The notes under the pieces are model-generated. The model was given only the letters and a program-made list of their open reading frames with translations. It had not been told where the DNA came from and searched no databases. Made by a program: the position numbers and the translations under genes. A DNA stretch of 64,000 nt from Burkholderia sp. HI2500 (GTDB lineage Bacteria; Pseudomonadota; Gammaproteobacteria; Burkholderiales; Burkholderiaceae), in contig NZ_NKFL01000004.1 in NCBI RefSeq assembly GCF_002223055.1, positions 1,550,001 to 1,614,000 on the forward strand, written 5' to 3'. Shown here piece by piece: positions 1-64,000 of this stretch; the stretch's first letter is position 1, and the number at the start of each line of letters is the position of its first letter.

Positions 1-1
1 G

Positions 2-562
2 GTACTCCGCACGCCGCTCGTCATCCTCGCGGTGTTCCTGACCGGCTACTACATCTTCTTCAACTACATGTCGGCCTTTTCCCTGCTGCGGTATGGATTC
101 GACGCGTTCTGGGAGGCGATGCTGCTGTCGTTCTACTCGGCGTGCTTCGCCGTGTCGCTGCTGTTCATCATTCCCGCACTGGCGAAGGCGTTTTCACCGC
201 GACGGAACCTCATGGGCAGCCTGATCGCGCAACCGGTCCTGATCGCACTGGTGATGCTGGTCGACGCCCCCATCAGCCTCTGGGCGGCCGTGCCGCTGCT
301 CGCGCTCGCCGTCTCCAACTGCTATGTCACGCTGCTCAGCATCGCGTCGAACCGCGCGACCGCCGACGATCAGGGGCAGGTGCTGGGCGTCGTCTCGTCG
401 ATCAATGCGCTTGCCTGGGGCGTCGCCCCGATCGTGACCTCGTTGCTGCAGCCGCACTCGATCGTCCTCCCGGTCGCGACGTCCGCGCTCGTGCTCGTGT
501 CGGCGTGTGTGCTGGGCGGCCGCTTCTGCAACCAGGCGATCGAACTCGAGGTCAGCCGATGA
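2..562 (+). CDS. MFS transporter, C-terminal part (5' end outside window)
   Basis: The reading frame is open from the first bases of the window, so the gene starts upstream; only the last ~187 residues are seen. The visible part holds about five hydrophobic segments separated by short loops, with a basic cytoplasmic loop (FSPRRN) of the kind found between membrane helices of major facilitator proteins. This fits the C-terminal six-helix half of an MFS drug or metabolite exporter of the inner membrane. It ends 43 bp before a FabF-type ketoacyl synthase on the same strand, so the two are probably co-transcribed. If the synthase belongs to a natural-product pathway, this pump would be a plausible exporter of the product, but the substrate cannot be read from this fragment. 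Family assignment is fairly secure; function is inference. Confidence 0.75.
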   Translation, partial: VLRTPLVILAVFLTGYYIFFNYMSAFSLLRYGFDAFWEAMLLSFYSACFAVSLLFIIPALAKAFSPRRNLMGSLIAQPVLIALVMLVDAPISLWAAVPLLALAVSNCYVTLLSIASNRATADDQGQVLGVVSSINALAWGVAPIVTSLLQPHSIVLPVATSALVLVSACVLGGRFCNQAIELEVSR

Positions 563-605
563 GCCCGCGTCAAGGTCATTCACCGCGAACCAACTGGAGA
601 ATTCA

Positions 606-1922
606 ATGAATCCCAACACTCCCCAACTGCCTCATCCGCTGGGATTGCGGCGTGTCGTCGTGACGGGGCTCGGCCTCGTGACTCCGCTCGGCGTCGGTGT
701 CGAACACTCGTGGCGGAACCTGCTCGCCGGTCGAAGCGGTATCACGACCATCGATCGCTTCGACACGTCGAACCTGCCTTGCAAGATCGCCGGGCTGATT
801 CCCGCCGGCAATGCGCGCGACGGCGGCTTCGATGCGACCGAATGGGTCGAGGCGAAGGAAGTCAAGAAAATGGATCCGTTCATCGTCTATGCGATCGCGG
901 CCGCCACGGAAGCGCTCGACGACGCACAATGGCATCCGGACGACCGGGCGCTGCAGAATCGCACCGGCGTCATGGTCGGTGCGGGTATCGGCGGCCTGCC
1001 GGGCATCGAGGCTGGATCGCGACAAATCGAGCGTGCGCCCGGCAAGCGGCTGTCGCCGTTCTTCATTCCGTCGAACCTGATCAACCTGGCCGCCGGCCAG
1101 ATTTCGATCAAGTACGGCTTTCGCGGCCCGACGCACGCAACGGTCACGGCATGCGCATCCGGTGCCCATGCGATCGGCGATGCGGCGCGCCTGATCGCGC
1201 TCGACGACGCGGACGTGATGATCGCGGGGGGCGCGGAGGCCGCCGTGTGCGAGGTCGGGATCGCCGGTTTTGCCGCGGCGAAAGCGCTGTCCACGGGCTT
1301 CAACGACACGCCGGAGCGTGCGTCGCGGCCGTGGGATGCCGACCGCGACGGCTTCGTGATGGGTGAGGGCAGCGGCATGGTCGTCCTCGAGGAATACGGG
1401 CATGCGCTGGCGCGCGGCGCCCGGATCTACGCGGAAGTGATCGGTTACGGCATGTCGGGCGACGCTTATCACATCGTCGCGCCGCCGGATGATGGCGACG
1501 GCGCGGCCCGCGCGATGCTGGCCGCCCTCAAGCGTGCGCGCATCGAGCCGGACGCCATCGACTACATCAATGCGCATTCGACGTCGACGCCCGCCGGCGA
1601 TCTGGCCGAGATCGCCGCGCTGAAACGCGTGTTTGGCGAGCATCTGTTCGGTGGTGCGTCGGTGTCCGCCACGAAGGCGTCGACCGGGCACCTGCTCGGC
1701 GCCGCCGGCAGCGTCGAAGCGGTGTTCGCGCTGCTGGCGCTCCGCGACCAGGTCGCACCGCCGACGATCAACCTCGATCGCCCGGCCCCCGAATGCGACG
1801 GCCTCGATCTGGTGCCGAACCGCAGCAAGTCGCGGCCGGTGCGTTACACGCTGTCGAATTCCTTCGGCTTCGGCGGAACGAACGCCGCGCTGATATTCGG
1901 CCCTCCGCCGGCAGACGCCTGA
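606..1922 (+). CDS. fabF: 3-oxoacyl-ACP synthase II (FabF/KAS II type)
   Basis: Condenses malonyl-ACP with an acyl-ACP in type II fatty-acid or polyketide-like synthesis in the cytoplasm. The product is 438 aa, slightly longer than the usual ~412 because of an N-terminal extension before RRVVVTGLGLVTPLG. The catalytic triad is visible: Cys in TACASGA (about residue 183), His in NAHSTSTP (about 324) and His in STGHLLGAAG (about 362), plus the C-terminal NSFGFGGTNA. The start at 606 is chosen because GGAGA lies 5 bp upstream; an earlier in-frame start at 507 lies inside the MFS gene. The first His motif reads NAHSTSTP where housekeeping FabF has NAHGTSTP, so this is probably a paralogue and not the essential copy. 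Its neighbours (exporter, HxlR and LuxR regulators) suggest a specialised-metabolite or resistance role. A perfect hairpin follows the stop. Confidence 0.88.
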   Translation: MNPNTPQLPHPLGLRRVVVTGLGLVTPLGVGVEHSWRNLLAGRSGITTIDRFDTSNLPCKIAGLIPAGNARDGGFDATEWVEAKEVKKMDPFIVYAIAAATEALDDAQWHPDDRALQNRTGVMVGAGIGGLPGIEAGSRQIERAPGKRLSPFFIPSNLINLAAGQISIKYGFRGPTHATVTACASGAHAIGDAARLIALDDADVMIAGGAEAAVCEVGIAGFAAAKALSTGFNDTPERASRPWDADRDGFVMGEGSGMVVLEEYGHALARGARIYAEVIGYGMSGDAYHIVAPPDDGDGAARAMLAALKRARIEPDAIDYINAHSTSTPAGDLAEIAALKRVFGEHLFGGASVSATKASTGHLLGAAGSVEAVFALLALRDQVAPPTINLDRPAPECDGLDLVPNRSKSRPVRYTLSNSFGFGGTNAALIFGPPPADA

Positions 1923-1925
1923 TCC

Positions 1926-1960
1926 AGGGGCATGCCGGACAGCCCGTCCGGCATGCCCTT
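1926..1960 (+). terminator. Strong hairpin after fabF
   Basis: A perfect 13-bp inverted repeat (GGGCATGCCGGAC, loop AGCCC, GTCCGGCATGCCC) starts 6 bp after the fabF stop; an A-T and a G-T pair extend the stem to 15. There is almost no T run on the plus side, so it may act as an attenuator or 3'-end stabiliser instead of a classical terminator. Confidence 0.7.
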
Positions 1961-2027
1961 GACGTCACATGGCATCCGTCCGGATAGTCACTTGCATATT
2001 AGAAGTCACGATGTTAGCCTTCACGCC

Positions 2028-2537
2028 ATGAGAACGACCAGCTTTAAATCGATGGAGTGCCCGACCGCGCGCGCACTCGACTGCATCGGCGAATCGTGGA
2101 CGCTCCTGATCCTGCGGGATGCATTGCAGGGGTGTACACGCTTCGACGAATTCCAGCGCAGTGTCGGGATTGCAACCAATACGCTGACGCGCAGATTGAA
2201 ACGCCTGGTCGATCAGGGCCTGCTGGAACGCCGGCGCTACATGACGCGACCCACGCGTTACGAGTACGTGCTGACGCAGATGGGCATCGACCTGTTCCCG
2301 CTGCTGGTCGTGCTGTTCGATTGGGGGAGCAAGTACCTCGTCAACGACGGTGTCGCGGTTCAGCAGATCGATCGGGAGAGCGGTCGGGTGCTGGAGTCCG
2401 TGGTCGTCGACAGGAATGACCTGCAGCCGATTACCGTGGATCGCGTCCTGCTCAAGGCAGGGCCGGTCGCGTCGGCTGCCGTGCATGAACGTGTCGAGCA
2501 GGTGCGCGAGCTGCGCGAAAGTGCGTCGGGCAGCTAA
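2028..2537 (+). CDS. HxlR-family winged-helix transcriptional regulator
   Basis: Small DNA-binding regulator of the HxlR/MarR-like group. The 169-aa product has the family signature near its N-terminus: ECPTARALDCIGESWTLLIL (a Cys beside the start, then the WTLLILRD helix), followed by a winged helix with TNTLTRRLKRLVDQGLLERR as recognition region. The start at 2028 (MRTTSFKSMECP) is chosen because the HxlR fold begins there; the earlier start at 1932 would run through the fabF hairpin. No good ribosome-binding site is visible. HxlR proteins often sense electrophiles or metabolites through the N-terminal cysteine; whether this one does is unknown. It lies between fabF and the luxR-type gene and could control either. 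Confidence 0.82.
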   Translation: MRTTSFKSMECPTARALDCIGESWTLLILRDALQGCTRFDEFQRSVGIATNTLTRRLKRLVDQGLLERRRYMTRPTRYEYVLTQMGIDLFPLLVVLFDWGSKYLVNDGVAVQQIDRESGRVLESVVVDRNDLQPITVDRVLLKAGPVASAAVHERVEQVRELRESASGS

Positions 2538-2704
2538 CCGCTCCCGTACTGTTGGCACCAGCCGGACTCGCCCCGAGTACCGGCCATGAAATACCGGATC
2601 GACCCGCGCGGGGCGCCGCTTGTCGGCGGGCGAGCGCGGCGTTTCCGATGGTGTTGACGCGTGCTTACGTTCGAGATCAGTGAAGAGTCAATACGGAGTT
2701 TGAA

Positions 2705-3421
2705 TTGGTAGACGAATTCATGCCTATCCTTCAATCGCAGACGATGGAGGAACTCGGGGCCCACGTGGGAAGTTTCTGCCGCGAGGCCGGATACCAAACT
2801 TATATGTATTCGGTTGTCTCGTCCGGGTCCGCCGGCGAGACGGCCTTCAGTCACATCATCTCGAACTGCCCGGCCTGGCAGGATGTCTACGCCGAGCGCC
2901 GCTACGCGAACATCGACCCGATACTCGCCCACGCACGCACGTCCTCGCTGCCGCTGCGATGGGAGCGCGCGATGTACAGCTCCGGCGAGCAGCGGTGCCT
3001 CGAAGCGGACGCGCGTCGCTTCGGTCTCGTTCACGGCCTGAGCTTGCCGGTGCGCGGCCATCGCGGCGACATCGGCGTGCTGAGCGTTGCCTCCGACGGC
3101 TCTGAAGGCATCCCGGCGCACGACCTCGGCCAGACCGCGAAACTCAGTCTGCTTTGCGCGTACATCGAGGAAAAGGTCACCATGATCGCGCGGGAAACCA
3201 AAGGGCAGGGCACCACGCGGGTGTCGGGCATGAGTTCGCGCGAACGGCAATGCCTGCAATGGTGTTCCGCCGGCAAGACGAGCTGGGAGATCGGCGAGAT
3301 TCTCGGCATCACCGAGCGAACCGTGAATTTTCATATCGGCAATGTCGTTCGGAAGCTCAATGCCAAGGGCCGTCGCCATGCGGTGACGAAGGCCATCTCG
3401 CTCGGGCTGTTGTGCGTCTGA
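2705..3421 (+). CDS. LuxR-family regulator with autoinducer-binding domain
   Basis: Quorum-sensing type activator of 238 aa. Residues ~15-160 form the autoinducer-binding domain; the residues that contact acyl-homoserine lactones in TraR/LasR are present: Trp (about 58) and Tyr (about 62) in AWQDVY, Asp-Pro (71-72) in ANIDPI, Trp in PLRWER and the Gly of HGLSLPVRG. Residues ~175-238 are a LuxR helix-turn-helix (SSRERQCLQW, ITERTVNFHIGNVVRKL). The start is probably TTG at 2705, because GGAG at 2695-2698 sits 6 bp before it; the next ATG (2720) is too far from it. No luxI-type synthase is in the window, so within this view it is a solo receptor. It may control the fabF/MFS genes or a cluster to the left. 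No convincing lux box is visible. Confidence 0.88.
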   Translation: MVDEFMPILQSQTMEELGAHVGSFCREAGYQTYMYSVVSSGSAGETAFSHIISNCPAWQDVYAERRYANIDPILAHARTSSLPLRWERAMYSSGEQRCLEADARRFGLVHGLSLPVRGHRGDIGVLSVASDGSEGIPAHDLGQTAKLSLLCAYIEEKVTMIARETKGQGTTRVSGMSSRERQCLQWCSAGKTSWEIGEILGITERTVNFHIGNVVRKLNAKGRRHAVTKAISLGLLCV

Positions 3422-3951
3422 CAAGCACGCATCGGTTGTCTTGCGGCTTGGGTCTGATTGTTCCGTCAAGCTGGCGCAGGGGAACGGAACAGTCATCGAT
3501 CGGCGGCACTCGGGTCCTGACAGCGGTTGGCGTCCTTCGCCCGGTGTCTCGACATCGATCGCGTCCGGCTTGCCGTGCTCACGTGGCCTGGCGACGAACC
3601 GGCGAATTCGGCGGGTCGTCAACGCCTGCCGTTCGGCTGCACGTCCCGGCTTCAAGCCCGTGTCCACCACAGCCTGGATCACCTTGAGTCGATCAAGCTC
3701 TCGCATCGTCAGTGTCACCAATCCGGCTGGCTGCATGGTCGGCTCCGCGCTCGCTCAACGAGCCGTCCAGCATGCCAGCAGTCAAAAACCCGACATCTGT
3801 AAATAGCCAGAACACGACATTAGGATATGGCTGCTACAATTAAAAAAATTGATCATGTTGATTATGTCAAATACGATATTTCATCCCCAAACCCCACGAC
3901 AAGCAGCCTCCAACCGACCGCTGCCGCACTTTTGAGCGCCTTCGGAAACGC
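3422..3951. other. Gene-poor gap with IS scar and AT-rich end
   Basis: No intact gene is supported between the luxR-type gene and the GST gene. The middle holds a transposase fragment and a probable IS terminus (listed separately). The stretch 3780-3900 is clearly richer in A and T than its surroundings. Short frames here have no recognisable content. Confidence 0.6.
3572..3819 (-). mobile_element. Remnant of ISNCY/IS1202-like insertion sequence
   Basis: Reading leftward from 3736, about 55 residues match the N-terminus of ISNCY-type transposases from memory: GLVTLTMRELDRLKVIQAV, then GRAAER and TTRRIRRFVARPREHG, a typical helix-turn-helix start. The similarity stops after REHG at about 3572, so the DDE catalytic part is gone and the gene is dead. 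To the right, two near-identical 9-mers, AACCCGACA (3787-3795) and AACACGACA (3811-3819), lie 24 bp apart; they look like terminal transposase-binding repeats and may mark the element's end. Confidence 0.6.
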
Positions 3952-4599
3952 TCAGGCAACCGGATTCAACCACTCCGTCAGACCTTCACGCGCGTTCAAC
4001 TCGATGAACGTCGGCATCGCGCGAAGCTCGTGGATATAGCGCGCCAGATTCCCCCACGTCGTTGCCGGACGCGGCATGTTGCGCGTCCAGCGCATGAGCA
4101 TCAGCGCCAGGAAGTCGACCGGGCTCAACCGATCGTTGATCAAATACGAACGGCCATCGGACAGCAGAGTGTCGAGATGTGCCATCGATTCCTCGATTTG
4201 CCCTTGCGAAAACGTCTTCACCATTTCAGCGCATCGCGGATCCCCATCCGTCTCCGCGTAGAACCAGTTTCGCATCGCCGGCAAGACGGAATTGGCGAGA
4301 TAGATCATCATCTCGAACCACTCGGCACGTTCAGGCGAGCCCGGATCCGGAGCCAGGCGCGGCTCCGGATGACGTTCGGCGAGCAGCATCAGCAACGCGG
4401 CCGATTCGGTCCGCGGTTTGCCATCGACGACCAGCGTCGGCACTCGGCCCGCGGGATTCAACCGCAGGTACTCGGGCGTATGCTGCGCCCCCGTATCGAT
4501 ATCGACGAGGCGCGTTTCGAACGGCACGCCGAGTTCGATCAACATCCAGTGCACGGCCATGCTTGCCGCGCCGGGCGAGTAATACAGAACGTAGGACAT
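3952..4599 (-). CDS. Glutathione S-transferase family protein
   Basis: Cytosolic glutathione S-transferase of 215 aa. The N-terminal thioredoxin-like domain starts MSYVLYYSPGAASMAVHW and contains NPAGRVPTLVVDG (cis-Pro loop) and the glutathione gamma-glutamyl contact region ESAALLMLLAERHP. The remaining ~120 residues are the all-helical domain. The start at 4599 is chosen because the fold begins there; the longer frame to 4662 adds an unrelated 21-residue leader. The substrate is unknown; such proteins conjugate or reduce electrophiles. It is followed, on the same strand, by nothing coding until the IS scar. The upstream RND gene ends 100 bp before its start, so it could be read through from that operon. 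Confidence 0.85.
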   Translation of the reverse strand: MSYVLYYSPGAASMAVHWMLIELGVPFETRLVDIDTGAQHTPEYLRLNPAGRVPTLVVDGKPRTESAALLMLLAERHPEPRLAPDPGSPERAEWFEMMIYLANSVLPAMRNWFYAETDGDPRCAEMVKTFSQGQIEESMAHLDTLLSDGRSYLINDRLSPVDFLALMLMRWTRNMPRPATTWGNLARYIHELRAMPTFIELNAREGLTEWLNPVA

Positions 4600-4699
4600 G
4601 GTCTGAATTCGTCTCTTTGAATTGAAATGTCTGTGACTCGTCTGCACGGTAATCGCATTCAATCAACACAACGCTCGAAAATCACCTGTCGAAGCGACC

Positions 4700-7600
4700 T
4701 CACTCCCCCACCACCTCCGCCTGACGATCATCCCGTTTCGCCACCGTCACCCGCCTGCCGCGTCGCCCGACCGACGCCACGACCCGAAACGCTACCGGCG
4801 CGAACACGAGCCCGAACACCGTCGCCGCCAGCACACCGCCGAACGCGCCCGTGCCGATCGACCGTCGGCTTTCCGCCCCCGCGCCCGTTGCCAGCACGAG
4901 CGGCACGACGCCCAGCAAGAACGCCATCGACGTCATCACGATCGGCCGGAATCGCGCAGCGGCCGCGTCGACCACCGCCTGCCGCAGCGGCACGCCATGC
5001 ACGACCAGGTCGCGCGCGTATTGCACGATCAGGATCGCGTTCTTCGCCGCCAGCCCGACCACGGTGATCATCCCGACCTTGAAATACACGTCGTTCGGCA
5101 TCCCGCGCGCGAGCGCCGCCGCGATCGCACCCATCATGCCGAGCGGCACGATCGTCAGCACGGACAGCGGAATCGTCCAGCTTTCGTACAGCGCGGCCAG
5201 CGCCATGAAAACCGCGAGCACCGACAACCCGACGAGCAGCGGCGTCTGCCGCGCGGCAACCTGCTCCTCGCGCGCCGCATCGACCCAGTCGAAGCCGATC
5301 CCGGCCGGCAGCGTAGCGGCAAGCCGCTCCATCTCCGCCATCGCCGCGCCCGAACTCGTGCCTGTCGCCGCCCGGCCGCTGATGTCGAGCGACGGATAGC
5401 CGTTGTACCGGTTCAGCATCACCGGCCCGATCGTCCAGTGCGGCGCGGCAATGGCCGACAGCGGCACCATGTCGCCGGTACGGTTCGGCACGGTCAGCGC
5501 CATCAGCTGCGTATCGGTTGCGCGTGCAACCGGATCGGCCTCGATGATCACCCGCCGCATCCGGCCCGACGCCGGAAAGTCGTTGATGTAGTTCGAGCCG
5601 AACGTGCCGCCCAGCAGCCCCGCGATCCGCTCGAACGGCACGCCGAGCGCGTACGCCTTCGCGCGATCGACATCGAGCTCGATACGCGGTGCGTCCGGCA
5701 GGTCTTCGAAATGCACGGCCGAGAGCAATGGGCTCGCCTTCGCGCGTTCGGCAAGCTGCTCGCGAGCCGCCTTCAACGCATCGAGCCCGACTCCGCCGCG
5801 ATCCTCGAGCCGGAACGTGAAGCCGTCCGAATGCCCGATGCCGCGCACCGACGGCGGCAGCGCCGCTTCGACGTCGCCGTCGAGGATCGCACTGAACCGC
5901 CCGTTGAGCCGGTCGCGCAACGCCATCGCATCGACGTCGCGCTTCGCCCAGTCCTTCAGTTCCACGAACGCCATCCCGACGTTCTGCCCGCTGCCGACGA
6001 AACTCCAGCCGATCACGCTCGTCACGTTCGCAATCGCCGGCTCCCCGTGCAGGATGGCCTCCACCCGCTCGACGACCGCGAGCGTGCGCGCCTGCGTGGC
6101 GCCGGCCGGCAACTGGATCATCACCTGCAGTTGCCCCTGGTCCTCGGTCGGCAGGAAGCCGCCCGGCATCATCCAGTACAGCAGCCCGCACGCGATCACG
6201 AGCGCCGCGTAGACCACCACGACCATGCCGGTGCGGCGCACCGCAAACACGGCGACGCGGCGATAACCGGTTTCGGCGCGCGCGAAAGCCGTACCGAACC
6301 GGTCGGCCAGACGCGCGCCGATGCCGCGTCGCCGCGCACGGCCGGCGCCGCGATCGTGCCGCGCGACCGGCTTCAGCAGGTTCGCGCACAGCGCGGGCGT
6401 GAGCGACAGCGCCATGAACGACGACACCAGCATCGACGCGATCATCGCGACCGCGAACTGCCGGTAGATGCCGCCGACGCTGCCCGGGAAAAACGCCATC
6501 GGCACGAATACGGCGGTCAGCACCGCGGTCACGCCGACGATCGCCCCGCCGATCCGTTTCATCGCCCGGCGCGTGGCGTCGCGCGGCGACACGCCCTCCT
6601 CCATCACGCGATGCACGCTCTCGACGACGACGATCGCGTCGTCGACCAGGATGCCGATCGCCAGCACGAGGCCGAACATCGTGAACACGTTGATCGACAG
6701 CCCGAACGCCCACATCGCGACGAACGCGCCCATCAACGTGACGGGAATCACGACGGTCGGCACCAGCGTGTAGCGCAGGTCGCGCAGGAACAGCCACATC
6801 ACGCAGAACACCAGCACGACGGCCTCGACGAGCGTCAGCACGACTTCGTGGATCGCGATCTTGACGAAATGCGCGCCGTCGAACGGAATCTCGACGGCGA
6901 CGCCCGGCGGCAGCGTCCGCGAGAGTTCCGCGAGCCGCGCGCGAATCGCATTCGACGTTTCGAGCGCGTTGCCGCGCGGGCCGAGCTGGATGCCGACCGT
7001 CGCGGCCGGCCGGCCGTTCAGCCGCGAATAGAACGAATAGTCGTCGCGGCCGATCTCGACGCGCGCGACATCGGCCACGCGCACCACCGAGCCGTCCTGT
7101 TTCGACTTCAGCACGATCCGGCCGAACTCCTCGGGCGACGTGAGCTGCCCCTTGACCACGACCGTCGCGGTGAGTTGCTGGCCGCGCACGAACGGCGCGT
7201 CGCCGATCGCACCGGCCGTGACCGTCGCGTTCTGCGCGCTGATCGCCGTGATCACGTCGTCGGCGCCGAGGTCGTATTCGCGCAACTTGACCGGATCGAG
7301 CCAGACCCGCAGCGCCTCGTCGGCATCCCACAGCTCGGCCGCACCGACACCCGGCGCGCGCTTCAGCTCGCGCAGCACGTAGCGGTTCAGGTAATCGCCG
7401 AGCTGCGCGGAATCGCGCGTGCCGTCGGTCGACGTCAGCGTGACGAGCATCAGGAACGTGTTCGCCGCCTTGAACACGCCGATCCCCTGCTGGACGACCT
7501 GCTGCGGCAGCCGCGGCTCGACCTGCTTCAACCGGTTGTTGACATCGACGAGCGCGATGTCCGGATCGGTGCTGGGCGCGAACGTCACGTCGATCTCGAG

Positions 7601-7861
7601 GTTGCCGTGGCCGTCGCTGCTGGTCTCGTAGTACAGCAGCCCGTCGGCGCCATCGAGGCTTTCCTCGATGACGCTGCCGACGTCGGCATCGACCGTCTCG
7701 GTCGACGCGCCCGGATAGGACGCGGTGATCACGACCCGCGGCGGCGCCAGGCGTGGATACTGCGCGATCGGCAGCTGCGGAATGGCGAGCACGCCCGCGA
7801 CGACGATCGCGAGCGCGACGATCCACGCAAAGACGGGACGGTCGATGAAGAATGACGGCAT
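4700..7861 (-). CDS. RND (HAE1/AcrB-type) inner-membrane efflux pump, no adjacent adaptor
   Basis: Proton-driven exporter of the AcrB/MexB family, 1053 aa, of usual length. The N-terminus FFIDRPVFAWIVALAIV is the standard first membrane helix; the proton-relay Asp pair is in TM4 (GILVDDAIVVVES, about residue 405) and the partner Lys in TM10 (GLAAKNAILIVQYARD, about 940). Two large periplasmic loops follow TM1 and TM7. Such pumps need a periplasmic adaptor and an outer-membrane channel, and neither gene is next to this one. It is the last gene of the yejABEF-tldD/E series, 21 bp after the tldE-like stop, with no clear ribosome-binding site, which suggests translation coupled to that operon. 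It may export an end product or the same peptide-like substrate. Substrate unknown. Confidence 0.93.
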   Translation of the reverse strand: MPSFFIDRPVFAWIVALAIVVAGVLAIPQLPIAQYPRLAPPRVVITASYPGASTETVDADVGSVIEESLDGADGLLYYETSSDGHGNLEIDVTFAPSTDPDIALVDVNNRLKQVEPRLPQQVVQQGIGVFKAANTFLMLVTLTSTDGTRDSAQLGDYLNRYVLRELKRAPGVGAAELWDADEALRVWLDPVKLREYDLGADDVITAISAQNATVTAGAIGDAPFVRGQQLTATVVVKGQLTSPEEFGRIVLKSKQDGSVVRVADVARVEIGRDDYSFYSRLNGRPAATVGIQLGPRGNALETSNAIRARLAELSRTLPPGVAVEIPFDGAHFVKIAIHEVVLTLVEAVVLVFCVMWLFLRDLRYTLVPTVVIPVTLMGAFVAMWAFGLSINVFTMFGLVLAIGILVDDAIVVVESVHRVMEEGVSPRDATRRAMKRIGGAIVGVTAVLTAVFVPMAFFPGSVGGIYRQFAVAMIASMLVSSFMALSLTPALCANLLKPVARHDRGAGRARRRGIGARLADRFGTAFARAETGYRRVAVFAVRRTGMVVVVYAALVIACGLLYWMMPGGFLPTEDQGQLQVMIQLPAGATQARTLAVVERVEAILHGEPAIANVTSVIGWSFVGSGQNVGMAFVELKDWAKRDVDAMALRDRLNGRFSAILDGDVEAALPPSVRGIGHSDGFTFRLEDRGGVGLDALKAAREQLAERAKASPLLSAVHFEDLPDAPRIELDVDRAKAYALGVPFERIAGLLGGTFGSNYINDFPASGRMRRVIIEADPVARATDTQLMALTVPNRTGDMVPLSAIAAPHWTIGPVMLNRYNGYPSLDISGRAATGTSSGAAMAEMERLAATLPAGIGFDWVDAAREEQVAARQTPLLVGLSVLAVFMALAALYESWTIPLSVLTIVPLGMMGAIAAALARGMPNDVYFKVGMITVVGLAAKNAILIVQYARDLVVHGVPLRQAVVDAAAARFRPIVMTSMAFLLGVVPLVLATGAGAESRRSIGTGAFGGVLAATVFGLVFAPVAFRVVASVGRRGRRVTVAKRDDRQAEVVGE

Positions 7862-7882
7862 CGGCGAGTGTCGGCGAACGCG

Positions 7883-9244
7883 CTACAGCGTGAGCTCGAA
7901 CGAACGCGCGAGCAGCCCCGGCAACTGCGCGCCTCCGGTGGCGCGCTCGCCGTACGTGTCGTCGCTCGCGAGCAGCGCCGGTGCCGCGCCGAGCTGCTCG
8001 AGCTCCGACCCGAACAGCCGGTAGAAGCTGTCGTCGAACCGCATCGCGTCGACCGGCGCGACGATGCGCCCGCCTTCGACCCAGAACGTCGCGAACCGCG
8101 TCATCCCCGTCATCCGGCACGCGATCGGGTCCGAAAAGTTCAGGTACCAGAGGTTGCCGACGTAGAGCCCCGTGTCGAGCGCGGCCAGCACGTCGGCGTC
8201 GGCGAGCGTGCCGCCCGCGATCGACAGCGACTGCGGCGCTTCGGCGTTGTCCGCGCCGTTCGGTGTGCGCCCGTGCTCACGCGCGGTGCGTGCACACACG
8301 AGCTGCCCGGCGCCCCGCCCTTCGACGACGAGCGGCACGCTGTCGCGCCGGTAGCCGTCCGCGTTGAACGCCGGCGCGATGCCCAGCGAGAAATCCTCGG
8401 TGATCGACACGCGCGGATCGAGCGCGACCTCGCCGGCGTACAGGCGATGCAGCGGGCTGCGGGCGCTCGCCACCGCGCGCGCCGAGAAGCCGCTCCAGCC
8501 GAGCAGGCTCGTCATCTCGTGAATGGCGTCCGGCGCGAAATACGCGCGGTAGCGCCCGGGCGCAAGCGCCTTCGGCGTGCGGCCGAGCACGGGCAGCCGC
8601 GCGGCGGCCGCGTCGACCTTCGCCGCGAACGCCGCATCGCGCCAGTCGTCACCCGCATAGACGGTCTTGATCGCGCGGCCGCTCGGGTCGTACAGCGACC
8701 AGCTGAAGTTGAAATTCTCGACCTCGTACCAGCCGCGGCTGCCGGTCGACGATGCGAAGCCGCGCGCCAGCGTGCCGCCCGCGTAAAAGCCGACGAAGTC
8801 GAGCCCGCGCGCGCATTCGGCCACGATTCGCGCGAGCCCGTCCGCATTCGGCAAGCGCCCGGTGCGGCGCGTTTCCTGCACCCACGACGCGGTATCGAAC
8901 AGCAGATGAGGATCGTCCTGCGCATCGCGCAGGCCGTCGCGCAGCACGGCCAGCGCGTCCGCCAATTCGCGCAGGTCGGCCGCCGGATCGCCGCAGACGG
9001 TCAGCGCCGAGTGCGCCTGCCGCGCCCCGTCGATGAGCCGCACGGACAGCCGCCCCTGCGTGACACGCCCGGTCTGGCGAATCCTGCCGCCATTGAAACG
9101 GACGAAGTCGGACGTTTCGCCGGAGAAGCCGAGCAGGACGGTTTCGGTCGGCGCGGTCAGCCGTTGCGTGTCGTCGGCGAGCCGGGCGAAATACGCGTGC
9201 CAGTCGATTCCGGCGCGGCGTGCCATCGGATCGAATCCCGTCAT
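7883..9244 (-). CDS. TldE/PmbA-like peptidase partner
   Basis: Second subunit of a TldD/TldE-type metalloprotease, 453 aa. It belongs to the PmbA/TldD (modulator of gyrase) fold, with Gly-rich barrels and the C-terminal stretch CRMTGMTRFATFWVEGGRI typical of TldE. It has no HExxxH motif, as expected for the non-catalytic partner. In E. coli, TldD/TldE degrades unfolded peptides and removes the leader of microcin B17. The start ATG at 9244 overlaps the stop of the TldD-like gene by one base, so translation is coupled; the longer frame starting at 9481 lies inside that gene. It follows the yejABEF importer genes, which suggests it processes imported peptides. It is a divergent paralogue, probably not the genomic housekeeping tldE. 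Confidence 0.87.
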   Translation of the reverse strand: MTGFDPMARRAGIDWHAYFARLADDTQRLTAPTETVLLGFSGETSDFVRFNGGRIRQTGRVTQGRLSVRLIDGARQAHSALTVCGDPAADLRELADALAVLRDGLRDAQDDPHLLFDTASWVQETRRTGRLPNADGLARIVAECARGLDFVGFYAGGTLARGFASSTGSRGWYEVENFNFSWSLYDPSGRAIKTVYAGDDWRDAAFAAKVDAAAARLPVLGRTPKALAPGRYRAYFAPDAIHEMTSLLGWSGFSARAVASARSPLHRLYAGEVALDPRVSITEDFSLGIAPAFNADGYRRDSVPLVVEGRGAGQLVCARTAREHGRTPNGADNAEAPQSLSIAGGTLADADVLAALDTGLYVGNLWYLNFSDPIACRMTGMTRFATFWVEGGRIVAPVDAMRFDDSFYRLFGSELEQLGAAPALLASDDTYGERATGGAQLPGLLARSFELTL

Positions 9245-10695
9245 CACGCGCCTCCGAAGACGTCGACGCCAGCGAACACGCAGGCCGGCGCGGCGTGGCC
9301 GACACGGATGATCTGCGCAGGCTCGCCCTTCCCGCAGTACGGCGTGCCGTAGATGCCGAACGTGCCCGCATCGCCGACCGCGCGCAGGCTGCGCCAGAAC
9401 TGGGCGGAGATGCCGCGGTAGTTCGGACGCTTGACGACCTGCGTGAGCCGGCCGTTCTCGATCAGTTGCCCGAATTCGCAACCGAACTGGAATTTGTTGC
9501 GGTGGTCGTCGATCGACCAGGACGTGTTGGTGCGCATCAGGATCCCGTGCTCGGTGCCCGCGATCAGCGCATCGAGCGACTGGTCGCCGGGTTCGACGTT
9601 CAGGTTCGCCATCCGGTCGATCGGCGCGCGGTTCCAGCTCGACGCGCGCGAGTTGGCGACGCCCGGCAGGCCCGCGCGCTGCTGCGACAGCGCCCCGCCG
9701 AGCAGCCGTTCGAGCACGCCGTTGCGGATCAGGTACTGCTTGCGCGCCGGCGTGCCGTCGTCGTCGAATGCGTAGGACGCGGCTTCGGCCGTCGGCTCCG
9801 GATCGAACGTGACGTTCAGCAGCGGCGAGCCATATTGATAGTGGCCGACCATCTCCGGCCTGACGAAACTCGATCCGGCGAAGTTGCGCTCGTCGCCGAG
9901 AATCCTGTCGAGTTCGAGCGGATGGCCGATCGACTCGTGGATCTGCAGCATCATCTGGTCCGGCATCAGCAGCAGGTCGCGCCGGCCGGTCGGGCAGTTC
10001 GGCGCGGCAAGCAACTGCAGCGCCTCGTCGGCAACACGCGCGCCGGCGCCATCGAAGCCGTAGCGCGCCAGCACGTCGATGCCGCCCTGCGCCAGCGTGC
10101 CCGATTGGCCGAGCGAGCGCGTCTGCGTGTCGCCGTCGCCATGGGCGACGGCCTGCAGCTCGGGCATCAGGAAGCGGAAGCGCTGGTCGATCCGCACGCC
10201 GTCGCTCGTCACGTAATACTGCTCGGTGTGCACGATCATCACGCTAGCCGAACGCTCGACGATGCGCGCGCCGAGGTTTGCCGCCGCACATTCGTGCGCG
10301 AGACGCTCGATCCATTCCGCGCGTGACGGCAGCGTCGCATCGACATCGGGCGACGCATAGGTGCCGCTCGCCTGCGGACGCGCGGCCTGCCGATGATCGA
10401 CCAGCGCCCACGGCGCGCTGGCACGGGCCCGCGCGGTCGCGATGTCGAGCGCCGCCTGCAGCCCGGCCGGGGACAGGTCGGGCGTCGCGGCATAACCCGC
10501 GCCCGTGCCGGCCCAGGCCGTCAGCATCGCACCGCGCTCGCGCGTGCGCGAAAACGGCTGCGCGACGTCGTTGCGCACCGCGTGTTCGTCGATCGTCTCG
10601 TCGACGATGCGCAGCGACCAGAAATCGGCGTCGCTGCGCAACCCCTGCGCCGCCTGCACGGCTCGGGCACCCGGCGCCCGGTTCTCGTCAATCAT
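9244..10695 (-). CDS. TldD-like zinc metallopeptidase
   Basis: Catalytic subunit of a TldD/TldE-type protease, 483 aa, close to the usual ~480. The zinc motif HExxxH is visible in QIHESIGHPLELD (about residue 255), and the C-terminal Gly/Cys loop GTPYCGKGEP corresponds to the conserved TldD end region that supplies a further zinc ligand. TldD/TldE complexes cleave short unfolded peptides in the cytoplasm. The start overlaps the end of yejF by 8 bp and its stop overlaps the tldE-like start, so three genes are translationally chained. Placement right after a complete oligopeptide importer suggests that it trims or degrades what YejABEF brings in. Substrate is inference. Confidence 0.9.
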   Translation of the reverse strand: MIDENRAPGARAVQAAQGLRSDADFWSLRIVDETIDEHAVRNDVAQPFSRTRERGAMLTAWAGTGAGYAATPDLSPAGLQAALDIATARARASAPWALVDHRQAARPQASGTYASPDVDATLPSRAEWIERLAHECAAANLGARIVERSASVMIVHTEQYYVTSDGVRIDQRFRFLMPELQAVAHGDGDTQTRSLGQSGTLAQGGIDVLARYGFDGAGARVADEALQLLAAPNCPTGRRDLLLMPDQMMLQIHESIGHPLELDRILGDERNFAGSSFVRPEMVGHYQYGSPLLNVTFDPEPTAEAASYAFDDDGTPARKQYLIRNGVLERLLGGALSQQRAGLPGVANSRASSWNRAPIDRMANLNVEPGDQSLDALIAGTEHGILMRTNTSWSIDDHRNKFQFGCEFGQLIENGRLTQVVKRPNYRGISAQFWRSLRAVGDAGTFGIYGTPYCGKGEPAQIIRVGHAAPACVFAGVDVFGGA

Positions 10696-12331
10696 CGGTT
10701 CCCTCTTGCTGCTCCTGCGGGCCGCGCTCAGGCGCCAGCATGGACGACGCGAGCAGCGCCCGCGTATACGGATGGGATGGCGCGTGCAATACGTCGAGCG
10801 TCTCGCCCGCCTCGACCACGCGCCCCGCCTTCATCACGATGACCCGGTGGGCCATCGCGCGCATCACCGCCAGATCGTGCGTGATGAACAGGTAGCTGAG
10901 TTTGTACTTCTTTTGGAGATTCGTCAGCAGATTCAGCACCTGCTTCTGGATCGACACATCGAGCGCGCTCGTCGGCTCGTCGAGCACCAGCAGTTCCGGC
11001 TCCACCGCCAGCGCCCGCGCGATCGCGATCCGCTGCCGCTGCCCGCCGGAAAACTCGTGCGGATAGCGCAGCATCGCCTCGGGCGGCAGGCCCACCTCCT
11101 GCAGCAGCGCGGCGATCCGCGCGCGCCGCGCGTCGCCGGCCACCTGCGGCCGGTGCACGGCAAGCCCCTCGCCGACGATCTGCTCGACCGTCATGCGCGG
11201 CGACAGCGAGCCGAACGGATCCTGGAACACCACCTGCATGCGCCCGTACAGCGTGCGCCGGCCCTGCGTCGTGCGCAGCGACGCCAGCGGCATCCCGTCG
11301 ATCTCGATCCCGCCCGACGCCGGCCGCTGCAGGCCGAGCACGGCCGACGCGAGCGTCGATTTCCCCGAGCCCGACTCGCCGACGATCCCGAGCGTTTCGC
11401 CGCGCTTCAGGCTCAGCTGCACGTCATGCACGGCGCGGAACGTCGTCTTGCCGAGCACCGAGCGCCAGCCCTTTGCCGCGATGCGGTAGTCGACGGCGAG
11501 GTGCTGCACGTCGAGAATCGTCTGCGCGCCGGCGGCCACCGGCTCGACCGCCCGTTGCGGCGCGCTGTCGAGCAATCGGCGCGTATACGGATGCTGCGGC
11601 GCCGCGAACAGGTCGGCCGTCGTGTTGCTTTCCACCAGCACGCCCTTCTCCATCACGGCCACACGCTGCGCGAAGCGCCGCACGAGGTTCAGGTCGTGCG
11701 TGATCAGCAACACGGCCATCCCGCGTGCGGCGGCCTCCTGCTCCTGCAGCTCGATCAGCAGGTCGACGATCTGCTGGCGCACCGTCACGTCGAGCGCGGT
11801 GGTCGGCTCGTCCGCCAGCAGCAGGCGCGGCCGGCACGCCAGCGCCATCGCGATCATCGCGCGTTGCCGCTGCCCGCCCGACAGTTGGTGCGGAAAGCTG
11901 TCGATACGCCGCTCCGGCTCCGGAATGCCGGTGCGCCGCAGCAGCGCGATCCCGCGCTCGCGCGCGTCGCCCGGGCGCAGCCCCTCGTGCAGCCGCAGGC
12001 TCTCGGCGATCTGCTTGCCGATCGTATACAGCGGATTGAGCGCCGTCATCGGCTCCTGGAACACCATCGCGATGTCGGCGCCGCGAATCCCGCGCATCTG
12101 CTGCTCGGTCTTCGCGAGCAGATCCTCGCCGTCGAACAGCATCCGCCCCGACAGCGTCGCCTGCTGCGCGAGCCGCAGGATCGACAAGGCGGTCACGCTC
12201 TTGCCCGACCCCGACTCGCCAACGAGCGCCACGCGCTCGCCGCGGCCGATCGACAGGCTCAGGTCCTGTACGGCCGCGCTCGCGCCGAAATGCGCGGAAA
12301 ACCCGTCGATCTGCAGCAATGGTCTCGTCAT
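10688..12331 (-). CDS. yejF: Oligopeptide ABC transporter, tandem ATPase YejF
   Basis: Cytoplasmic ATPase of the YejABEF importer, 547 aa, made of two fused ABC domains (about 1-265 and 275-547). Each has a Walker A (GESGSGKS twice), a signature (LSGGQRQRAMIAMAL and FSGGQRQRIAIARAL) and a Walker B (LLLADEPTTALD and LLVLDEPTSALD); each ends with the HPYTR oligopeptide-transporter element. In E. coli YejABEF takes up microcin C and helps resist cationic peptides. The ATG at 12331 overlaps the yejE stop by one base; the 897-aa longer frame is out-of-frame sequence of yejE and is not real. The 3' end overlaps the TldD-like gene by 8 bp. Confidence 0.95.
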   Translation of the reverse strand: MTRPLLQIDGFSAHFGASAAVQDLSLSIGRGERVALVGESGSGKSVTALSILRLAQQATLSGRMLFDGEDLLAKTEQQMRGIRGADIAMVFQEPMTALNPLYTIGKQIAESLRLHEGLRPGDARERGIALLRRTGIPEPERRIDSFPHQLSGGQRQRAMIAMALACRPRLLLADEPTTALDVTVRQQIVDLLIELQEQEAAARGMAVLLITHDLNLVRRFAQRVAVMEKGVLVESNTTADLFAAPQHPYTRRLLDSAPQRAVEPVAAGAQTILDVQHLAVDYRIAAKGWRSVLGKTTFRAVHDVQLSLKRGETLGIVGESGSGKSTLASAVLGLQRPASGGIEIDGMPLASLRTTQGRRTLYGRMQVVFQDPFGSLSPRMTVEQIVGEGLAVHRPQVAGDARRARIAALLQEVGLPPEAMLRYPHEFSGGQRQRIAIARALAVEPELLVLDEPTSALDVSIQKQVLNLLTNLQKKYKLSYLFITHDLAVMRAMAHRVIVMKAGRVVEAGETLDVLHAPSHPYTRALLASSMLAPERGPQEQQEGTDD

Positions 12332-13443
12332 CACCGCCCTCCGCCGAATGCCGAACCGCGCGTGCGCGTATCGAGCGCGTTGCGCAGCGCATCGCCCATG
12401 AAGGTGAGCAGCAGCAGCGTCACCACCAGCGCCGCGAACGCCGCGATCGAGATCCACCACGCATCCAGGTTGTTCTTGCCTTCCTGCAACAGCTCGCCGA
12501 GGCTCGGCGTCGGCGGCGGCACGCCGAGGCCGAGGAAATCGAGGCTCGTCAGCGACAGGATCGCCGCGCTCATTCGGAACGGCAGGAACGTGATCACCGG
12601 CGTGAGGCTGTTCGGCAGCACGTGGCGCCACATGATCTGTGCGTTGGTCAGCCCCATCGTGCGTGCCGCTTTCACATAGTCGAGCGCGCGGTTGCGCAGA
12701 AATTCGGCGCGCACGTAGTCGGACAGCACGAGCCAGCCGAACATCGACAGCAGGATGAACAGCAGCCACAGCGACGGCGTGAAGATCGACGCGAAGATGA
12801 TCAGCAGGTACAGGTCCGGCAACGCGCTCCAGATCTCGATCAGGCGCTGCCCGACCAGGTCGGTGCGGCCGCCGTAGAAGCCCTGCAGCGCGCCCGTCAG
12901 CACGCCGACCAGCACGCCCGATACGGTCAGCGCGAACGCCATCAGGACCGACAGCCGGAACCCGTACAGCAGCCGCGCAAGCACGTCGCGGCCGAACTGG
13001 TCGGTGCCGAGCCAGTTGCTCGACGACGGCGGCGCCGGATACGGCCGCGACGCGAAATAGTCGATCGTGTCGTAGCGGTAACGGTTCGGCGGATAGATCG
13101 CGAAGTTGCCGTGCGACTCGATCTTCGTGCGGATATACGGATCGAGATAATTCGTCATCGCGGGAAAGTCGCCGCCGAACGCCGTCTCCGGATAGTCCTT
13201 CACGATCGGGAAGTAATAGCGCCCGTCGTAGCGCACGATCAGCGGCCGGTCGTTCGACAGCAGGTCCGCCCCGAGGCTGAGCGCGAACAGCACCGCGAAG
13301 ATCACGAGACTCCAGTAGCCGAGCGGCTGCGCGCGAAAGCGCAGCCACGTGCGCCGCCACGGCGACGGCGAGGCCGCACACGCGGCGCAGGCCTGGTCAG
13401 TGGTCCAGGCGGTTGAACTGGATACGGGGGTCGACGAGGACAT
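12331..13443 (-). CDS. yejE: Oligopeptide ABC transporter permease YejE
   Basis: Inner-membrane permease, 370 aa. It has an N-terminal helix (about 35-55), a periplasmic stretch and then the binding-protein-dependent permease domain with the EAA-like loop (RTMGLTNAQIMWRHVLPNSL) that contacts the ATPase. LGTDQFGRDVLARLLYG is a hallmark of DppC/YejE-type permeases. It overlaps the end of yejB by 47 bp, and its stop overlaps the yejF start. It pairs with YejB to form the translocation channel. Confidence 0.93.
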   Translation of the reverse strand: MSSSTPVSSSTAWTTDQACAACAASPSPWRRTWLRFRAQPLGYWSLVIFAVLFALSLGADLLSNDRPLIVRYDGRYYFPIVKDYPETAFGGDFPAMTNYLDPYIRTKIESHGNFAIYPPNRYRYDTIDYFASRPYPAPPSSSNWLGTDQFGRDVLARLLYGFRLSVLMAFALTVSGVLVGVLTGALQGFYGGRTDLVGQRLIEIWSALPDLYLLIIFASIFTPSLWLLFILLSMFGWLVLSDYVRAEFLRNRALDYVKAARTMGLTNAQIMWRHVLPNSLTPVITFLPFRMSAAILSLTSLDFLGLGVPPPTPSLGELLQEGKNNLDAWWISIAAFAALVVTLLLLTFMGDALRNALDTRTRGSAFGGGR

Positions 13444-14449
13444 AGCAGATATCCGCGATGAGTTTGGTCAGCAGGCCGATCAGCGTGAACAGGAACAGCG
13501 AGCCGAGCACGACCGGATAGTCGCGGCGGATCACCGAGTCGTACGACAGTTGCCCCATGCCGTCGAGCGAGAACAGCGTCTCGATCAGCAGGTTGCCGTT
13601 CAGGAAGGCGCCGACGAACGCGGCCGGCAGCCCCGTGAGCAACGGGATCGCCGCATTGCGCAGCACGTGCTTCCACAGCACGTCGCGCTCCGGCGCGCCC
13701 TTCGCGCGTGCGGTCAGCACATATTGGCGGCCGATTTCCTCGAGGAACGTGTTCTTGGTCAGGATCGTGACGATCGCGAAGTTGCCGACGACCGACGCCG
13801 TCACCGGCATCACGACGTGCCACAGATAGTCGAGCGCCTGGCCGATCAGCGTCAGGTCGTCGAAGTTATCGGACGTGAGCCCGCGCATCGGGAACACCTG
13901 CCAGAACGTGCCGCCGCCGAACAGCATCAGCAGCAGCACGCCGAGCACGAAGCCCGGCACCGCGTAGCCGGCCAGCACCAGCACGCTCGTCACGGTGTCG
14001 AACCGCGATCCGTTGCGCACCGCCTTCGCGATGCCGAGCGGCACCGACACCAGGTACGTGAGGATCACCGTCCACATCCCCAGCGTGATCGACACCGGCA
14101 GCTTCGAGCGGATCACCGCCCACACGCTACGATGCGCGAAATAGGACTGGCCGAGGTCGAACGTCGCATAGCTTTTCAGCATCAGCACGTAGCGTTCGAG
14201 CGGCGGCCTGTCGAAGCCGAACTGCCTGCGGATCTGCTCGATCTGCTGCGGGTCGACGCCCTGGCTGCCGTGGTAGCCGCCGCCCCCTCCGCCCGCCTCC
14301 CCGCCGCGCGCACTGCCGTGGCGCAACTGCGCGAGCACCTGTTCGACCGGGCCGCCCGGCACGAACTGCGTGACCGCGAACGTGATCGTCACCACCCCGA
14401 TCAGCGTCGGGATCATCAGCAGCAAGCGCCTGAGTATGTATGCCAGCAT
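13397..14449 (-). CDS. yejB: Oligopeptide ABC transporter permease YejB
   Basis: Inner-membrane permease of 350 aa, similar in size to E. coli YejB (364). MLAYILRRLLLMIPTLIGV is the typical DppB/YejB first helix; the EAA loop is about ARAKGAPERDVLWKHVLRNA. A small Gly-rich insert (GEAGGGGGGYHG, about residues 50-62) sits in the periplasmic region after TM1. A strong ribosome-binding site, GGAGGAACGACG, precedes the ATG, and the gene starts 13 bp after the yejA stop. It forms a channel with YejE. Confidence 0.93.
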   Translation of the reverse strand: MLAYILRRLLLMIPTLIGVVTITFAVTQFVPGGPVEQVLAQLRHGSARGGEAGGGGGGYHGSQGVDPQQIEQIRRQFGFDRPPLERYVLMLKSYATFDLGQSYFAHRSVWAVIRSKLPVSITLGMWTVILTYLVSVPLGIAKAVRNGSRFDTVTSVLVLAGYAVPGFVLGVLLLMLFGGGTFWQVFPMRGLTSDNFDDLTLIGQALDYLWHVVMPVTASVVGNFAIVTILTKNTFLEEIGRQYVLTARAKGAPERDVLWKHVLRNAAIPLLTGLPAAFVGAFLNGNLLIETLFSLDGMGQLSYDSVIRRDYPVVLGSLFLFTLIGLLTKLIADICYVLVDPRIQFNRLDH

Positions 14450-14462
14450 CGTCGTTCCTCCG

Positions 14463-16385
14463 TCAGGCGGCCGGCGCGGGTTTCGCCGCCGGTTGCTTCA
14501 CGTACCAGTAGTCGATGATCCAGTCCTCGTATTGATAGGAGTCCGGCACGATCGCCGGGTGGCCGAGCGTCGCCTTGTACGCGATCCGCGCATTCGGCAG
14601 GTAGTACTGCGGGATCAGCGCGTACAGATTGATCAGCACGCGGTCGAGCGCGTGCGTGGCCGTCTCGAGATCGTCGAGCGTGTCGGCCGCGAGCGCCGCG
14701 CGGATCAGCGCGTCGACGGCCTTCGACTTCACACCCGGATAGTTCTCGGAGCCCGGCTGCGACGCGGCCGCACTGCCGAAGCGGCGCGTCAGCTCCGCAC
14801 CCGGAATCGTCACCGGCAGGTAGATGTACGTCGTCATGTCGTACTCGAAATTGTCGAGGCGCTTCAGGTAGACCGCGCTGTCGATCTCGTGGAGATACGC
14901 GTGGATGCCGAGCATCGCGAGCGCCTGCGTGTACGGCAGGATCAGGCGGTCCATGCCGGGCTGGTCGTCGATGATCTCGATCGTCATCGGCGTGCCGTTC
15001 GCGTCGCGCAGCGCACCGTCGCGGTAATGCCAGCCGGCCTGCGCGAGCAGGTCGCGCGCCTCCTTCAGGTTCGCGCGCAGCGAGTTCGGCGGCAGCGTCG
15101 ACGGCTGCCGGACCATCGGGCCGAACACCTCGGGCGGCAGCGTCGAACGGAACGGTTCGAGCAACGCAAGCTCCTTCGCGCTCGGCATGCCGGATGCCGC
15201 GAACGGGCTCGCCTCCCAGAAGCTGTTGGTGCGGCGATACTGCCCGTAGAACATCATCCGGCTCATCCAGTCGAAGTCGAACGCCAGCGCGAGCGCATGC
15301 CGCACCCGCACGTCCTGGAACATCGGCTTGCGCATGTTCATCAGGAAACCCTGCATCTGCGCGGGGCCGTCGGGAAACTCGCCGCGCTTCAGCATGCCGT
15401 TGCGAAAATTCTTGCCGACGTACTTGCGCGCCCACTGCGTCGCGCTGTATTCCATGCGCGCGTCGATGTCGCCGGCCTTGAACGCTTCGAGCGCCGTGTA
15501 CTGGTCCAGGTACAGCTTGAACGACACGTGCGCGAAGCGGAACATGCCGCGTCGCGACGGCAGGTTCGCTGCCCAGTAGTGCGGGTCGCGCACGTAGCTG
15601 ATCTGCTTGTCGTTCTTGCGCTGGTCGATCAGGTACGGGCCGCTCGCGATCGGCGGCACGTTCGCGATCTGGTCGAACGGCGGCCGCGTGCCGTCCGCGC
15701 GCTGCCCCCATTTCAGCGAGAACACTGGCAGGTCGCCCGCGATCAGCGCGGCGTCGCGCTCCGCGTGCTTGAACTCGAAGCGCACCGTGTGGCCGTCGAC
15801 CACCACCGCGCGCTTGATGATCGAAAACTGTGCGTTGTACAGCGGCGACGCCTGCGGGCTCGTCAGCGTGTCGAACGAATATTTGACGTCGACCGCGGTG
15901 ATCGGGTCGCCGTTCGAGAAGCGTGCGGCCGGGTTGATGTGAAACGTCGCCGACAGCCCGTCAGGCGCGATGTCGACGTCGTCGGCGATCAGCGCGTATT
16001 CGGATGCGATCTCGTCCCAGCTGCGCTGCATCAGCGTGTCGAACATCAGGTTCTTGATGTCCGGTGCGGGCGCGCCGCGCACGAGGAACGGGTTCAGCGA
16101 ATCGTAGCTCTGCGCCTCGTCGTAGTTTTCGAACTGGAGCGTTCCGCTGTCCGGCGCATCCGCATTCGCGTAGTCGAAATGCGTGAAGCCCGGCGGATAC
16201 TTCGGATGGTCGTATTGCGAGATCGCCGGCACCGCGAGCGCGGCCTGCGGCATGACGCCGCCCGACACGAGCCACACGGCGCACGCGAGCAGCGCGGCGC
16301 GCGTGGCGGTGCGCATCCGCCCGTGCGTGCGCGTCAGGTGCGAGTGGCGCGGCACGCGTGCCCGTCGCCCATTCAACAGTCTCAT
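14463..16385 (-). CDS. yejA: Oligopeptide ABC transporter periplasmic binding protein YejA
   Basis: Substrate-binding protein (SBP_bac_5 family) that captures the peptide in the periplasm and hands it to YejBEF. The mature part begins near VPAISQYDHPKYPPGF, and the body carries the YejA-type features NYDEAQSYDSLNPFLVRG and DPHYWAANLPSRRGMFRF. A Sec signal with a hydrophobic core (AALLACAVWLVSGG) is clear. Start choice is uncertain: ATG at 16385 gives 640 aa with a long basic leader, and ATG at 16316 (MRTATRAALLACAVW) gives 617 aa with a more normal signal peptide; neither has a convincing ribosome-binding site. First gene of the yejABEF-tldD/E-RND series; a terminator separates it from the TonB receptor upstream. 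Confidence 0.92.
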   Translation of the reverse strand: MRLLNGRRARVPRHSHLTRTHGRMRTATRAALLACAVWLVSGGVMPQAALAVPAISQYDHPKYPPGFTHFDYANADAPDSGTLQFENYDEAQSYDSLNPFLVRGAPAPDIKNLMFDTLMQRSWDEIASEYALIADDVDIAPDGLSATFHINPAARFSNGDPITAVDVKYSFDTLTSPQASPLYNAQFSIIKRAVVVDGHTVRFEFKHAERDAALIAGDLPVFSLKWGQRADGTRPPFDQIANVPPIASGPYLIDQRKNDKQISYVRDPHYWAANLPSRRGMFRFAHVSFKLYLDQYTALEAFKAGDIDARMEYSATQWARKYVGKNFRNGMLKRGEFPDGPAQMQGFLMNMRKPMFQDVRVRHALALAFDFDWMSRMMFYGQYRRTNSFWEASPFAASGMPSAKELALLEPFRSTLPPEVFGPMVRQPSTLPPNSLRANLKEARDLLAQAGWHYRDGALRDANGTPMTIEIIDDQPGMDRLILPYTQALAMLGIHAYLHEIDSAVYLKRLDNFEYDMTTYIYLPVTIPGAELTRRFGSAAASQPGSENYPGVKSKAVDALIRAALAADTLDDLETATHALDRVLINLYALIPQYYLPNARIAYKATLGHPAIVPDSYQYEDWIIDYWYVKQPAAKPAPAA

Positions 16386-16544
16386 GGTCAGTCTGTCCGG
16401 AAGCGTGCGGGTGTGAAGCCTGCACGCAATCGATGCCCGTGCCGGACGCCGCATACGGCCGCGTCCCGCGGATGGTTCGTGCTGTCACGATCGGATGAAC
16501 TGCACCGCCGCGCGTCCCGGTTGCGGGCCGTCGTGGCACCAGGC

Positions 16545-16590
16545 GAAAAAAGGCCGCCCCGAAAAGGGGGTAGTGGACGTGGAGCGGCCT
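16545..16590 (-). terminator. Rho-independent terminator after the TonB receptor gene
   Basis: Reading on the minus strand, AGGCCGC pairs with GCGGCCT, with an inner CCCC/GGGG hairpin, followed directly by a run of six T. It lies 33 bp past the stop of the TonB-dependent receptor and should end its transcript, so yejA probably has its own promoter in 16386-16544 or depends on readthrough. Confidence 0.75.
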
Positions 16591-16622
16591 GTCCAAAGCC
16601 TGTCAGTGCATCGCGATCGCCG

Positions 16623-19415
16623 TCAGAACTTGTACGTCGCGCCGACCTGCGCGAACCGGCCGATGTACGAGTACACCGACGTGTCGTACCCGCTCTGGCT
16701 CAGCGTGCCGTTCGCGAAGATCGGGTCGTACGGCGGCGTGCGGTTGAAGAGATTGTCGATGCCGCCGTAGATCGTCCAGTTCTTGAAGCCCGTGTACGTC
16801 ACCATCAGGTTGAACTGGCTGTACGAACCGACCTTGCTCGGCTCGGGCATCAGGTTCTGCGCGTACGGCCCCGTGAACTGCCACGTCAGCGCCGCATCGA
16901 ACTTCCGGTAGTTCCAGTCCAGCGTCGTGTTGCCGCGCCAGCGCGGGAAGCTGCCGCCGAACGGCTGCGTGATCGTGAAGTTGTTGCCCGCGCCGTTGAC
17001 CGGCGCGGCGCCCGGGAAGCCGATCTTGTAGCTGTTGACGTAAGCCCAGTCGCCCGACAGCGTAATCGTGCCCCACCCCTTCAGCGGCAGGCCCTGGCGG
17101 AACGTGCCTTCGAAGCCGTTCGTGTCGAGGTAGCCGAGGTTCTGGTACGGAATCACCTTGTACAGCAGCTGGCCGGTCGTCGGGTCGGTCACGACCTGCG
17201 ATGGCTTGCCCTGGCCGATCACGTTGTCGATGCGGATCTTGTACCAGTCGAAGCCGAGGTCGGTGTAACGGCTCGGCGAGACCTGGAAGCCGATATTGAG
17301 GTTGCGCGTGCGCTCCGGCGCGAGGTTCGGGTTGCCGACGGTGATCGACGTGTAGTTCTGGCCGGTGGCCGGATCGACCTGGATGCCGAGCGTCTGCGAC
17401 TTGCTGTCCTCGACGAAGGTCGGCGCGCGGAAGCCGCGGTTGTACGACGTATACAACGTGAGCGCCTTGATCGGCTGGTACCGCAGCGCGAAGCGCGGCG
17501 AGAAGGCGCCGCCCACGTCGGTGTAGTGATCGTAGCGGCCTGCCTGGCTGAACGTCAGGTTCTCGATGATCGGTATGTTGATCTGGTAATAGATGGCCGC
17601 GACGTTGCGCTGGCCATCCACCGTCTCGAGGTCCGGCGTGATGACGGCCCCGCTCAGGTACTCGGAACCCGGCGTCAGCGTTTCGCTCTGGTGCGTGAAC
17701 TGCGCGCCGAAGCCGATGCCGACGTCGCCGGCCGGCAGATGGAACAGGTTCGGCGTCGACAGCGTCGCATCGATCGTGTCGAGCTTCGAGATGCCGAGGT
17801 TGTTCGCTTCCTGGAACAGCCCGTTGAACGCGTTCGGCGTCGCGGCCGGGTTCGCGAAATTCAGCGTGCCGTTCTGGTAGATGTTGTTCAGCGCGTTCAC
17901 GTTCAACTGGTTCGTGAACACGTTCGACACCGTGCTCTGCGAATGGCTGACCGACGTCGCCCAGTCCCAGTCGCCGTACGGCAGCGTAAACGACCCCTTG
18001 ATGCCGGCGGCCGCCCGCCAGTAGTTGGCCCAGGTCTTTTGCGCGACCGTGTTCGGAAACGCATAGGTGAGCGGCGTGGCCGCGCCCGTCGTGTTGTACG
18101 GGTTGCTGGTCGGCACCGTGTAGTTGAACGGCGACAGCAGCTTCGTCTGCGGATTCCACACGAGCGCCGGGCTCTGCGAGTTGCCGATCACGTTGTTCCA
18201 CAGGCCGTCGTTGGTCGTGGTCGTGTTGTAGCTCTCCATAAAGTCGGCGAACGCGGTCGTCTTGTCGTCGATCTTGAAGTCACCATGGAGCTTCGCGTTC
18301 AGGCGCTCGGTCATCGGCAGGATCGACGTGCTTTCCGCCGTGTTGTACCCGCAGATGGTGCCCGGCAACCCGGCCGACAGCGAATTCGACGCGGCCGGAT
18401 GAACCGAGCCGCCGAACGGGCAGCCGCCGGTCAGCGCCTGCGCACTGCCGTCGGGCATGTTCCAGTAGGACGGCGCGAGCAGCGAGAAGCCGCCCGGCTT
18501 GCCCGTGAAGTCCTGGTTGCGCGTGGAATCACGGTCGGCCAGCGTGAAGCCGTTCGACTTGTAGTAGCTGAGCGCGGCCGTCACGTTGAAGCGGTCGGCG
18601 TTCAGGTCGCCGAAGCCGCCGAGCACGCCGAACTTCATCGTGCCGTCGCCGTTGCCGGCGTTGATCGCGCTGCCGAGGCTGCCGTCGAGCTGCAGGCCGC
18701 GGAAATTGTGTTTCGTGATGATGTTGACGACACCGCCGATCGCGTCCGAACCGTACTGCGACACCGCGCCCGTCTTCACGATTTCGATCCGCTCGATGTC
18801 GTTGAGCGGGATCGTGTTGAGGTCGAAGAACGAGTCGACGCTGTTCGAGAAAAATGCATACGGCGCGACGCGCTGGCCGTCGACCAACACGAGCGTGTAC
18901 TTCTCCGAGAGGCCGCGCAGTGCAATGCCGGCCGCGCCGGCCGCGAAGTTGCCCGATTGCCCTTCGCCCCAGCTGTTCGCCGAGTTGGCTGCCGCATCGC
19001 GCAGGAAGTCGGCGACGGTCACCGCGCCGCTGGCCTGGATTTCCTTCGGCGTGATCGTCTGCACCTGCTGGAAACCCGTCTTGTCGGCCTGCCGGATCAG
19101 CGAGCCCGTCACTTCAAACCGCTTGATCTGCGCGACCTTGCCCTGCCCGTTCGCGGCGGGTGCGGCAGCCGTCGCGTCGGCTGCTGCACCGGGTGCCGCA
19201 TCGGGCGCCGCAGCGTCCGGTGCAGCGGCGCTGCCCGCCGTGCCGCCCGCCTGTGCAACGGTCACGGGCGCGCCGCTCGCGACCGCATCCGCGATCGCGA
19301 CGGCGCCCGGCGCCGGCTGGCTCTGGGCGAACGCCGGCGGCGCCAGTACGGCCGTCAACGCGAGTTCCGCCCAGACTATCCTCTTGATGGCCAACGCCAA
19401 AACTCTCTGCTTCAT
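16623..19415 (-). CDS. TonB-dependent outer-membrane receptor
   Basis: Outer-membrane gated channel of 930 aa that imports a ligand using energy from TonB-ExbBD. A signal peptide (MKQRVLALAIKRIVWAELAL to PPAFAQS) is followed by an unusually Ala-rich linker (about residues 30-92), then a TonB-box/plug region (FEVTGSLIRQADKTGFQQVQ, LVLVDGQRVAPYAF, SDAIGGVVNIITK) and a long beta-barrel ending in Phe (QVGATYKF), as required for barrel assembly. The start at 19415 is supported by GAGAGGGA about 6 bp upstream. The type resembles receptors of Xanthomonas and Caulobacter used for sugars or peptides more than siderophore receptors; no siderophore genes are nearby. With the adjacent Yej importer and the tonB-exb genes it plausibly takes up a peptide. 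Ligand is inference. Confidence 0.93.
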   Translation of the reverse strand: MKQRVLALAIKRIVWAELALTAVLAPPAFAQSQPAPGAVAIADAVASGAPVTVAQAGGTAGSAAAPDAAAPDAAPGAAADATAAAPAANGQGKVAQIKRFEVTGSLIRQADKTGFQQVQTITPKEIQASGAVTVADFLRDAAANSANSWGEGQSGNFAAGAAGIALRGLSEKYTLVLVDGQRVAPYAFFSNSVDSFFDLNTIPLNDIERIEIVKTGAVSQYGSDAIGGVVNIITKHNFRGLQLDGSLGSAINAGNGDGTMKFGVLGGFGDLNADRFNVTAALSYYKSNGFTLADRDSTRNQDFTGKPGGFSLLAPSYWNMPDGSAQALTGGCPFGGSVHPAASNSLSAGLPGTICGYNTAESTSILPMTERLNAKLHGDFKIDDKTTAFADFMESYNTTTTNDGLWNNVIGNSQSPALVWNPQTKLLSPFNYTVPTSNPYNTTGAATPLTYAFPNTVAQKTWANYWRAAAGIKGSFTLPYGDWDWATSVSHSQSTVSNVFTNQLNVNALNNIYQNGTLNFANPAATPNAFNGLFQEANNLGISKLDTIDATLSTPNLFHLPAGDVGIGFGAQFTHQSETLTPGSEYLSGAVITPDLETVDGQRNVAAIYYQINIPIIENLTFSQAGRYDHYTDVGGAFSPRFALRYQPIKALTLYTSYNRGFRAPTFVEDSKSQTLGIQVDPATGQNYTSITVGNPNLAPERTRNLNIGFQVSPSRYTDLGFDWYKIRIDNVIGQGKPSQVVTDPTTGQLLYKVIPYQNLGYLDTNGFEGTFRQGLPLKGWGTITLSGDWAYVNSYKIGFPGAAPVNGAGNNFTITQPFGGSFPRWRGNTTLDWNYRKFDAALTWQFTGPYAQNLMPEPSKVGSYSQFNLMVTYTGFKNWTIYGGIDNLFNRTPPYDPIFANGTLSQSGYDTSVYSYIGRFAQVGATYKF

Positions 19416-19751
19416 CTTGTTCCCTCTCGCTCGTAGTAAGACCCCACCTGCTGTGCGCCGGAACCTTGTGAATTCCTTGCGCGTCCTGGGTGCCCGTGTA
19501 CCGGAACCCGCGATTGCCACGCTTTCGACTGCCACGACTCGAACGGATCGGCCTCGTAGCACCAGCGCCATTCAGCATCACCGTCTTTTTCTATTTTGAT
19601 TCGTCATACTAAACACCTACATTGAGCGCATTGCCTGCTTCTTCCCGGCTCGACGGGCGGTTGGTTCCGTAAAACGCGAACCTGTATGCGGGCCGTACTG
19701 CGCACCCTCTGCCGTCGACCGGGTACTTCTCCTTCCTGCCGGCCGCCTTTG
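19416..19751. other. Upstream region of the TonB receptor gene
   Basis: 336 bp with no gene. It lies between the XRE-cupin stop and the receptor start, both on the minus strand. Bases about 19585-19640 are AT-rich in a GC-rich setting and are the likeliest promoter of the receptor, but no confident -35/-10 pair or operator can be named. Confidence 0.45.
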
Positions 19752-20327
19752 CTAGAAAAGCCTCGGCGTGCCGACCCAGACGATCACCGCCTCTTCGTCG
19801 GCCGTATTGCGCCACGCATGCGGCATCGTCGATTCGTAATGCGCGGTATCGCCCTCGTTCAGCGTGAACGTGCAATCCTCGAGCGTCAGCGCCACCTGCC
19901 CGCGCAACACATAGACGAACTCCTCGCCCGCGTGCGTCGTCATCTCGGACGACAGCTGCCCCGCCGGCATCCGGACGAGAATCGCGTCGAGCTTGCGGCC
20001 GTCCACCAGGTTCGTCAGCCTGGCGAACCGGCTGGCCGAGTTCGTGAACTGGAAATACTGCAGCGCGTTGCCGCGGCATACCGAGCGCGCTTCCGTCGGC
20101 GTGTCGATGAAGTACTGCATCGTCACGCCCAGCGCCTTCGCGATCCGCACCAGCGACGTGATCGACGGCGTCGCCCGCCCGCGCTCAACCTGTGACAGGA
20201 ACGGCTTCGAAATGCCGGCGATCGTCGACGTTTCGTCGAGCGTGAGTTTCAGGCGCTGGCGCAGCGCCCGGATCTTGTTGCCGAGCGACACGGCGACGAG
20301 CACCGACTCATCAGGGGGCAAAACCAT
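19752..20327 (-). CDS. XRE-family regulator with cupin sensor domain
   Basis: Transcriptional regulator of 191 aa. Residues ~15-70 are an HTH_3 domain (IRALRQRLKLTLDETSTIAG, ISKPFLSQVERGRATPS); residues ~110-185 are a cupin_2 barrel (AGEEFVYVLRGQVALTLEDC, LNEGDTAHYESTMPHAWRN) that usually binds a small ligand or metal. Such regulators often control amino-acid, polyamine or peptide metabolism (PuuR/SutR type). The start at 20327 (MVLPPDESV) has GAGGGA about 10 bp upstream; in-frame starts at 20495 (ATG) and 20519 (TTG) would add an Arg/Ala-rich leader that does not look like protein domain. It directly precedes the TonB receptor on the same strand and is a good candidate for regulator of the receptor and Yej genes. 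Confidence 0.88.
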   Translation of the reverse strand: MVLPPDESVLVAVSLGNKIRALRQRLKLTLDETSTIAGISKPFLSQVERGRATPSITSLVRIAKALGVTMQYFIDTPTEARSVCRGNALQYFQFTNSASRFARLTNLVDGRKLDAILVRMPAGQLSSEMTTHAGEEFVYVLRGQVALTLEDCTFTLNEGDTAHYESTMPHAWRNTADEEAVIVWVGTPRLF

Positions 20328-20627
20328 GGAAAGACGGTCCCTCGCAGTCGAAATCGGTTTGATGTCGTCAAGCCGCGACCGATGCCGTGACACGACCGGC
20401 CCGGCGCGATCCCCCGCTGCACGCTGTCGCGACGTGCAAGCCACGCGCGGTGCGGCGGCGCACTCGCGTCGTGCGGCCGCGCAGCGTTCGCTCATTTCAT
20501 TCGGTTTACTAATTAACAAGGTTGCCCCTTTTCATCGGCTGACCTGCCCGTCGTGCATCCGCGCGATCGCGGCGGCACACCGCTTGCCGACCGCCAGCGG
20601 TGCGCGCGGCCGTGCACGTCCGTTGCG
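20328..20627. other. Gap between TPR gene and XRE-cupin gene
   Basis: 300 bp with no supported gene. A short AT-rich patch at about 20500-20527 could hold the promoter of the XRE-cupin gene on the minus strand; nothing else is recognisable. Confidence 0.4.
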
Positions 20628-21818
20628 TTACCGGGAGGCCACCACCGCCCAGAGCCGTGCCAGATCACCGGAACCATCGGTGCCCTTGACCGTGCGCAGC
20701 ACCTGGACCGCACGCGCTTTCTGGCCGGCCACGTAATACGCCTCGCCGAGCCGCAGCCGCGCCGCATCGGGATGCTCGAGCCCGCCCTTCGCGATCGCCT
20801 GCTCCATCATCGGCAGCCCCTGCTGCGCATGGCCCTCGAAGACGAGGTTCATGCCCGCGTCGATCGGCGCTGCCGGCGTCGTGGCGTCTCCGCCCGATTG
20901 CGCGCGCTTCGCCGCGAGCGCCTGCAGCCGCTTCTCGCGATCCGCCTGCGCATCCTTGCCGAGTACGCCGGATGCGAACCCCTGGTCGATCACCTGCTTG
21001 CCCTCGGCGGGCGAGCCCGCCACCAGCGCGAGCTGCGTCATTTCCATGTACGCGTTGGCGGTCGAGAGCGAGCCCGTCGCCCGTCGCAACCGGTAGATGT
21101 CGAGGTCGAGCGACGGCAGATACCCGGGGTTGCCGCGAATGGCCGTGACCATTTCGTCCCAGTACGCGGGGCTCGGGTGATAAGCCACCAGCAGCCCGAG
21201 CGCACCGCGATACGCGTTGCCATCCTTCACTTTCTGCGCGCAGGACGCCAGCATCTGCAACTGCCCTTCATCCGGTGCGTGTCCGCCATTCGCCTGCGCG
21301 TCGGTGCTCGCTTTCAACTGGCTCACGAGCGGTGCGCAATCGTTCGACAGGTAGTAAGACTGCGTGAGCAGCGTGCGCATTTCCGGATCCGAGCCCCCCG
21401 CCTTCAGGTAGCGCTGCGCGACGCGGATCGCCAGCGGGTAGTTCTTCTGCTGGAAGTAGATGCCGGCCAGCGCCGCCGTGGTCCGCTGCTCGTCGTCGCC
21501 CGAGAGCCGCCCCGCGTTCAGCACGCTCTCGTACGCCTGCGCGGCCGTGCCCGAGTCGCCGGCCGCCATCGCTGCCGCGCCGCGCATTTCTTCCACCACG
21601 GTGGTTTCGTACGGCGTCCGGTTCGGCACGGCGGCCGCCTGGGCGATCTTGCCCAGCGCGTCGCGATACTTGTGCGCGCGGTACAGCTCCTGTGCGGCCG
21701 CCAACGGTTTCGCCACGTCCGGCCGCAGCGCGTCCGCCGGTAGCGCCGGGCGTCCGAGCAGGGCTGTCGCACCGAGCGCCGTCACCGCCATCATCCGTTT
21801 CCATCGTCGCTGGTTCAT
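20628..21818 (-). CDS. Periplasmic TPR-repeat protein of the TonB system
   Basis: 396-aa secreted protein. A basic N-terminus and hydrophobic core (RRWKRMMAVTALGATALLG) form a signal peptide; the rest is helical repeats of TPR type (for example AAQELYRAHKYRDALGKIAQ, AGIYFQQKNYPLAIRVAQRY, ARLRLGEAYYVAGQKARAVQ). Large TPR proteins are the usual last gene of tonB-exbB-exbD-exbD operons in several proteobacteria, where they are thought to assist TonB-dependent uptake. Here it starts 16 bp after the second exbD stop. No enzymatic motif is seen. A role as scaffold for the TonB complex is inferred from context. Confidence 0.85.
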   Translation of the reverse strand: MNQRRWKRMMAVTALGATALLGRPALPADALRPDVAKPLAAAQELYRAHKYRDALGKIAQAAAVPNRTPYETTVVEEMRGAAAMAAGDSGTAAQAYESVLNAGRLSGDDEQRTTAALAGIYFQQKNYPLAIRVAQRYLKAGGSDPEMRTLLTQSYYLSNDCAPLVSQLKASTDAQANGGHAPDEGQLQMLASCAQKVKDGNAYRGALGLLVAYHPSPAYWDEMVTAIRGNPGYLPSLDLDIYRLRRATGSLSTANAYMEMTQLALVAGSPAEGKQVIDQGFASGVLGKDAQADREKRLQALAAKRAQSGGDATTPAAPIDAGMNLVFEGHAQQGLPMMEQAIAKGGLEHPDAARLRLGEAYYVAGQKARAVQVLRTVKGTDGSGDLARLWAVVASR

Positions 21819-21834
21819 CGGTTCGTCCGTGTCG

Positions 21835-22266
21835 TCATTGCATGAACTGTTCGTTACCGATCAGGCCGATCTTGGTCGCGCCCACGCGTTGCGCGGAGGC
21901 GAGCACGGCGGCCACGTCCTTGTACGGCACCAGCTTGTTGGGACGCAGATGAATCTCCGCCTGCACGGGTTCCGCCGCCACCTGGGTCAATTTCGACTCG
22001 AGCGCCGCGCGGTCCGGCACCGGCGCGCCGTTCCATGTCGTCGTGCCGTCGAAGTCGATGTCGATCTGCACGATTTCCGGCGGCGTGGCCGGCGGCGGCG
22101 GATTACCCACCGGCAGGTCCATCTTCACCGAATGCATCTGAATCGGGATCGTGATGATCAGCATGATCAGCAACACCAGCATCACGTCGATCAGCGGCGT
22201 GGTGTTGATATCGACCATCACTTCCGGTTCGGCATTGCTCCCGCCCGAAGGCACGTTCATTCCCAT
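21835..22266 (-). CDS. exbD: Biopolymer transport protein ExbD (second copy)
   Basis: 143-aa inner-membrane protein with a single membrane helix near the N-terminus (INTTPLIDVMLVLLIMLIIT). The Asp in that helix (PLIDVML) is the protonatable residue that couples proton flow to TonB. The C-terminal periplasmic domain ends ATKIGLIGNEQFMQ. The start at 22266 (MGMNVPSGG) has AGGAG 6 bp upstream; the frame to 22287 only extends into the repeat. It is distinct from the first exbD and is separated from it by 127 bp containing one unit of the covarying repeat. Confidence 0.93.
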   Translation of the reverse strand: MGMNVPSGGSNAEPEVMVDINTTPLIDVMLVLLIMLIITIPIQMHSVKMDLPVGNPPPPATPPEIVQIDIDFDGTTTWNGAPVPDRAALESKLTQVAAEPVQAEIHLRPNKLVPYKDVAAVLASAQRVGATKIGLIGNEQFMQ

Positions 22267-22280
22267 CGTCGACTCCTGTC

Positions 22281-22329
22281 GATCCACGTTAGCGCTTTAG
22301 CGCTTACGTGGATCCCATGCTTCGCGGTC
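22281..22329 (-). repeat. Covarying 49-bp repeat, single unit between exbD genes
   Basis: Arm GATCCACG, core TTAGCGCTTTAGCGCTTA, matching arm CGTGGATC, then tail CCATGCTTCGCGGTC; a partial new arm (GATCCAGCG) follows. The arms are perfectly complementary here. Same family as the units at 39101 and 41667-41847. Orientation given by the surrounding operon. Confidence 0.9.
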
Positions 22330-22393
22330 GATCCAGCGTCAGCGCTCCACCACTTGCCGCCGGCCCCCTGTTCCCCCCGATTCCGCTGCGCGA

Positions 22394-22816
22394 CTATCCC
22401 CCGCGCGCCGGCGGCTCCGTAATGAACGACAGCTTCGCAATCCCCGCGCGCTCGCACATCGTGACCACCCGACCGATGAACTCATAACGCGTGTTCTGAT
22501 CGCCCCGCACGTGGACGCTCGGCTGCGGCTGCTGCTGCGACACGTCCTTCAGCTTCGCGAGCAGCGTCTGTGCATCCACCAGTTGCTCGCCCCAGAAGAA
22601 ATCGCCATCGCGGTTCACCGCGATCTCGATGCTCTTCGGCGTCGTCTGCAGCGGCTGCACCGTCTCCTTCGGCAACTGAAGCTGGATCGTGTGCGTCACG
22701 ACCGGAATCGTGATCAGGAAGATGATCAGCAACACCAGCATCACGTCGACGAGCGGCGTCGTGTTGATGTTGGCGATCACCTCGTCGCTATCGTCCTGCC
22801 CGACGTTCATGGCCAT
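22394..22816 (-). CDS. exbD: Biopolymer transport protein ExbD (first copy)
   Basis: 140-aa single-span protein of the TonB energising complex. The helix INTTPLVDVMLVLLIIFLIT contains the coupling Asp; the periplasmic domain carries SIEIAVNRDGDFFWGEQLVD and ends SFITEPPARGG. It starts 20 bp after the exbB stop. Two different ExbD proteins in one TonB operon are known from Xanthomonas, where the second is needed for specific functions. Confidence 0.93.
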   Translation of the reverse strand: MAMNVGQDDSDEVIANINTTPLVDVMLVLLIIFLITIPVVTHTIQLQLPKETVQPLQTTPKSIEIAVNRDGDFFWGEQLVDAQTLLAKLKDVSQQQPQPSVHVRGDQNTRYEFIGRVVTMCERAGIAKLSFITEPPARGG

Positions 22817-22836
22817 CGCGCGTCTCCGTCAGCCGA

Positions 22837-23754
22837 TCAGTTCGCGAGCGACGCAGCGGCCGGCGACGATGACGACCCGCGTACCGGGCGCCGATTGCCG
22901 GCCAGCAGCACGGTATGCAGCTGCGCGCCGAAGTTGCGCACCCGCTCCATCACCGACTTGTTGCGGCGGACCAGGAAGTTGTAGCCGAGCACCGCCGGCA
23001 CGGCGACGGCGAGGCCGATCGCGGTCATGATGAGCGCCTCGCCCACCGGGCCCGCGACCTTGTCGATCGACGCCTGCCCGGCGATGCCGATGGCCGTCAG
23101 CGCGTGATAGATCCCCCAGACGGTGCCGAACAGCCCGACGAACGGCGCGGTGGAGCCCACCGTGGCCAGGAACGCGAGCCCGTCCTGCATCCGGTTCGAC
23201 ACGTTCGTGATCGAGCGCTCGACCGACACGTCGATCCACGTGTTGCGGTCCACCGCTTCCAGCAGCGCGTCTTCATGATGCTCGCCGGCCTCGATCGCCG
23301 TTTCGGCGATGAACCGGAACGGCGACGCCTCGTCGAGCAGCTTGGCGCCCTCGGCGAGCGACGGCGCGGTCCAGAGCTGTGCGTCCGCCAGCTTCGCGCG
23401 GCGATTGGCCCGCAGTTGTTCCAGGAACTTCGTGATCATGATGTACCAGCTGCCCATCGACATGATCACCAGCAGGATCAGCACGAAACGGGCGACGAAA
23501 TCGCCGTTCTTCCATAGCGCACCAAGCCCGTACGGATTCTCGACCGCTTCCGTCGTGGCCGGCGCGGGCGGCGGAGCCGGCTCGGCGGCCGCCGGAACCG
23601 GGGCCGGCGCGGCCGACGGGGCTGCGGCCTGCGCCGACGTGCCGGTCGCGCCGCTTGCCTGCGCGTGGGCGAGCTGCGGTGCAACGAACCCGTCGATTGC
23701 GGCGACGGACATCAGGATGCTTGCCGCCAGCGCGGCCAGTGAACGCTTCGTCAT
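22837..23754 (-). CDS. exbB: Biopolymer transport protein ExbB
   Basis: 305-aa MotA/TolQ/ExbB-family proton channel. It has a cleavable-looking N-terminal signal and a long Ala/Pro linker (about residues 30-70), as in the longer ExbB type, then three membrane helices: about 85-105 (FVARFVLILLVIMSMGSWYI), about 195-215 (LAFLATVGSTAPFVGLFGTV) and about 235-255 (ALIMTAIGLAVAVPAVLGYN). It forms a pentamer around ExbD and powers TonB. GGAGTGGGGT lies just upstream of the ATG. Second gene of the tonB operon. Confidence 0.94.
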   Translation of the reverse strand: MTKRSLAALAASILMSVAAIDGFVAPQLAHAQASGATGTSAQAAAPSAAPAPVPAAAEPAPPPAPATTEAVENPYGLGALWKNGDFVARFVLILLVIMSMGSWYIMITKFLEQLRANRRAKLADAQLWTAPSLAEGAKLLDEASPFRFIAETAIEAGEHHEDALLEAVDRNTWIDVSVERSITNVSNRMQDGLAFLATVGSTAPFVGLFGTVWGIYHALTAIGIAGQASIDKVAGPVGEALIMTAIGLAVAVPAVLGYNFLVRRNKSVMERVRNFGAQLHTVLLAGNRRPVRGSSSSPAAASLAN

Positions 23755-23839
23755 ACCCCACTCCAGTTATTTCGGTGAACTTAGCACGTCAGTTCGAGAT
23801 GGTTTTTCCGGCCCGGATCGCGCCGGGCCGCCCACTGCA

Positions 23840-24538
23840 TCAATTCAGATTGAACGAAAACGGAACCTGGACCCGTACCGACTGGCCCTGCGCGACGCAC
23901 TTGAAGCGCTTCACGGTATTGAAGGCAGCACGATCGAGGATCGGATCAGCCGACTGCGCCACACGCTCGTTCGTGATGTTCCCTTCCGCATCCACGACGA
24001 ACTCGATCGTCACGTCGCCGGTGATGTTGTTTTCCTGCGCTTCTTTCGGATACTGGATCGACGCGCGAAGCGTGTCCGAATTCGGGCAGACCACCCCCAC
24101 GTCATGGCTGACGGGCTTGGCCGGCGCGGGAGGCGCCACGACCGGCGCCTGCACGGCCGGTGCGGACGGTACCGGGGCCGACTGGTGCGTGATCGTCGCC
24201 TGCGGCGGCGCCTGCACCGGCACCTCCGGCGGCGGGACGAACGGCGGCGGCGGCGGCGCGAATTTCGGCGGCGGGAGCTTGACCACGGGCATCGGCGGTG
24301 GCGGCGGCGGCTTGACCGGCTCGATGATGCGGGTTTCGATCGGGTGCTGGATCACCTGCACGACTTTCGTCGCGAGGCCGTTGAGCAGCGCGTAGATCAG
24401 CACGGCATGCAGCACCAGCACGATTCCGATGCCGCCGAACCGGCGCACCGGATTCTGTTGCTTCTTGCCGAACTCTCGCGGACGGCCCAGCGTAGCCAGT
24501 CCGCTGTTCGACGTAGCCAGACGTTCTTCGACTTTCAT
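23840..24538 (-). CDS. tonB: TonB energy-transducing protein
   Basis: 232-aa protein anchored in the inner membrane by one helix (about residues 38-58, GIGIVLVLHAVLIYALLNG), followed by a Pro-rich spacer that crosses the periplasm (KPPPPPPMPVVKLPPPK and more) and a C-terminal TonB domain (YPKEAQENNITGDVTIEFVV, AAFNTVKRFKC) that contacts the TonB box of receptors. The start at 24538 (MKVEERLAT) is preferred; the 31-residue extension to 24631 runs into the upstream AT-rich region. First gene of tonB-exbB-exbD-exbD-TPR. A palindrome about 120 bp upstream may be its operator. Confidence 0.93.
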   Translation of the reverse strand: MKVEERLATSNSGLATLGRPREFGKKQQNPVRRFGGIGIVLVLHAVLIYALLNGLATKVVQVIQHPIETRIIEPVKPPPPPPMPVVKLPPPKFAPPPPPFVPPPEVPVQAPPQATITHQSAPVPSAPAVQAPVVAPPAPAKPVSHDVGVVCPNSDTLRASIQYPKEAQENNITGDVTIEFVVDAEGNITNERVAQSADPILDRAAFNTVKRFKCVAQGQSVRVQVPFSFNLN

Positions 24539-25349
24539 GCCCACTATCCATCCCCCAAGCGATTCGCCCAGTTTCGGATCGCTGCCGGCGGCGAAGCCAG
24601 GTCGGCATCGCCACCGCATCAACCCGAACATTTCATTTCAAATTCAATTAGCAATCCGAATTGAAAGAATTCAATTCGAATGCCAATTCATTCTTTTCAA
24701 GGAATCGTTCCGGCCGGCGCGGCCCGGTTATGCACCGAAAAAACGCGCCAGCACGTTCAGGCAATTGTCAGCTGTGCGGGCGGCACCTTTCATTTCGTAT
24801 GACGACCCGCCGTTCGTTACACGGTGATGTCATTGGCGCCGTTCACTTGGGTGCAGACAATAGCAAGGAAAAAATTTTGACGTCAAACTTTATTTGATAC
24901 CCGAATACAAAGTTTGGAGGGTTTATTCAAATAATATTCCGGTAAGCCCAAACCAACCTTTTATTATAAAAACGGTAATTGAATTGTATGGTTATATGCG
25001 AAAACGGATATTAATCTGTTTCGACATAAATATCGGCACATTTCCCGCGCCGCACCAAAATGGGCCGCGCCGGAAGCGCCCGGCAGGATACGCCCCTCCC
25101 CTCATCGGTCGTCGGATACGCTTGATCAACTGACTCGAACCGGCCGACACCGCGTCCTCGGAACGTCCGAAACCCTACGGATATCCGGAAATTTGATCTG
25201 CAATGCGATGCAAATTTCATGATGGCCTGGCACGCGACGAAACGTCGAAAATAACTTCGCATATCGAATTAAATATCGCCCGACCACTTGCCGCCTCGAC
25301 ACGCGGCCGTGTCAGACACGCACCGACCAGCGCCCTTGCCCCGCGCGCG
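24539..25349. other. 811-bp AT-rich non-coding region
   Basis: Between tonB and the YbaK-type gene, both reading leftward. From about 24630 to 25030 the sequence is far richer in A/T than anything else in the window, with runs such as GAAAAAATTTT and TTTATTATAAAAA. Small open frames exist but have no recognisable content. It probably contains the tonB promoter and may be bound by H-NS-like proteins or be foreign. Confidence 0.6.
24657..24678. promoter_or_regulatory. Perfect 9-bp inverted repeat upstream of tonB
   Basis: CGAATTGAA, spacer AGAA, TTCAATTCG. It is about 120 bp before the tonB start in the AT-rich region and has the size and symmetry of an operator. The regulator is unknown. Confidence 0.55.
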
Positions 25350-25835
25350 TCAGGAGTGCATGCCCTGCATCTTGTGCGAGAAATGCGCGCGTTCGGCCGT
25401 CTCCATCAGCATCAGGAATTCGTCCTGCATCATGTGGATCAGCGCTTCGTGATCGCCGGCCTCGAAATAGACTTCCGGCTGCTGCGCGAGACGTTCCTCG
25501 AGAAACGTCTTCATGCCGTACGCCATGCACACCGGCGGCAATGCGCCCATGTCGCAATCCTTGAACAGCTCGCGCAACTCGACCTCCCGGGCGAGCACGA
25601 GATGGCGTCCCGTCTTCACCCAGAGATCCGACAGGCGCACGGCGTGCGTGGTCGGCAATACGGCGGCGACGTAGCCTTCGTCGTCTTCGAGGAGCACGGT
25701 TTTCGCGAGGCGATCGCCGGGAATATGCGCGGCGGCGGCCGTCTCCATGCTCGTATGGCTATAGGGGTGGTACACCACTTCGTACCGCGATGACTTCTGA
25801 CGCAGGCAATCCTGCAGGGTGGCTGATACAGGCAT
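25350..25835 (-). CDS. YbaK/EbsC-type aminoacyl-tRNA deacylase-like protein
   Basis: 161-aa protein of the YbaK/ProRS-editing domain family, whose members hydrolyse misacylated tRNAs in the cytoplasm. Visible features are the N-terminal MPVSATLQDCLRQKSSRYEV, the central AKTVLLEDDEGYVAAVLP (conserved Lys of the editing site in AKTV) and the C-terminal PPVCMAYGMKTFLEERLAQQ. The start at 25835 has GAGGTG 4 bp upstream. The exact tRNA substrate is unknown. It lies downstream of the cysteine synthase-like gene on the same strand (124-bp gap). Confidence 0.82.
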   Translation of the reverse strand: MPVSATLQDCLRQKSSRYEVVYHPYSHTSMETAAAAHIPGDRLAKTVLLEDDEGYVAAVLPTTHAVRLSDLWVKTGRHLVLAREVELRELFKDCDMGALPPVCMAYGMKTFLEERLAQQPEVYFEAGDHEALIHMMQDEFLMLMETAERAHFSHKMQGMHS

Positions 25836-25959
25836 GGCACACCTCGTCTTGGCGAAACGGGCGAACGGCGTTCGCACCGGATTCGTTCAGCATAGGTCGC
25901 ATTCCGGCGGATGGAAAACCTCACCGCTCCCGTGCTTCGCACCGACTCGACGCACGGGT

Positions 25960-26937
25960 TCAGTCCCCCGGATCCAGTCCCTTTTCACGTAGCCATTCCC
26001 GATTGAACAGCCGCGCGCGATAGATGTCGCCACGGTCGCACAGCAAGGTCACGATCGTGTGGCCCGGGCCCATCCGGCGGGCCAGCCAGACCGCCGCCGC
26101 GACGTTGATGCCGCTCGATCCGCCCACGTACAGCCCCTCCTCGCGCAGCAGCCGGTAGACCATCGTCACGCACTGCTGATCATCGATCCGCACGGCATCG
26201 TCGATCGGCGTGTCCGCAAGGTTCATCGTGACGCGCGTCGATCCGATGCCTTCGGTGATCGAGCTGCCTTCCGCGCCGAGGTCGCCCGTCTTCACGTACC
26301 CGTAAAGCCCGCTGCCGTGCGGGTCGGCCAGCACGATCCGGACGTCCGGCTTCTGCTGTTTCAGATAACGGCTCACGCCGGCCAGCGTGCCGCCCGTTCC
26401 GGTCGCGCACACGAAAGCATCGATCGTGCCTGCCGTATCGCGCCAGATCTCGGGCCCGGTCGTCTCGTAGTGCGCCTGGCGATTGACGACGTTGTCGAAC
26501 TGATTGGCCCACACCGCGTTGTCGAGTTCGTCCGCGAGCCGCCCGGCAATCTTCTGGTAGTTGTTCGGGTCACGGTAGGGCGCCGCCGGCACCGGGCGCA
26601 CCTCGGCGCCGAGCGTGCGCAGGATCGCCATCTTGTCCGGCGATTGCGTGTCGGGAATCACGATCACGCAGCGATAGCCGCGCGCCGCGCAGATATGCGC
26701 CAGGCCGATGCCGGTGTTGCCCGCTGTACCCTCGACCACGGTGCCGCCCGGCTGCAGCACGCCACGCCGCTCGGCGTCGCGGATGATGTAGAGTGCCGCG
26801 CGGTCCTTCACCGACCCGCCCGGATTCATGAATTCCGCCTTGCCCAGGATCTCGCAGCCCGTCTCGGCGCTGAGCTTCGCCAAGCGAATCAGCGGCGTGC
26901 GCCCCACGCAGTCGACGAAGCCTTGTCGCACGTCCAT
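25960..26937 (-). CDS. Cysteine synthase-like PLP-dependent enzyme
   Basis: 325-aa fold-type II PLP enzyme of the O-acetylserine sulfhydrylase/cystathionine beta-synthase group. The PLP lysine is in NPGGSVKDRAA (about residue 45), the substrate loop is GTAGNTGIG, the phosphate loop is ATGTGGTLAG, and the C-terminal PLP-ring contact region is LCDRGDIY. It makes cysteine from O-acetylserine and sulfide, or a related beta-replacement. The start at 26937 is chosen because GGAGG lies about 5 bp upstream; two earlier in-frame ATGs lack this. CysK and CysM types cannot be separated here with confidence. Confidence 0.88.
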   Translation of the reverse strand: MDVRQGFVDCVGRTPLIRLAKLSAETGCEILGKAEFMNPGGSVKDRAALYIIRDAERRGVLQPGGTVVEGTAGNTGIGLAHICAARGYRCVIVIPDTQSPDKMAILRTLGAEVRPVPAAPYRDPNNYQKIAGRLADELDNAVWANQFDNVVNRQAHYETTGPEIWRDTAGTIDAFVCATGTGGTLAGVSRYLKQQKPDVRIVLADPHGSGLYGYVKTGDLGAEGSSITEGIGSTRVTMNLADTPIDDAVRIDDQQCVTMVYRLLREEGLYVGGSSGINVAAAVWLARRMGPGHTIVTLLCDRGDIYRARLFNREWLREKGLDPGD

Positions 26938-27080
26938 GTCGCCCTCCATTGCCTTCGCGCAGCGCGCGCCACACACAACGAAGGATAGGCCGCCCGCGCC
27001 GCTTTCGTCGCCGGCTGCAGCGTACTAAGCTTGAAGCGCCCATTGCGGCCCACGCGCCGCATCGCGAGACGAGGTCCGCC

Positions 27081-27569
27081 ATGCTGCAACTGCAAACCGT
27101 TGCCGTCGACAAGCCCGAGACCGTGAACTTCATCCTCGGCCAGTCGCATTTCATCAAGTCCGTCGAAGACATCCACGAGGCGCTGGTCGGCACCGTGCCC
27201 GGCATCCGCTTCGGGCTCGCCTTCTGCGAGGCGTCAGGCAAGCGACTGGTGCGCCACTCCGGCACCGATGCGGCGCTCGTCGACCTCGCCTGCCGCAACG
27301 CCGGCGCGATCGGCGCCGGTCACGCGTTCATCGTGTTCCTCGGCGACGGATTCTTCCCCGTCAACGTACTCAACGCGATCAAGGCCGTGCCGGAGGTCTG
27401 CCGGATCTATTGCGCGACCGCGAACCCGACCGAGGTGATCGTCGCGGAAACCGCGCAAGGACGCGGGATCGTCGGCGTCGTCGACGGCTTCGGGCCGCTC
27501 GGGGTCGAAAATGACGACGACATCCGCTGGCGCAAGGATCTGCTGCGCACGATCGGCTACAAGGCGTAG
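27081..27569 (+). CDS. Adenosine-specific kinase family protein (COG1839)
   Basis: 162-aa protein of the small adenosine-specific kinase/DUF355 family known from archaea and bacteria. Characteristic stretches are VNFILGQSHFIKSVEDIHEA, GIRFGLAFCEASGKRLVR, GHAFIVFLGDGFFPVNVL and IVGVVDGFGPLGVE. The start at 27081 has GAGG about 7 bp upstream; the longer frame from 26949 overlaps the divergent cysteine synthase gene. Family members bind AMP or adenosine; the cellular role is poorly defined. Confidence 0.82.
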   Translation: MLQLQTVAVDKPETVNFILGQSHFIKSVEDIHEALVGTVPGIRFGLAFCEASGKRLVRHSGTDAALVDLACRNAGAIGAGHAFIVFLGDGFFPVNVLNAIKAVPEVCRIYCATANPTEVIVAETAQGRGIVGVVDGFGPLGVENDDDIRWRKDLLRTIGYKA

Positions 27570-27792
27570 GGATGCCCCCGCCCGGCGGCCTGTAGACCTG
27601 GCTGCATGGAAGGCGCGTTGCGGCCGGGATTCCAGGACGGGTAGCGCTCAGACCGTTAGTTGCATTTGTGGTCACTGAAGCGCGCCGCCCTCCGCGTCGT
27701 GTCGCCGCCGTCCGCGTGCCCTATACTGCCCGCAGCAGACTGACTGACGGCGCGCTGACGCACCGGCCGCCGCGATCCTTCCCGGAGCCGCC

Positions 27793-28086
27793 ATGCATTA
27801 CCAGTTGACCTACGAACTCGTCGACGATTACCTGTCCCGTCGCGAACCGTTCCGCGCCCAGCACCTCGCGCTTGCGCAGGCTGCGACCGAGCGCGGCGAA
27901 CTCGTGCTCGCCGGCGCGCTGTCGGACCCGGCCGATCAGGCCGTGCTCGTGTTCGAAGGGGATTCGCCGGAAGCGGCCGAGTCGTTCGCGCGCGCCGATC
28001 CGTACGTGCAGAACGGCCTCGTGAAATCGTGGCGCGTGCGGCCGTGGCGCGTCGTGGTCGGCAAGCACGCGCCGCCCCAAGCGTGA
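27793..28086 (+). CDS. YciI-family protein
   Basis: 97-aa protein with the YciI ferredoxin-like fold: YLSRREPFRAQHLALAQAA supplies the conserved His (about residue 25) and GALSDPADQAVLVFEG, SFARADPYVQNGLVKSW the conserved Asp-Pro region. Family members are small cytoplasmic proteins, some acting as dehydrohalogenases or dimeric accessory enzymes. GGAG lies 6 bp before the ATG. No pathway can be deduced from neighbours. Confidence 0.88.
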   Translation: MHYQLTYELVDDYLSRREPFRAQHLALAQAATERGELVLAGALSDPADQAVLVFEGDSPEAAESFARADPYVQNGLVKSWRVRPWRVVVGKHAPPQA

Positions 28087-28093
28087 CGCGGGA

Positions 28094-29071
28094 CTACAGC
28101 CACCCTGCCCGCTTGAAGCGCCACCACAACGCGAAGTCGGCCACGACCATCACGCCGATACAACCGTAGAAGCCGTATTTCAGGTGCAGTTCGGGCATGT
28201 TCGCGAAGTTCATCCCGTAGATGCCGGCGATCATCGTCGGGATCGCGAACAGCGCGGCGAACGAGCCGAGCCGCTTCGTCACCTCGTTCTCGGCCAGCGA
28301 GATCATCCCGAGGTTGACCTGGATCGCCGTGACCACCATCTCGCGCCGCCCTTCGATCGTCTTCACGATCCGCTGCAAATGGTCGTACACGTCGCGAAAG
28401 TACGGCTCCATGCCGCTGCAGACTTGCGGAATGCGCCCGCCGGTGAGCTTCGCCAGCGGCTCGAGCAACGGCGCCGTGTGCTGGTACAGCATCACGAGCC
28501 GGCGCTTCAGCGAATAGAGATCCTCGATGATCGCGCGCGACGAGGCGGGCGTGGCCTTCGCGAAGATGCGGTCCTCGAGCTGCTCGAGTTCGGTGCCGAG
28601 CGTTTCGAGGATCGGGAAATAGCGGTCGACGACCTGGTCCATCAGCGCATAGAACACGAATGCCGAACCTTCCTGGAGCAGATGCGGCTCGCGCTCGCAG
28701 CGCTTGCGCACGTCGCGAAAATCGTGCTCGGTATGGTTGCGGATCGACAGCACGTAATTCGGGCCGACGAACACGTTCAGCTCGCCGACATTGAACTCAT
28801 CGTCGTCGTCCAGCTCCACCGTATGCAGCACCGCGAACAGCGAATCGCCGTACTCCTCGATCTTCGGCCGCTGATGCCCCTTGCGGGCATCCTCGAGCGC
28901 CAGTTCGTGCAGCCCGAATTCCTCGCCCATCAGGTCGAGTTCCTCCGGTGTCGGATCCTTCAGCGCGACCCACACGAAGCACTCGGGCTTCGACACGTAG
29001 TCGCTGATGGCGTCGATATCGATGTCGGCCAGCTTGCGGCCGTCCTGGTATGCAGCACAGTTGATCAGCAT
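28094..29071 (-). CDS. corA: Magnesium/cobalt transporter CorA
   Basis: 325-aa CorA-family divalent cation channel. A large N-terminal cytoplasmic domain (MLINCAAYQDGRKLADIDID onward) is followed by the long stalk helix and two C-terminal membrane helices; the selectivity motif Gly-Met-Asn is in GIYGMNFANMPEL, and the chain ends with the basic tail WWRFKRAGWL. It imports Mg2+ (also Co2+, Ni2+). Convergent with the YciI gene (7-bp gap) and divergent from cydX. Confidence 0.94.
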   Translation of the reverse strand: MLINCAAYQDGRKLADIDIDAISDYVSKPECFVWVALKDPTPEELDLMGEEFGLHELALEDARKGHQRPKIEEYGDSLFAVLHTVELDDDDEFNVGELNVFVGPNYVLSIRNHTEHDFRDVRKRCEREPHLLQEGSAFVFYALMDQVVDRYFPILETLGTELEQLEDRIFAKATPASSRAIIEDLYSLKRRLVMLYQHTAPLLEPLAKLTGGRIPQVCSGMEPYFRDVYDHLQRIVKTIEGRREMVVTAIQVNLGMISLAENEVTKRLGSFAALFAIPTMIAGIYGMNFANMPELHLKYGFYGCIGVMVVADFALWWRFKRAGWL

Positions 29072-29250
29072 GGTGTTCGTGACGTTGCGGTTTGCGCATC
29101 AGTTTACCGGTTTGCTGCGCGGGTGGCCCGGCTTGCGCGGCTCGGCGATATTGGTCATGATCGGGCTGCGTGCGCCGCAGCATGCGCACCCGGACACTTC
29201 GGCCCCCCAGCCGCACGGCCGTGCGGCCCAACCGTCAAGGAGGCAGACCC

Positions 29251-29397
29251 ATGTGGTATTTCTCGTGGATACTCGGCATCGGCGTGGCGCTCGGCTTCGG
29301 CATCATCAACGCGATGTGGCTGGAAGCGGAAGTCTTCTCGCGCGGCGACAAGCGCAACGGCGCGTCGAGCCCGCGCTCGGGAGGCAAGGCTTCGTGA
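29251..29397 (+). CDS. cydX: Cytochrome bd oxidase small subunit CydX, without cydAB nearby
   Basis: 48-aa single-span membrane peptide. MWYFSWILGIGVALGFGIIN with the following Glu (MWLEAE) matches CydX/YbgT, the small subunit that stabilises the haem centres of cytochrome bd. A strong ribosome-binding site (AAGGAGG) precedes the ATG. In most genomes cydX follows cydA and cydB; here the upstream gene is divergent corA, so cydAB is absent from the window. The stop overlaps the start of the next gene (GTGA), a P-loop ATPase. The C-terminal tail (FSRGDKRNGASSPRSGGKAS) is unrelated to E. coli CydX. It may serve a bd oxidase encoded elsewhere. Confidence 0.82.
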   Translation: MWYFSWILGIGVALGFGIINAMWLEAEVFSRGDKRNGASSPRSGGKAS

Positions 29398-30011
29398 CGC
29401 ATCTGGTGTTCTTCTGCGGTCACGCCGGCACCGGCAAGACCACGCTCGCGAAGCGGCTCATCGGGCCGCTGATGCGCGCGACCGGCGAGGCCTTCTGCCT
29501 GCTCGACAAGGACACGCTGTACGGCCGCTACAGCTCGGCCGCGATGGGTGCGCTCACCGAGAATCCGAACGACCGCGACAGCCCGCTCTACCTGAAGCAC
29601 CTGCGCGATCCCGAATACCAGGGCCTGCTCGACACGGCCCGTGAAAATCTCGCGCTCGGCATCGGCGCGCTCGTGGTCGGCCCGCTGTCGCGCGAAGTGC
29701 GCGATCGCCGCATTCTCGATCGCGCGTGGCTCGGCATCGCGCCCGACGTCACGCTGACGGTCGTCTGGGTCCACACGTCGGAAGACGTCGCGCACCAGCG
29801 GATCGTCGCGCGCGGCAACCCGAACGACGCATACAAGCTCGCGCACTGGGATGAATACCGGCAGCGTCGCTTCGTGCCGACCGGCCACGAATGCGACGGC
29901 ATCGTGATGTTCGACAACACCGCGCCCTCCGACGCCGACGTCGAGGCGCTGCTGTACCGCATCGCGCCGCGTCCGCCCGCGGCCACGATCGTCCCGCCGC
30001 TGCCGGCCTGA
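29394..30011 (+). CDS. P-loop ATPase/kinase-like protein
   Basis: 205-aa soluble protein with a Walker A motif right at the N-terminus (VFFCGHAGTGKTTLAKRL) and kinase-like elements further on (CLLDKDTLYGRYSS, VWVHTSEDVAHQRIVARGNP). It resembles small AAA_33/zeta-type or gluconate-kinase-like phosphotransferases. The GTG start at 29394 overlaps the cydX stop and has GGAGG about 9 bp upstream, so the two are translated together. The frame opening at 29007 is artificial. Substrate unknown. Confidence 0.8.
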   Translation: MTHLVFFCGHAGTGKTTLAKRLIGPLMRATGEAFCLLDKDTLYGRYSSAAMGALTENPNDRDSPLYLKHLRDPEYQGLLDTARENLALGIGALVVGPLSREVRDRRILDRAWLGIAPDVTLTVVWVHTSEDVAHQRIVARGNPNDAYKLAHWDEYRQRRFVPTGHECDGIVMFDNTAPSDADVEALLYRIAPRPPAATIVPPLPA

Positions 30012-30036
30012 CCGGCCGCTCTTTTTCGTCCCCCGC

Positions 30037-30074
30037 AAAAAACAACGCCGGAAGCGCTGTTGCGCTCCCGGCGT
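30037..30074 (-). terminator. Rho-independent terminator after the saccharopine dehydrogenase-like gene
   Basis: On the minus strand a 13-bp stem with one G-T pair (ACGCCGGGAGCGC / GCGCTTCCGGCGT, loop AACA) is followed by TG and six T. It lies 34 bp beyond the stop at 30108. A weaker CGGCC/GGCCG hairpin followed by TCTTTTT at 30004-30026 could end the convergent ATPase transcript. Confidence 0.85.
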
Positions 30075-30107
30075 CGTACGGCCCTCGTGCCAGAGGCTGA
30101 CGGGTGG

Positions 30108-31208
30108 TCAGGCTACTTCGTGCACGCGCTCCATCGTGCCGCCTTCGTACAGCTTGCCGAAGCGGTTCGACAGGAACGCCTTCAGCGACACCTTTTCCTG
30201 CGGGATGAAACCGCTCTGCGGCAGCTTCTTTTCGCGGAACAGATCCAGCACCGCGCACATCGCGCCGGCCGTCGTGATCTGGATCGCGCTCATGTGCATC
30301 CCGCACACGTCCTTCGCGAAGATCTTGCGCGTGAACACGTCCTGCACCAGCTGGCCGTCCTTCACGCCCGTCACCGTGATGAACACGAGCACGACGTCCT
30401 GCTTCGTCGACGGCACCGCGCGGCGCATGATCGACTTCAGCGTGTCGCGGTCGGTCGACAGGCGCAGGTCTTCGAGCAGGAACTGCACGAGATCGCGGTG
30501 GCCCGGATAGCGCACCGACTTGTAGTCGAGCGTCTCGACCTTGCCCGACAGCGTCTCGCACAGCGTGCCGAGGCCGCCCGACGTGTTGAACGCTTCGTAT
30601 TCGGTGCCGTCGAGCGAGAAGTGCTCGAGGCCTTCGAGCGGCTGCACCCATTGCTTGCGGCCGTCGCGGATCGCTTCGCACGGCTGGCAGTATTCGTTGA
30701 TCAGGCCGTCGACGCTCCACGTCAGGTTGTACTTCAGCGCGTTGGTCGGATACTCGGGCAGCGCGCCGACGCGCATCTTCACGTCGCGCACTTCGCTGAA
30801 GCCGTTCACCAGTTCGTGCGCGGCGAGACCGATGAAGCCCGGTGCGAGGCCGCACTGCGGCATGAACGCACGGTCGGAGCCTTCGGCCAGTTCGCGGATC
30901 GCGTGGGTGGCGCGCACGTCTTCGGTCAGGTCGAAGTAGTGAACGCCGGCAGCCTTCGCGGCGGCGGCGACGTTGACCGCGAGGTAGTAAGGCAGCGCGT
31001 TGACGAGCGCATCGAAGCCCTTCACGGCTTCGCGAATCGCGTTTGCATCGGCCGAATCGACCCGTTGCGTCGCGATGCCTTCGCGCGACAGCTTCGCAAG
31101 CGCATCCGCGTCACGGTCGAACGCGACGACTTCGTAGTCGCCCGTTTCACGCAGCATGTGAGCAATGGTGTGGCCGATCAGACCTGCGCCGACGATGGCG
31201 ATTTTCAT
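30108..31208 (-). CDS. Saccharopine dehydrogenase-like NAD(P)-binding protein
   Basis: 366-aa oxidoreductase of the saccharopine dehydrogenase/LYS9-like family. The N-terminal Rossmann fold begins MKIAIVGAGLIGHTIAHML; GLAPGFIGLAAHEL and PEYPTNALKYNLTWSVDGLI are typical of this family's C-terminal catalytic domain. Members act in lysine or related amino-acid metabolism. The start at 31208 has AGGAGATAAGCGC upstream; the longer frame to 31292 is not supported. It is divergent from the membrane protein at 31457, with a 12-bp inverted repeat between them, and ends in a strong terminator. Confidence 0.87.
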   Translation of the reverse strand: MKIAIVGAGLIGHTIAHMLRETGDYEVVAFDRDADALAKLSREGIATQRVDSADANAIREAVKGFDALVNALPYYLAVNVAAAAKAAGVHYFDLTEDVRATHAIRELAEGSDRAFMPQCGLAPGFIGLAAHELVNGFSEVRDVKMRVGALPEYPTNALKYNLTWSVDGLINEYCQPCEAIRDGRKQWVQPLEGLEHFSLDGTEYEAFNTSGGLGTLCETLSGKVETLDYKSVRYPGHRDLVQFLLEDLRLSTDRDTLKSIMRRAVPSTKQDVVLVFITVTGVKDGQLVQDVFTRKIFAKDVCGMHMSAIQITTAGAMCAVLDLFREKKLPQSGFIPQEKVSLKAFLSNRFGKLYEGGTMERVHEVA

Positions 31209-31324
31209 GCGCTTATCTCCTGATGATGGGTTGGTGTTGTGAACGGCGTTGAGCCATGAACACAGTGTAGGGACGCGCAAAATCAGTTCCAAGACGAAGA
31301 ATGATGCGAATCGACCGATAATTT

Positions 31325-31366
31325 CGACGTTTCGACCACGTATTTCGTCGAAGTGTCGAAACGTCG
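31325..31366. promoter_or_regulatory. 12-bp perfect inverted repeat in divergent promoter region
   Basis: CGACGTTTCGAC (31325-31336), 18-bp spacer, GTCGAAACGTCG (31355-31366), between divergent genes starting at 31208 and 31457. Half-sites about 30 bp centre to centre could be bound by a tetrameric or looping regulator. The T run just after it also allows a terminator-like reading on the plus strand. Confidence 0.6.
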
Positions 31367-31456
31367 CGTTTTTGACGCTGCCGGCCCCGCTATGGCTGGC
31401 CTAAGTCTTCCGTTTCAGACTGCATGCCGACCACCCGACTCCCAAGGAGGCATCGC

Positions 31457-32239
31457 ATGCAATCCCTGCCCGCTCATCGCTCGCCGCACTGGCTGAACAA
31501 GGTGCCCGACGTCGCGCTGTCGTTCTGGATCATCAAGATCATGTCGACCACGGTCGGCGAAACCGGCGCGGACTTTCTCGCGGTCAACGCAGGGCTCGGC
31601 CAGACCGTCACGCGCGTCGCGATGGCGTCGCTGCTCGCGATCGCGCTGTGGCTGCAGTTGCGTACGCGCCGCTACGTGCCGTGGATCTACTGGCTCACGG
31701 TGGTGCTGGTCAGCATCGTCGGCACGCAGATCACCGACCTGCTCACCGACGGCCTGAACGTCAGCCTCTATGCGAGCACCGCCGCGTTTGCCGTCGCGCT
31801 CGCCGCGATCTTCTTCGTGTGGCATCGCGTCGAAGGCACGCTGTCGATCGACACGATCGTCACGCCGCGCCGCGAGCTGTTCTACTGGGCCGCGATCCTC
31901 TGCACGTTCGCGCTGGGCACCGCCGCGGGCGATCTCGCGACCGAGGCGCTCGGGCTCGGCTTCACGTTCGGCGCGCTGTGCTTCGGCGGCTTGATCGCGG
32001 CCGTGTTCGTGATGTGGCGGCTCGGCGCCAATGCGGTACTGGCGTTCTGGATCGCATACATCCTGACGCGCCCGTTCGGCGCGTCGCTCGGCGACCTGCT
32101 CACGCAGGCCCGCACCTATGGCGGGCTCGGCTTCGGCGCCGCGTGGACGAGCCTGCTGTTCCTGACCGTGATCGTGCTGCTCGTCGCCGTCGCGCAGTTC
32201 GGCAGCGGTCCGCGCACGCGTACCGGTACCGCCGAATGA
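31457..32239 (+). CDS. Multi-pass membrane protein (COG4705-like)
   Basis: 260-aa inner-membrane protein with about eight hydrophobic helices. [20 protein letters not shown] and [10 protein letters not shown] near the N-terminus, repeated in variant form later ([20 protein letters not shown]), are typical of the uncharacterised COG4705 family and show an internal duplication. An AAGGAGG ribosome-binding site sets the start at 31457. It is followed 38 bp later by a small lipoprotein and then a two-component system, probably one operon. Function unknown. Confidence 0.82.
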
Positions 32240-32277
32240 CGCCCTTTTCCTTCCCTTCATCGAATCGAGGACACGCC

Positions 32278-32718
32278 ATGCGCATCCCCCATCCCGTTTC
32301 CCGTCTCGCCGTTACCGCGGCCGCGATTGCCCTGTTGAGCGCCGCCGCCGGCTGCTCGAAGCAGCAGGATGCAATCGCAGCGACGCCGGCACCCGCCTCG
32401 GCCGCCGCATCGCCCGCAGCGGCCCACGCATCGAAGCTCGGCGACCTGTCGCCGTTCCGCACGATCGCCGTCGACGTGAACGCGCTCGTCGCCAAGGGCG
32501 ACCTGCCGGGCGCGAAAACGCGCATCAAGGATCTCGAGATCGCGTGGGACTCGGCCGAAGCCGGCCTCAAGCCGCGCGCCGCCGCCGACTGGCACATGGT
32601 CGACCAGGAGATCGACCGCGCACTCTCCGCGCTGCGCGCCGATCATCCGACCCAGGCCGATTCGGCCGCCGCGATGAAGAACCTGCTCGCGGCGCTCGAG
32701 CGGTTCAGCGGCAAATAA
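32278..32718 (+). CDS. Small lipoprotein of unknown function
   Basis: 146-aa secreted protein. The signal ends in a lipobox (LLSAAAGC, Cys about residue 23), followed by an Ala/Pro linker and a helical domain ([36 protein letters not shown]). GAGG lies about 8 bp before the ATG. It lies between the COG4705-like membrane protein and the response regulator; a periplasmic sensing role for the two-component system is possible but unproven. Confidence 0.8.
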
Positions 32719-32799
32719 GGATCGCAGCGCGCCGCGGCACGTGACGCCCGTGCGGGAATCGCATACGCTGGCGGCGTTTGCGCGGCACGGAGAACACGC

Positions 32800-33465
32800 A
32801 TGCGAATACTGCTCGTCGAAGACGACCCGATGATCGGCGAGGCCGTCCACGCCGCGCTGAAGGACGCGTCGTACGCCACCGACTGGGTCACCGACGGCGT
32901 GCGCGCGTTGACCGCGTTCGCCGCGCAGCCCTACGACCTGGTCCTGCTCGATCTCGGCCTGCCCGGCCGCGACGGGCTCGACGTGCTGGCCGCCATCCGC
33001 GCGAAGGACGCCAGCGCGCCGCTGCTGATCGTCACCGCCCGCGACGGGCTCGACGATCGACTGGCAGGCCTCGACGGCGGCGCCGACGACTACATCGTGA
33101 AGCCGTTCGAGATGGCCGAGCTGCTCGCGCGGATTCGCGTCGCGATCCGGCGCCGGGCCGGTTCGGCCGCGCCGCTGTTGAGCAACGGCATCGTGTCGCT
33201 CGACCCGGCGACGCGCGAGGCCGCCGTCGACGGGAACGCGCCGGTGCCGCTGTCGAATCGCGAGTTCTCGCTGCTGCGCGCGTTGCTGGTGCGCCCGGGC
33301 GCGATCCTGTCGCGGCGCGAGCTCGAGGATCGCCTGTACGGCTGGGGCGAGGAAGTCGAAAGCAATGCGGTCGAATTCCTGATCCATTCGCTGCGCCGCA
33401 AGCTCGGCAGCACCGTGATCAAGAACGTCAGGGGTGCGGGATGGATGGTTTCAAGAAGCGCCTGA
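32800..33465 (+). CDS. OmpR-family response regulator
   Basis: 221-aa response regulator. The receiver domain (about 1-115) has the acidic pocket (VEDD, residues 7-9), the phosphorylated Asp51 (LVLLDLGLPGRDG), Thr in IVTARD and Lys in IVKPFE. The C-terminal winged helix (about 125-221) contains PLSNREFSLLRALLVRPG and LIHSLRRKLGSTVIKNVRG. Similar to QseB/TctD regulators. It overlaps the sensor kinase gene by 25 bp. Probably controls the two upstream genes as well. Confidence 0.95.
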   Translation: MRILLVEDDPMIGEAVHAALKDASYATDWVTDGVRALTAFAAQPYDLVLLDLGLPGRDGLDVLAAIRAKDASAPLLIVTARDGLDDRLAGLDGGADDYIVKPFEMAELLARIRVAIRRRAGSAAPLLSNGIVSLDPATREAAVDGNAPVPLSNREFSLLRALLVRPGAILSRRELEDRLYGWGEEVESNAVEFLIHSLRRKLGSTVIKNVRGAGWMVSRSA

Positions 33466-34871
33466 GCGAGTCGATCGGGTTCCGGCTGTCGGTCGCGCTG
33501 TCGGCCGCGATCCTGGTCGTCGCGACGGCCGCGGCCGCGTTCGCGTTTTCATCGGCATTCGACGAAGCGCACGAACTGCAGGACGACGTGCTGCGCGAGG
33601 TCGCGACGCTGCTCGACCGCGAGCACGCGTCGTCGCTCCATGCCGACGGCACCGGGCCCGCGCGCGAAAGCGACGAGCTGTCGCGCGTGTTCGTGCAGCC
33701 GCTCGGCAGTGCACCGCAACCGCAGCCGGGCAGTGACGGCGCGCCGCGGCTCGCGCTGGCACCGACGCTCGCCGACGGGCTGCATACGGTCGATGCCGGC
33801 GGCAGCACGTATCGCGTGATGGTCCGGACCTTCGCGAACGGCGAGCGCATCGCGGTCGCGCAGGAAGCCGGCATGCGCGACGATGTCGCACGCGAAAGCG
33901 CATGGCGCACCGCGTTGCCGCTGCTGATCCTCGTCCCGATCCTGCTGCTGCTCGTCGCCGATCTCGTGCGCAAGCTGTTCCGCCCGGTGGCCGCGCTGTC
34001 CGCGGGCATCGATGCACGCGACGAGCACGACCTGCGCCCGGTGCCGGCCGAGCGCGTGCCGGTCGAGGTGCGGCCGTTCGTCGTCGCGATCAACCGCATG
34101 CTGGCGCGCGTCGCGCAGTCGGTCGCCGCGCAGCGCCGCTTCGTCGCCGATGCCGCGCACGAACTGCGCTCGCCGCTCACGGCGATGTCGCTGCAGGCCG
34201 AGCGCCTCGCCGAGGCCGACCTGCCGGACGATGCGCGCGCACGGCTCGCCGCGCTGCGCGGCGGGCTCGACCGCAGCCGCCACCTGATCGGGCAGCTGCT
34301 CGCGCTCGCGCGGGCGCAAAGCGCGCCGGCCGCGCCGCCCGGTGACGTGTCCGTCCATGCGATCTATCGACGCGTGCTGGAAGACCTGATGCCGCTCGCC
34401 GACGCGAAAACCCTCGACATCGGCATCGAGGACGGCCCGGACACGCACGTGCCCGTCGACGAGCTCGAACTCGTGTCGCTCGTGATGAACCTGGTCGACA
34501 ACGCCATCCGCTACACGCCGCCGGGCGGACGCGTGGATCTGTCGACGCAACGCACGGACACGCACGTGTGCGTGACGATCGCCGACACCGGGCCGGGCAT
34601 CGCGCCGCACGAACGCGAACGTGTGTTCGACCCGTTCTACCGGGTGCCCGGCAACGCGCAGATCGGCTCCGGGCTCGGCCTGTCGATCGTGAAGATCGTC
34701 GCGGACCGGATGGGTGCCGACATTGCGCTCGCCTATGCGGATGAAACGGAAGCGCGCGGGTTGCGCATCTCGGTGCGCATTCCGCTCGTGCGGCCGCCTC
34801 GCGCGGCGCAGCCCGACAGCCGGGCCGATACCGCGGCGCAACACGCACGACGCGACGCAGGCCGCGCCTGA
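33441..34871 (+). CDS. Sensor histidine kinase (QseC/TctE type)
   Basis: 476-aa inner-membrane kinase. First helix about residues 12-34 (VALSAAILVVATAAAAFAF), a periplasmic sensor of about 120 residues, second helix about 155-175 (ALPLLILVPILLLLVADLV), HAMP-like linker, dimerisation domain with the phospho-His about 240 (FVADAAHELRSPLTAM), and an ATPase domain with N box (MNLVDNAIRYTPPGG), G1 (IADTGPGIAP) and G2 (GSGLGLSIVKIVA). The start at 33441 lies within the response-regulator gene. The signal is unknown. Confidence 0.95.
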   Translation: MDGFKKRLSESIGFRLSVALSAAILVVATAAAAFAFSSAFDEAHELQDDVLREVATLLDREHASSLHADGTGPARESDELSRVFVQPLGSAPQPQPGSDGAPRLALAPTLADGLHTVDAGGSTYRVMVRTFANGERIAVAQEAGMRDDVARESAWRTALPLLILVPILLLLVADLVRKLFRPVAALSAGIDARDEHDLRPVPAERVPVEVRPFVVAINRMLARVAQSVAAQRRFVADAAHELRSPLTAMSLQAERLAEADLPDDARARLAALRGGLDRSRHLIGQLLALARAQSAPAAPPGDVSVHAIYRRVLEDLMPLADAKTLDIGIEDGPDTHVPVDELELVSLVMNLVDNAIRYTPPGGRVDLSTQRTDTHVCVTIADTGPGIAPHERERVFDPFYRVPGNAQIGSGLGLSIVKIVADRMGADIALAYADETEARGLRISVRIPLVRPPRAAQPDSRADTAAQHARRDAGRA

Positions 34872-34874
34872 GCG

Positions 34875-35339
34875 TCAGCCGCCGATCGTCCCGCGATCGA
34901 TCTTGCGCGACAGGATGATCGACGTCGTCGTGCGTTCGACGCCTTCGAGCGTGCCGATCTGGTCGAGCAGGTCGTTGAGCCGTTCGGGCGAATCGGCGCG
35001 CAGCCACGCGACGTAGTCGTACTCGCCGCTCACCGCGCACAGCAGCTGCACCTCGGGCATCCGGTCGAGCTTGCGCAACACGTCCTTGCCGAACTTCGGC
35101 GTGAGGATGATGCCGACATACGCGTAGATGCTTGCATCGAGCACGTCCTGCCCGAGCCGAACGCTGTAGCCGGCAATCACGTTGGTGCGTTCGAGCCGCG
35201 CGATGCGGGCGACGACCGTCGTGCGCGCGACGTCGAGCTGACGCGCGAGATCCGCGACGCTGGCGCGCGCATCGGCCTGCAGCAGCGCGACCAGTTGCCG
35301 GTCGAGATCGTCGAGTTGGTCGAGGCGGGGTGGACGCAT
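34875..35339 (-). CDS. Lrp/AsnC-family transcriptional regulator
   Basis: 154-aa regulator. The N-terminal winged helix (DLDRQLVALLQADARASVAD, LARQLDVARTTVVARIARL) is followed by the RAM ligand-binding domain (IYAYVGIILTPKFGKDVLRK, CAVSGEYDYVAWLRADSPER, RTTTSIILSRKIDRG). Such proteins sense amino acids. The start at 35339 (MRPPRLDQL) is used; the long upstream extension of the frame is antisense to the following gene region. It ends 3 bp from the convergent kinase gene. Confidence 0.9.
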   Translation of the reverse strand: MRPPRLDQLDDLDRQLVALLQADARASVADLARQLDVARTTVVARIARLERTNVIAGYSVRLGQDVLDASIYAYVGIILTPKFGKDVLRKLDRMPEVQLLCAVSGEYDYVAWLRADSPERLNDLLDQIGTLEGVERTTTSIILSRKIDRGTIGG

Positions 35340-35594
35340 GAGGCTGGGCCGGGGCACGACGCGCCGGTTGAGTGGAAGGTGACGCGATGATAGCGCCGAA
35401 CGCCGGCCCGCCCAAACGCCGTCGGCCGGACCCGCGTCGGACCTTTCAATTTCGATTCGTATCGGATGTAAGCAAGTGTCGCATTCACTGCTGCGCTGCA
35501 CGCAACGTGCTACTAATACCGTGCGACGCGAGAAGCGCGCTTGCGGCAGTTGCCGCCGCGCCCGCTCGCAAGACACCACCCCGGAGAGCCAACC

Positions 35595-36146
35595 ATGAAG
35601 AAAATCTCGCTCACCCTCGCTACGCTCGCCGTTGCAGCCAGCGCGTTCGCGCAGACCCCGGCGCAGCCGCAAGCGCCCGCCCAGGCCCCCGCAACGACGG
35701 CCGCGGCGTCGGCCCCGAGCGCCGAGCAGCGCGCGGCACGCCATGAAGCGCGCGTCGAGCAGCGCATCAAGTATCTGCACGACCAGTTGAAGATCACGTC
35801 GGCGCAGGAACCGCAGTGGAAGACGTTCGCGGACACGATGCGCGACAACGGCGACACGATGGGCCGCCTCTATCGCGAACGGATGGCGAAGCACGACGTC
35901 TCCGCGCTCGACGACATGAAGCAGTACGCGGAACTGTCGCAGGCGAACGCCGACGGCGCGAAGAAGCTCGCCGACGCCTTCGCACCGCTCTACGAGAGCT
36001 TCCCGGCCGACCAGAAGGCGCTCGCCGACACGACGTTCCGCAGCTGGCTGCACCACGGCGGCGAGCACCGCGGCAAGGGCAAGACGAAGGGCACCGATGG
36101 CAAGGCGGCAGCCGCGCCGGCCGCCAGCGCCCCCGCGCAGCCCTGA
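35595..36146 (+). CDS. Periplasmic LTXXQ-type (Spy/CpxP-like) protein
   Basis: 183-aa secreted protein. A signal peptide (MKKISLTLATLAVAASAFAQ) is followed by a Gln/Ala/Pro linker and a helical region with an LTXXQ-like motif (LKITSAQEPQWKTFADTMRD) as in Spy and CpxP, which act as periplasmic chaperones. The C-terminus is Lys/Gly/Ala-rich (HRGKGKTKGTDGKAAAAPAA). GGAG lies about 9 bp before the ATG. Probably a stress-induced envelope protein; regulation not visible. Confidence 0.83.
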   Translation: MKKISLTLATLAVAASAFAQTPAQPQAPAQAPATTAAASAPSAEQRAARHEARVEQRIKYLHDQLKITSAQEPQWKTFADTMRDNGDTMGRLYRERMAKHDVSALDDMKQYAELSQANADGAKKLADAFAPLYESFPADQKALADTTFRSWLHHGGEHRGKGKTKGTDGKAAAAPAASAPAQP

Positions 36147-36276
36147 CGCCCGCCCTGCCGGCGCCGTACCGCCCGTCCGGGCCGAACGGCGCCGCGCCAG
36201 GCGACCGGCGCGTCACACGGCGCGCCGAATTCGGGATAAGCTCCCCGCTTTTACAGCTTTCCCGCCCTTTCCCGTC

Positions 36277-36708
36277 ATGCTCGAACTCAAGCACCTCGAC
36301 CTGCGCACCGATCCGCAGGCCCGTCGCGTCGTCAAGGACGAAACCGTCGCCGTTGCCTTCGCGGAGGCCGACGGCGAACTGATGAGCCTCGAAGGCCCGA
36401 ACCGCTATGTGGCGGGCGACGCGCTGATCACGGGCTCGACCGGCGACCGCTGGGTCGTGTCGCGCGCGCGCTTCGACGCCAAATACCTGCCCGCCGATCC
36501 GGCACTCGCACACGGCGCACCGGGCGCCTACCGGAACCGGCCGGCCGTCGTGCTCGCCCGCCGGATGGACGAGCCGTTCACGATCGCCCGCTCGGAAAAC
36601 GGCGACACGCTGCGTGGCGTGGCCGGCGACTGGGTGATGCAGTACGCGCCCGGCGACTACGGTGTCGTGCAGGCGCAGCGCTTCGCGCAGGTCTACCGCG
36701 ACGCGTAA
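36277..36708 (+). CDS. PGDYG-domain protein
   Basis: 143-aa cytoplasmic protein of unknown function. It has the C-terminal signature YAPGDYGVVQ that gives the PGDYG family its name, preceded by NGDTLRGVAGDWVMQ; an upstream copy-like stretch (YVAGDALITGSTGDRWVVSR) suggests an internally duplicated beta fold. The start at 36277 lacks a clear ribosome-binding site. No functional clue from neighbours. Confidence 0.75.
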   Translation: MLELKHLDLRTDPQARRVVKDETVAVAFAEADGELMSLEGPNRYVAGDALITGSTGDRWVVSRARFDAKYLPADPALAHGAPGAYRNRPAVVLARRMDEPFTIARSENGDTLRGVAGDWVMQYAPGDYGVVQAQRFAQVYRDA

Positions 36709-36741
36709 TGCAGCGCGCCGGCATGGCGCCGGCGCGAACGG

Positions 36742-37104
36742 TCACGCAAAGTCTTCGTCGAGTACGAGTTCCGCGTCGCGCTCGACGGCCTCGCCGGCCG
36801 CGTGACGCTCCTCGAGCGATCCGAGCATCGCTTCCGTATACGCATGCAGCACCGCATGGCTGCGCGCCCGCTGCATCGGCTTGAGCGCCAGGTAGCGCGC
36901 GAGCGCGGCCGGCACGATGCGGATATCGAGCGTCATCCGCTTCGGCGCCGAGCCGAAACGCATCGCGAGCCACTGCACGGACAGGAACCGCCCGCGTGCG
37001 TCGCTGCTTTCGGCGAAACGCGTCTGCTCCGGAAAGAGATCGCAGATCACGCGTGCGAGCGCGTCGAATTCCGCGCTCTGGCATTCGATCAGATAGTCAT
37101 CCAT
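36742..37104 (-). CDS. Conserved hypothetical protein (DUF3022-like)
   Basis: 120-aa soluble protein without recognisable catalytic motif; from memory it resembles the Burkholderia-restricted DUF3022 group, with low certainty. Visible stretches are LFPEQTRFAESSDARGRFLS and APKRMTLDIRIVPAALARYL; the C-terminus is acidic (ERDAELVLDEDFA). It lies 13 bp downstream of the YhfC-like gene, probably co-transcribed. Confidence 0.65.
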   Translation of the reverse strand: MDDYLIECQSAEFDALARVICDLFPEQTRFAESSDARGRFLSVQWLAMRFGSAPKRMTLDIRIVPAALARYLALKPMQRARSHAVLHAYTEAMLGSLEERHAAGEAVERDAELVLDEDFA

Positions 37105-37117
37105 CCCGTCTCTCCCG

Positions 37118-37909
37118 TCAGGCTGCCGCTTGCGACGGCCGGCATGCCTTCACCAGCACGACGACCAGGATCGCGGCGAGCACGAAATACGCGGCCTCGA
37201 CCCCGCCGGCCGGCAGCACGCGCACCTGGTACAGCAACGCCGGCGCGGCCGCGAGCGCATGCAGCACGATCGCGAGCGGCAACACGCCCGCGCGGCCGGC
37301 GCGCACGCCACGCCAGACCAGCACCGACAGTGCAAGCTGCAGCACGAATGCCGTGCAGCGTTCGAGCAGCAACAGCAGCATCGACTGCGCCGACAGCGTC
37401 GCAAGCATCACGTGCAGGCGCACGACGGTATCGCCCGGCAGGTCGGCGAGTTGTGCTTCGAGCTGGCCGCGGCTCGCGAGCCACGCGAGATACGACCACT
37501 GGCCCCACACGAGTACGCCGACGAACCATGCTTCGGCGCCACCGTGACCGATCCCGTAGCCGATTCCGCGACTGTCGCCGGCCGACGACGGGCCATAGCG
37601 GCGATTCAGGAAACGCATCCCGAGATAGCGGCCGACTTCCTCGAACACGGCGGTCGCGAGCGCGCTGTACGCGACGAACGCGAGCGGCTGCGTGAGCCAG
37701 CCATCCGGCGGCGTCTGGCTCAGCACGAGCCCGTGGAACGCGCGTTCGAGGATCATCGCGAACAGCGTGAAGACGGCCACGCCGACGATCGTGTCGCGGC
37801 GGTTCAACGCCAGCGGCTTGCGCAGGATGCGGTAGAGGACGAGCGGCAGGAGCGCGATGATCAGCGTGGCGGCGATCAGCACCGCCAGCGTGACGGGAGC
37901 GACAGTCAT
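37118..37909 (-). CDS. YhfC-family intramembrane metalloprotease-like protein
   Basis: 263-aa inner-membrane protein with about seven hydrophobic helices. The putative active-site elements of the YhfC/CAAX-protease-like superfamily are present: an acidic pair with Arg in FEEVGRYLGMRFL (about residue 90), His in GIGYGIGHGGAEAWF (about 120) and a late His in IVLHALAAAP. Function in Burkholderia is unknown; some relatives process peptides in the membrane. It is upstream of the small DUF3022-like gene. Confidence 0.78.
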   Translation of the reverse strand: MTVAPVTLAVLIAATLIIALLPLVLYRILRKPLALNRRDTIVGVAVFTLFAMILERAFHGLVLSQTPPDGWLTQPLAFVAYSALATAVFEEVGRYLGMRFLNRRYGPSSAGDSRGIGYGIGHGGAEAWFVGVLVWGQWSYLAWLASRGQLEAQLADLPGDTVVRLHVMLATLSAQSMLLLLLERCTAFVLQLALSVLVWRGVRAGRAGVLPLAIVLHALAAAPALLYQVRVLPAGGVEAAYFVLAAILVVVLVKACRPSQAAA

Positions 37910-37963
37910 GTATTTCCTTGTTCGGGGCAGCGCACCTGACGCGCTGCGTGCCCCGAATGATAC

Positions 37964-39007
37964 TCAGCTTGCGGTCGACGCGCGCGCAACCAGCTCGCCC
38001 GGCAACAGCGAGACGCGTACGTCACCCGCCGCGCCGTCGATCCGCTCGTGCACGAATTCGACGGCCTTGTAGCCGATTTCGTAGGTCGGCTGGCGGATCG
38101 TCGTGATCCCGATCAGCTCGGCCCATTCCGGATCGTCGATCGACAGCAGCGCCGCCCGCTGCTGCCATGCGGTGCCGAAACGCGCGCGCAGGTGGCGCGC
38201 GATCGCGAGTGCGACCGGCGCGTTCGCGGCGAACAGCGCCGCGCGCACGCCGCGCCGTGCCGCGTCGTCGATGCGGGCATCGATGTCGGCCAGCGCCGCC
38301 GTGACCGCGTCGGGTTCGTTCAGGTCGAGCACGACCGTCGACGGCACCGTCAGCCCGCGCGCCGCCAGTGCCGTGCGGAACGCGGCCTCGCGCAGGCGCC
38401 GCGAGCTGACGCGCTCGAACGGCTGCACGACGAAATGGATCGCGTCGAAACCGTGTTCGACCAGGTGCGCGAGGGCCGTCTCGATCGCGTCGGCGTTGTC
38501 GAGGCCGATCAGGTCGGCCTCGAAGCCTTCGACCGTGCGGTCGACGAGCACGGCCGGGATGCCGGCGCCGCGCAGCGGGCGCAGCACGTCCTCGTCGGCG
38601 CCGAGCGCATTGACGATCAGCCCTTCGACGCGGTAGGTCGTGAGCAGCTGCAGGAAGCGGCGCTCCATCTCGACTTCATTCGCCGCGTGGCAGATCAGCG
38701 GCATGTAGCCGAGCGCGTGGCATGCGGCCTCGACGCCCTGCAGCACTTCGACGGTATAGGGATTGGTCAGGTCGGCCGCGAGCATGCCGAGCAAGCGGTT
38801 GCGGCCGCGCTTGAGCCCGCGCGCCATCTGGTTCGGCCGGTAGTTGAGCCGCGCGATCGCCGCTTCGATCCGCTGGCGCAGATCGGTGGACAGCACGTGC
38901 GTCTCGCCGTTCAGGTAGCGCGACACACTGGTCTTGCCCGTGCCGGCCTCGCGCGCGACGTCGCTGATCGTCGCCGGACGCGTCGTGATTGGTTGCGAAT
39001 CGGTCAC
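37964..39007 (-). CDS. ptxS: LacI-family repressor of 2-ketogluconate catabolism (PtxS-like)
   Basis: 347-aa repressor. The LacI helix-turn-helix (ATISDVAREAGTGKTSVSRY) is followed by the hinge helix region and a periplasmic-binding-protein-like effector domain (NRLLGMLAADLTNPYTVEVL, IRQPTYEIGYKAVEFVHERI). The GTG start at 39007 has GAGG about 8 bp upstream. In Pseudomonas, PtxS represses kguEKTD and its own gene and is released by 2-ketogluconate; here it sits directly after kguD on the same strand. The palindrome at 43715 fits the known PtxS site. Confidence 0.9.
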   Translation of the reverse strand: MTDSQPITTRPATISDVAREAGTGKTSVSRYLNGETHVLSTDLRQRIEAAIARLNYRPNQMARGLKRGRNRLLGMLAADLTNPYTVEVLQGVEAACHALGYMPLICHAANEVEMERRFLQLLTTYRVEGLIVNALGADEDVLRPLRGAGIPAVLVDRTVEGFEADLIGLDNADAIETALAHLVEHGFDAIHFVVQPFERVSSRRLREAAFRTALAARGLTVPSTVVLDLNEPDAVTAALADIDARIDDAARRGVRAALFAANAPVALAIARHLRARFGTAWQQRAALLSIDDPEWAELIGITTIRQPTYEIGYKAVEFVHERIDGAAGDVRVSLLPGELVARASTAS

Positions 39008-39100
39008 TGTCGTGCCTCGCGACGTACGATCCGCGCCGCTTCGTGAGCAGACGGACCTTTGTTGTTGGAAACGTAAGCCACCCGGTGGAATCTCCCTGTC

Positions 39101-39157
39101 GGTCAGCGTTAGCGCTTTAGCGCTTACGCTGGTCCCATGCTTCGCGGTCGATCAGCG
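39101..39157 (-). repeat. Covarying 49-bp repeat, single unit before ptxS
   Basis: Arm GGTCAGCG, core TTAGCGCTTTAGCGCTTA, arm CGCTGGTC, tail CCATGCTTCGCGGTC, then a second left arm GATCAGCG with no core behind it, as if a neighbouring unit had been cut. Arms pair with G-T wobbles. Orientation given by the surrounding genes. Confidence 0.88.
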
Positions 39158-39344
39158 TCTGCCCTTCAGCACCGGCGCGTCGGCACCCGCCCCGGTCACC
39201 TGCAACAGCAGTCGGCCGCACCGGACTGGCGCGGATACCCGTCGCGGGACGCCGCCGGCAGCATTGCCGGGCCGTCGATGCGACGCGCGGGGATCATAAC
39301 GCAGCCAGCCCTCCAGCACCAAGACCGTCGACTCTAACGAAGCC

Positions 39345-39380
39345 GGCGCCCCGCTGGCCGGAGGTCGGCCGGGGGGCGCC
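39345..39380 (-). terminator. GC-rich hairpin downstream of kguD
   Basis: GGCGCCCC (39345-39352) pairs with GGGGCGCC (39373-39380), with an inner GGCC/GGCC pair. It lies 17 bp past the kguD stop. There is no T run, so termination is uncertain. Confidence 0.4.
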
Positions 39381-39396
39381 CCGCTACCGCCGCGGC

Positions 39397-40371
39397 TCAA
39401 GCGCGCGCGAGCGCATCCGGATTGACGAGATTCGTGCGCAGCGTGCCGGCCAGCGCGCCGACCAGGTTTTCCGCGGCGCAACGCGCCATCGCGTGGCGCG
39501 TCTCGTGCGTCGCCGAGCCGATATGCGGCAGCGCGACGACGTTCTTCATCTGCAGCAGCGGCGAATCCGCCGCCAGCGGCTCCTTCTCGAACACGTCGAG
39601 CCCCGCGCCGCGGATCGTGCCCGCGCGCAGCGCATCGATCAGCGCGGCTTCGTCGACCACCGGCCCGCGCGACGCGTTGATCAGGATCGCACCGCGCTTC
39701 ATCTTCGCGAATTCGGCCGCACCGATCAGGTGGTGCGTTTCCGGCGACAGCGGCACCTGCAGGCACACGAAATCCGATTGCGCGAGCAGTTCGTCGAGCG
39801 TCACGCGCCGCGCGCCGTACTGCGTCTCGGCTTCCGCGTGCGCGGAGCGGTTCGCGTACAGCACCTGCATCCGGAAGCCGAGCGCCGCGCGGCGCGCGAC
39901 CGCGCCGCCGATCCGCCCGAGCCCGACGATGCCGAGCGTCTTGCCCTGCACGTCGGTGCCGTACAGGTCGGGGCCGATGCTGTGATGCCAGTGGCCGGCC
40001 TTCACCCACTCGGCCAGCTCGACCACGCGTCGCGCGGACGCGAGGATCAGCGAGAACACCGTATCGGCGGTCGACTCGGTCAGCACGTCCGGCGTATGCG
40101 CGAGCACGATCCCGCGCCGCGTGAGATCCGCGACGTCGAAGTTGTCGTAGCCCACCGAGATCGTCGACCACGCCTTCAGCCGCGGCGCGCGGTCGAGCAT
40201 CTGCGGCGTGACCTTCAGGCTCGCGCCGATCGCGCCGTCCGCGTCGCCGAGCGCATCGGCAAGGGCGGCGGCGCCGTCGGCCTGCACGACGTCCGCATGC
40301 TCGCGCAGGTACGCGAGGACGTCATCGGGCAGCGGCTTGTACGCGACGATACGGGGCTTCATCGGATTCAT
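39397..40371 (-). CDS. kguD: 2-ketogluconate 6-phosphate / 2-ketogluconate reductase (KguD)
   Basis: 324-aa D-isomer-specific 2-hydroxyacid dehydrogenase. The NAD(P)-binding domain has [20 protein letters not shown] (about residues 145-165); catalytic residues are Arg in [10 protein letters not shown], Glu in [10 protein letters not shown] and His in [12 protein letters not shown]. In this operon it should reduce 2-keto-6-phosphogluconate to 6-phosphogluconate. The ATG at 40371 overlaps the kguT stop (ATGA); an alternative ATG at 40362 (MKPRIVAYK) is better spaced from AAGGA and may be used instead. By sequence alone it could be a glyoxylate/hydroxypyruvate reductase; the neighbours decide. 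Confidence 0.9.
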
Positions 40372-41648
40372 TTTCCTTGCAGCGGCGTCGCGAGCGGATG
40401 CGCATCGCGCGCCTGGGGTTTGACGGACAGCGTGAGGATCACCGCGGCGACGAGCGCGGCGCTCATGAACGCATACGACGCGACGGGCGAGCCGGTCGCC
40501 CCGTTCAGGTAGCCGACGAAGTACGAGCCCACGAACGAGCCGAGCGCGCCCATGCTGTTGATCAGCGCCATGGCGCCGCCGGCGACGTTCTTCGGCAGCA
40601 GTTCCGGCACGATCGCGAAGAACGGGCCGTACGGCGCGTACATCGCGGCGCCGGCCACGACCAGCAGCGCATACGAGATCCAGAAGTGCGACGAGCCGAG
40701 TGCGTACGATGCGGCGAACGCAGCCGCGCCGATCAGCAGGAACGGCCACACGAAACCGCGGCGGGAGCCGACCTTGTCGGACGCCCACGATGCGGCAATC
40801 ATCGCGATCGTCGCGGCGAGATACGGCAGCGCCGACAACCAGCCGGTCGCGACCATCCCGAGGTCGGAGCCGTTCTTGACGATCGACGGCAGCCACAGCA
40901 CGAAGCCGTACACGCCGATGCTCCAGCAGAAATACTGTGCGCACAGCTTGATCACGGCCGGCGAGCGGAATGCTTCGCCGTAGTTGCGCACGGGCTTGAT
41001 CGCTGCCTGCTCGGCCGCGAGTGCGGCGTCGAGGTCACGCTTTTCCTGCGCGTTGAGCCACGGCGAATCGGCCGGCTTGTCCTGCACGAGGAACCACCAG
41101 CACACGGCCCAGAGCACAGCCGGCACGCCTTCGGCGATGAACATGTGGCGCCAGCCGAATTCGTGCACGAGATAGCCCGACACGATCGACATCCACAGCA
41201 CCGTGACCGGGTTGCCGAGGATCAGGAACGTGTTCGCGCGCGAGCGTTCGTTCTTCGTGAACCAGTTGCTGATGTAGATCAGCATCGCCGGCATCACGGC
41301 CGCCTCGACGACGCCGAGCACGAAGCGGATCGCCATCAGCGACGGGATGTTGCTGACCACGCCCGTGAGCGCCGCGCACGCGCCCCACAGGATGAGGCTG
41401 ACGAACACGAGCTTCTTCACGCTGCGGCGTTCCGCGTAGATCGCGCCGGGAATCTGGAAGAAGAAGTAGCCGAGGAAGAACAGCGCGCCGATCAGCGACG
41501 ACAGGCCCTTGCTGATCCCGAGGTCCTGGTTGATGCCGGCCGCGGCCGCGAACCCGTAGTTCGCGCGGTCGAGGTAGGCGAGGCTGTACGTGATGAAGAC
41601 GATCGGCATGATCGTCCACCAGCGGCGGGCAGCGAGAGAGTTGGCCAT
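40368..41648 (-). CDS. kguT: 2-ketogluconate MFS transporter (KguT)
   Basis: 426-aa major facilitator of the anion:cation symporter (phthalate permease-like) group with about twelve membrane helices. [40 protein letters not shown] and [20 protein letters not shown] are typical. In the kgu operon it imports 2-ketogluconate across the inner membrane. AGGAGACATTCTG precedes the ATG. Its 5' side is separated from kguK by 261 bp packed with the four-unit covarying repeat array; its stop overlaps kguD. Confidence 0.9.
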
Positions 41649-41666
41649 CAGAATGTCTCCTGTGTC

Positions 41667-41847
41667 GGCCGGAGTTAGCGCTTTAGCGCTTACTCCGGCC
41701 CCATGCTTCGCGGTCGATCAGAGTTAGCGCTTTAGCGCTTACGCTGATCCCATGCTTCGCGGTCGGCCGGAGTTAGCGCTTTAGCGCTTATTCCGGCCCC
41801 ATGCTTCGCGGTCGATCAGCGTTAGCGCTTTAGCGCTTACGCTGATC
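41667..41847 (-). repeat. Tandem array of four covarying 49-bp hairpin repeats
   Basis: Units start at 41667, 41716, 41765 and 41814. Each is arm, core TTAGCGCTTTAGCGCTTA, complementary arm, and tail CCATGCTTCGCGGTC. Left/right arms: unit 1 GGCCGGAG/CTCCGGCC; unit 2 GATCAGAG/CGCTGATC; unit 3 GGCCGGAG/TTCCGGCC; unit 4 GATCAGCG/CGCTGATC, after which the tail is lost. Two arm types alternate A-B-A-B and arms co-vary. Lies inside the kgu operon between kguK and kguT. Confidence 0.95.
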
Positions 41848-41909
41848 CCGTACCATGCCGTGCGCATGCACGACGAAATGAGTCCGCGGATTGTGCCGTG
41901 TCCGGCCTC

Positions 41910-42902
41910 TCATTGCGCGGTGAAGGTTTCCTCTAGGCGATCAGCGCCATTGCTGACGTTTTCGAATCGATCGAGCGCGGCGCGGGTCGGCAGTCCTTCC
42001 GAGTCGCCGATCACCTGGATCGCGAGCGCACCGATCCGGTTGCCGCGCGCCACCGCGTGCTCGATCGTCCTGCCCTCCAGCAACGCGCTGACCACGCCGA
42101 CTGCGAAGCCGTCGCCGGCGCCGACCGTATCGACGACGTTCTGCACGCGCTCGCCCACCACGGTTCCGTCGCGGCCGTCGGCCGTCCGGTAGTACGCACC
42201 TTCCGCACCGAGCTTGATCACGACACCGCGCGCGCCCTGTGCAAGATAGAAGCCCGCGATGTCGGCCGGCGTGTCGTGCCCGGTCAGTTGCCGCCCTTCG
42301 GCGATGCCCGGCAGCACCCAGTCCGCGAGCGACGCGAGCGCGTTCAGCGTCTTCGCCATCACGTCGGCCGACGGCCACAGCGTCGGGCGCAGGTTCGGGT
42401 CGAACGAGATCGTCTTGCCGGCCGCGCGCATTTCGCGCGCGAGCTTGAACGCGAGTTCGCACGACGTCGCGGAGATCGCCGGCGCGACGCCCGTCAGGTG
42501 CAGGTGGCGCGCGCCGAGCACGTAGTCGGCCACGTAGTCGTCGCACGACAGGTGGCTCGCGGCCGAGCCCTTGCGGAAATATTCGACAGTCGGGTCGCTG
42601 CCGTCGTCGTTGCGCGACTTGAGCTGGAAACCGGTCGGGTAACGCGGATCGACGGTCACGCACGACGCGTCGATGCCCTCGCGCGCCAGCGTGTCGAGCA
42701 CGTAGCCGCCGAACGAATCGCGGCCGACACGGCTCATCCAGCCGACCCGGAAGCCGAGCCGCGACAGGCCGATCGCGACGTTCAGGTCGGCGCCCGCGAC
42801 CCGCTTCGTGAACTGCGTCGCATGCGCGAGATGGCCGGGCTCGGTCGCGACGAACATCGCCATCGCTTCGCCGTAGGTCACGACATCGAGTGCTGCTTTC
42901 AT
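41910..42902 (-). CDS. kguK: 2-ketogluconate kinase (KguK, PfkB family)
   Basis: 330-aa ribokinase-like sugar kinase. The N-terminal substrate region (DVVTYGEAMAMFVATEPGHL, RVAGADLNVAIGLSRLG) and the C-terminal ATP/anion-hole signature with the catalytic Asp (VVDTVGAGDGFAVGVVSALL, about residue 270) are clear. It phosphorylates 2-ketogluconate to 2-keto-6-phosphogluconate. The start at 42902 has GGAGAG about 8 bp upstream. The similar 2-keto-3-deoxygluconate kinases cannot be excluded by sequence alone, but kguE, kguT and kguD beside it support this name. Confidence 0.9.
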   Translation of the reverse strand: MKAALDVVTYGEAMAMFVATEPGHLAHATQFTKRVAGADLNVAIGLSRLGFRVGWMSRVGRDSFGGYVLDTLAREGIDASCVTVDPRYPTGFQLKSRNDDGSDPTVEYFRKGSAASHLSCDDYVADYVLGARHLHLTGVAPAISATSCELAFKLAREMRAAGKTISFDPNLRPTLWPSADVMAKTLNALASLADWVLPGIAEGRQLTGHDTPADIAGFYLAQGARGVVIKLGAEGAYYRTADGRDGTVVGERVQNVVDTVGAGDGFAVGVVSALLEGRTIEHAVARGNRIGALAIQVIGDSEGLPTRAALDRFENVSNGADRLEETFTAQ

Positions 42903-42930
42903 GAATGTACTCTCCAGGATCGTTCCGCCG

Positions 42931-43695
42931 TCACGCCGTGGCGAGCCACGCAACGCGCCGGCATGCATCGCCCGCCAGGTCGGACGCGTCGAACGGGAAC
43001 TCGATGCCGCGCGGCGCGTGCTGCGGCAGCACCGCGAGCACGCCGGTCACGAGCGGATCGTTCGGGGCCGGCGCGGTGGCGAAGCGGCGCGCGCCCTCGC
43101 CCGCGACTGCCTTGCAGTGAATGTATTCCACATGCGGCGCGAGCACTTGCGCGCAATCAAGCGGCGCTTCGCCCGGCCACTGCCAGTTGCCGATGTCGAA
43201 GGTCATCCCGAGCGCATCGGGCACGCCCGCCGCGGCCAGTGCGTCGAACAGCCCGCGGAACTGCGCAAGCGCGCCGCCGACCGGAAGCTGGCCGTTCTCG
43301 ACCACCACGCGGGCCCGCGCGCCGCGCGACAGCGCGACGATCTCGGCTGCGTGCGCATCGCCGGCGAAGCCGCCGAGCTGGAATTTCACGAAGCGCGCGC
43401 CGAGCGCGTCGGCTTCGACGAGCGCGCTGCGCAATGCGTCCGCATCGAGCGCGCCCGTTTCCGTGTACAGGTTGGCCGGCGTCGAGAACACCGACCACAG
43501 TCCGTGGCCGGCCAGTTGCGCGCCGAGCGCGGCCAGCGCGCCAGGCGCGGCCGCCTCTTCCGACGCGAACAGTTCACGCCGCACCTCGAAGCCGGTCGCG
43601 CCGGCTGCCGCCGCGGTCGCGATGAATGCGCTGTGGCCCTCCTGACGCACGCGGTCCATCCCGAATGCGCTCGCCACGATCACGATGTCTGTCAT
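42931..43695 (-). CDS. kguE: KguE, TIM-barrel epimerase/isomerase-like protein
   Basis: 254-aa protein of the xylose-isomerase-like (AP endonuclease family 2) TIM barrel. Metal-ligand regions are visible: VVENGQLPVGG (Glu), MTFDIGNWQWPG (Asp), HVEYIHCKAV (His) and RGIEFPFDAS (Glu). It is the first gene of the ketogluconate operon, where its exact reaction is unsettled. The start at 43695 has AAGGG about 5 bp upstream; the longer frame to 43827 would run through the PtxS-like operator. Confidence 0.87.
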   Translation of the reverse strand: MTDIVIVASAFGMDRVRQEGHSAFIATAAAAGATGFEVRRELFASEEAAAPGALAALGAQLAGHGLWSVFSTPANLYTETGALDADALRSALVEADALGARFVKFQLGGFAGDAHAAEIVALSRGARARVVVENGQLPVGGALAQFRGLFDALAAAGVPDALGMTFDIGNWQWPGEAPLDCAQVLAPHVEYIHCKAVAGEGARRFATAPAPNDPLVTGVLAVLPQHAPRGIEFPFDASDLAGDACRRVAWLATA

Positions 43696-43714
43696 GTTGC
43701 CCTTTTTCACCGGA

Positions 43715-43730
43715 ATGGAACCGGTTCCAT
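43715..43730. promoter_or_regulatory. PtxS-like operator upstream of kguE
   Basis: Perfect 16-bp palindrome ATGGAACCGGTTCCAT, 20 bp upstream of the kguE start. The Pseudomonas PtxS site is TGAAACCGGTTTCA; the core here, TGGAACCGGTTCCA, differs at two symmetrical positions. Position suggests that binding blocks the kguEKTD promoter. Confidence 0.85.
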
Positions 43731-43855
43731 TTGCTTGAGACGGATGGTGCGCTTCGCTCCGGGCCCACGCCATAGAGGAAATCCCTAAGACGGTGCACGG
43801 CGCGAACGCGCGCCCGACGGCGCGCAACGCACGTTCCCGGGCCGGGTTCGTTCGC

Positions 43856-44749
43856 TCAGGCGCTGTCGTGCGCGAGGCTCATTTCGAGGAATTGGGCGGC
43901 GACCCGCGACGGCGCACCGCCGTGCGGCACGAGGATGGAAAAGTGACGGATGAGCGGCTTGGGCGCGAGCGAGCGCAGGACGAGCGCGGCATCGTCGTGA
44001 CGCAGCGACATCGCCGATACGAACCCGACGCCCATCCCGGCCCGCACGGCTTCCTTCACGGCCTCGACGCCCGCGATCTCGAACGCGACGCGCATCGGCG
44101 CCGCGCCTTGCGCGAACGCGCGCTCGACGAGTTGCCGCACGGCGGAACCCGCCTCGCGCAGCACGAGCGGGTGGGCGGCCAGCGCGTCGAGCGTGACCCC
44201 CGACGCGTATTCGGGCGCCGCCAGCGGATGACCGGTCGGCACGATCGCCACGATCTCGTCCTCGCGCCACGCGTGCACCGCGGTGCCAGGCGGCAGTGCC
44301 TCGCCGGGCGGCCCTTCGATCATCGCGATATCGAGCGACGGCAGCGCCGCGACCACGTCGGCCGTGTTGCCGCTCATCGTCTGGATCGCCACGCGCGGCG
44401 CGCGCGGCTGGAACGCCGCGATCAGGTACGGCAACAGGTAACTCGCGGGCGTCGTGCTCGCGCCGATGCGCAGCGTGCCGGCCTCGAGGCCGCGTACCGC
44501 GTCACGAAACGCCCGCGCCTGCGCGAAGGTGTCGCGCTGCGCCTTCGCGTACTGCGCGAGCTGCTCGCCGACCGGGGTCAGGCGGATGCCGCGGCCTTCG
44601 CGCTGGTACAGCGGCTCGCCGAATTCATCCTGCAGCAGCCGCAACTGGCCCGACACGGCCGGCTGCGACAGATGCAGCGCCACGGCGGCGTGGCTGATGT
44701 TCAGGTGCTCGGCGACGGCGGCGAACGTTATCAGTTGATCCGGGGTCAT
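43856..44749 (-). CDS. LysR-family regulator divergent from yeiH-like gene
   Basis: 297-aa LysR-type regulator. The N-terminal winged helix (LITFAAVAEHLNISHAAVAL, HLSQPAVSGQLRLLQDEFGE) is followed by the LysR substrate domain (LRIGASTTPASYLLPYLIAA, AVKEAVRAGMGVGFVSAMSL). It resembles YeiE/CysB-like regulators that sit beside yeiH. An inverted repeat of LysR type begins 5 bp before its start codon and probably serves both its own repression and activation of the divergent exporter gene. Confidence 0.92.
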   Translation of the reverse strand: MTPDQLITFAAVAEHLNISHAAVALHLSQPAVSGQLRLLQDEFGEPLYQREGRGIRLTPVGEQLAQYAKAQRDTFAQARAFRDAVRGLEAGTLRIGASTTPASYLLPYLIAAFQPRAPRVAIQTMSGNTADVVAALPSLDIAMIEGPPGEALPPGTAVHAWREDEIVAIVPTGHPLAAPEYASGVTLDALAAHPLVLREAGSAVRQLVERAFAQGAAPMRVAFEIAGVEAVKEAVRAGMGVGFVSAMSLRHDDAALVLRSLAPKPLIRHFSILVPHGGAPSRVAAQFLEMSLAHDSA

Positions 44750-44753
44750 GGGG

Positions 44754-44782
44754 ATAAATTATCGGCTTTCCGGATAGTTTAT
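44754..44782. promoter_or_regulatory. LysR-type binding site between lysR and yeiH-like gene
   Basis: ATAAATTATC, 9-bp spacer, GATAGTTTAT: inverted repeat of 10-bp halves with one mismatch, matching the T-N11-A layout of LysR sites. It lies in the AT-rich divergent promoter region. Confidence 0.65.
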
Positions 44783-44861
44783 GTCACAAATCACAATTTT
44801 TCATATCGATATAACGAAATTAGGATTACAGCATCGCCACACGCTCCATCACGGTGCTTCC

Positions 44862-45929
44862 ATGTCCACTGCTCCGACTCCCCATCTCAGCCCCGCCGCG
44901 CCGTCGATGCGCGGCCAGTTGAACGGCGTGCTGTTCGTCGCGCTGTTCGCCGCCGCCGTCACGAGCCTGTCCCAGCTTCCCGCGATCGCGGGGCTCGGCC
45001 TGTCGCCGCTGATCGTCGGCATCGTCGCAGGCGCGTTGTACGGCAACGCGCTGCGCGACGGCATGCCGGCCAGCTGGGCGGCCGGCGTCAATTTCTCCGC
45101 GCGCAAGCTGCTGCGCATCGCGGTCGCGTTCTTCGGGTTGCGCGTGAGCCTGCAGGAAATCGCGCAGGTCGGGCTGCCGGGCCTGACGGTGTCGGTGCTG
45201 GTCGTCGTCAGCACGCTCGTGATCGGCACCTGGGCCGGCATGAAGATCATGAAGCTCGACCGCGATTCCGCGCTGCTGACCGCCGCCGGCAGCGCGATCT
45301 GCGGCGCGGCCGCCGTGCTCGCGTTCGAATCGACGCTGCAGTCGAAGCCGCACCAGAGCGCGATGGCCGTGGGCAGCGTCGTGCTGTTCGGCACGCTGTC
45401 GATGTTCCTGTACCCGATCGCGTATCACGCCGGGCTGCTGAACCTCGATCCGGCCGGCCTCGGCCTGTTCTTCGGCGGCACGATCCACGAGGTCGCGCAG
45501 GTGGTCGGCGCGGCGAGTGACATCAGCCCGCAGGTCGCGCACATCGCGACGATCGTCAAGATGACCCGCGTGATGCTGCTGGTGCCGGTGCTGCTGGTGC
45601 TCGGCGGGTGGCTGGCCCGCTCGGCACGCGCCACTGCCGGCGGCGCGCACGGCAAGCGGAAGGTGGCCGTGCCCTGGTTCGCACTCGGCTTCCTCGGCTT
45701 CGTGATCGTCAACTCGCTGAACGTGCTGCCCGCCGACGTCACGCACACGCTGAACGTGCTCGACACCTTCGCGCTGACGATGGCCATGACCGCGCTCGGC
45801 ATCGAAACCCGCGTCGCGCAGATCCGCGCAGCCGGCCCCCGGGCACTGATGACCGGCCTGATCCTGTATGTGTGGCTGATCGCCGGCGGCTACGGGATCA
45901 CCTGGGCCGTGCAGCACTGGCTTGGCTGA
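44862..45929 (+). CDS. yeiH: YeiH/UPF0324 family membrane protein (putative sulfate exporter)
   Basis: 355-aa inner-membrane protein with about ten helices. RKLLRIAVAFFGLRVSLQEI, AAGSAICGAAAVLAFESTLQ, FFGGTIHEVAQVVGAA and the closing AGGYGITWAVQHWL are typical of UPF0324/Cons_hypoth698. Members are annotated as putative sulfate exporters; substrate unproven. The start at 44862 (MSTAPTPHLS) is preferred over 44781, which overlaps the LysR site. Confidence 0.88.
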   Translation: MSTAPTPHLSPAAPSMRGQLNGVLFVALFAAAVTSLSQLPAIAGLGLSPLIVGIVAGALYGNALRDGMPASWAAGVNFSARKLLRIAVAFFGLRVSLQEIAQVGLPGLTVSVLVVVSTLVIGTWAGMKIMKLDRDSALLTAAGSAICGAAAVLAFESTLQSKPHQSAMAVGSVVLFGTLSMFLYPIAYHAGLLNLDPAGLGLFFGGTIHEVAQVVGAASDISPQVAHIATIVKMTRVMLLVPVLLVLGGWLARSARATAGGAHGKRKVAVPWFALGFLGFVIVNSLNVLPADVTHTLNVLDTFALTMAMTALGIETRVAQIRAAGPRALMTGLILYVWLIAGGYGITWAVQHWLG

Positions 45930-45996
45930 GTTGCCCGCCCGTGACACTTCGCACGCCGCGCCCGACGGGAAGGTCCCGCGGGCGCGGCGCAGTGCT

Positions 45997-47766
45997 ATGC
46001 TTCGCGTCGTTTTCCATCGCCCTCTTTCAGCCGTGCTCTCGTTCCTGCTGAAGCTGCGCACTCGCGCCCAAACGCTGTTCCGCCTGTCGGACGCCCATAC
46101 GATGCTGATCTGGTCGGCCATCGTCGGCGTCGGCGGCGCCTTTGCCACGATGGCGTTCCGCGAAGGCATCGACCTGATGCAGCACCTGATCTCCGGGCAA
46201 AGCGGCAGCTTCGTGCAGATGGCCAAGCGCCTGCCGTGGTACGTGCGGTTCTGGATGCCGGCCGCGGGCGGCTTCCTCGCCGGCTGCGTGCTGCTGCTCG
46301 CGACCCGCGGCGCCAAGCAGGCCGCCAAGACCGACTACATGGAATCGGTCGCGCTCGGCAACGGCATCGTGCCGGTCCGCCAGAGCCTGTGGCGCAGCGT
46401 GTCGTCGCTGCTGACGATCGGCAGCGGCGGCTCGATCGGCCGCGAAGGCCCGATGGTGCAGCTCGCGGCGCTCGCCGCGTCGCTGGTCGGCCGCTTCGTG
46501 CACTTCGACCCGCCGCGCCTGCGCCTGCTGGTCGCCTGCGGGGCGGCAGCCGGCATCACGTCCGCGTACAACGCGCCGATCGCCGGCGCCTTCTTCGTGT
46601 CGGAGATCGTGCTCGGCGGCATCGCCATGGAAAGTCTCGGGCCGATGATCGTCTCGTCGGTCGTCGCGAACATCGTGATGCGCGAATTCGCCGGCTACCG
46701 GCCGCCGTACGAGATGCCGGTGTTTCCGGCCGTCACCGGCCCCGAAGTGCTGCTGTTCGTCGTGCTCGGCGCGCTGTGCGGCGTGCTCGCGCCGCAGTTC
46801 CTGCACCTGCTCGATGCGTCGAAGAACCGGTTCAAGCGGCTGCCCGTGCCGCTGCCCGTGCGGCTCGCGCTCGGCGGCCTCGTCGTCGGCGTGATCTCGG
46901 TCTGGGTGCCGGACGTGTGGGGCAACGGCTACAGCGTGGTGAACCTCATCCTCCATTCGCCGTGGACCTGGCAGGCACTCGTCGCGGTGCTCGTGTTCAA
47001 GGTGATCGCGACCTCCGCCACCGTCGGCTCCGGCGCGATCGGCGGGGTGTTCACGCCGACGCTGTTCGTCGGCGCGGTGTTCGGCTCGCTGTTCGGACTC
47101 GCGATGCAAGCCGTGTGGCCCGGCCACACGTCGGCGTACTTCGCATACGCGATCGTCGGGATGGGCGCGTTCCTGACGGGCGCCACGCAGGCGCCGCTGA
47201 TGGCGATCCTGATGATCTTCGAGATGACGCTCAGCTACCAGGTCGTGCTGCCGCTGCTGGTGTCCTGCGTGTTCGCGTACTTCGTCGCGCGCGCGACCGG
47301 CACGACGTCGATGTACGAGATCACGCTGCACCACCACCAGGATGCCGAGGAACGCAGCCGGATCCGCACCACGCAGATGCGCGAGCTGATCCAGCCCGCG
47401 CAGACGGTCGTGCCGCTCACCGCGAGCGTCGCCGACATGACGCGCGTGTTCCTCGAATATCCGGTGAAGTATCTGTACGTGACCGACGACGCCGGGCGCT
47501 TTCGCGGCGCGGTCGCGCTGAAGGACATCACGTCGGACCTGCTCGACAAGCGCGACACGGCCGACAAGACGGCCGCGCACTATGTGCACACGCCGTTTCC
47601 GCTGCTCACGCCCGACATGCCGCTCGCCACCGCGCTCGAACGGTTCATGGCGTTCCAGGGCGAACGCCTGCCGGTGATCGAAAGCGAAGCCGAGCCGACG
47701 CTCGCCGGGGTCGTCTACAAGACGTCGCTGCTCGATGCGTACCGGCGGATGACCGGCGAGCGCTGA
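45997..47766 (+). CDS. ClC-type chloride channel/antiporter with CBS domains
   Basis: About 589 aa. The ClC core has the selectivity and gating motif GSGGSIGREGPMVQL (the gating Glu in GREGP), the proline-rich TSAYNAPIAGAFFVSE and GAIGGVFTPTLFVGAVFGSL. The C-terminal ~130 residues form a CBS pair (REL...VVPLTASVADMTRVFLEYPV, HTPFPLLTPDMPLATALERF). Such proteins exchange Cl- and H+ and often serve in acid resistance. The start is uncertain: ATG at 45997 or GTG at 46033 (VLSFLLKLRTR). It follows the yeiH-like gene by 67 bp. Confidence 0.92.
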   Translation: MLRVVFHRPLSAVLSFLLKLRTRAQTLFRLSDAHTMLIWSAIVGVGGAFATMAFREGIDLMQHLISGQSGSFVQMAKRLPWYVRFWMPAAGGFLAGCVLLLATRGAKQAAKTDYMESVALGNGIVPVRQSLWRSVSSLLTIGSGGSIGREGPMVQLAALAASLVGRFVHFDPPRLRLLVACGAAAGITSAYNAPIAGAFFVSEIVLGGIAMESLGPMIVSSVVANIVMREFAGYRPPYEMPVFPAVTGPEVLLFVVLGALCGVLAPQFLHLLDASKNRFKRLPVPLPVRLALGGLVVGVISVWVPDVWGNGYSVVNLILHSPWTWQALVAVLVFKVIATSATVGSGAIGGVFTPTLFVGAVFGSLFGLAMQAVWPGHTSAYFAYAIVGMGAFLTGATQAPLMAILMIFEMTLSYQVVLPLLVSCVFAYFVARATGTTSMYEITLHHHQDAEERSRIRTTQMRELIQPAQTVVPLTASVADMTRVFLEYPVKYLYVTDDAGRFRGAVALKDITSDLLDKRDTADKTAAHYVHTPFPLLTPDMPLATALERFMAFQGERLPVIESEAEPTLAGVVYKTSLLDAYRRMTGER

Positions 47767-47820
47767 CCGGGCGGTTCGTCGCCGGCAGCGTGACGAAGGC
47801 GGCCCGAGGCCGGAGCCCGC

Positions 47821-48441
47821 TCAGTCCGGCGCGCGCCCAAGCACCACGCGCGCGAAGAACCCCGCCAGCACCGACTCGGCCACCTCGGCCGACACGTGCT
47901 GCGGATCGGCCGAGTAGTACGACTGCACGCCGTCGCACAGGCACATCAGCCCGAACGCCAGCGTCTCCGCCGGCAGCAGCAGCGGCGTGCCCGCACGCTC
48001 GGAGAAGCGCCGGATGAACTCGGCCATCTGCAGGCGCTTGCCATGCAGGAACTGGTTGAACCGAACGCGGAATTTCGCGTCGCGCGCGGCCTGCAGCTTC
48101 GCCTCGCCCCACAGCAGCGAATACTCGTCGTCCTGAAACAGCGTCCGGTAATACGCGAGCGACATCGACTCCATCTGCTCGCGCGTGCCGCCCCCGTCGA
48201 AGATCGCCTGGAAGTCGGCCTGCACCTCCGCGTGATTGCGCTCCAGCAATGCCAGCAGCAGGTCGGACTTGCTGCGGAAATTCGAGTAGAACGCGCCGCG
48301 CGTATAGCCGGCCGCCGCCGCGATGTCCTCGACGCTCGCGGCGACAAAACCTTTCTTCAGAAAAATACGGTGCGCGGCAATCAGCAGACGTTCGCGCGTC
48401 TGGTCCCTGCTCTGCTCGCGAGTTAAGCGCTGTGGTTTCAT
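47821..48441 (-). CDS. TetR/AcrR-family repressor of the RND pump
   Basis: 206-aa repressor. TetR helix-turn-helix: TRERLLIAAHRIFLKKGFVA, SVEDIAAAAGYTRGAFYSNF. The C-terminal ligand domain is diverse. It is divergent from the adaptor-pump-channel genes, the normal place for an AcrR-type local repressor. A short palindrome overlapping a promoter between the two (48481-48510) is its likely site. Confidence 0.92.
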   Translation of the reverse strand: MKPQRLTREQSRDQTRERLLIAAHRIFLKKGFVAASVEDIAAAAGYTRGAFYSNFRSKSDLLLALLERNHAEVQADFQAIFDGGGTREQMESMSLAYYRTLFQDDEYSLLWGEAKLQAARDAKFRVRFNQFLHGKRLQMAEFIRRFSERAGTPLLLPAETLAFGLMCLCDGVQSYYSADPQHVSAEVAESVLAGFFARVVLGRAPD

Positions 48442-48480
48442 GGCGCGCAGTCTAGCACCCTTTACCTTTCGGATTCATCT

Positions 48481-48510
48481 TTGCATTCAGATACAGGTGT
48501 GTATTAGAAT
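48481..48510 (+). promoter_or_regulatory. Promoter with overlapping palindrome for the RND operon
   Basis: TTGCAT (48481-48486) as -35 and TAGAAT (48505-48510) as -10 are 18 bp apart. Between them lies ATACA-GGTG-TGTAT (48491-48504), a candidate site for the divergent TetR repressor. Matches are moderate; the arrangement is what a repressed efflux operon usually shows. Confidence 0.5.
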
Positions 48511-48627
48511 TCGCCACAGTTTCTGAAAGATGGTGTCCGCACGCCCGTGCCGGCGCCGCTCGGGGCAAGCGCCCGCCGCGCTTGCCGGCTTCGTTCCGCT
48601 CTCGCTCTCACCTCATCTGGGGGTTTC

Positions 48628-49737
48628 GTGAATCGCTCCGGTTCCCGCGTCGCGCTGCTGGTCGGCGCCGCGCTCGTCGTCGCCGCCTGTCATCCGAAAG
48701 AATCCGCGCCGCCCGCCCCGCGCCCCGTCGTCGCGCTGCCCGCCCATGCCGACGACGCTGCCGTCGCCCGCACGCTCCCCGGCGAGATCCAGCCGCGCTA
48801 CGCCACCCCGCTTTCGTTCCGCATCGCCGGCAAGATCATCGAGCGCAAGGTGCGCCTCGGCGATACGGTCAAGGTCGGCCAGGTCGTCGCGCTGCTCGAT
48901 CCGTCCGACGTCGAGAAGAACGCCGCGAGCGCGCAGGCGCAACTCGATGCCGCGACGCACAGCCTCGCGTTCGCGAAGCAGCAGCTCGACCGCGATCGCG
49001 CGCAGGCGCGCGAAAACCTGATCGCGACCGCGCAGCTCGAGCAGACCGAGAACAGCTACACGTCGGCGCTCGCGCAGCGCGACCAGGCGCAGCAACAGCT
49101 CGCGCTCGCGAAGAACCAGCTCCGCTACGCGACGCTCGTCGCCGACCACGCGGGCTATATCACCGCCGAACAGGCCGACACCGGCCAGAACGTGTCGGCC
49201 GGCCAGGCCGTCTACCAGCTCGCGTGGTCCGGCGACGTCGACGTCGTCAGCGACGTGCCCGAGGCCGCGCTTGCATCGCTCACGCCGGGCCACGCGGCCA
49301 CCGTCACGCTGCCGTCGCTGCCGGGCCGCCCGTTCGCCGCGAAGGTGCGCGAAATCGCACCGGCCGCCGATCCGCAAAGCCGCACGTATCGCGTGAAGCT
49401 CACGCTCGCCGCACCCGATCCGGCGATCCGGCTCGGGATGACGGCCAGCGTCGCGTTCGACGGCGCACCGGCCGCCGGCGACGCGCAGTCGATCACGCTG
49501 CCCGCGACCGCGCTGTTCCACGACGGCCAGCAGCCGGCCGTGTGGGTCGTGCGCACGAAGGACGACACGCTCGAGCTGCGCCGCGTCGACGTCGCGCGCT
49601 TCAACGAGCGCACGGTGACGGTGTCGCACGGGCTACAGCCCGGCGAACGCGTCGTGCTGCAGGGCGTGCACACGGTCAGCGCGGGCGAAAAGGTCCGCGC
49701 GATCGCGCCGCTGCATCCGGAGGACTTCGCATCGTGA
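48628..49737 (+). CDS. RND periplasmic adaptor (membrane fusion protein)
   Basis: 369-aa lipoprotein adaptor. The signal ends in a lipobox (LVGAALVVAAC, Cys about residue 21). Lipoyl halves flank a coiled-coil hairpin (VRLGDTVKVGQVVALLDPSD; helices about 90-165; YATLVADHAGYITAEQADTG), followed by the beta-barrel (VTLPSLPGRPFAAKVREIAP). It links the inner-membrane pump to the outer-membrane channel. The GTG at 48628 is used because the signal peptide begins there. The stop overlaps the pump start (GTGA). Confidence 0.92.
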   Translation: MNRSGSRVALLVGAALVVAACHPKESAPPAPRPVVALPAHADDAAVARTLPGEIQPRYATPLSFRIAGKIIERKVRLGDTVKVGQVVALLDPSDVEKNAASAQAQLDAATHSLAFAKQQLDRDRAQARENLIATAQLEQTENSYTSALAQRDQAQQQLALAKNQLRYATLVADHAGYITAEQADTGQNVSAGQAVYQLAWSGDVDVVSDVPEAALASLTPGHAATVTLPSLPGRPFAAKVREIAPAADPQSRTYRVKLTLAAPDPAIRLGMTASVAFDGAPAAGDAQSITLPATALFHDGQQPAVWVVRTKDDTLELRRVDVARFNERTVTVSHGLQPGERVVLQGVHTVSAGEKVRAIAPLHPEDFAS

Positions 49738-52700
49738 GCGTTTCCTACGAAGAAGGCCGCTTCAACCTGTCGGCGTGGGCGCTGCGCCACCAGGCGCTGG
49801 TCGTCTACCTGATCGCGCTCGCGACGCTCGCGGGCATCCTTGCCTACACCCGCCTCGCGCAATCCGAAGACCCGCCGTTCACGTTCCGCGTGATGGTGAT
49901 CCGCACGTTCTGGCCCGGCGCGACCGCGCGGCAGGTGCAGGAACAGGTCACCGACCGGATCGGCCGCAAGCTGCAGGAAACGCCGGCCATCGACTTCCTG
50001 CGCAGCTATTCGCGCCCCGGCGAATCGCTGATCTTCTTCACGATGAAGGATTCGGCGCCCGTGAAGGACGTGCCGGAAACCTGGTACCAGATCCGCAAAA
50101 AGGTCGGCGACATCGGCTATACGCTGCCGCCCGGCGTGCAGGGCCCGTTCTTCAACGACGAATTCGGCGACGTCTACACCAACATCTGGACGCTCGAAGG
50201 CGACGGCTTCACGCCGGCGCAGCTCCACGATTACGCCGACCAGCTGCGCACCGTGCTGCTGCGCGTGCCGGGTGTCGGCAAGGTCGACTATTTCGGCGAC
50301 CCCGACCAGCGGATCTTCATCGAGGTCAACAACGCGCAGCTCACGCGCCTCGGCATCTCGCCGCAGCAGCTCGGGCAGGCGATCAACGCGCAAAACGACA
50401 TCTCGTCGGCCGGCACGCTGACGACCAGCGACGACCGTGTGTTCGTGCGGCCGAGCGGCCAGTTCGACAACGTCGACGCGATCGCCGACACGCTGATCCG
50501 CATCAACGGCCGCACGTTCCGGCTCGGCGATCTCGCGACGGTGAAGCGCGGCTACGACGATCCGGCCGTCACGCAGATGCGCGCCGGCGGCAAGGCGGTG
50601 CTCGGCATCGGCGTCACGATGCAGCCGGGCGGCGACGTGATCCGGCTCGGCAAGGCGCTCGACGCCGAATCGAAGGACCTGCAGGCGCAACTGCCGGCCG
50701 GCCTCAAGCTGACGCTGGTATCGAGCATGCCGCATGCGGTCGCGCATTCGGTCGACGACTTCCTCGAAGCCGTCGCGGAAGCCGTCGCGATCGTGCTGGT
50801 GGTGAGCCTCGTGTCGCTCGGCCTGCGCACCGGGATGGTGGTCGTGATCTCGATTCCCGTGGTGCTCGCGGTCACCGCTCTCTTCATGTACCTGTTCGAC
50901 ATCGGGCTGCACAAGGTGTCGCTCGGCACGCTCGTGCTCGCGCTCGGGCTGCTCGTCGACGACGCGATCATCGCGGTCGAGATGATGGCCGTGAAGCTCG
51001 AACAGGGCTACACCCGCGCCCGCGCCGCCGCATTCGCCTATACGAGCACCGCGTTCCCGATGCTGACGGGCACGCTCGTCACCGTGTCGGGCTTCCTGCC
51101 GATCGCGCTCGCGAAATCGAGCACCGGCGAATACACGCGCTCGATCTTCGAGGTGTCTGCGATCGCACTGATCGCGTCGTGGTTCGCGGCGGTCGTGCTG
51201 ATCCCGCTGCTCGGCTTCCACCTGCTGCCCGAGCGCAAGCGGCAAGCGCATGAAGCGCACCTGCCCGACGACCACGAGCACGACATCTACGACACGCGTT
51301 TCTACCGGCGTCTGCGCGGCTGGATCGACTGGTGCATCGAACGGCGCTTCGTCGTGCTGTTGATCACGGGCGCGCTGTTCGTCGTCGCGCTGATGGGCTT
51401 CACGCTCGTGCCGCAGCAGTTCTTCCCGAGCTCCGATCGCCCCGAGCTGCTGGTCGACCTGCGGCTGCCCGAAGGCGCGTCGTTCGCGGCGACGCTGCGC
51501 GAGACCGAACGGCTCGAGAAAGTGATCGACAAGCGCCCCGAGATCGATCATTCGGTGAACTTCGTCGGCAGCGGCGCGCCGCGCTTCTACCTGCCGCTCG
51601 ACCAGCAGCTTCAGTTGCCGAACTTCGCGCAGTTCGTGATCACCGCGAAATCGGTGAAGGACCGCGAAAAGCTCGCGACCTGGCTCGAAACCACGTTGCG
51701 CGAGCAGTTCCCGGCCGTGCGCTCGCGGCTGTCGCGGCTCGAGAACGGCCCGCCGGTCGGCTATCCGGTGCAGTTCCGCGTGAGCGGCGACAGCATCGCG
51801 ACGGTCCGCTCGATCGCGGAGAAGGTCGCGGCGACGATGCGCGGCGACGCACGCACCGTCAACGTGCAGTTCGACTGGGACGAGCCGGCCGAGCGCTCGG
51901 TGCGCTTCGAGATCGACCAGAAGAAGGCGCGCGAGCTGAACGTCACGTCGCAGGACGTGTCGAGCTTCCTCGCGATGACGCTGTCTGGCACGACCGTCAC
52001 GCAGTACCGCGAGCGCGACAAGCTGATCGCGGTCGACCTGCGCGCGCCGCGGGCCGATCGTGTCGATCCGGGCAAGCTCGCCGGCCTCGCGCTGCCGACC
52101 CCGAACGGCCCCGTGCCGCTCGGCTCGCTCGGCCGCTTCAAGCCGACGCTCGAATACGGCGTCGTGTGGGAGCGCGACCGCCAGCCGACCATCACCGTGC
52201 AGTCGGACGTGCGCGCCGGCGCGCAGGGCATCGACGTCACCCATGCGGTCGACGCGAAGCTGAACACGTTGCGCGCGCAACTGCCGGTCGGCTATCAGAT
52301 CAACATCGGCGGCTCGGTCGAAGAAAGCGCGAAGGCGCAGAAGTCGATCAATGCGCAGATGCCGCTGATGGCGATCGCCGTGTTCACGCTGCTGATGATC
52401 CAGCTGCAGAGCTTCTCGCGCGTGCTGATGGTCGTGCTGACCGCGCCGCTCGGGCTGATCGGCGTGGTCGCGACGCTGCTGCTGTTCGGCCAGCCGTTCG
52501 GCTTCGTCGCGATGCTCGGCGTGATCGCGATGTTCGGGATCATCATGCGCAACTCGGTGATCCTCGTCGACCAGATCGAGCAGGACATCGCGGTCGGCCA
52601 CCGCCGCATCGACGCGATCATCGGCGCGACCGTGCGGCGCTTCCGCCCGATCACGCTGACGGCCGCGGCCGCCGTGCTCGCGCTGATCCCGCTGCTGCGC

Positions 52701-52880
52701 TCGAACTTCTTCGGGCCGATGGCGACCGCGCTGATGGGCGGCATAACGAGCGCGACCGTGCTGACGCTGTTCTACCTGCCCGCGCTGTATGCGACGTGGT
52801 TCCGCGTGAAGCACGACGAACGCGACCCGCATGACGGCCCGCCGCCTGGCGGCACGCCTGCCGCGCCGTCGGGAGTCTGA
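49734..52880 (+). CDS. RND inner-membrane efflux pump
   Basis: 1048-aa RND transporter. The TM4 proton-relay Asp pair is present (LGLLVDDAIIAVEM, about residue 405), but TM10 reads FGIIMRNSVILVDQIEQD: the Lys found in AcrB is Arg here. First helix LRHQALVVYLIALATLAGIL. It belongs to a subgroup with shorter N-terminus and VPQQFFPSSDRPELLVDLRL at the second loop. The GTG start at 49734 overlaps the adaptor stop, so translation is coupled. Substrate unknown; the complete tripartite system is under the TetR gene upstream. Confidence 0.95.
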   Translation: MSVSYEEGRFNLSAWALRHQALVVYLIALATLAGILAYTRLAQSEDPPFTFRVMVIRTFWPGATARQVQEQVTDRIGRKLQETPAIDFLRSYSRPGESLIFFTMKDSAPVKDVPETWYQIRKKVGDIGYTLPPGVQGPFFNDEFGDVYTNIWTLEGDGFTPAQLHDYADQLRTVLLRVPGVGKVDYFGDPDQRIFIEVNNAQLTRLGISPQQLGQAINAQNDISSAGTLTTSDDRVFVRPSGQFDNVDAIADTLIRINGRTFRLGDLATVKRGYDDPAVTQMRAGGKAVLGIGVTMQPGGDVIRLGKALDAESKDLQAQLPAGLKLTLVSSMPHAVAHSVDDFLEAVAEAVAIVLVVSLVSLGLRTGMVVVISIPVVLAVTALFMYLFDIGLHKVSLGTLVLALGLLVDDAIIAVEMMAVKLEQGYTRARAAAFAYTSTAFPMLTGTLVTVSGFLPIALAKSSTGEYTRSIFEVSAIALIASWFAAVVLIPLLGFHLLPERKRQAHEAHLPDDHEHDIYDTRFYRRLRGWIDWCIERRFVVLLITGALFVVALMGFTLVPQQFFPSSDRPELLVDLRLPEGASFAATLRETERLEKVIDKRPEIDHSVNFVGSGAPRFYLPLDQQLQLPNFAQFVITAKSVKDREKLATWLETTLREQFPAVRSRLSRLENGPPVGYPVQFRVSGDSIATVRSIAEKVAATMRGDARTVNVQFDWDEPAERSVRFEIDQKKARELNVTSQDVSSFLAMTLSGTTVTQYRERDKLIAVDLRAPRADRVDPGKLAGLALPTPNGPVPLGSLGRFKPTLEYGVVWERDRQPTITVQSDVRAGAQGIDVTHAVDAKLNTLRAQLPVGYQINIGGSVEESAKAQKSINAQMPLMAIAVFTLLMIQLQSFSRVLMVVLTAPLGLIGVVATLLLFGQPFGFVAMLGVIAMFGIIMRNSVILVDQIEQDIAVGHRRIDAIIGATVRRFRPITLTAAAAVLALIPLLRSNFFGPMATALMGGITSATVLTLFYLPALYATWFRVKHDERDPHDGPPPGGTPAAPSGV

Positions 52881-52882
52881 CC

Positions 52883-54457
52883 ATGGATCGATCGATGAAC
52901 CTGAAAACACACGCCGTGCGGGCACTCGCGGTGGCGGGCCTCGCCGGCCCGCTCGCGGGCTGCGCCTGGTTCGCGCCGAGCGGCGAGCCGCCCGCGATGC
53001 CGTCGCCCGCGCACTATGGCGCCACGCCGCAAGTCCAGCAGACCGTGTCCGCGCAAGGCGTCACGCAGCAGTTCGAGGTCGGCGCGCAACCGGTGCCCGA
53101 CTGGTGGAAACAGTACCGCTCCGACGCGCTGAACGCGCTCGTCGACGAAGGGCTGCGCAACAGCCCGACGTTGAGCGCGGCATCCCACTCGCTCGATGCC
53201 GCGCGCGAACAGTTGCGCGGGCAGATCGGCAGCTCGATGCTGCCGTCGATCGACGCGGGCGGCCAGGCCACGCGCCAGCGTGCGCTCGGCGTGCCGATTC
53301 CCGCGCTCGGCGCGCCAACGCTGCTGTACGACACGTTCGTCGGGCAGCTGCAGGCGAGCTACACGATCGACCTGTTCGGCGCGTCGCGTTTCGCGAACCG
53401 CGCGCTGGCGCGCCGCGTCGACGTCAGCGCGTTCCAGCTCGAATCCGCACGGCGCGCGCTGGCCGCGAACATCGTCACCGCGTCGATCACGGTGTCGGTG
53501 CTGAATGCGCAGATCAACACGACCGAGCGGCTGGTCGCGCTCGCCAACGACCAGGCGCACGATGCCGAACGCCGCTACGCGCTTGGTTCCACCTCGCGCA
53601 GCGACGCGCTGAACGCGCGGCAAAGCGCCGACACGTTCGCGGCGAGCCTGCCCGCGCTGCGCCAGCAGCGCGACTCGGCGCGCCATGCGCTCGCGGTGCT
53701 GGTCGGCCGCACGCCTGACCAGCCGCCGGCCGATCTCACGCTCGCCGACCTGCACCTGCCCGAGCAGGTGCCCGTCGTCGTGCCGTCGGACCTGCTGCAA
53801 AGCCGCCCGGACATCCAGGCGGCCGACGCGGGGCTGAAGGCGGCCGCGGCCGAAGTGGGCCTCGCGACCGCGCAGATGTTCCCGCAGCTGTCGCTGTCGG
53901 CCGCGATGGGCAAAGGCGGCTTCAGCTGGCCAACGATGCTGTCCGGCGCCGGCGCGATCTGGAACGTCGGCGCGTCGCTGAGCCAGCCGATCTTCCATGG
54001 CGGCGCGCTGCTCGCGCAGCGCCGCGCGGCGAAGGCGACCTACGAGGCCGCCGTCGACCAGTACAAGCAGGCCGTGCTCGGCGCATTCCAGAACGTCGCC
54101 GATTCGCTCGCCGCGCTCGAGCACGATGCGGAGGCGCTCGACGCGTCGTCCCGTGCCGCGCTGTCCGCGCGCGGCGCGTACGACGACGCGGCGGCCCGCG
54201 TGCGGCTCGGCGCGCTGCCGCCGTCGGCCGCGCGCGCCAGCGAGCTGCAGTATCGCAACGCACGGCTCGACGAGATCCGCGCGACCGGCGCGCGGTTCGC
54301 GGATACCGCGCGGCTTTACCAGGCGATGGGCACGCCGCCGGTCGACAAGACCGGCCAGTCCGGCAAGACCGACAAGGCGGCCGACGCGTCCGCCACCGGC
54401 CAGCAAGCGCGCGCCGCCGGCGCCGACATCCCGCCTTCGCCGCCTGCTCCACAATAA
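52883..54457 (+). CDS. Outer-membrane efflux channel (NodT/OprM type)
   Basis: 524-aa outer-membrane lipoprotein. The lipobox LAGPLAGC (Cys about residue 27) and PVPDWWKQYRSDALNALVDE are typical of the NodT family; two repeats of the channel fold follow (SASHSLDAAREQLRGQIGSS, LLQSRPDIQAADAGLKAAAA). The C-terminal ~35 residues are low-complexity. It begins 2 bp after the pump stop. Start at 52883, or ATG at 52895 (MNLKTHAVR). Confidence 0.93.
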   Translation: MDRSMNLKTHAVRALAVAGLAGPLAGCAWFAPSGEPPAMPSPAHYGATPQVQQTVSAQGVTQQFEVGAQPVPDWWKQYRSDALNALVDEGLRNSPTLSAASHSLDAAREQLRGQIGSSMLPSIDAGGQATRQRALGVPIPALGAPTLLYDTFVGQLQASYTIDLFGASRFANRALARRVDVSAFQLESARRALAANIVTASITVSVLNAQINTTERLVALANDQAHDAERRYALGSTSRSDALNARQSADTFAASLPALRQQRDSARHALAVLVGRTPDQPPADLTLADLHLPEQVPVVVPSDLLQSRPDIQAADAGLKAAAAEVGLATAQMFPQLSLSAAMGKGGFSWPTMLSGAGAIWNVGASLSQPIFHGGALLAQRRAAKATYEAAVDQYKQAVLGAFQNVADSLAALEHDAEALDASSRAALSARGAYDDAAARVRLGALPPSAARASELQYRNARLDEIRATGARFADTARLYQAMGTPPVDKTGQSGKTDKAADASATGQQARAAGADIPPSPPAPQ

Positions 54458-54516
54458 GCCGGCCCTGCCATCGGGTGCGCGGAATCCCGCCGCGTACCCG
54501 ATTTCCGATCTTCCGC

Positions 54517-54547
54517 TTGACCCTCACGTAGCGTAACGTTCGAGACT
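54517..54547 (+). promoter_or_regulatory. MerR-type promoter with 19-bp spacer
   Basis: TTGACC (54517-54522) and GAGACT (54542-54547) are separated by 19 bp, the long spacer that MerR activators untwist. The interval carries CTCACGT..AACGTT, a partial inverted repeat. It lies 29-59 bp before the MerR-type gene and fits autoregulation. Confidence 0.55.
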
Positions 54548-54575
54548 CCAGTGTGCGACCCGAATGGAGGAACGA

Positions 54576-55604
54576 ATGCGACTGAAAGTGGGAGAACTGG
54601 CGAAACGCAGCGGGCTGACCGTCCGCACGCTTCATCACTATCACGCGATCGGTCTGCTGACGCCTTCGGCGCGCGCCGACAACGGCTACCGGCTGTACGA
54701 CCGCCACGACATCGCCCGGCTCCACCAGATCCAGGCGCTGCGTCGCTTCGGCCTGTCGCTCACCGAAATCGGCGACCACCTGAACCAGCCCGACACCCCG
54801 CTCGTCGAGCTCGTCGCGAAGCAGATCGCGCTGCTCGACCGTCAGCTCGCGCAGACCACGCAGCTGCGCGAGCGGCTCGTGAGCCTGCACGCGCAGCTTG
54901 CCGCGGGCACGGAGCCGGAGCTGGCTGATTGGCTCACCACACTGGAGTTGATGACCGTGTACGACAAATATTTTTCCGAGGAAGAACTCGCGCGCCTGCC
55001 GATGTACCAGAAAAGCCAGGCGGGCGACGCCGAATGGATCGCACTCGTCGACGAGGTGCGTGCGCTGCACGACGCGGGCGTGCCCGCCGAGGACGAACGC
55101 ACCCGTGCGCTCGCCAGCCGCTGGATGGCGCTGCTCGTGCGCGACACGAACGGCGATCCACGGCTGCTGACGAAGCTGAACCTGATGCACGAACACGAAC
55201 CGGCGATGCAGTCGAAGATCGGCATTTCGACCGCGCTGCGCGACTATGTGCTGCGCGCGTCGTCGGAAACCAAGATGCGGATCTTCGAGAAGTATCTCGC
55301 GCCGGACGAGATCCGCTTCATGCGGGCGCACTATGGTGAAAGCGCGATGGCATGGCCGCAACTGATGGGCGACGTGCGCGACGCGATCGATGCGGGCGCG
55401 AGGCCGGATTCACCGGAAGGCCGCGCGCTCGCGCAGCGCTGGCTCACGCTGTTCTGCAGCTATGCCGGCACCGATCCGGCCACGCATGCCAAATTCCGCC
55501 AGGCAATGATGAACGAGCCGTCACTGACGCGGGATTCGTGGATCGACGACACGTTGATCGGCTTCGTGCGGGACGCGATGGCGCAGCTTGCGCCTGCGCG
55601 ATGA
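54576..55604 (+). CDS. MerR-family regulator with TipAS-like antibiotic-recognition domain
   Basis: 342-aa regulator. The N-terminal MerR domain (LKVGELAKRSGLTVRTLHHY, DNGYRLYDRHDIARLHQIQA) is followed by a coiled coil and a C-terminal region with repeats of the TipAS type (KYFSEEELARLPMYQKSQAG, RWMALLVRDTNGDPRLLTKL). TipAS domains bind thiopeptides and other drugs. The start at 54576 has GGAGG 6 bp upstream. It lies 118 bp after the RND channel and could coregulate drug export. Confidence 0.87.
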   Translation: MRLKVGELAKRSGLTVRTLHHYHAIGLLTPSARADNGYRLYDRHDIARLHQIQALRRFGLSLTEIGDHLNQPDTPLVELVAKQIALLDRQLAQTTQLRERLVSLHAQLAAGTEPELADWLTTLELMTVYDKYFSEEELARLPMYQKSQAGDAEWIALVDEVRALHDAGVPAEDERTRALASRWMALLVRDTNGDPRLLTKLNLMHEHEPAMQSKIGISTALRDYVLRASSETKMRIFEKYLAPDEIRFMRAHYGESAMAWPQLMGDVRDAIDAGARPDSPEGRALAQRWLTLFCSYAGTDPATHAKFRQAMMNEPSLTRDSWIDDTLIGFVRDAMAQLAPAR

Positions 55605-55636
55605 ACACGTCGAGCGCGTTGAGCGCATGACGGTTC

Positions 55637-55667
55637 GGGCGGCTGGCGGATTGTCCGCGCGCCGCCC
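55637..55667. terminator. Symmetric hairpin between convergent genes
   Basis: GGGCGGC, TG, GCGGA, loop TTG, TCCGC, GC, GCCGCCC: a long stem with one 2-nt internal loop between the MerR gene (plus) and the XRE gene (minus). It lacks T runs, but its position suits a bidirectional end of transcription. Confidence 0.5.
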
Positions 55668-55744
55668 GCTTCACCCTTTGCAACCCGTGCGCAACGCGCG
55701 ACCGGCAGCGCCCCGCCACCTCGGCACCTGGCAATTGCGGTGTG

Positions 55745-55969
55745 TCAGTCCGGCTCGCCGACGCCGTCATCGCTGAACGCGAGCAGGTCGCCGGGCTGGC
55801 AGTCGAGATAGCGGCAGATCGCCTCGAGCGTCGCGAAACGGATGCCCTTGACCTTCCCTTGCTTGAGCAGCGACAGATTCTGTTCGGTGATGCCGACGGC
55901 TGCCGCGAGATCCTTCGAGCGGACCTTGCGCGTCGCGAGCATCACATCGAGCTTGACCACGATCGACAT
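55745..55969 (-). CDS. Small XRE/Cro-CI regulator paired with DUF2975 protein
   Basis: 74-aa DNA-binding protein consisting only of a helix-turn-helix (RKVRSKDLAAAVGITEQNLS, LLKQGKVKGIRFATLEAICR, YLDCQPGDLL). It is the type that forms a two-gene unit with a DUF2975 membrane protein. GAGG lies about 7 bp before the ATG, and the gene begins 8 bp after the DUF2975 stop. It probably binds the palindrome at 56587-56609. Confidence 0.9.
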   Translation of the reverse strand: MSIVVKLDVMLATRKVRSKDLAAAVGITEQNLSLLKQGKVKGIRFATLEAICRYLDCQPGDLLAFSDDGVGEPD

Positions 55970-55977
55970 GGCGCGCC

Positions 55978-56541
55978 TCAGACGAACTGGCGATGCTCGG
56001 CGTCGAGCGTACTCGCCTGCCGGAGGATGTGTGCGATCACGGCAATGCAGGCCGCGGTGAACAGCGCGACGACGTACGGCAGACCGAAGCCGATGCTGAC
56101 CATGCGCTGGCCGACCGGTTCGAGCATCGTCGCCCACATACTGAGGAGCGGTTCGCACAGTACGCTCAGCAATACCCACAGGCCGATCCCGCGCCCGGTC
56201 TTGCCGAGATGGCCGGCCGCTTGCGCGGAGAAATAGTCGCGGTGCGCATACGTGCGGAACAGCAGACGCAGGTGACGCAGGCCGTTCGCAAGCGCGACGA
56301 GCGGTACGCCCGACAACAGAAAGCCGCCGACCTTCTGCCACCACGGGAACGCAGCGACGTCGACGTTCAGGTTGGAGATCACCGAGTCGGACAAGCCGAA
56401 TGCAAACCCGGGCCCGGTACGCATCAGGATCAACGACGGAAAGGCCCAGAACGCTGCGTTAAGCACCAACAGGCCGACGATCAACGACAGCGTGACGGCA
56501 GCCATGCGCTGGCTGATACGGGCAATGCGATCGGAATGCAT
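55978..56541 (-). CDS. DUF2975 membrane protein
   Basis: 187-aa inner-membrane protein with four helices (about 15-37, 75-92, 118-136, 152-172). NGLRHLRLLFRTYAHRDYFS followed by a helix is the DUF2975 signature. Function unknown; the family always goes with a small XRE regulator, suggesting a membrane-bound signal or anti-regulator. The start at 56541 has GAGG about 8 bp upstream. Confidence 0.87.
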   Translation of the reverse strand: MHSDRIARISQRMAAVTLSLIVGLLVLNAAFWAFPSLILMRTGPGFAFGLSDSVISNLNVDVAAFPWWQKVGGFLLSGVPLVALANGLRHLRLLFRTYAHRDYFSAQAAGHLGKTGRGIGLWVLLSVLCEPLLSMWATMLEPVGQRMVSIGFGLPYVVALFTAACIAVIAHILRQASTLDAEHRQFV

Positions 56542-56586
56542 GTGAAGTCCTCGACGGGGAATGAACGTGCGTCGAGTGTACACCGA

Positions 56587-56609
56587 TAATTATCGTAAAA
56601 CGATAATTA
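56587..56609. promoter_or_regulatory. Operator of the DUF2975/XRE pair
   Basis: Perfect 9-bp inverted repeat TAATTATCG, spacer TAAAA, CGATAATTA, 45 bp before the DUF2975 start, in a short AT-rich stretch that should hold the promoter. Probable target of the small XRE protein. Confidence 0.75.
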
Positions 56610-56770
56610 ATCGTTGCTCTGGAATGATTTTTTATCGCATGGCATGTTCGACTCACCTCGACAGGCGCGCGTCGCACGCACCGTCGCGCCCGCCGATCAT
56701 GAACGAAGACGCCCCCGGATCGAACGCGCCATTATCCGCATGGGCACATCGCGCCGCCATTGCACCCCGC

Positions 56771-58162
<1,392 letters not shown>

Positions 58163-58193
58163 GCGGACGCTCGGTGAAAGGCAGCCTGACGAA

Positions 58194-58242
58194 CTGCCAG
58201 GCAGGCTGCCAATTCTGCCACGACACTGCCAAACATGGCAGT
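58194..58242 (+). promoter_or_regulatory. Probable FisR enhancer sites
   Basis: A perfect palindrome ACTGCCA-AACA-TGGCAGT (58225-58242) and a smaller CTGCC-A-GGCAG (58194-58204), with further CTGCCA copies between them, lie 108-156 bp upstream of the sigma-54 promoter, the usual distance for enhancer binding. Confidence 0.7.
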
Positions 58243-58349
58243 CAGAAGCCGCAGCCGGGTGCCGCCAACACCCGCGCATCGCTGCAACCGCCCCGAAAAC
58301 CCGAGCCGAATCAAATCCCTGGCGGATCGGCCGGTGCGTCGGCGCACGC

Positions 58350-58365
58350 TGGCACGCTTCTTGAG
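58350..58365 (+). promoter_or_regulatory. Sigma-54 promoter of the persulfide operon
   Basis: TGGCACGCTTCTTGAG matches the -24/-12 consensus TGGCACG-N4-TTGCW except for A in place of the -12 C. It lies 46 bp before the persulfide dioxygenase start, under the FisR gene's control region. Confidence 0.7.
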
Positions 58366-58410
58366 TGACCCATCCCGATTGCAGATGCAGAACCCGATCG
58401 AGGACACCCC

Positions 58411-59295
58411 GTGAGCCATGCCACCACGCTGTCGGTCGAAGGCTTTTTCGACCCGGCGACCCACACCGTCAGCTATCTGCTGCTCGATACCGCGAGCCGT
58501 GCGTGTGCGCTGATCGACAGCGTGCTCGACTACGACCCGAAGTCCGGCCGCACGCACACCGCGAGCGCCGACCGGCTGATCGCCCGCGTCGCCGAACTCG
58601 GCGCCGACGTGCACTGGCTGCTGGAGACCCACGTGCACGCCGACCACCTGTCGGCCGCGCCGTACCTGAAGGAACACGTCGGCGGCCGGATCGCGATCGG
58701 CTCGCACGTGCGCCGCGTGCAGCACGTGTTCGGCACGCTGTTCAACGCAGGCCCCGGCTTCGCGCAGGACGGCCGCCAGTTCGACCGGCTGCTCGACGAC
58801 GGCGACACGCTCGCGCTCGGCGCGCTGACGATCCGCGCGGTGCATACGCCGGGCCACACGCCCGCATGCATGACCTACTGCGTCGACGACGCGACGCAGC
58901 GCGCGGCCTTCGTCGGCGACACGCTGTTCATGCCCGACTACGGCACGGCGCGCTGCGACTTCCCGGGCGGCGACGCACGCACGCTGTACCGCTCGATCGC
59001 GCGCGTGCTCCGCCTGCCGCCCGACACGCGCCTGTACCTGTGCCACGACTACCAGCCGGGCGGCCGCGACGTGCAGTTCGTGACGACCGTGGCCGAGCAG
59101 CGCCACGCGAACGTGCACGTGAAGGACGGCGTGACCGAGGACGATTTCGTCGCGATGCGCACCGCGCGCGACGCCACGCTCGCGATGCCCGTGCTGATGC
59201 TGCCGTCCGTGCAGGTCAACATGCGCGCCGGCCACCTGCCCGAGCCCGAAGACAACGGCGTGCGCTACCTGAAGATCCCGCTCGACGCGATCTGA
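58411..59295 (+). CDS. Persulfide dioxygenase (ETHE1-like metallo-beta-lactamase fold)
   Basis: 294-aa non-haem iron enzyme that oxidises glutathione persulfide to sulfite. Metal ligands: HVHADHL (about residue 70), His of PGHTPACM, Asp of [10 protein letters not shown] and His of CHDYQPGG. It starts at GTG 58411 with GAGG about 7 bp upstream, 46 bp after the sigma-54 promoter. First gene of the operon; it receives persulfide made by the next gene, SQR. Confidence 0.93.
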
Positions 59296-59326
59296 GCGAC
59301 ACGCCCCCCATCCGGAGACCCCCGAC

Positions 59327-60994
59327 ATGACCATCCGCAAGCTGACCGACACGCTGTCGGTCTCGCCGCAGATCGCGGCGGCCGACCTGCCCGCGCTTCA
59401 CGCGGCCGGCATCCGCGCGATCATCTGCAACCGCCCCGACGGCGAAGGCCCCGACCAGCCGACCGTCACCGAGATCCGCGCGGCCGCCGCGCCGCTCGGC
59501 ATCGACGTGCATTACCTGCCGGTCGATACGGGCAAGGTGACCGACGACCAGGCCGCACAATTCGGCGCGCTCGTCGCGTCGCTTGAAGGCCCGGTGCTCG
59601 CGTACTGCCGCAGCGGCACGCGTTCGGCCACGCTGTGGGCGCTGTCGCAAGCCGGCCTGCGCCCGCTGAACGACATCGTCGCGACGGCCGCTGCGGCCGG
59701 CTACGACCTGCGCGCGCTCGCGTCGCGGGTCGTGCAAGGAGGCAAGCAGGCGGCACCGGCCGTCGACGCGCGGCACGACATCGTGATCGTCGGCGCGGGC
59801 GCGGCCGGCATCGCGGTTGCATCGAGCCTGCTCGCGCGCGATGCGTCGCTCGATATCGCGGTGATCGACCCGGCCGACGTCCACTACTACCAGCCGGGCT
59901 GGACGATGGTCGGTGCGGGCGTGTTCCGGCCCGAGACCACCGCGCGCCGGATGACCGACGTGCTGCCGCGCGGCGTGCACCGGATCCAGGCCGCCGTCGC
60001 CGGCTTCGAGCCCGACGCGCAGACGGTCGTGCTCGACGGTTGCCGCCGCATCGGGTATCGCAAGCTCGTCGTGTGCCCGGGGCTCAAGCTCGACTGGCAC
60101 GCGATCGACGGCCTCGCCGACACGCTCGGCCGCAACGGCGTCACGTCCAACTACCGCTACGATCTCGCGCCGTACACGTGGGAGCTGGTGCGCGCGTTCC
60201 GCGGCGGCAACGCCCTCTTCACGCAGCCGCCGATGCCGATCAAGTGCGCGGGCGCGCCGCAGAAGGCGATGTACCTGTCGTGCGATCACTGGCGGCGCGC
60301 GGGCCGCCTCGAAGCCGCGAACGTCGAGTTCCTGAATGCGGGCGGCGCGCTGTTCGGCGTCCCCGACTACGTGCCCGCGCTGATGGAGTACGTGAAAAGC
60401 TACGACATCGCGCTGTCGTTCGGCCACAACCTCGTGTCGATCGACGGGCCCGCACGCCGCGCGACGTTCGCGCGCGCGCTGCCGGACGGCGGCAAGGAAA
60501 CCGTCGTGCGTTCGTTCGACATGATCCATGTCGTGCCGCCGCAGAAGGCGCCCGACTTCGTGCGTTCGAGCCCGCTCGCCGACGCGGCCGGCTGGATCGA
60601 CGTCGATCCGGCGACGCTGCGGCACCGGCAGTTCCCGGACATCTACGCGCTCGGCGACGCGACCAACACGACCAATGCGAAAACGGCCGCGGCCGCCCGC
60701 AAGCAGGCGCCCGTCGTCGCGCACAACCTGCTCGCGTCGCTCGGCCGCGCGCAGGGCGACGCCGCGTACGACGGCTACGGCTCGTGCCCGCTCACCGTCG
60801 AGCGCGGCAAGATCGTGCTCGCCGAATTCCTGTACGGCGGCAAGGTCGCGCCGACCTTCCCCGCGTGGCTGATCGACGGCAAGCGCCCGTCGCGGCTCGC
60901 GTGGCTGCTCAAGGAGCGCGTGCTGCCGCCGCTCTACTGGAAGGCGATGCTCAAGGGCCGCGAATGGCTCGCGAAGCCCGCGATCGCACGTTGA
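59327..60994 (+). CDS. sqr: Sulfide:quinone oxidoreductase with N-terminal DUF442/Blh domain
   Basis: 555-aa fusion. Residues ~1-115 are a DUF442 phosphatase/rhodanese-like domain with the loop AYCRSGTRS (Cys about residue 93). From about 143 comes the FAD domain (HDIVIVGAGAAGIAVASSLL), with redox Cys in PIKCAGAPQKA (about 307) and a second in YLSCDHW, and the C-terminal membrane-anchor helix region. It oxidises sulfide to persulfide with electrons passed to quinone. CCGGAG precedes the ATG. Persulfide goes to the dioxygenase upstream and perhaps first to the fused domain. Confidence 0.93.
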   Translation: MTIRKLTDTLSVSPQIAAADLPALHAAGIRAIICNRPDGEGPDQPTVTEIRAAAAPLGIDVHYLPVDTGKVTDDQAAQFGALVASLEGPVLAYCRSGTRSATLWALSQAGLRPLNDIVATAAAAGYDLRALASRVVQGGKQAAPAVDARHDIVIVGAGAAGIAVASSLLARDASLDIAVIDPADVHYYQPGWTMVGAGVFRPETTARRMTDVLPRGVHRIQAAVAGFEPDAQTVVLDGCRRIGYRKLVVCPGLKLDWHAIDGLADTLGRNGVTSNYRYDLAPYTWELVRAFRGGNALFTQPPMPIKCAGAPQKAMYLSCDHWRRAGRLEAANVEFLNAGGALFGVPDYVPALMEYVKSYDIALSFGHNLVSIDGPARRATFARALPDGGKETVVRSFDMIHVVPPQKAPDFVRSSPLADAAGWIDVDPATLRHRQFPDIYALGDATNTTNAKTAAAARKQAPVVAHNLLASLGRAQGDAAYDGYGSCPLTVERGKIVLAEFLYGGKVAPTFPAWLIDGKRPSRLAWLLKERVLPPLYWKAMLKGREWLAKPAIAR

Positions 60995-61012
60995 CCGGAG
61001 CCCGCTGACGTC

Positions 61013-61819
61013 ATGCTGATTTCCCTCGTACTGGGCGGTTTCGTCGGCGCCGTGCTGGGCCTGACCGGCGCCGGCGGCGGCATCCTCGCGGTGCCCGCGC
61101 TCGTCGTCGGCATGGGCTGGCCGATGCAGCAGGCCACGCCCGTCGCGCTGGTCGCGGTGGCCGGCAGCGCCGCGCTCGGCGCGCTCGAAGGTTTCCGCCG
61201 CGGGCTCGTGCGCTATCGCGCGGCGCTGCTGATGGCCGTGGCCGGCGTGCCGCTGACCACGCTCGGCGTGCGGCTCGCGCACGTGCTGCCGCAACGCCTG
61301 CTGCTCGCGCTGTTCGCGCTGACGATGCTGGTCGTCGCCGGCCGCCTGTTGCGGCAGGCGCTGCGACACGCGCCGGTCGACGCGGAAGCGTCGCCGCTGT
61401 GCGTCGGCCGCGTGAACCCCGATACGGGCCGGCTCGTGTGGTCCTGGCCGGTCGGCGTCGCGCTGGCGTCGACCGGCGCGATGACGGGCCTGATGACGGG
61501 GCTGCTCGGTGTCGGCGGCGGCTTCGTGATCGTGCCGATGCTGCGCAAGTTCACGAACGTGTCGATGCACGGGGTCGTCGCGACGTCGCTGATGGTGATC
61601 GCGCTCGTCGGCACCGGCGGCGTGTTCGCCACGCTCGTGTCGGGCACGCGCGCACCGCTCGACGTGACGCTGTGGTTCACCGTCGCGACCGCGCTCGGCA
61701 TGGCCGCCGGTCGTGGCGCGTCGCGCCACCTCGCCGCGCGGCACGTGCAGGCCGGGTTCGCGGCCGTGCTCGTGTGCGTCGCGCTCGGGTTGCTGGCGAA
61801 GGCGGCGTTCGGCGCGTGA
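61013..61819 (+). CDS. TauE/SafE-family sulfite exporter
   Basis: 268-aa inner-membrane protein with about eight helices. GLTGAGGGILAVPALVVGMG and the second-half copy GLLGVGGGFVIVPMLRKFTN are the twin TauE/SafE motifs. It starts 18 bp after sqr and should remove sulfite formed by the persulfide dioxygenase. Third gene of the operon. Confidence 0.93.
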   Translation: MLISLVLGGFVGAVLGLTGAGGGILAVPALVVGMGWPMQQATPVALVAVAGSAALGALEGFRRGLVRYRAALLMAVAGVPLTTLGVRLAHVLPQRLLLALFALTMLVVAGRLLRQALRHAPVDAEASPLCVGRVNPDTGRLVWSWPVGVALASTGAMTGLMTGLLGVGGGFVIVPMLRKFTNVSMHGVVATSLMVIALVGTGGVFATLVSGTRAPLDVTLWFTVATALGMAAGRGASRHLAARHVQAGFAAVLVCVALGLLAKAAFGA

Positions 61820-61957
61820 GGTGGCATACGACCGGCGCGGGCAACGGGCCGGAGGCACGTTGACACTCCAGCCATGCACGGCCGCCACGGCAGTCTGGAC
61901 GACGCCCGGCAAGCGCTTCACGTACTGACCGGCGCCGCCCCGCGCGCAGCGCCACCC

Positions 61958-62000
61958 AACAAAACGCCCGGCCCGACTCGTCGTCGGCACCGGGCGTTTT
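61958..62000. terminator. Bidirectional terminator, left copy of a 41-bp duplication
   Basis: AAAACGCCCGG pairs with CCGGGCGTTTT across an 18-bp loop and gives a T run on either strand. Bases 61958-61998 are identical to 62554-62594. Confidence 0.88.
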
Positions 62001-62071
62001 CTACAGCGACGGGCACCACCGTGCCCACGGAACGATAGCCGGTCGTCATCAAAACAGACGCGGCGTGACCG

Positions 62072-62473
62072 TCATTTGAGCCATTCACGCAGCCTGCCGG
62101 CAATGCTGAATCGCTCGACATACCCCAGCGCCGAAACCGCGCTCATCGCTCCGATTGCCGCATACAGCAACAGCATTTCTCCATGCCTTCCGACGTCCGG
62201 CCATGCAGCATTGGTCAGAACCGCAAGAACGATCGAACCCGCAACGCCGCCCACGATGACCAGCATCGGCAAGACCGCCTTCCGCGGAAGCCGTGCGCCT
62301 GCCCAATAGACCGGATACGAAAGCAGCAAGGCCACCGGAAATGCAATCGCGAAAGCAACCACGGAAAAAACGATCGACACACTGCCGAAATCCCTGACGG
62401 ACAAAATGCCGATGAGCAAGCCGGCCACGATCGCGGCAGTCAGACTTGCGCCAAGCAAATCAGAAATCTTCAA
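62072..62473 (-). CDS. Small four-helix membrane protein of unknown function
   Basis: 133 aa with four hydrophobic segments (LLGASLTAAIVAGLLIGILS, VFSVVAFAIAFPVALLLSYP, VLPMLVIVGGVAGSIVLAVL, MLLLYAAIGAMSAVSALGYV). I do not recognise the family. The start is probably TTG at 62473, with GGGAG about 7 bp upstream; there is no in-frame ATG before the first helix. Its base composition is less GC-rich than its neighbours, and it is enclosed by two identical 41-bp terminator copies, suggesting a late insertion. Confidence 0.65.
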   Translation of the reverse strand: MKISDLLGASLTAAIVAGLLIGILSVRDFGSVSIVFSVVAFAIAFPVALLLSYPVYWAGARLPRKAVLPMLVIVGGVAGSIVLAVLTNAAWPDVGRHGEMLLLYAAIGAMSAVSALGYVERFSIAGRLREWLK

Positions 62474-62553
62474 TTTTTTCTCCCGTGGCGCCCGCCGCAA
62501 TTCGGCGCCGCTTCGCCACTTTTGCCGGGCACATCTGCAAGCCCGTCTCGTCA

Positions 62554-62594
62554 AACAAAACGCCCGGCCCGACTCGTCGTCGGCACCGGGCGTT
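62554..62594. repeat. Right copy of the 41-bp terminator duplication
   Basis: Identical to 61958-61998; the stem AACGCCCGG/CCGGGCGTT is kept, but the right T run is broken (GTTGTCC instead of GTTTTCT). It lies 25 bp past the potI stop and can still end that transcript on the minus strand, where the A run at 62557-62560 becomes T. Confidence 0.9.
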
Positions 62595-62619
62595 GTCCAT
62601 CGCGATCGCAACCCGAGAG

Positions 62620-63441
62620 TCAGGTCGCGAACCCCGCCATCCGCTTGCGTTCCTGGCGCAGCATCACGAAGTTCGCGATCACGACGCCGGCCGTCACCGC
62701 GACGATGAACAGCGTCGCGAGCGCGTTCATCTCCGGGTTCAAGCCCAGCCGCACACGCGAGAACACCACGAGCGGCAGCGTCGTCGAGCCGGGGCCCGAC
62801 AGGAACGCCGACAGCACGAGGTCGTCGATCGACAGCGTGAACGACAGCAGCCAGCCCGCGATCAACGCCTGCGAAATCAGCGGCAGCGTGATCGTGAAGA
62901 ACACCTTCAGCGGTGTCGCACCGAGATCGAGCGCAGCTTCTTCCAGCGACGGATTCAGCTCGCGCACGCGCGACTGCACGATGATCGCGACGTACGAGAT
63001 GCACAGCATCACGTGGCCGAGCCAGATCGTGAACACGCCGCGCTCGGCCGGCCAGCCGATCCACTTCGCCAGCTCGATGAACAGCAGCAGCAGCGAGATC
63101 CCCTGGATCACCTCGGGAATCACGAGCGGCGCGTTGATCATCCCGCTGAACAGCGCGAAACCGCGAAAGCGTCCCATCCGCGCGAGCACGAAGCCGGCCC
63201 ACGTGCCGATGAACACCGACGCGAACGCGGTCAGCACGCCGATCTTCAGCGACAGCCACGCGGCCGTCAGCAGCTCGTCGTCCTCGACGAGCGCCGCGTA
63301 CCAGCGGAACGAGAAGCCCGACCACACGGTGACGAGCTTCGACTCGTTGAACGAATAGACGATCAGGCTGATGATCGGGATGTACAGGAACGCGAAGCCG
63401 GCAAACAGCGCCGCGAACTGCAGGTAACGATTCGGCTTCAT
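62620..63441 (-). CDS. potI: Spermidine/putrescine ABC transporter permease PotI
   Basis: 273-aa inner-membrane permease with six helices. YLQFAALFAGFAFLYIPIIS, the SFNESKLVTVWSGFSFRWYA stretch after TM1 and the EAA loop (EAALDLGATPLKVFFTITLP) are typical of PotC/PotI. GGGAGG lies about 7 bp before the ATG. It overlaps potH by 4 bp (ATGA). The binding protein and ATPase must lie to the right of the window. Confidence 0.93.
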   Translation of the reverse strand: MKPNRYLQFAALFAGFAFLYIPIISLIVYSFNESKLVTVWSGFSFRWYAALVEDDELLTAAWLSLKIGVLTAFASVFIGTWAGFVLARMGRFRGFALFSGMINAPLVIPEVIQGISLLLLFIELAKWIGWPAERGVFTIWLGHVMLCISYVAIIVQSRVRELNPSLEEAALDLGATPLKVFFTITLPLISQALIAGWLLSFTLSIDDLVLSAFLSGPGSTTLPLVVFSRVRLGLNPEMNALATLFIVAVTAGVVIANFVMLRQERKRMAGFAT

Positions 63442-64000
63442 CGGCGGCCTCCCTGCTCCTTCGCCTGGAAGTGCTGGAACATCGCCATCGGCACGAGCAG
63501 CAGCAGCACCATCGCGCAGGTCACCGCCGACGCCATCGGCCAGTCTGCGTTGTTGAAGAACTCGTTCCACATCACGCGGCCGATCATCAGCGTGTTCGCG
63601 CCGCCGAGCAGTTCGGGAATCACGTACTCGCCGACCGCCGGGATGAACACGAGCAGGCAGCCCGCGATGATCCCGTTCTTCGACAGCGGCAGCGTGATCT
63701 GCACGAATGCCTTCCACGGCTTCGCGCCGAGGTCGTACGCGGCTTCGAGCAGGCGCAGGTCCATCTTCACGAGGTGGGCGTAGAGCGGCATCACGAGGAA
63801 CGGCAGGTACGAATAGACCATCCCGATGTACACCGCGTAGTTGGTGCGATACAGCTCGATCGGCGTATGCGTGAGCCCGATCCACATCAGGAAGTTGTTC
63901 AGCAGCCCGTTGTTCTTCAGGATGCCGATCCACGCGTACACGCGGATCAGGAACGATGTCCAGAACGGCAGCATCACGCCCATCATCAGCAGGTTGCGGG
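63438..64000 (-). CDS. potH: Spermidine/putrescine ABC transporter permease PotH (N-terminal part outside window)
   Basis: The frame is open to the window edge, giving about 187 C-terminal residues. LPFWTSFLIRVYAWIGILKN and the EAA loop (EAAYDLGAKPWKAFVQITLP) are characteristic of PotB/PotH. It partners PotI in the putrescine/spermidine importer. The stop overlaps the potI start. Confidence 0.93.
   Translation of the reverse strand, partial: RNLLMMGVMLPFWTSFLIRVYAWIGILKNNGLLNNFLMWIGLTHTPIELYRTNYAVYIGMVYSYLPFLVMPLYAHLVKMDLRLLEAAYDLGAKPWKAFVQITLPLSKNGIIAGCLLVFIPAVGEYVIPELLGGANTLMIGRVMWNEFFNNADWPMASAVTCAMVLLLLVPMAMFQHFQAKEQGGRR

Follow-up and report, generated by a model that had tools for sequence, protein, structure and literature searches.

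What raises the question at this locus is a short tandem repeat whose hairpin arms change from unit to unit together with their partners: does it belong to the REP/BIME-type palindromes, or does it act as a structure in the message of the gene behind it? The repeat lies at positions 41667-41847 of the 64,000-nucleotide stretch of Burkholderia sp. HI2500 DNA analysed here (the window), where a preliminary description had reported four 49-bp units with a constant core. Four units at a spacing of 49 bp, with identical 18-nt cores, were indeed found. Allowing up to 3 mismatches, the 18-nt core gave 6 matches in the window, all of them exact, compared to 0 in 100 shuffles. Read on the gene strand, which is the minus strand, a unit of the array has the form GACCGCGAAGCATGG-arm-TAAGCGCTAAAGCGCTAA-arm', and the last unit is followed by GACACAGGAGACATTCTGATG, a Shine-Dalgarno (SD) sequence and a start codon. 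The SD-proximal unit 1 (41667..41700) carries core TAAGCGCTAAAGCGCTAA and arms GGCCGGAG/CTCCGGCC that pair perfectly; unit 2 (41716..41749) has arms GATCAGCG/CTCTGATC, unit 3 (41765..41798) has GGCCGGAA/CTCCGGCC, and the gene-distal unit 4 (41814..41847) has GATCAGCG/CGCTGATC, again perfect. The linker GACCGCGAAGCATGG separates units 1 and 2 (41701..41715), 2 and 3 (41750..41764), and 3 and 4 (41799..41813). A constant tail had also been proposed; CCATGCTTCGCGGTC follows units 1-3 as described, but unit 4 has no tail and shows CCGTACC in its place. The alternation of two arm kinds was confirmed, and this A-B-A-B order gives a 98-bp period, which is what a duplicated dimer would give. Two further arrays, L324 and L343, likewise alternate two unit types with different linkers, and the conserved gene downstream of both is presumably atpC.

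The stronger claim, that the arms always match their partners, held for 30 of 32 arm positions in the array, which are Watson-Crick paired. The exceptions are one mismatch in unit 2 (arms GATCAGAG/CGCTGATC) and one pair in unit 3 (arms GGCCGGAG/TTCCGGCC) that is G-T on the plus strand and A-C on the gene strand. A third arm kind expected elsewhere in the window was located in a single minus-strand hairpin at 22281..22314 (GATCCACG/CGTGGATC), followed by an SD at 22273-22277 and the start codon of an ExbD/TolR-family gene at 22264-22266. We additionally found a fourth kind, GGTCAGCG/CGCTGGTC, in a single minus-strand hairpin at 39101..39134, which on the gene strand reads GACCAGCG/CGCTGACC with one A-C, followed by GACAGGGAG; its core ends 101 nt before the GTG taken as the start of a LacI-family gene (37964-39007). 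All three window loci thus lie upstream of minus-strand genes, and two of the three are placed directly against an SD, with the gene start about 20 nt further on. Behind the array, the SD (AGGAG, 41657..41661, read from the sequence) lies 5 nt from the end of unit 1 and serves an MFS transporter gene (40368..41648, minus strand, start at 41648), which we take to be kguT-like. Its product shares 99% identity with proteins recorded for B. aenigmatica and B. lata, which places the genome in Burkholderia, and the minus-strand genes around the array encode a PfkB-family kinase, this MFS transporter, a 2-hydroxyacid dehydrogenase and a LacI-family regulator.

The consensus unit, which occurs singly or in tandem at a spacing near 49 nt, can form a 34-nt hairpin. 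Eight variable arm pairs and a U-A pair are followed by a mostly conserved A.A mismatch, and 5 inner pairs close a URAA loop. Folding energies of the window's four units range from -17 to -27 kcal/mol (z -4.8 to -7.7), unit 1 being the most stable (-27.2 kcal/mol; z -7.7), and the 231-nt leader of the window array gives a fold z of -8.0. In the minimum-energy fold of this leader some pairing joins one tandem unit to another, and the spacer pairs with part of the SD. Among 144 distinct SD-proximal and interior units the loop was CTAAAG in 85 and CTGAAG in 39, and the A.A mismatch was kept in 49/57 distinct SD-proximal and 64/87 interior units.

To place the element in the genome and the genus, a pattern search of the 8.26-Mb window genome with up to 3 mismatches was run, returning 28 places, 9 of them exact; since the reversed control gave 19, the weaker matches mean little on their own. 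The search was replaced by a covariance model, R1, built from 25 units of the window genome. R1 gave 40 matches in that genome at E up to 0.1, some of them the palindrome read back on the other strand. Matches were present in 62 of 65 Burkholderia genomes, with 3 to 81 per positive genome and none in the other three. Within Burkholderiaceae, 121 of 299 genomes were positive, and these fall into 8 of 25 genera. A draw of 200 genomes from the order yielded two positives, the window's own and one other of Burkholderiaceae, and a draw of 150 from the phylum yielded the window's own, so that no match fell outside Burkholderiaceae in either draw. Scans of more than 40 genomes used stricter filters and scored few candidates per genome, and their counts are lower bounds. 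The element is dispensable, since three of the 65 genus genomes have no match and several have no hairpin at nadA, the conserved gene considered below.

The units take a fixed place relative to the genes they precede. On the gene strand a unit reads GCATGG-arm-TAAGCGCTRAAGCGCTAA-arm'-GAC, the last unit of an array abuts the SD, and the orientation of the array relative to the downstream gene is fixed. An SD-bearing start, defined as an SD-like word plus a start codon within 60 nt opening an ORF of at least 80 codons, was found behind 51 of 62 sampled arrays, at 10-21 nt in 50 and at 53 nt in one, compared to 5.3% of positions drawn at random from these loci (1058 of 20000; units not excluded). 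The sample leans towards intact units, because 60 further loci were chosen from the highest-scoring listed matches of the genus and arrays whose best unit had more than 3 core mismatches were dropped, leaving the 62; nor are the loci independent draws, the same aldehyde dehydrogenase start occurring 8 times among the 60. The 11 exceptions comprise three with GACAGGAGACA and an ATG whose ORF is too short, three with GACAGAGGAG, whose sequence is that of the LacI-gene type, and five more: one with GACAGGGAAGGGTAATG, a fragment of an array, two antisense copies from the mosaic, and one that received no call. In the window genome, where 14 loci were examined, the core of the SD-proximal unit ends 21-28 nt before the start codon in 11. 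Of the remaining three, one precedes the LacI-type gene, one lies 46 nt before a citrate-synthase-family gene, and L019 is an antisense copy in the mosaic. At L343 the array starts about 10 nt behind what seems to be the end of an upstream ORF, so not every copy stands at a promoter.

The genes behind the element look mostly metabolic. Those over the NCBIfam cut-off in the window genome are hpaD and trpA; below equivalog cut-offs are a LacI-family regulator, two MFS transporters, an ExbD/TolR protein, an aldehyde dehydrogenase, acyl-CoA dehydrogenases and a sigma-54 activator, and Pfam matches identify NadA, a citrate-synthase family enzyme and an alpha/beta hydrolase. Others, judged by their N-termini, we assume to be atpC, purE, moaE, pobA and a lactate permease.

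Arm alignments and covariance counts showed that the matching of arms first seen in the window holds across the genome and the genus, and arms varying independently of their partners were not found in SD-proximal units. Among the 25 units of the window genome, 93.4% of cells were paired and 9 of 14 pairs had changed on both sides. Across 48 distinct SD-proximal arm pairs, 92.4% of positions were Watson-Crick, whereas 1000 shuffles gave 66.1% on average and never more than 72.9%; these units are partly model matches and thus lean towards pairing. Hairpins were perfect in 131 of 153 SD-proximal units versus 52 of 169 interior units, which include mixed and imperfect ones. Among the mismatches, G-U and A-C occurred in ratios of 9:11 in SD-proximal units, 11:11 at nadA and 110:43 in interior units. 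Equal numbers in SD-proximal units may count against selection for pairing in the sense-strand RNA, which should give a G-U excess, and the excess in interior units is confounded, since these hold mixed hairpins and have ancestry in common. For distal nadA units the larger G-U counts are biased as well, those units having been placed by maximising pairs including G-U. Mutation itself showed no strong strand bias in 130 linkers (C>T 17 and A>G 13, versus G>A 26 and T>C 0).

Orthologous sites were compared at nadA, picked as a conserved gene carrying the element, whose start was located in 64 of 65 genomes. GACAGGA stands at a fixed place in 49 of the 64 leaders, and 44 of those contain the canonical 34-nt hairpin frame, a selection that favours intact hairpins; in the other 20 leaders the hairpin is shifted, degenerate or, by eye, absent. 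The 44 leaders carry 27 different arm pairs, and their 616 pair cells comprise 584 Watson-Crick, 11 G-U, 11 A-C and 10 other combinations. In 40 distinct rows 96.8% of cells were paired and 63 cells had changed on both sides, compared to 17.3 in shuffles, and RNAalifold, unaided, predicted 13 of the 14 pairs. These results show covariation in support of a common helix at orthologous places. The usual inference from such covariation is weakened, however, because the arm changes are largely en bloc. On a nadA gene tree of 43 tips (L250 was left out for an indel) the whole arm pair changed at least 32 times, mostly on both sides. Summed column changes were 65 in the 5' arm, 58 in the 3' arm, 46 in the 18-nt core and 3 in the 16-nt SD and spacer, with a mean of 2.87 changes per column at third codon positions. 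Pair 2 made 12 switches between A-T and G-C, yet none of the 43 tips shows it in a mixed state; pair 6 does contain mixed states (A-C 4, G-T 2, C-C 1). Recombination may disturb this tree and inflate the counts of change, but two results hold because they are independent of its shape. The mean number of both-sided arm changes did not grow with distance, being 1.97 at a CDS distance of 0.03-0.06 and 2.04 at 0.15 or more, and the closest genome pair (0.013) differed by three both-sided arm changes, with zero one-sided and zero core changes. Some nadA leaders, L216, L265 and L267 among them, also have a terminator-like CCCCGCG..CGGGG hairpin with a T-run upstream of the array, a possible attenuator.

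We next compared arm identity in 134 SD-proximal units from 53 genomes. When one gene was compared between genomes, 84 of 1012 comparisons gave identical arms, and when different genes were compared between genomes, 648 of 7714 did; for different genes within a genome the figure was 25 of 185, a level reached in 9 of 500 label shuffles. Orthologous leaders therefore keep no visible memory of their arms, and there is a modest within-genome excess. The units within an array also differ in how far they have decayed. At nadA the SD-adjacent unit is the best preserved, with 1.43 core mismatches on average and Watson-Crick pairing in 7.35 of the 8 arm pairs, followed by the second (3.45 and 6.27) and the third (6.94 and 4.47). 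Several interior units (L216, L226, L254, L263) are mixed hairpins that join a 5' arm of one type to the 3' arm found in a neighbouring unit, which is what recombination through the identical core would leave. At kguT, arrays are present in the window and in B. paludis, and by eye we recognised one degenerate unit in B. aenigmatica and two in B. arboris; R1 found one of the B. arboris units (E 0.004), and the strict scan lists none for either species.

Recombination between copies is thus suggested by the mixed interior hairpins, the en-bloc switches and the lost arm memory at orthologous sites. The preliminary description had offered selection on the structure or a structure-dependent copying process, which the observations support in part. 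Arm changes are mostly en bloc and faster than point mutation would allow, so a large share of the covariation probably stems from ready-made units being replaced or recombined. Recombination or gene conversion among copies, combined with selection for a folded SD-proximal unit, is the best single account. Hairpin-templated correction may contribute, but leaves the kept A.A mismatch and the decay of distal units unexplained.

Known families did not accommodate the element. At gathering score Rfam had 0 matches in the window and 0 in 7 loci with the element, and a weak sub-threshold listing was at chance level. A riboswitch was set aside by judgement for the size, the tandem arrays and the variety of genes. 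The comparison with REP/BIME elements, which the preliminary description had favoured, rests on excerpts of PMC2817692: both are short imperfect palindromes, present in many, here apparently extragenic, copies, in which complementary changes keep the pairing. REP palindromes are imperfect, 20-40 bp long and extragenic; here the hairpin has 34 nt, positive genomes of the genus have 3-81 matches each, and antisense mosaic copies in one genome of another genus of the family (G096) lie in open frames. The palindrome of a REP has GTAG or GTGG as its head (PMC2817692, as excerpted), at its foot, whereas here there is no such head and the hairpin is flanked by ATGG (5') and GAC (3'). Tandem units all point one way in the arrays examined by eye, unlike BIMEs, whose regularly spaced copies alternate in orientation, no RAYT gene flanked by units was found, and location is set by the downstream SD. 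The element departs from REP/BIME on three features tested, and that assignment was abandoned. RAYT/Y1_Tnp was also rejected as a partner: all 7 genomes tried have a PF01797 match, 6 of them over the cut-off, although R1 found no element in three of the 7, and R1 at E up to 1 found no unit in 8 loci of about 3 kb around PF01797 genes. The Y1_Tnp protein (L208-L215) is alike in the three loci read (L210, L213, L214) and is likely a domesticated IS200-like gene unrelated to the repeat.

Other repeats were compared from partial texts. BOX elements of Streptococcus pneumoniae, as described in excerpts of PMC3049150, share variable tandem modules, predicted RNA stem-loops and copies near genes, with effects on expression cited there; compared by description only, they differ in lineage and in their boxA/boxC ends, none of which was seen here, whereas our module ends against the SD and its arms covary. 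BRE (excerpts of PMC3110155) is also beta-proteobacterial, tandem and variable in number, with some copies overlapping ORF ends, but it is about 90 bp long, and it was compared with the unit and the G096 mosaic by description only; Burkholderia is named 0 times in its text. The TAACTGA repeats of Beggiatoaceae, from what PMC4679880 gives in excerpt, overlap the expected ribosome-binding site, but as a 7-nt direct repeat without a hairpin. Excerpts of PMC12326997 (palindromic GC-rich repeats at penA) and PMC2267715 gave no sign of the hairpin unit. A matching record is a CRISPR repeat of Paraburkholderia terrae, GCGTAAGCGCTAAAGCGCTAACGCC, with cas genes given as NI (PMC5968390, table 4, seen in excerpt), which equals the core of the hairpin unit plus part of its arms. 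We infer that this entry is likely better read as an array of hairpin units; a CRISPR was rejected, as the would-be spacers are conserved linkers and arms and not unique. Beyond this table, the open-access literature, as far as its texts were accessible and with most subscription papers outside its scope, held no description of the element.

Taken together, these results suggest a family of unrecorded mRNA leader elements before many genes, and we call the element a small interspersed palindromic repeat with leader-element behaviour. The reading we favour, at about even confidence, is a predicted cis-acting 5'-UTR hairpin family of Burkholderia and close relatives that acts in mRNA. The hairpin would act on translation initiation or on mRNA stability of the downstream gene, a role to which the orientation, the SD spacing and the L343 copy behind an upstream ORF point. 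Selection would keep the SD-proximal unit folded, the loop and the mismatch would be the likely recognition surface, and the arms would be free to vary while paired. Arrays would grow and shrink, and arms would be exchanged, by recombination or gene conversion via the invariant core and linkers, so that arms would change en bloc and not by single bases. More tentatively, and as a possibility we regard as doubtful, the copies could form a genus-wide post-transcriptional regulon with one putative RNA-binding reader, in which a near-invariant loop and the A.A mismatch would stand against the SD of dozens of metabolic genes and the arms would be an exchangeable handle. Turnover of the arms would be so fast that, between genomes, orthologous leaders have arms in common no more often than unrelated leaders do, and leaders would evolve by exchanging entire matched hairpins while the position and recognition surface stay fixed.

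A pure leader role poorly fits the antisense mosaic copies of G096, a genome with 151 matches, where 22 of 30 fetched copies lie antisense in a larger dispersed mosaic. Its other strand encodes the open frame xPHAHxRSLSTGVSALALTPVPCKAPPEGA, perhaps a leader peptide or an N-terminal extension, and 17 of these 22 copies have an in-frame ATG placed two or three codons ahead of PHA. Also weighing against the leader reading are the partly paired SD in the leader fold and the dispensability of the element. Since the module lives in this mosaic too, a rival reading is a REP- or MITE-like palindromic repeat of the DNA, non-autonomous and either mobile or selfish, which we judge unlikely. Its arms would serve a single-strand-specific enzyme, and the place before the SD would reflect target choice or the survival of harmless insertions. 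A copy number ranging from 0 to at least 151 per genome and the missing G-U excess in SD-proximal units agree with such a repeat; the fixed orientation and spacing to the SD, the old shared positions at nadA and kguT, and the lack of any unit at the Y1_Tnp genes found (the only transposase family searched) do not. The equal G-U and A-C counts would agree with neutral, functionless leader palindromes whose complementarity comes from hairpin-templated (quasipalindrome) correction and recombination during replication, and so would both-sided switches without intermediates, such as the 12 at nadA pair 2. We consider this quite improbable, given that correction should remove the A.A mismatch kept in 49/57 distinct SD-proximal units, that distal units decay and SD-proximal ones stay intact, and that the position is fixed. 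Mosaic copies were seen at L089, L094-L109 and L118-L122 (G096) and, singly, at L019 and L055 (window genome) and at L353 and L354 (G006).

Two further explanations were considered. CU-rich Hfq-type sRNAs (RF02278) might pair with AGGAGACA, the hairpin exposing or shielding the SD; the genome contains five RF02278 double-hairpin matches (L123-L127, G000), four over the cut-off, with UGUCUCCU-like stretches that are complementary to AGGAGACA, and excerpts of a 2017 study (PMC5688073) report predicted interactions over ribosome-binding sites. That complementarity spans the common SD and not the hairpin, however, and such a platform seems to us very unlikely. Least probable of all, and hardly credible, is a double-stranded DNA operator for a dimeric regulator, with incidental arms. 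The core is near-palindromic, and one of the copies in the window precedes a LacI-family gene, but an operator has no need of arm complementarity with free base identity, and copies stand against the SD, one inspected copy just behind an upstream ORF.

If the favoured leader reading is right, many Burkholderia genes, among them nadA, the kguT-like transporter gene, hpaD, trpA and the aldehyde dehydrogenase gene, have in common an unrecorded leader element, which should govern how they are translated or how long their mRNA lasts and may mark out a regulon with a putative reader. The helix pairs as well as those of classical structured RNAs, yet much of its change looks like en-bloc exchange, and covariation statistics that assume independent compensatory mutations would overstate the evidence here. 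The orthologous sites make the weight of selection, gene conversion and hairpin-templated repair measurable. On the gene strand, many units, including those at 41667-41847, also contain a five-codon frame, ATG GGN NNN NNG TAA, that ends at the start of the core. Elsewhere in the window, the minus strand at 30037-30076 carries a terminator-like structure, a GC-rich hairpin with TTTTTT behind it, that has no relation to the repeat.
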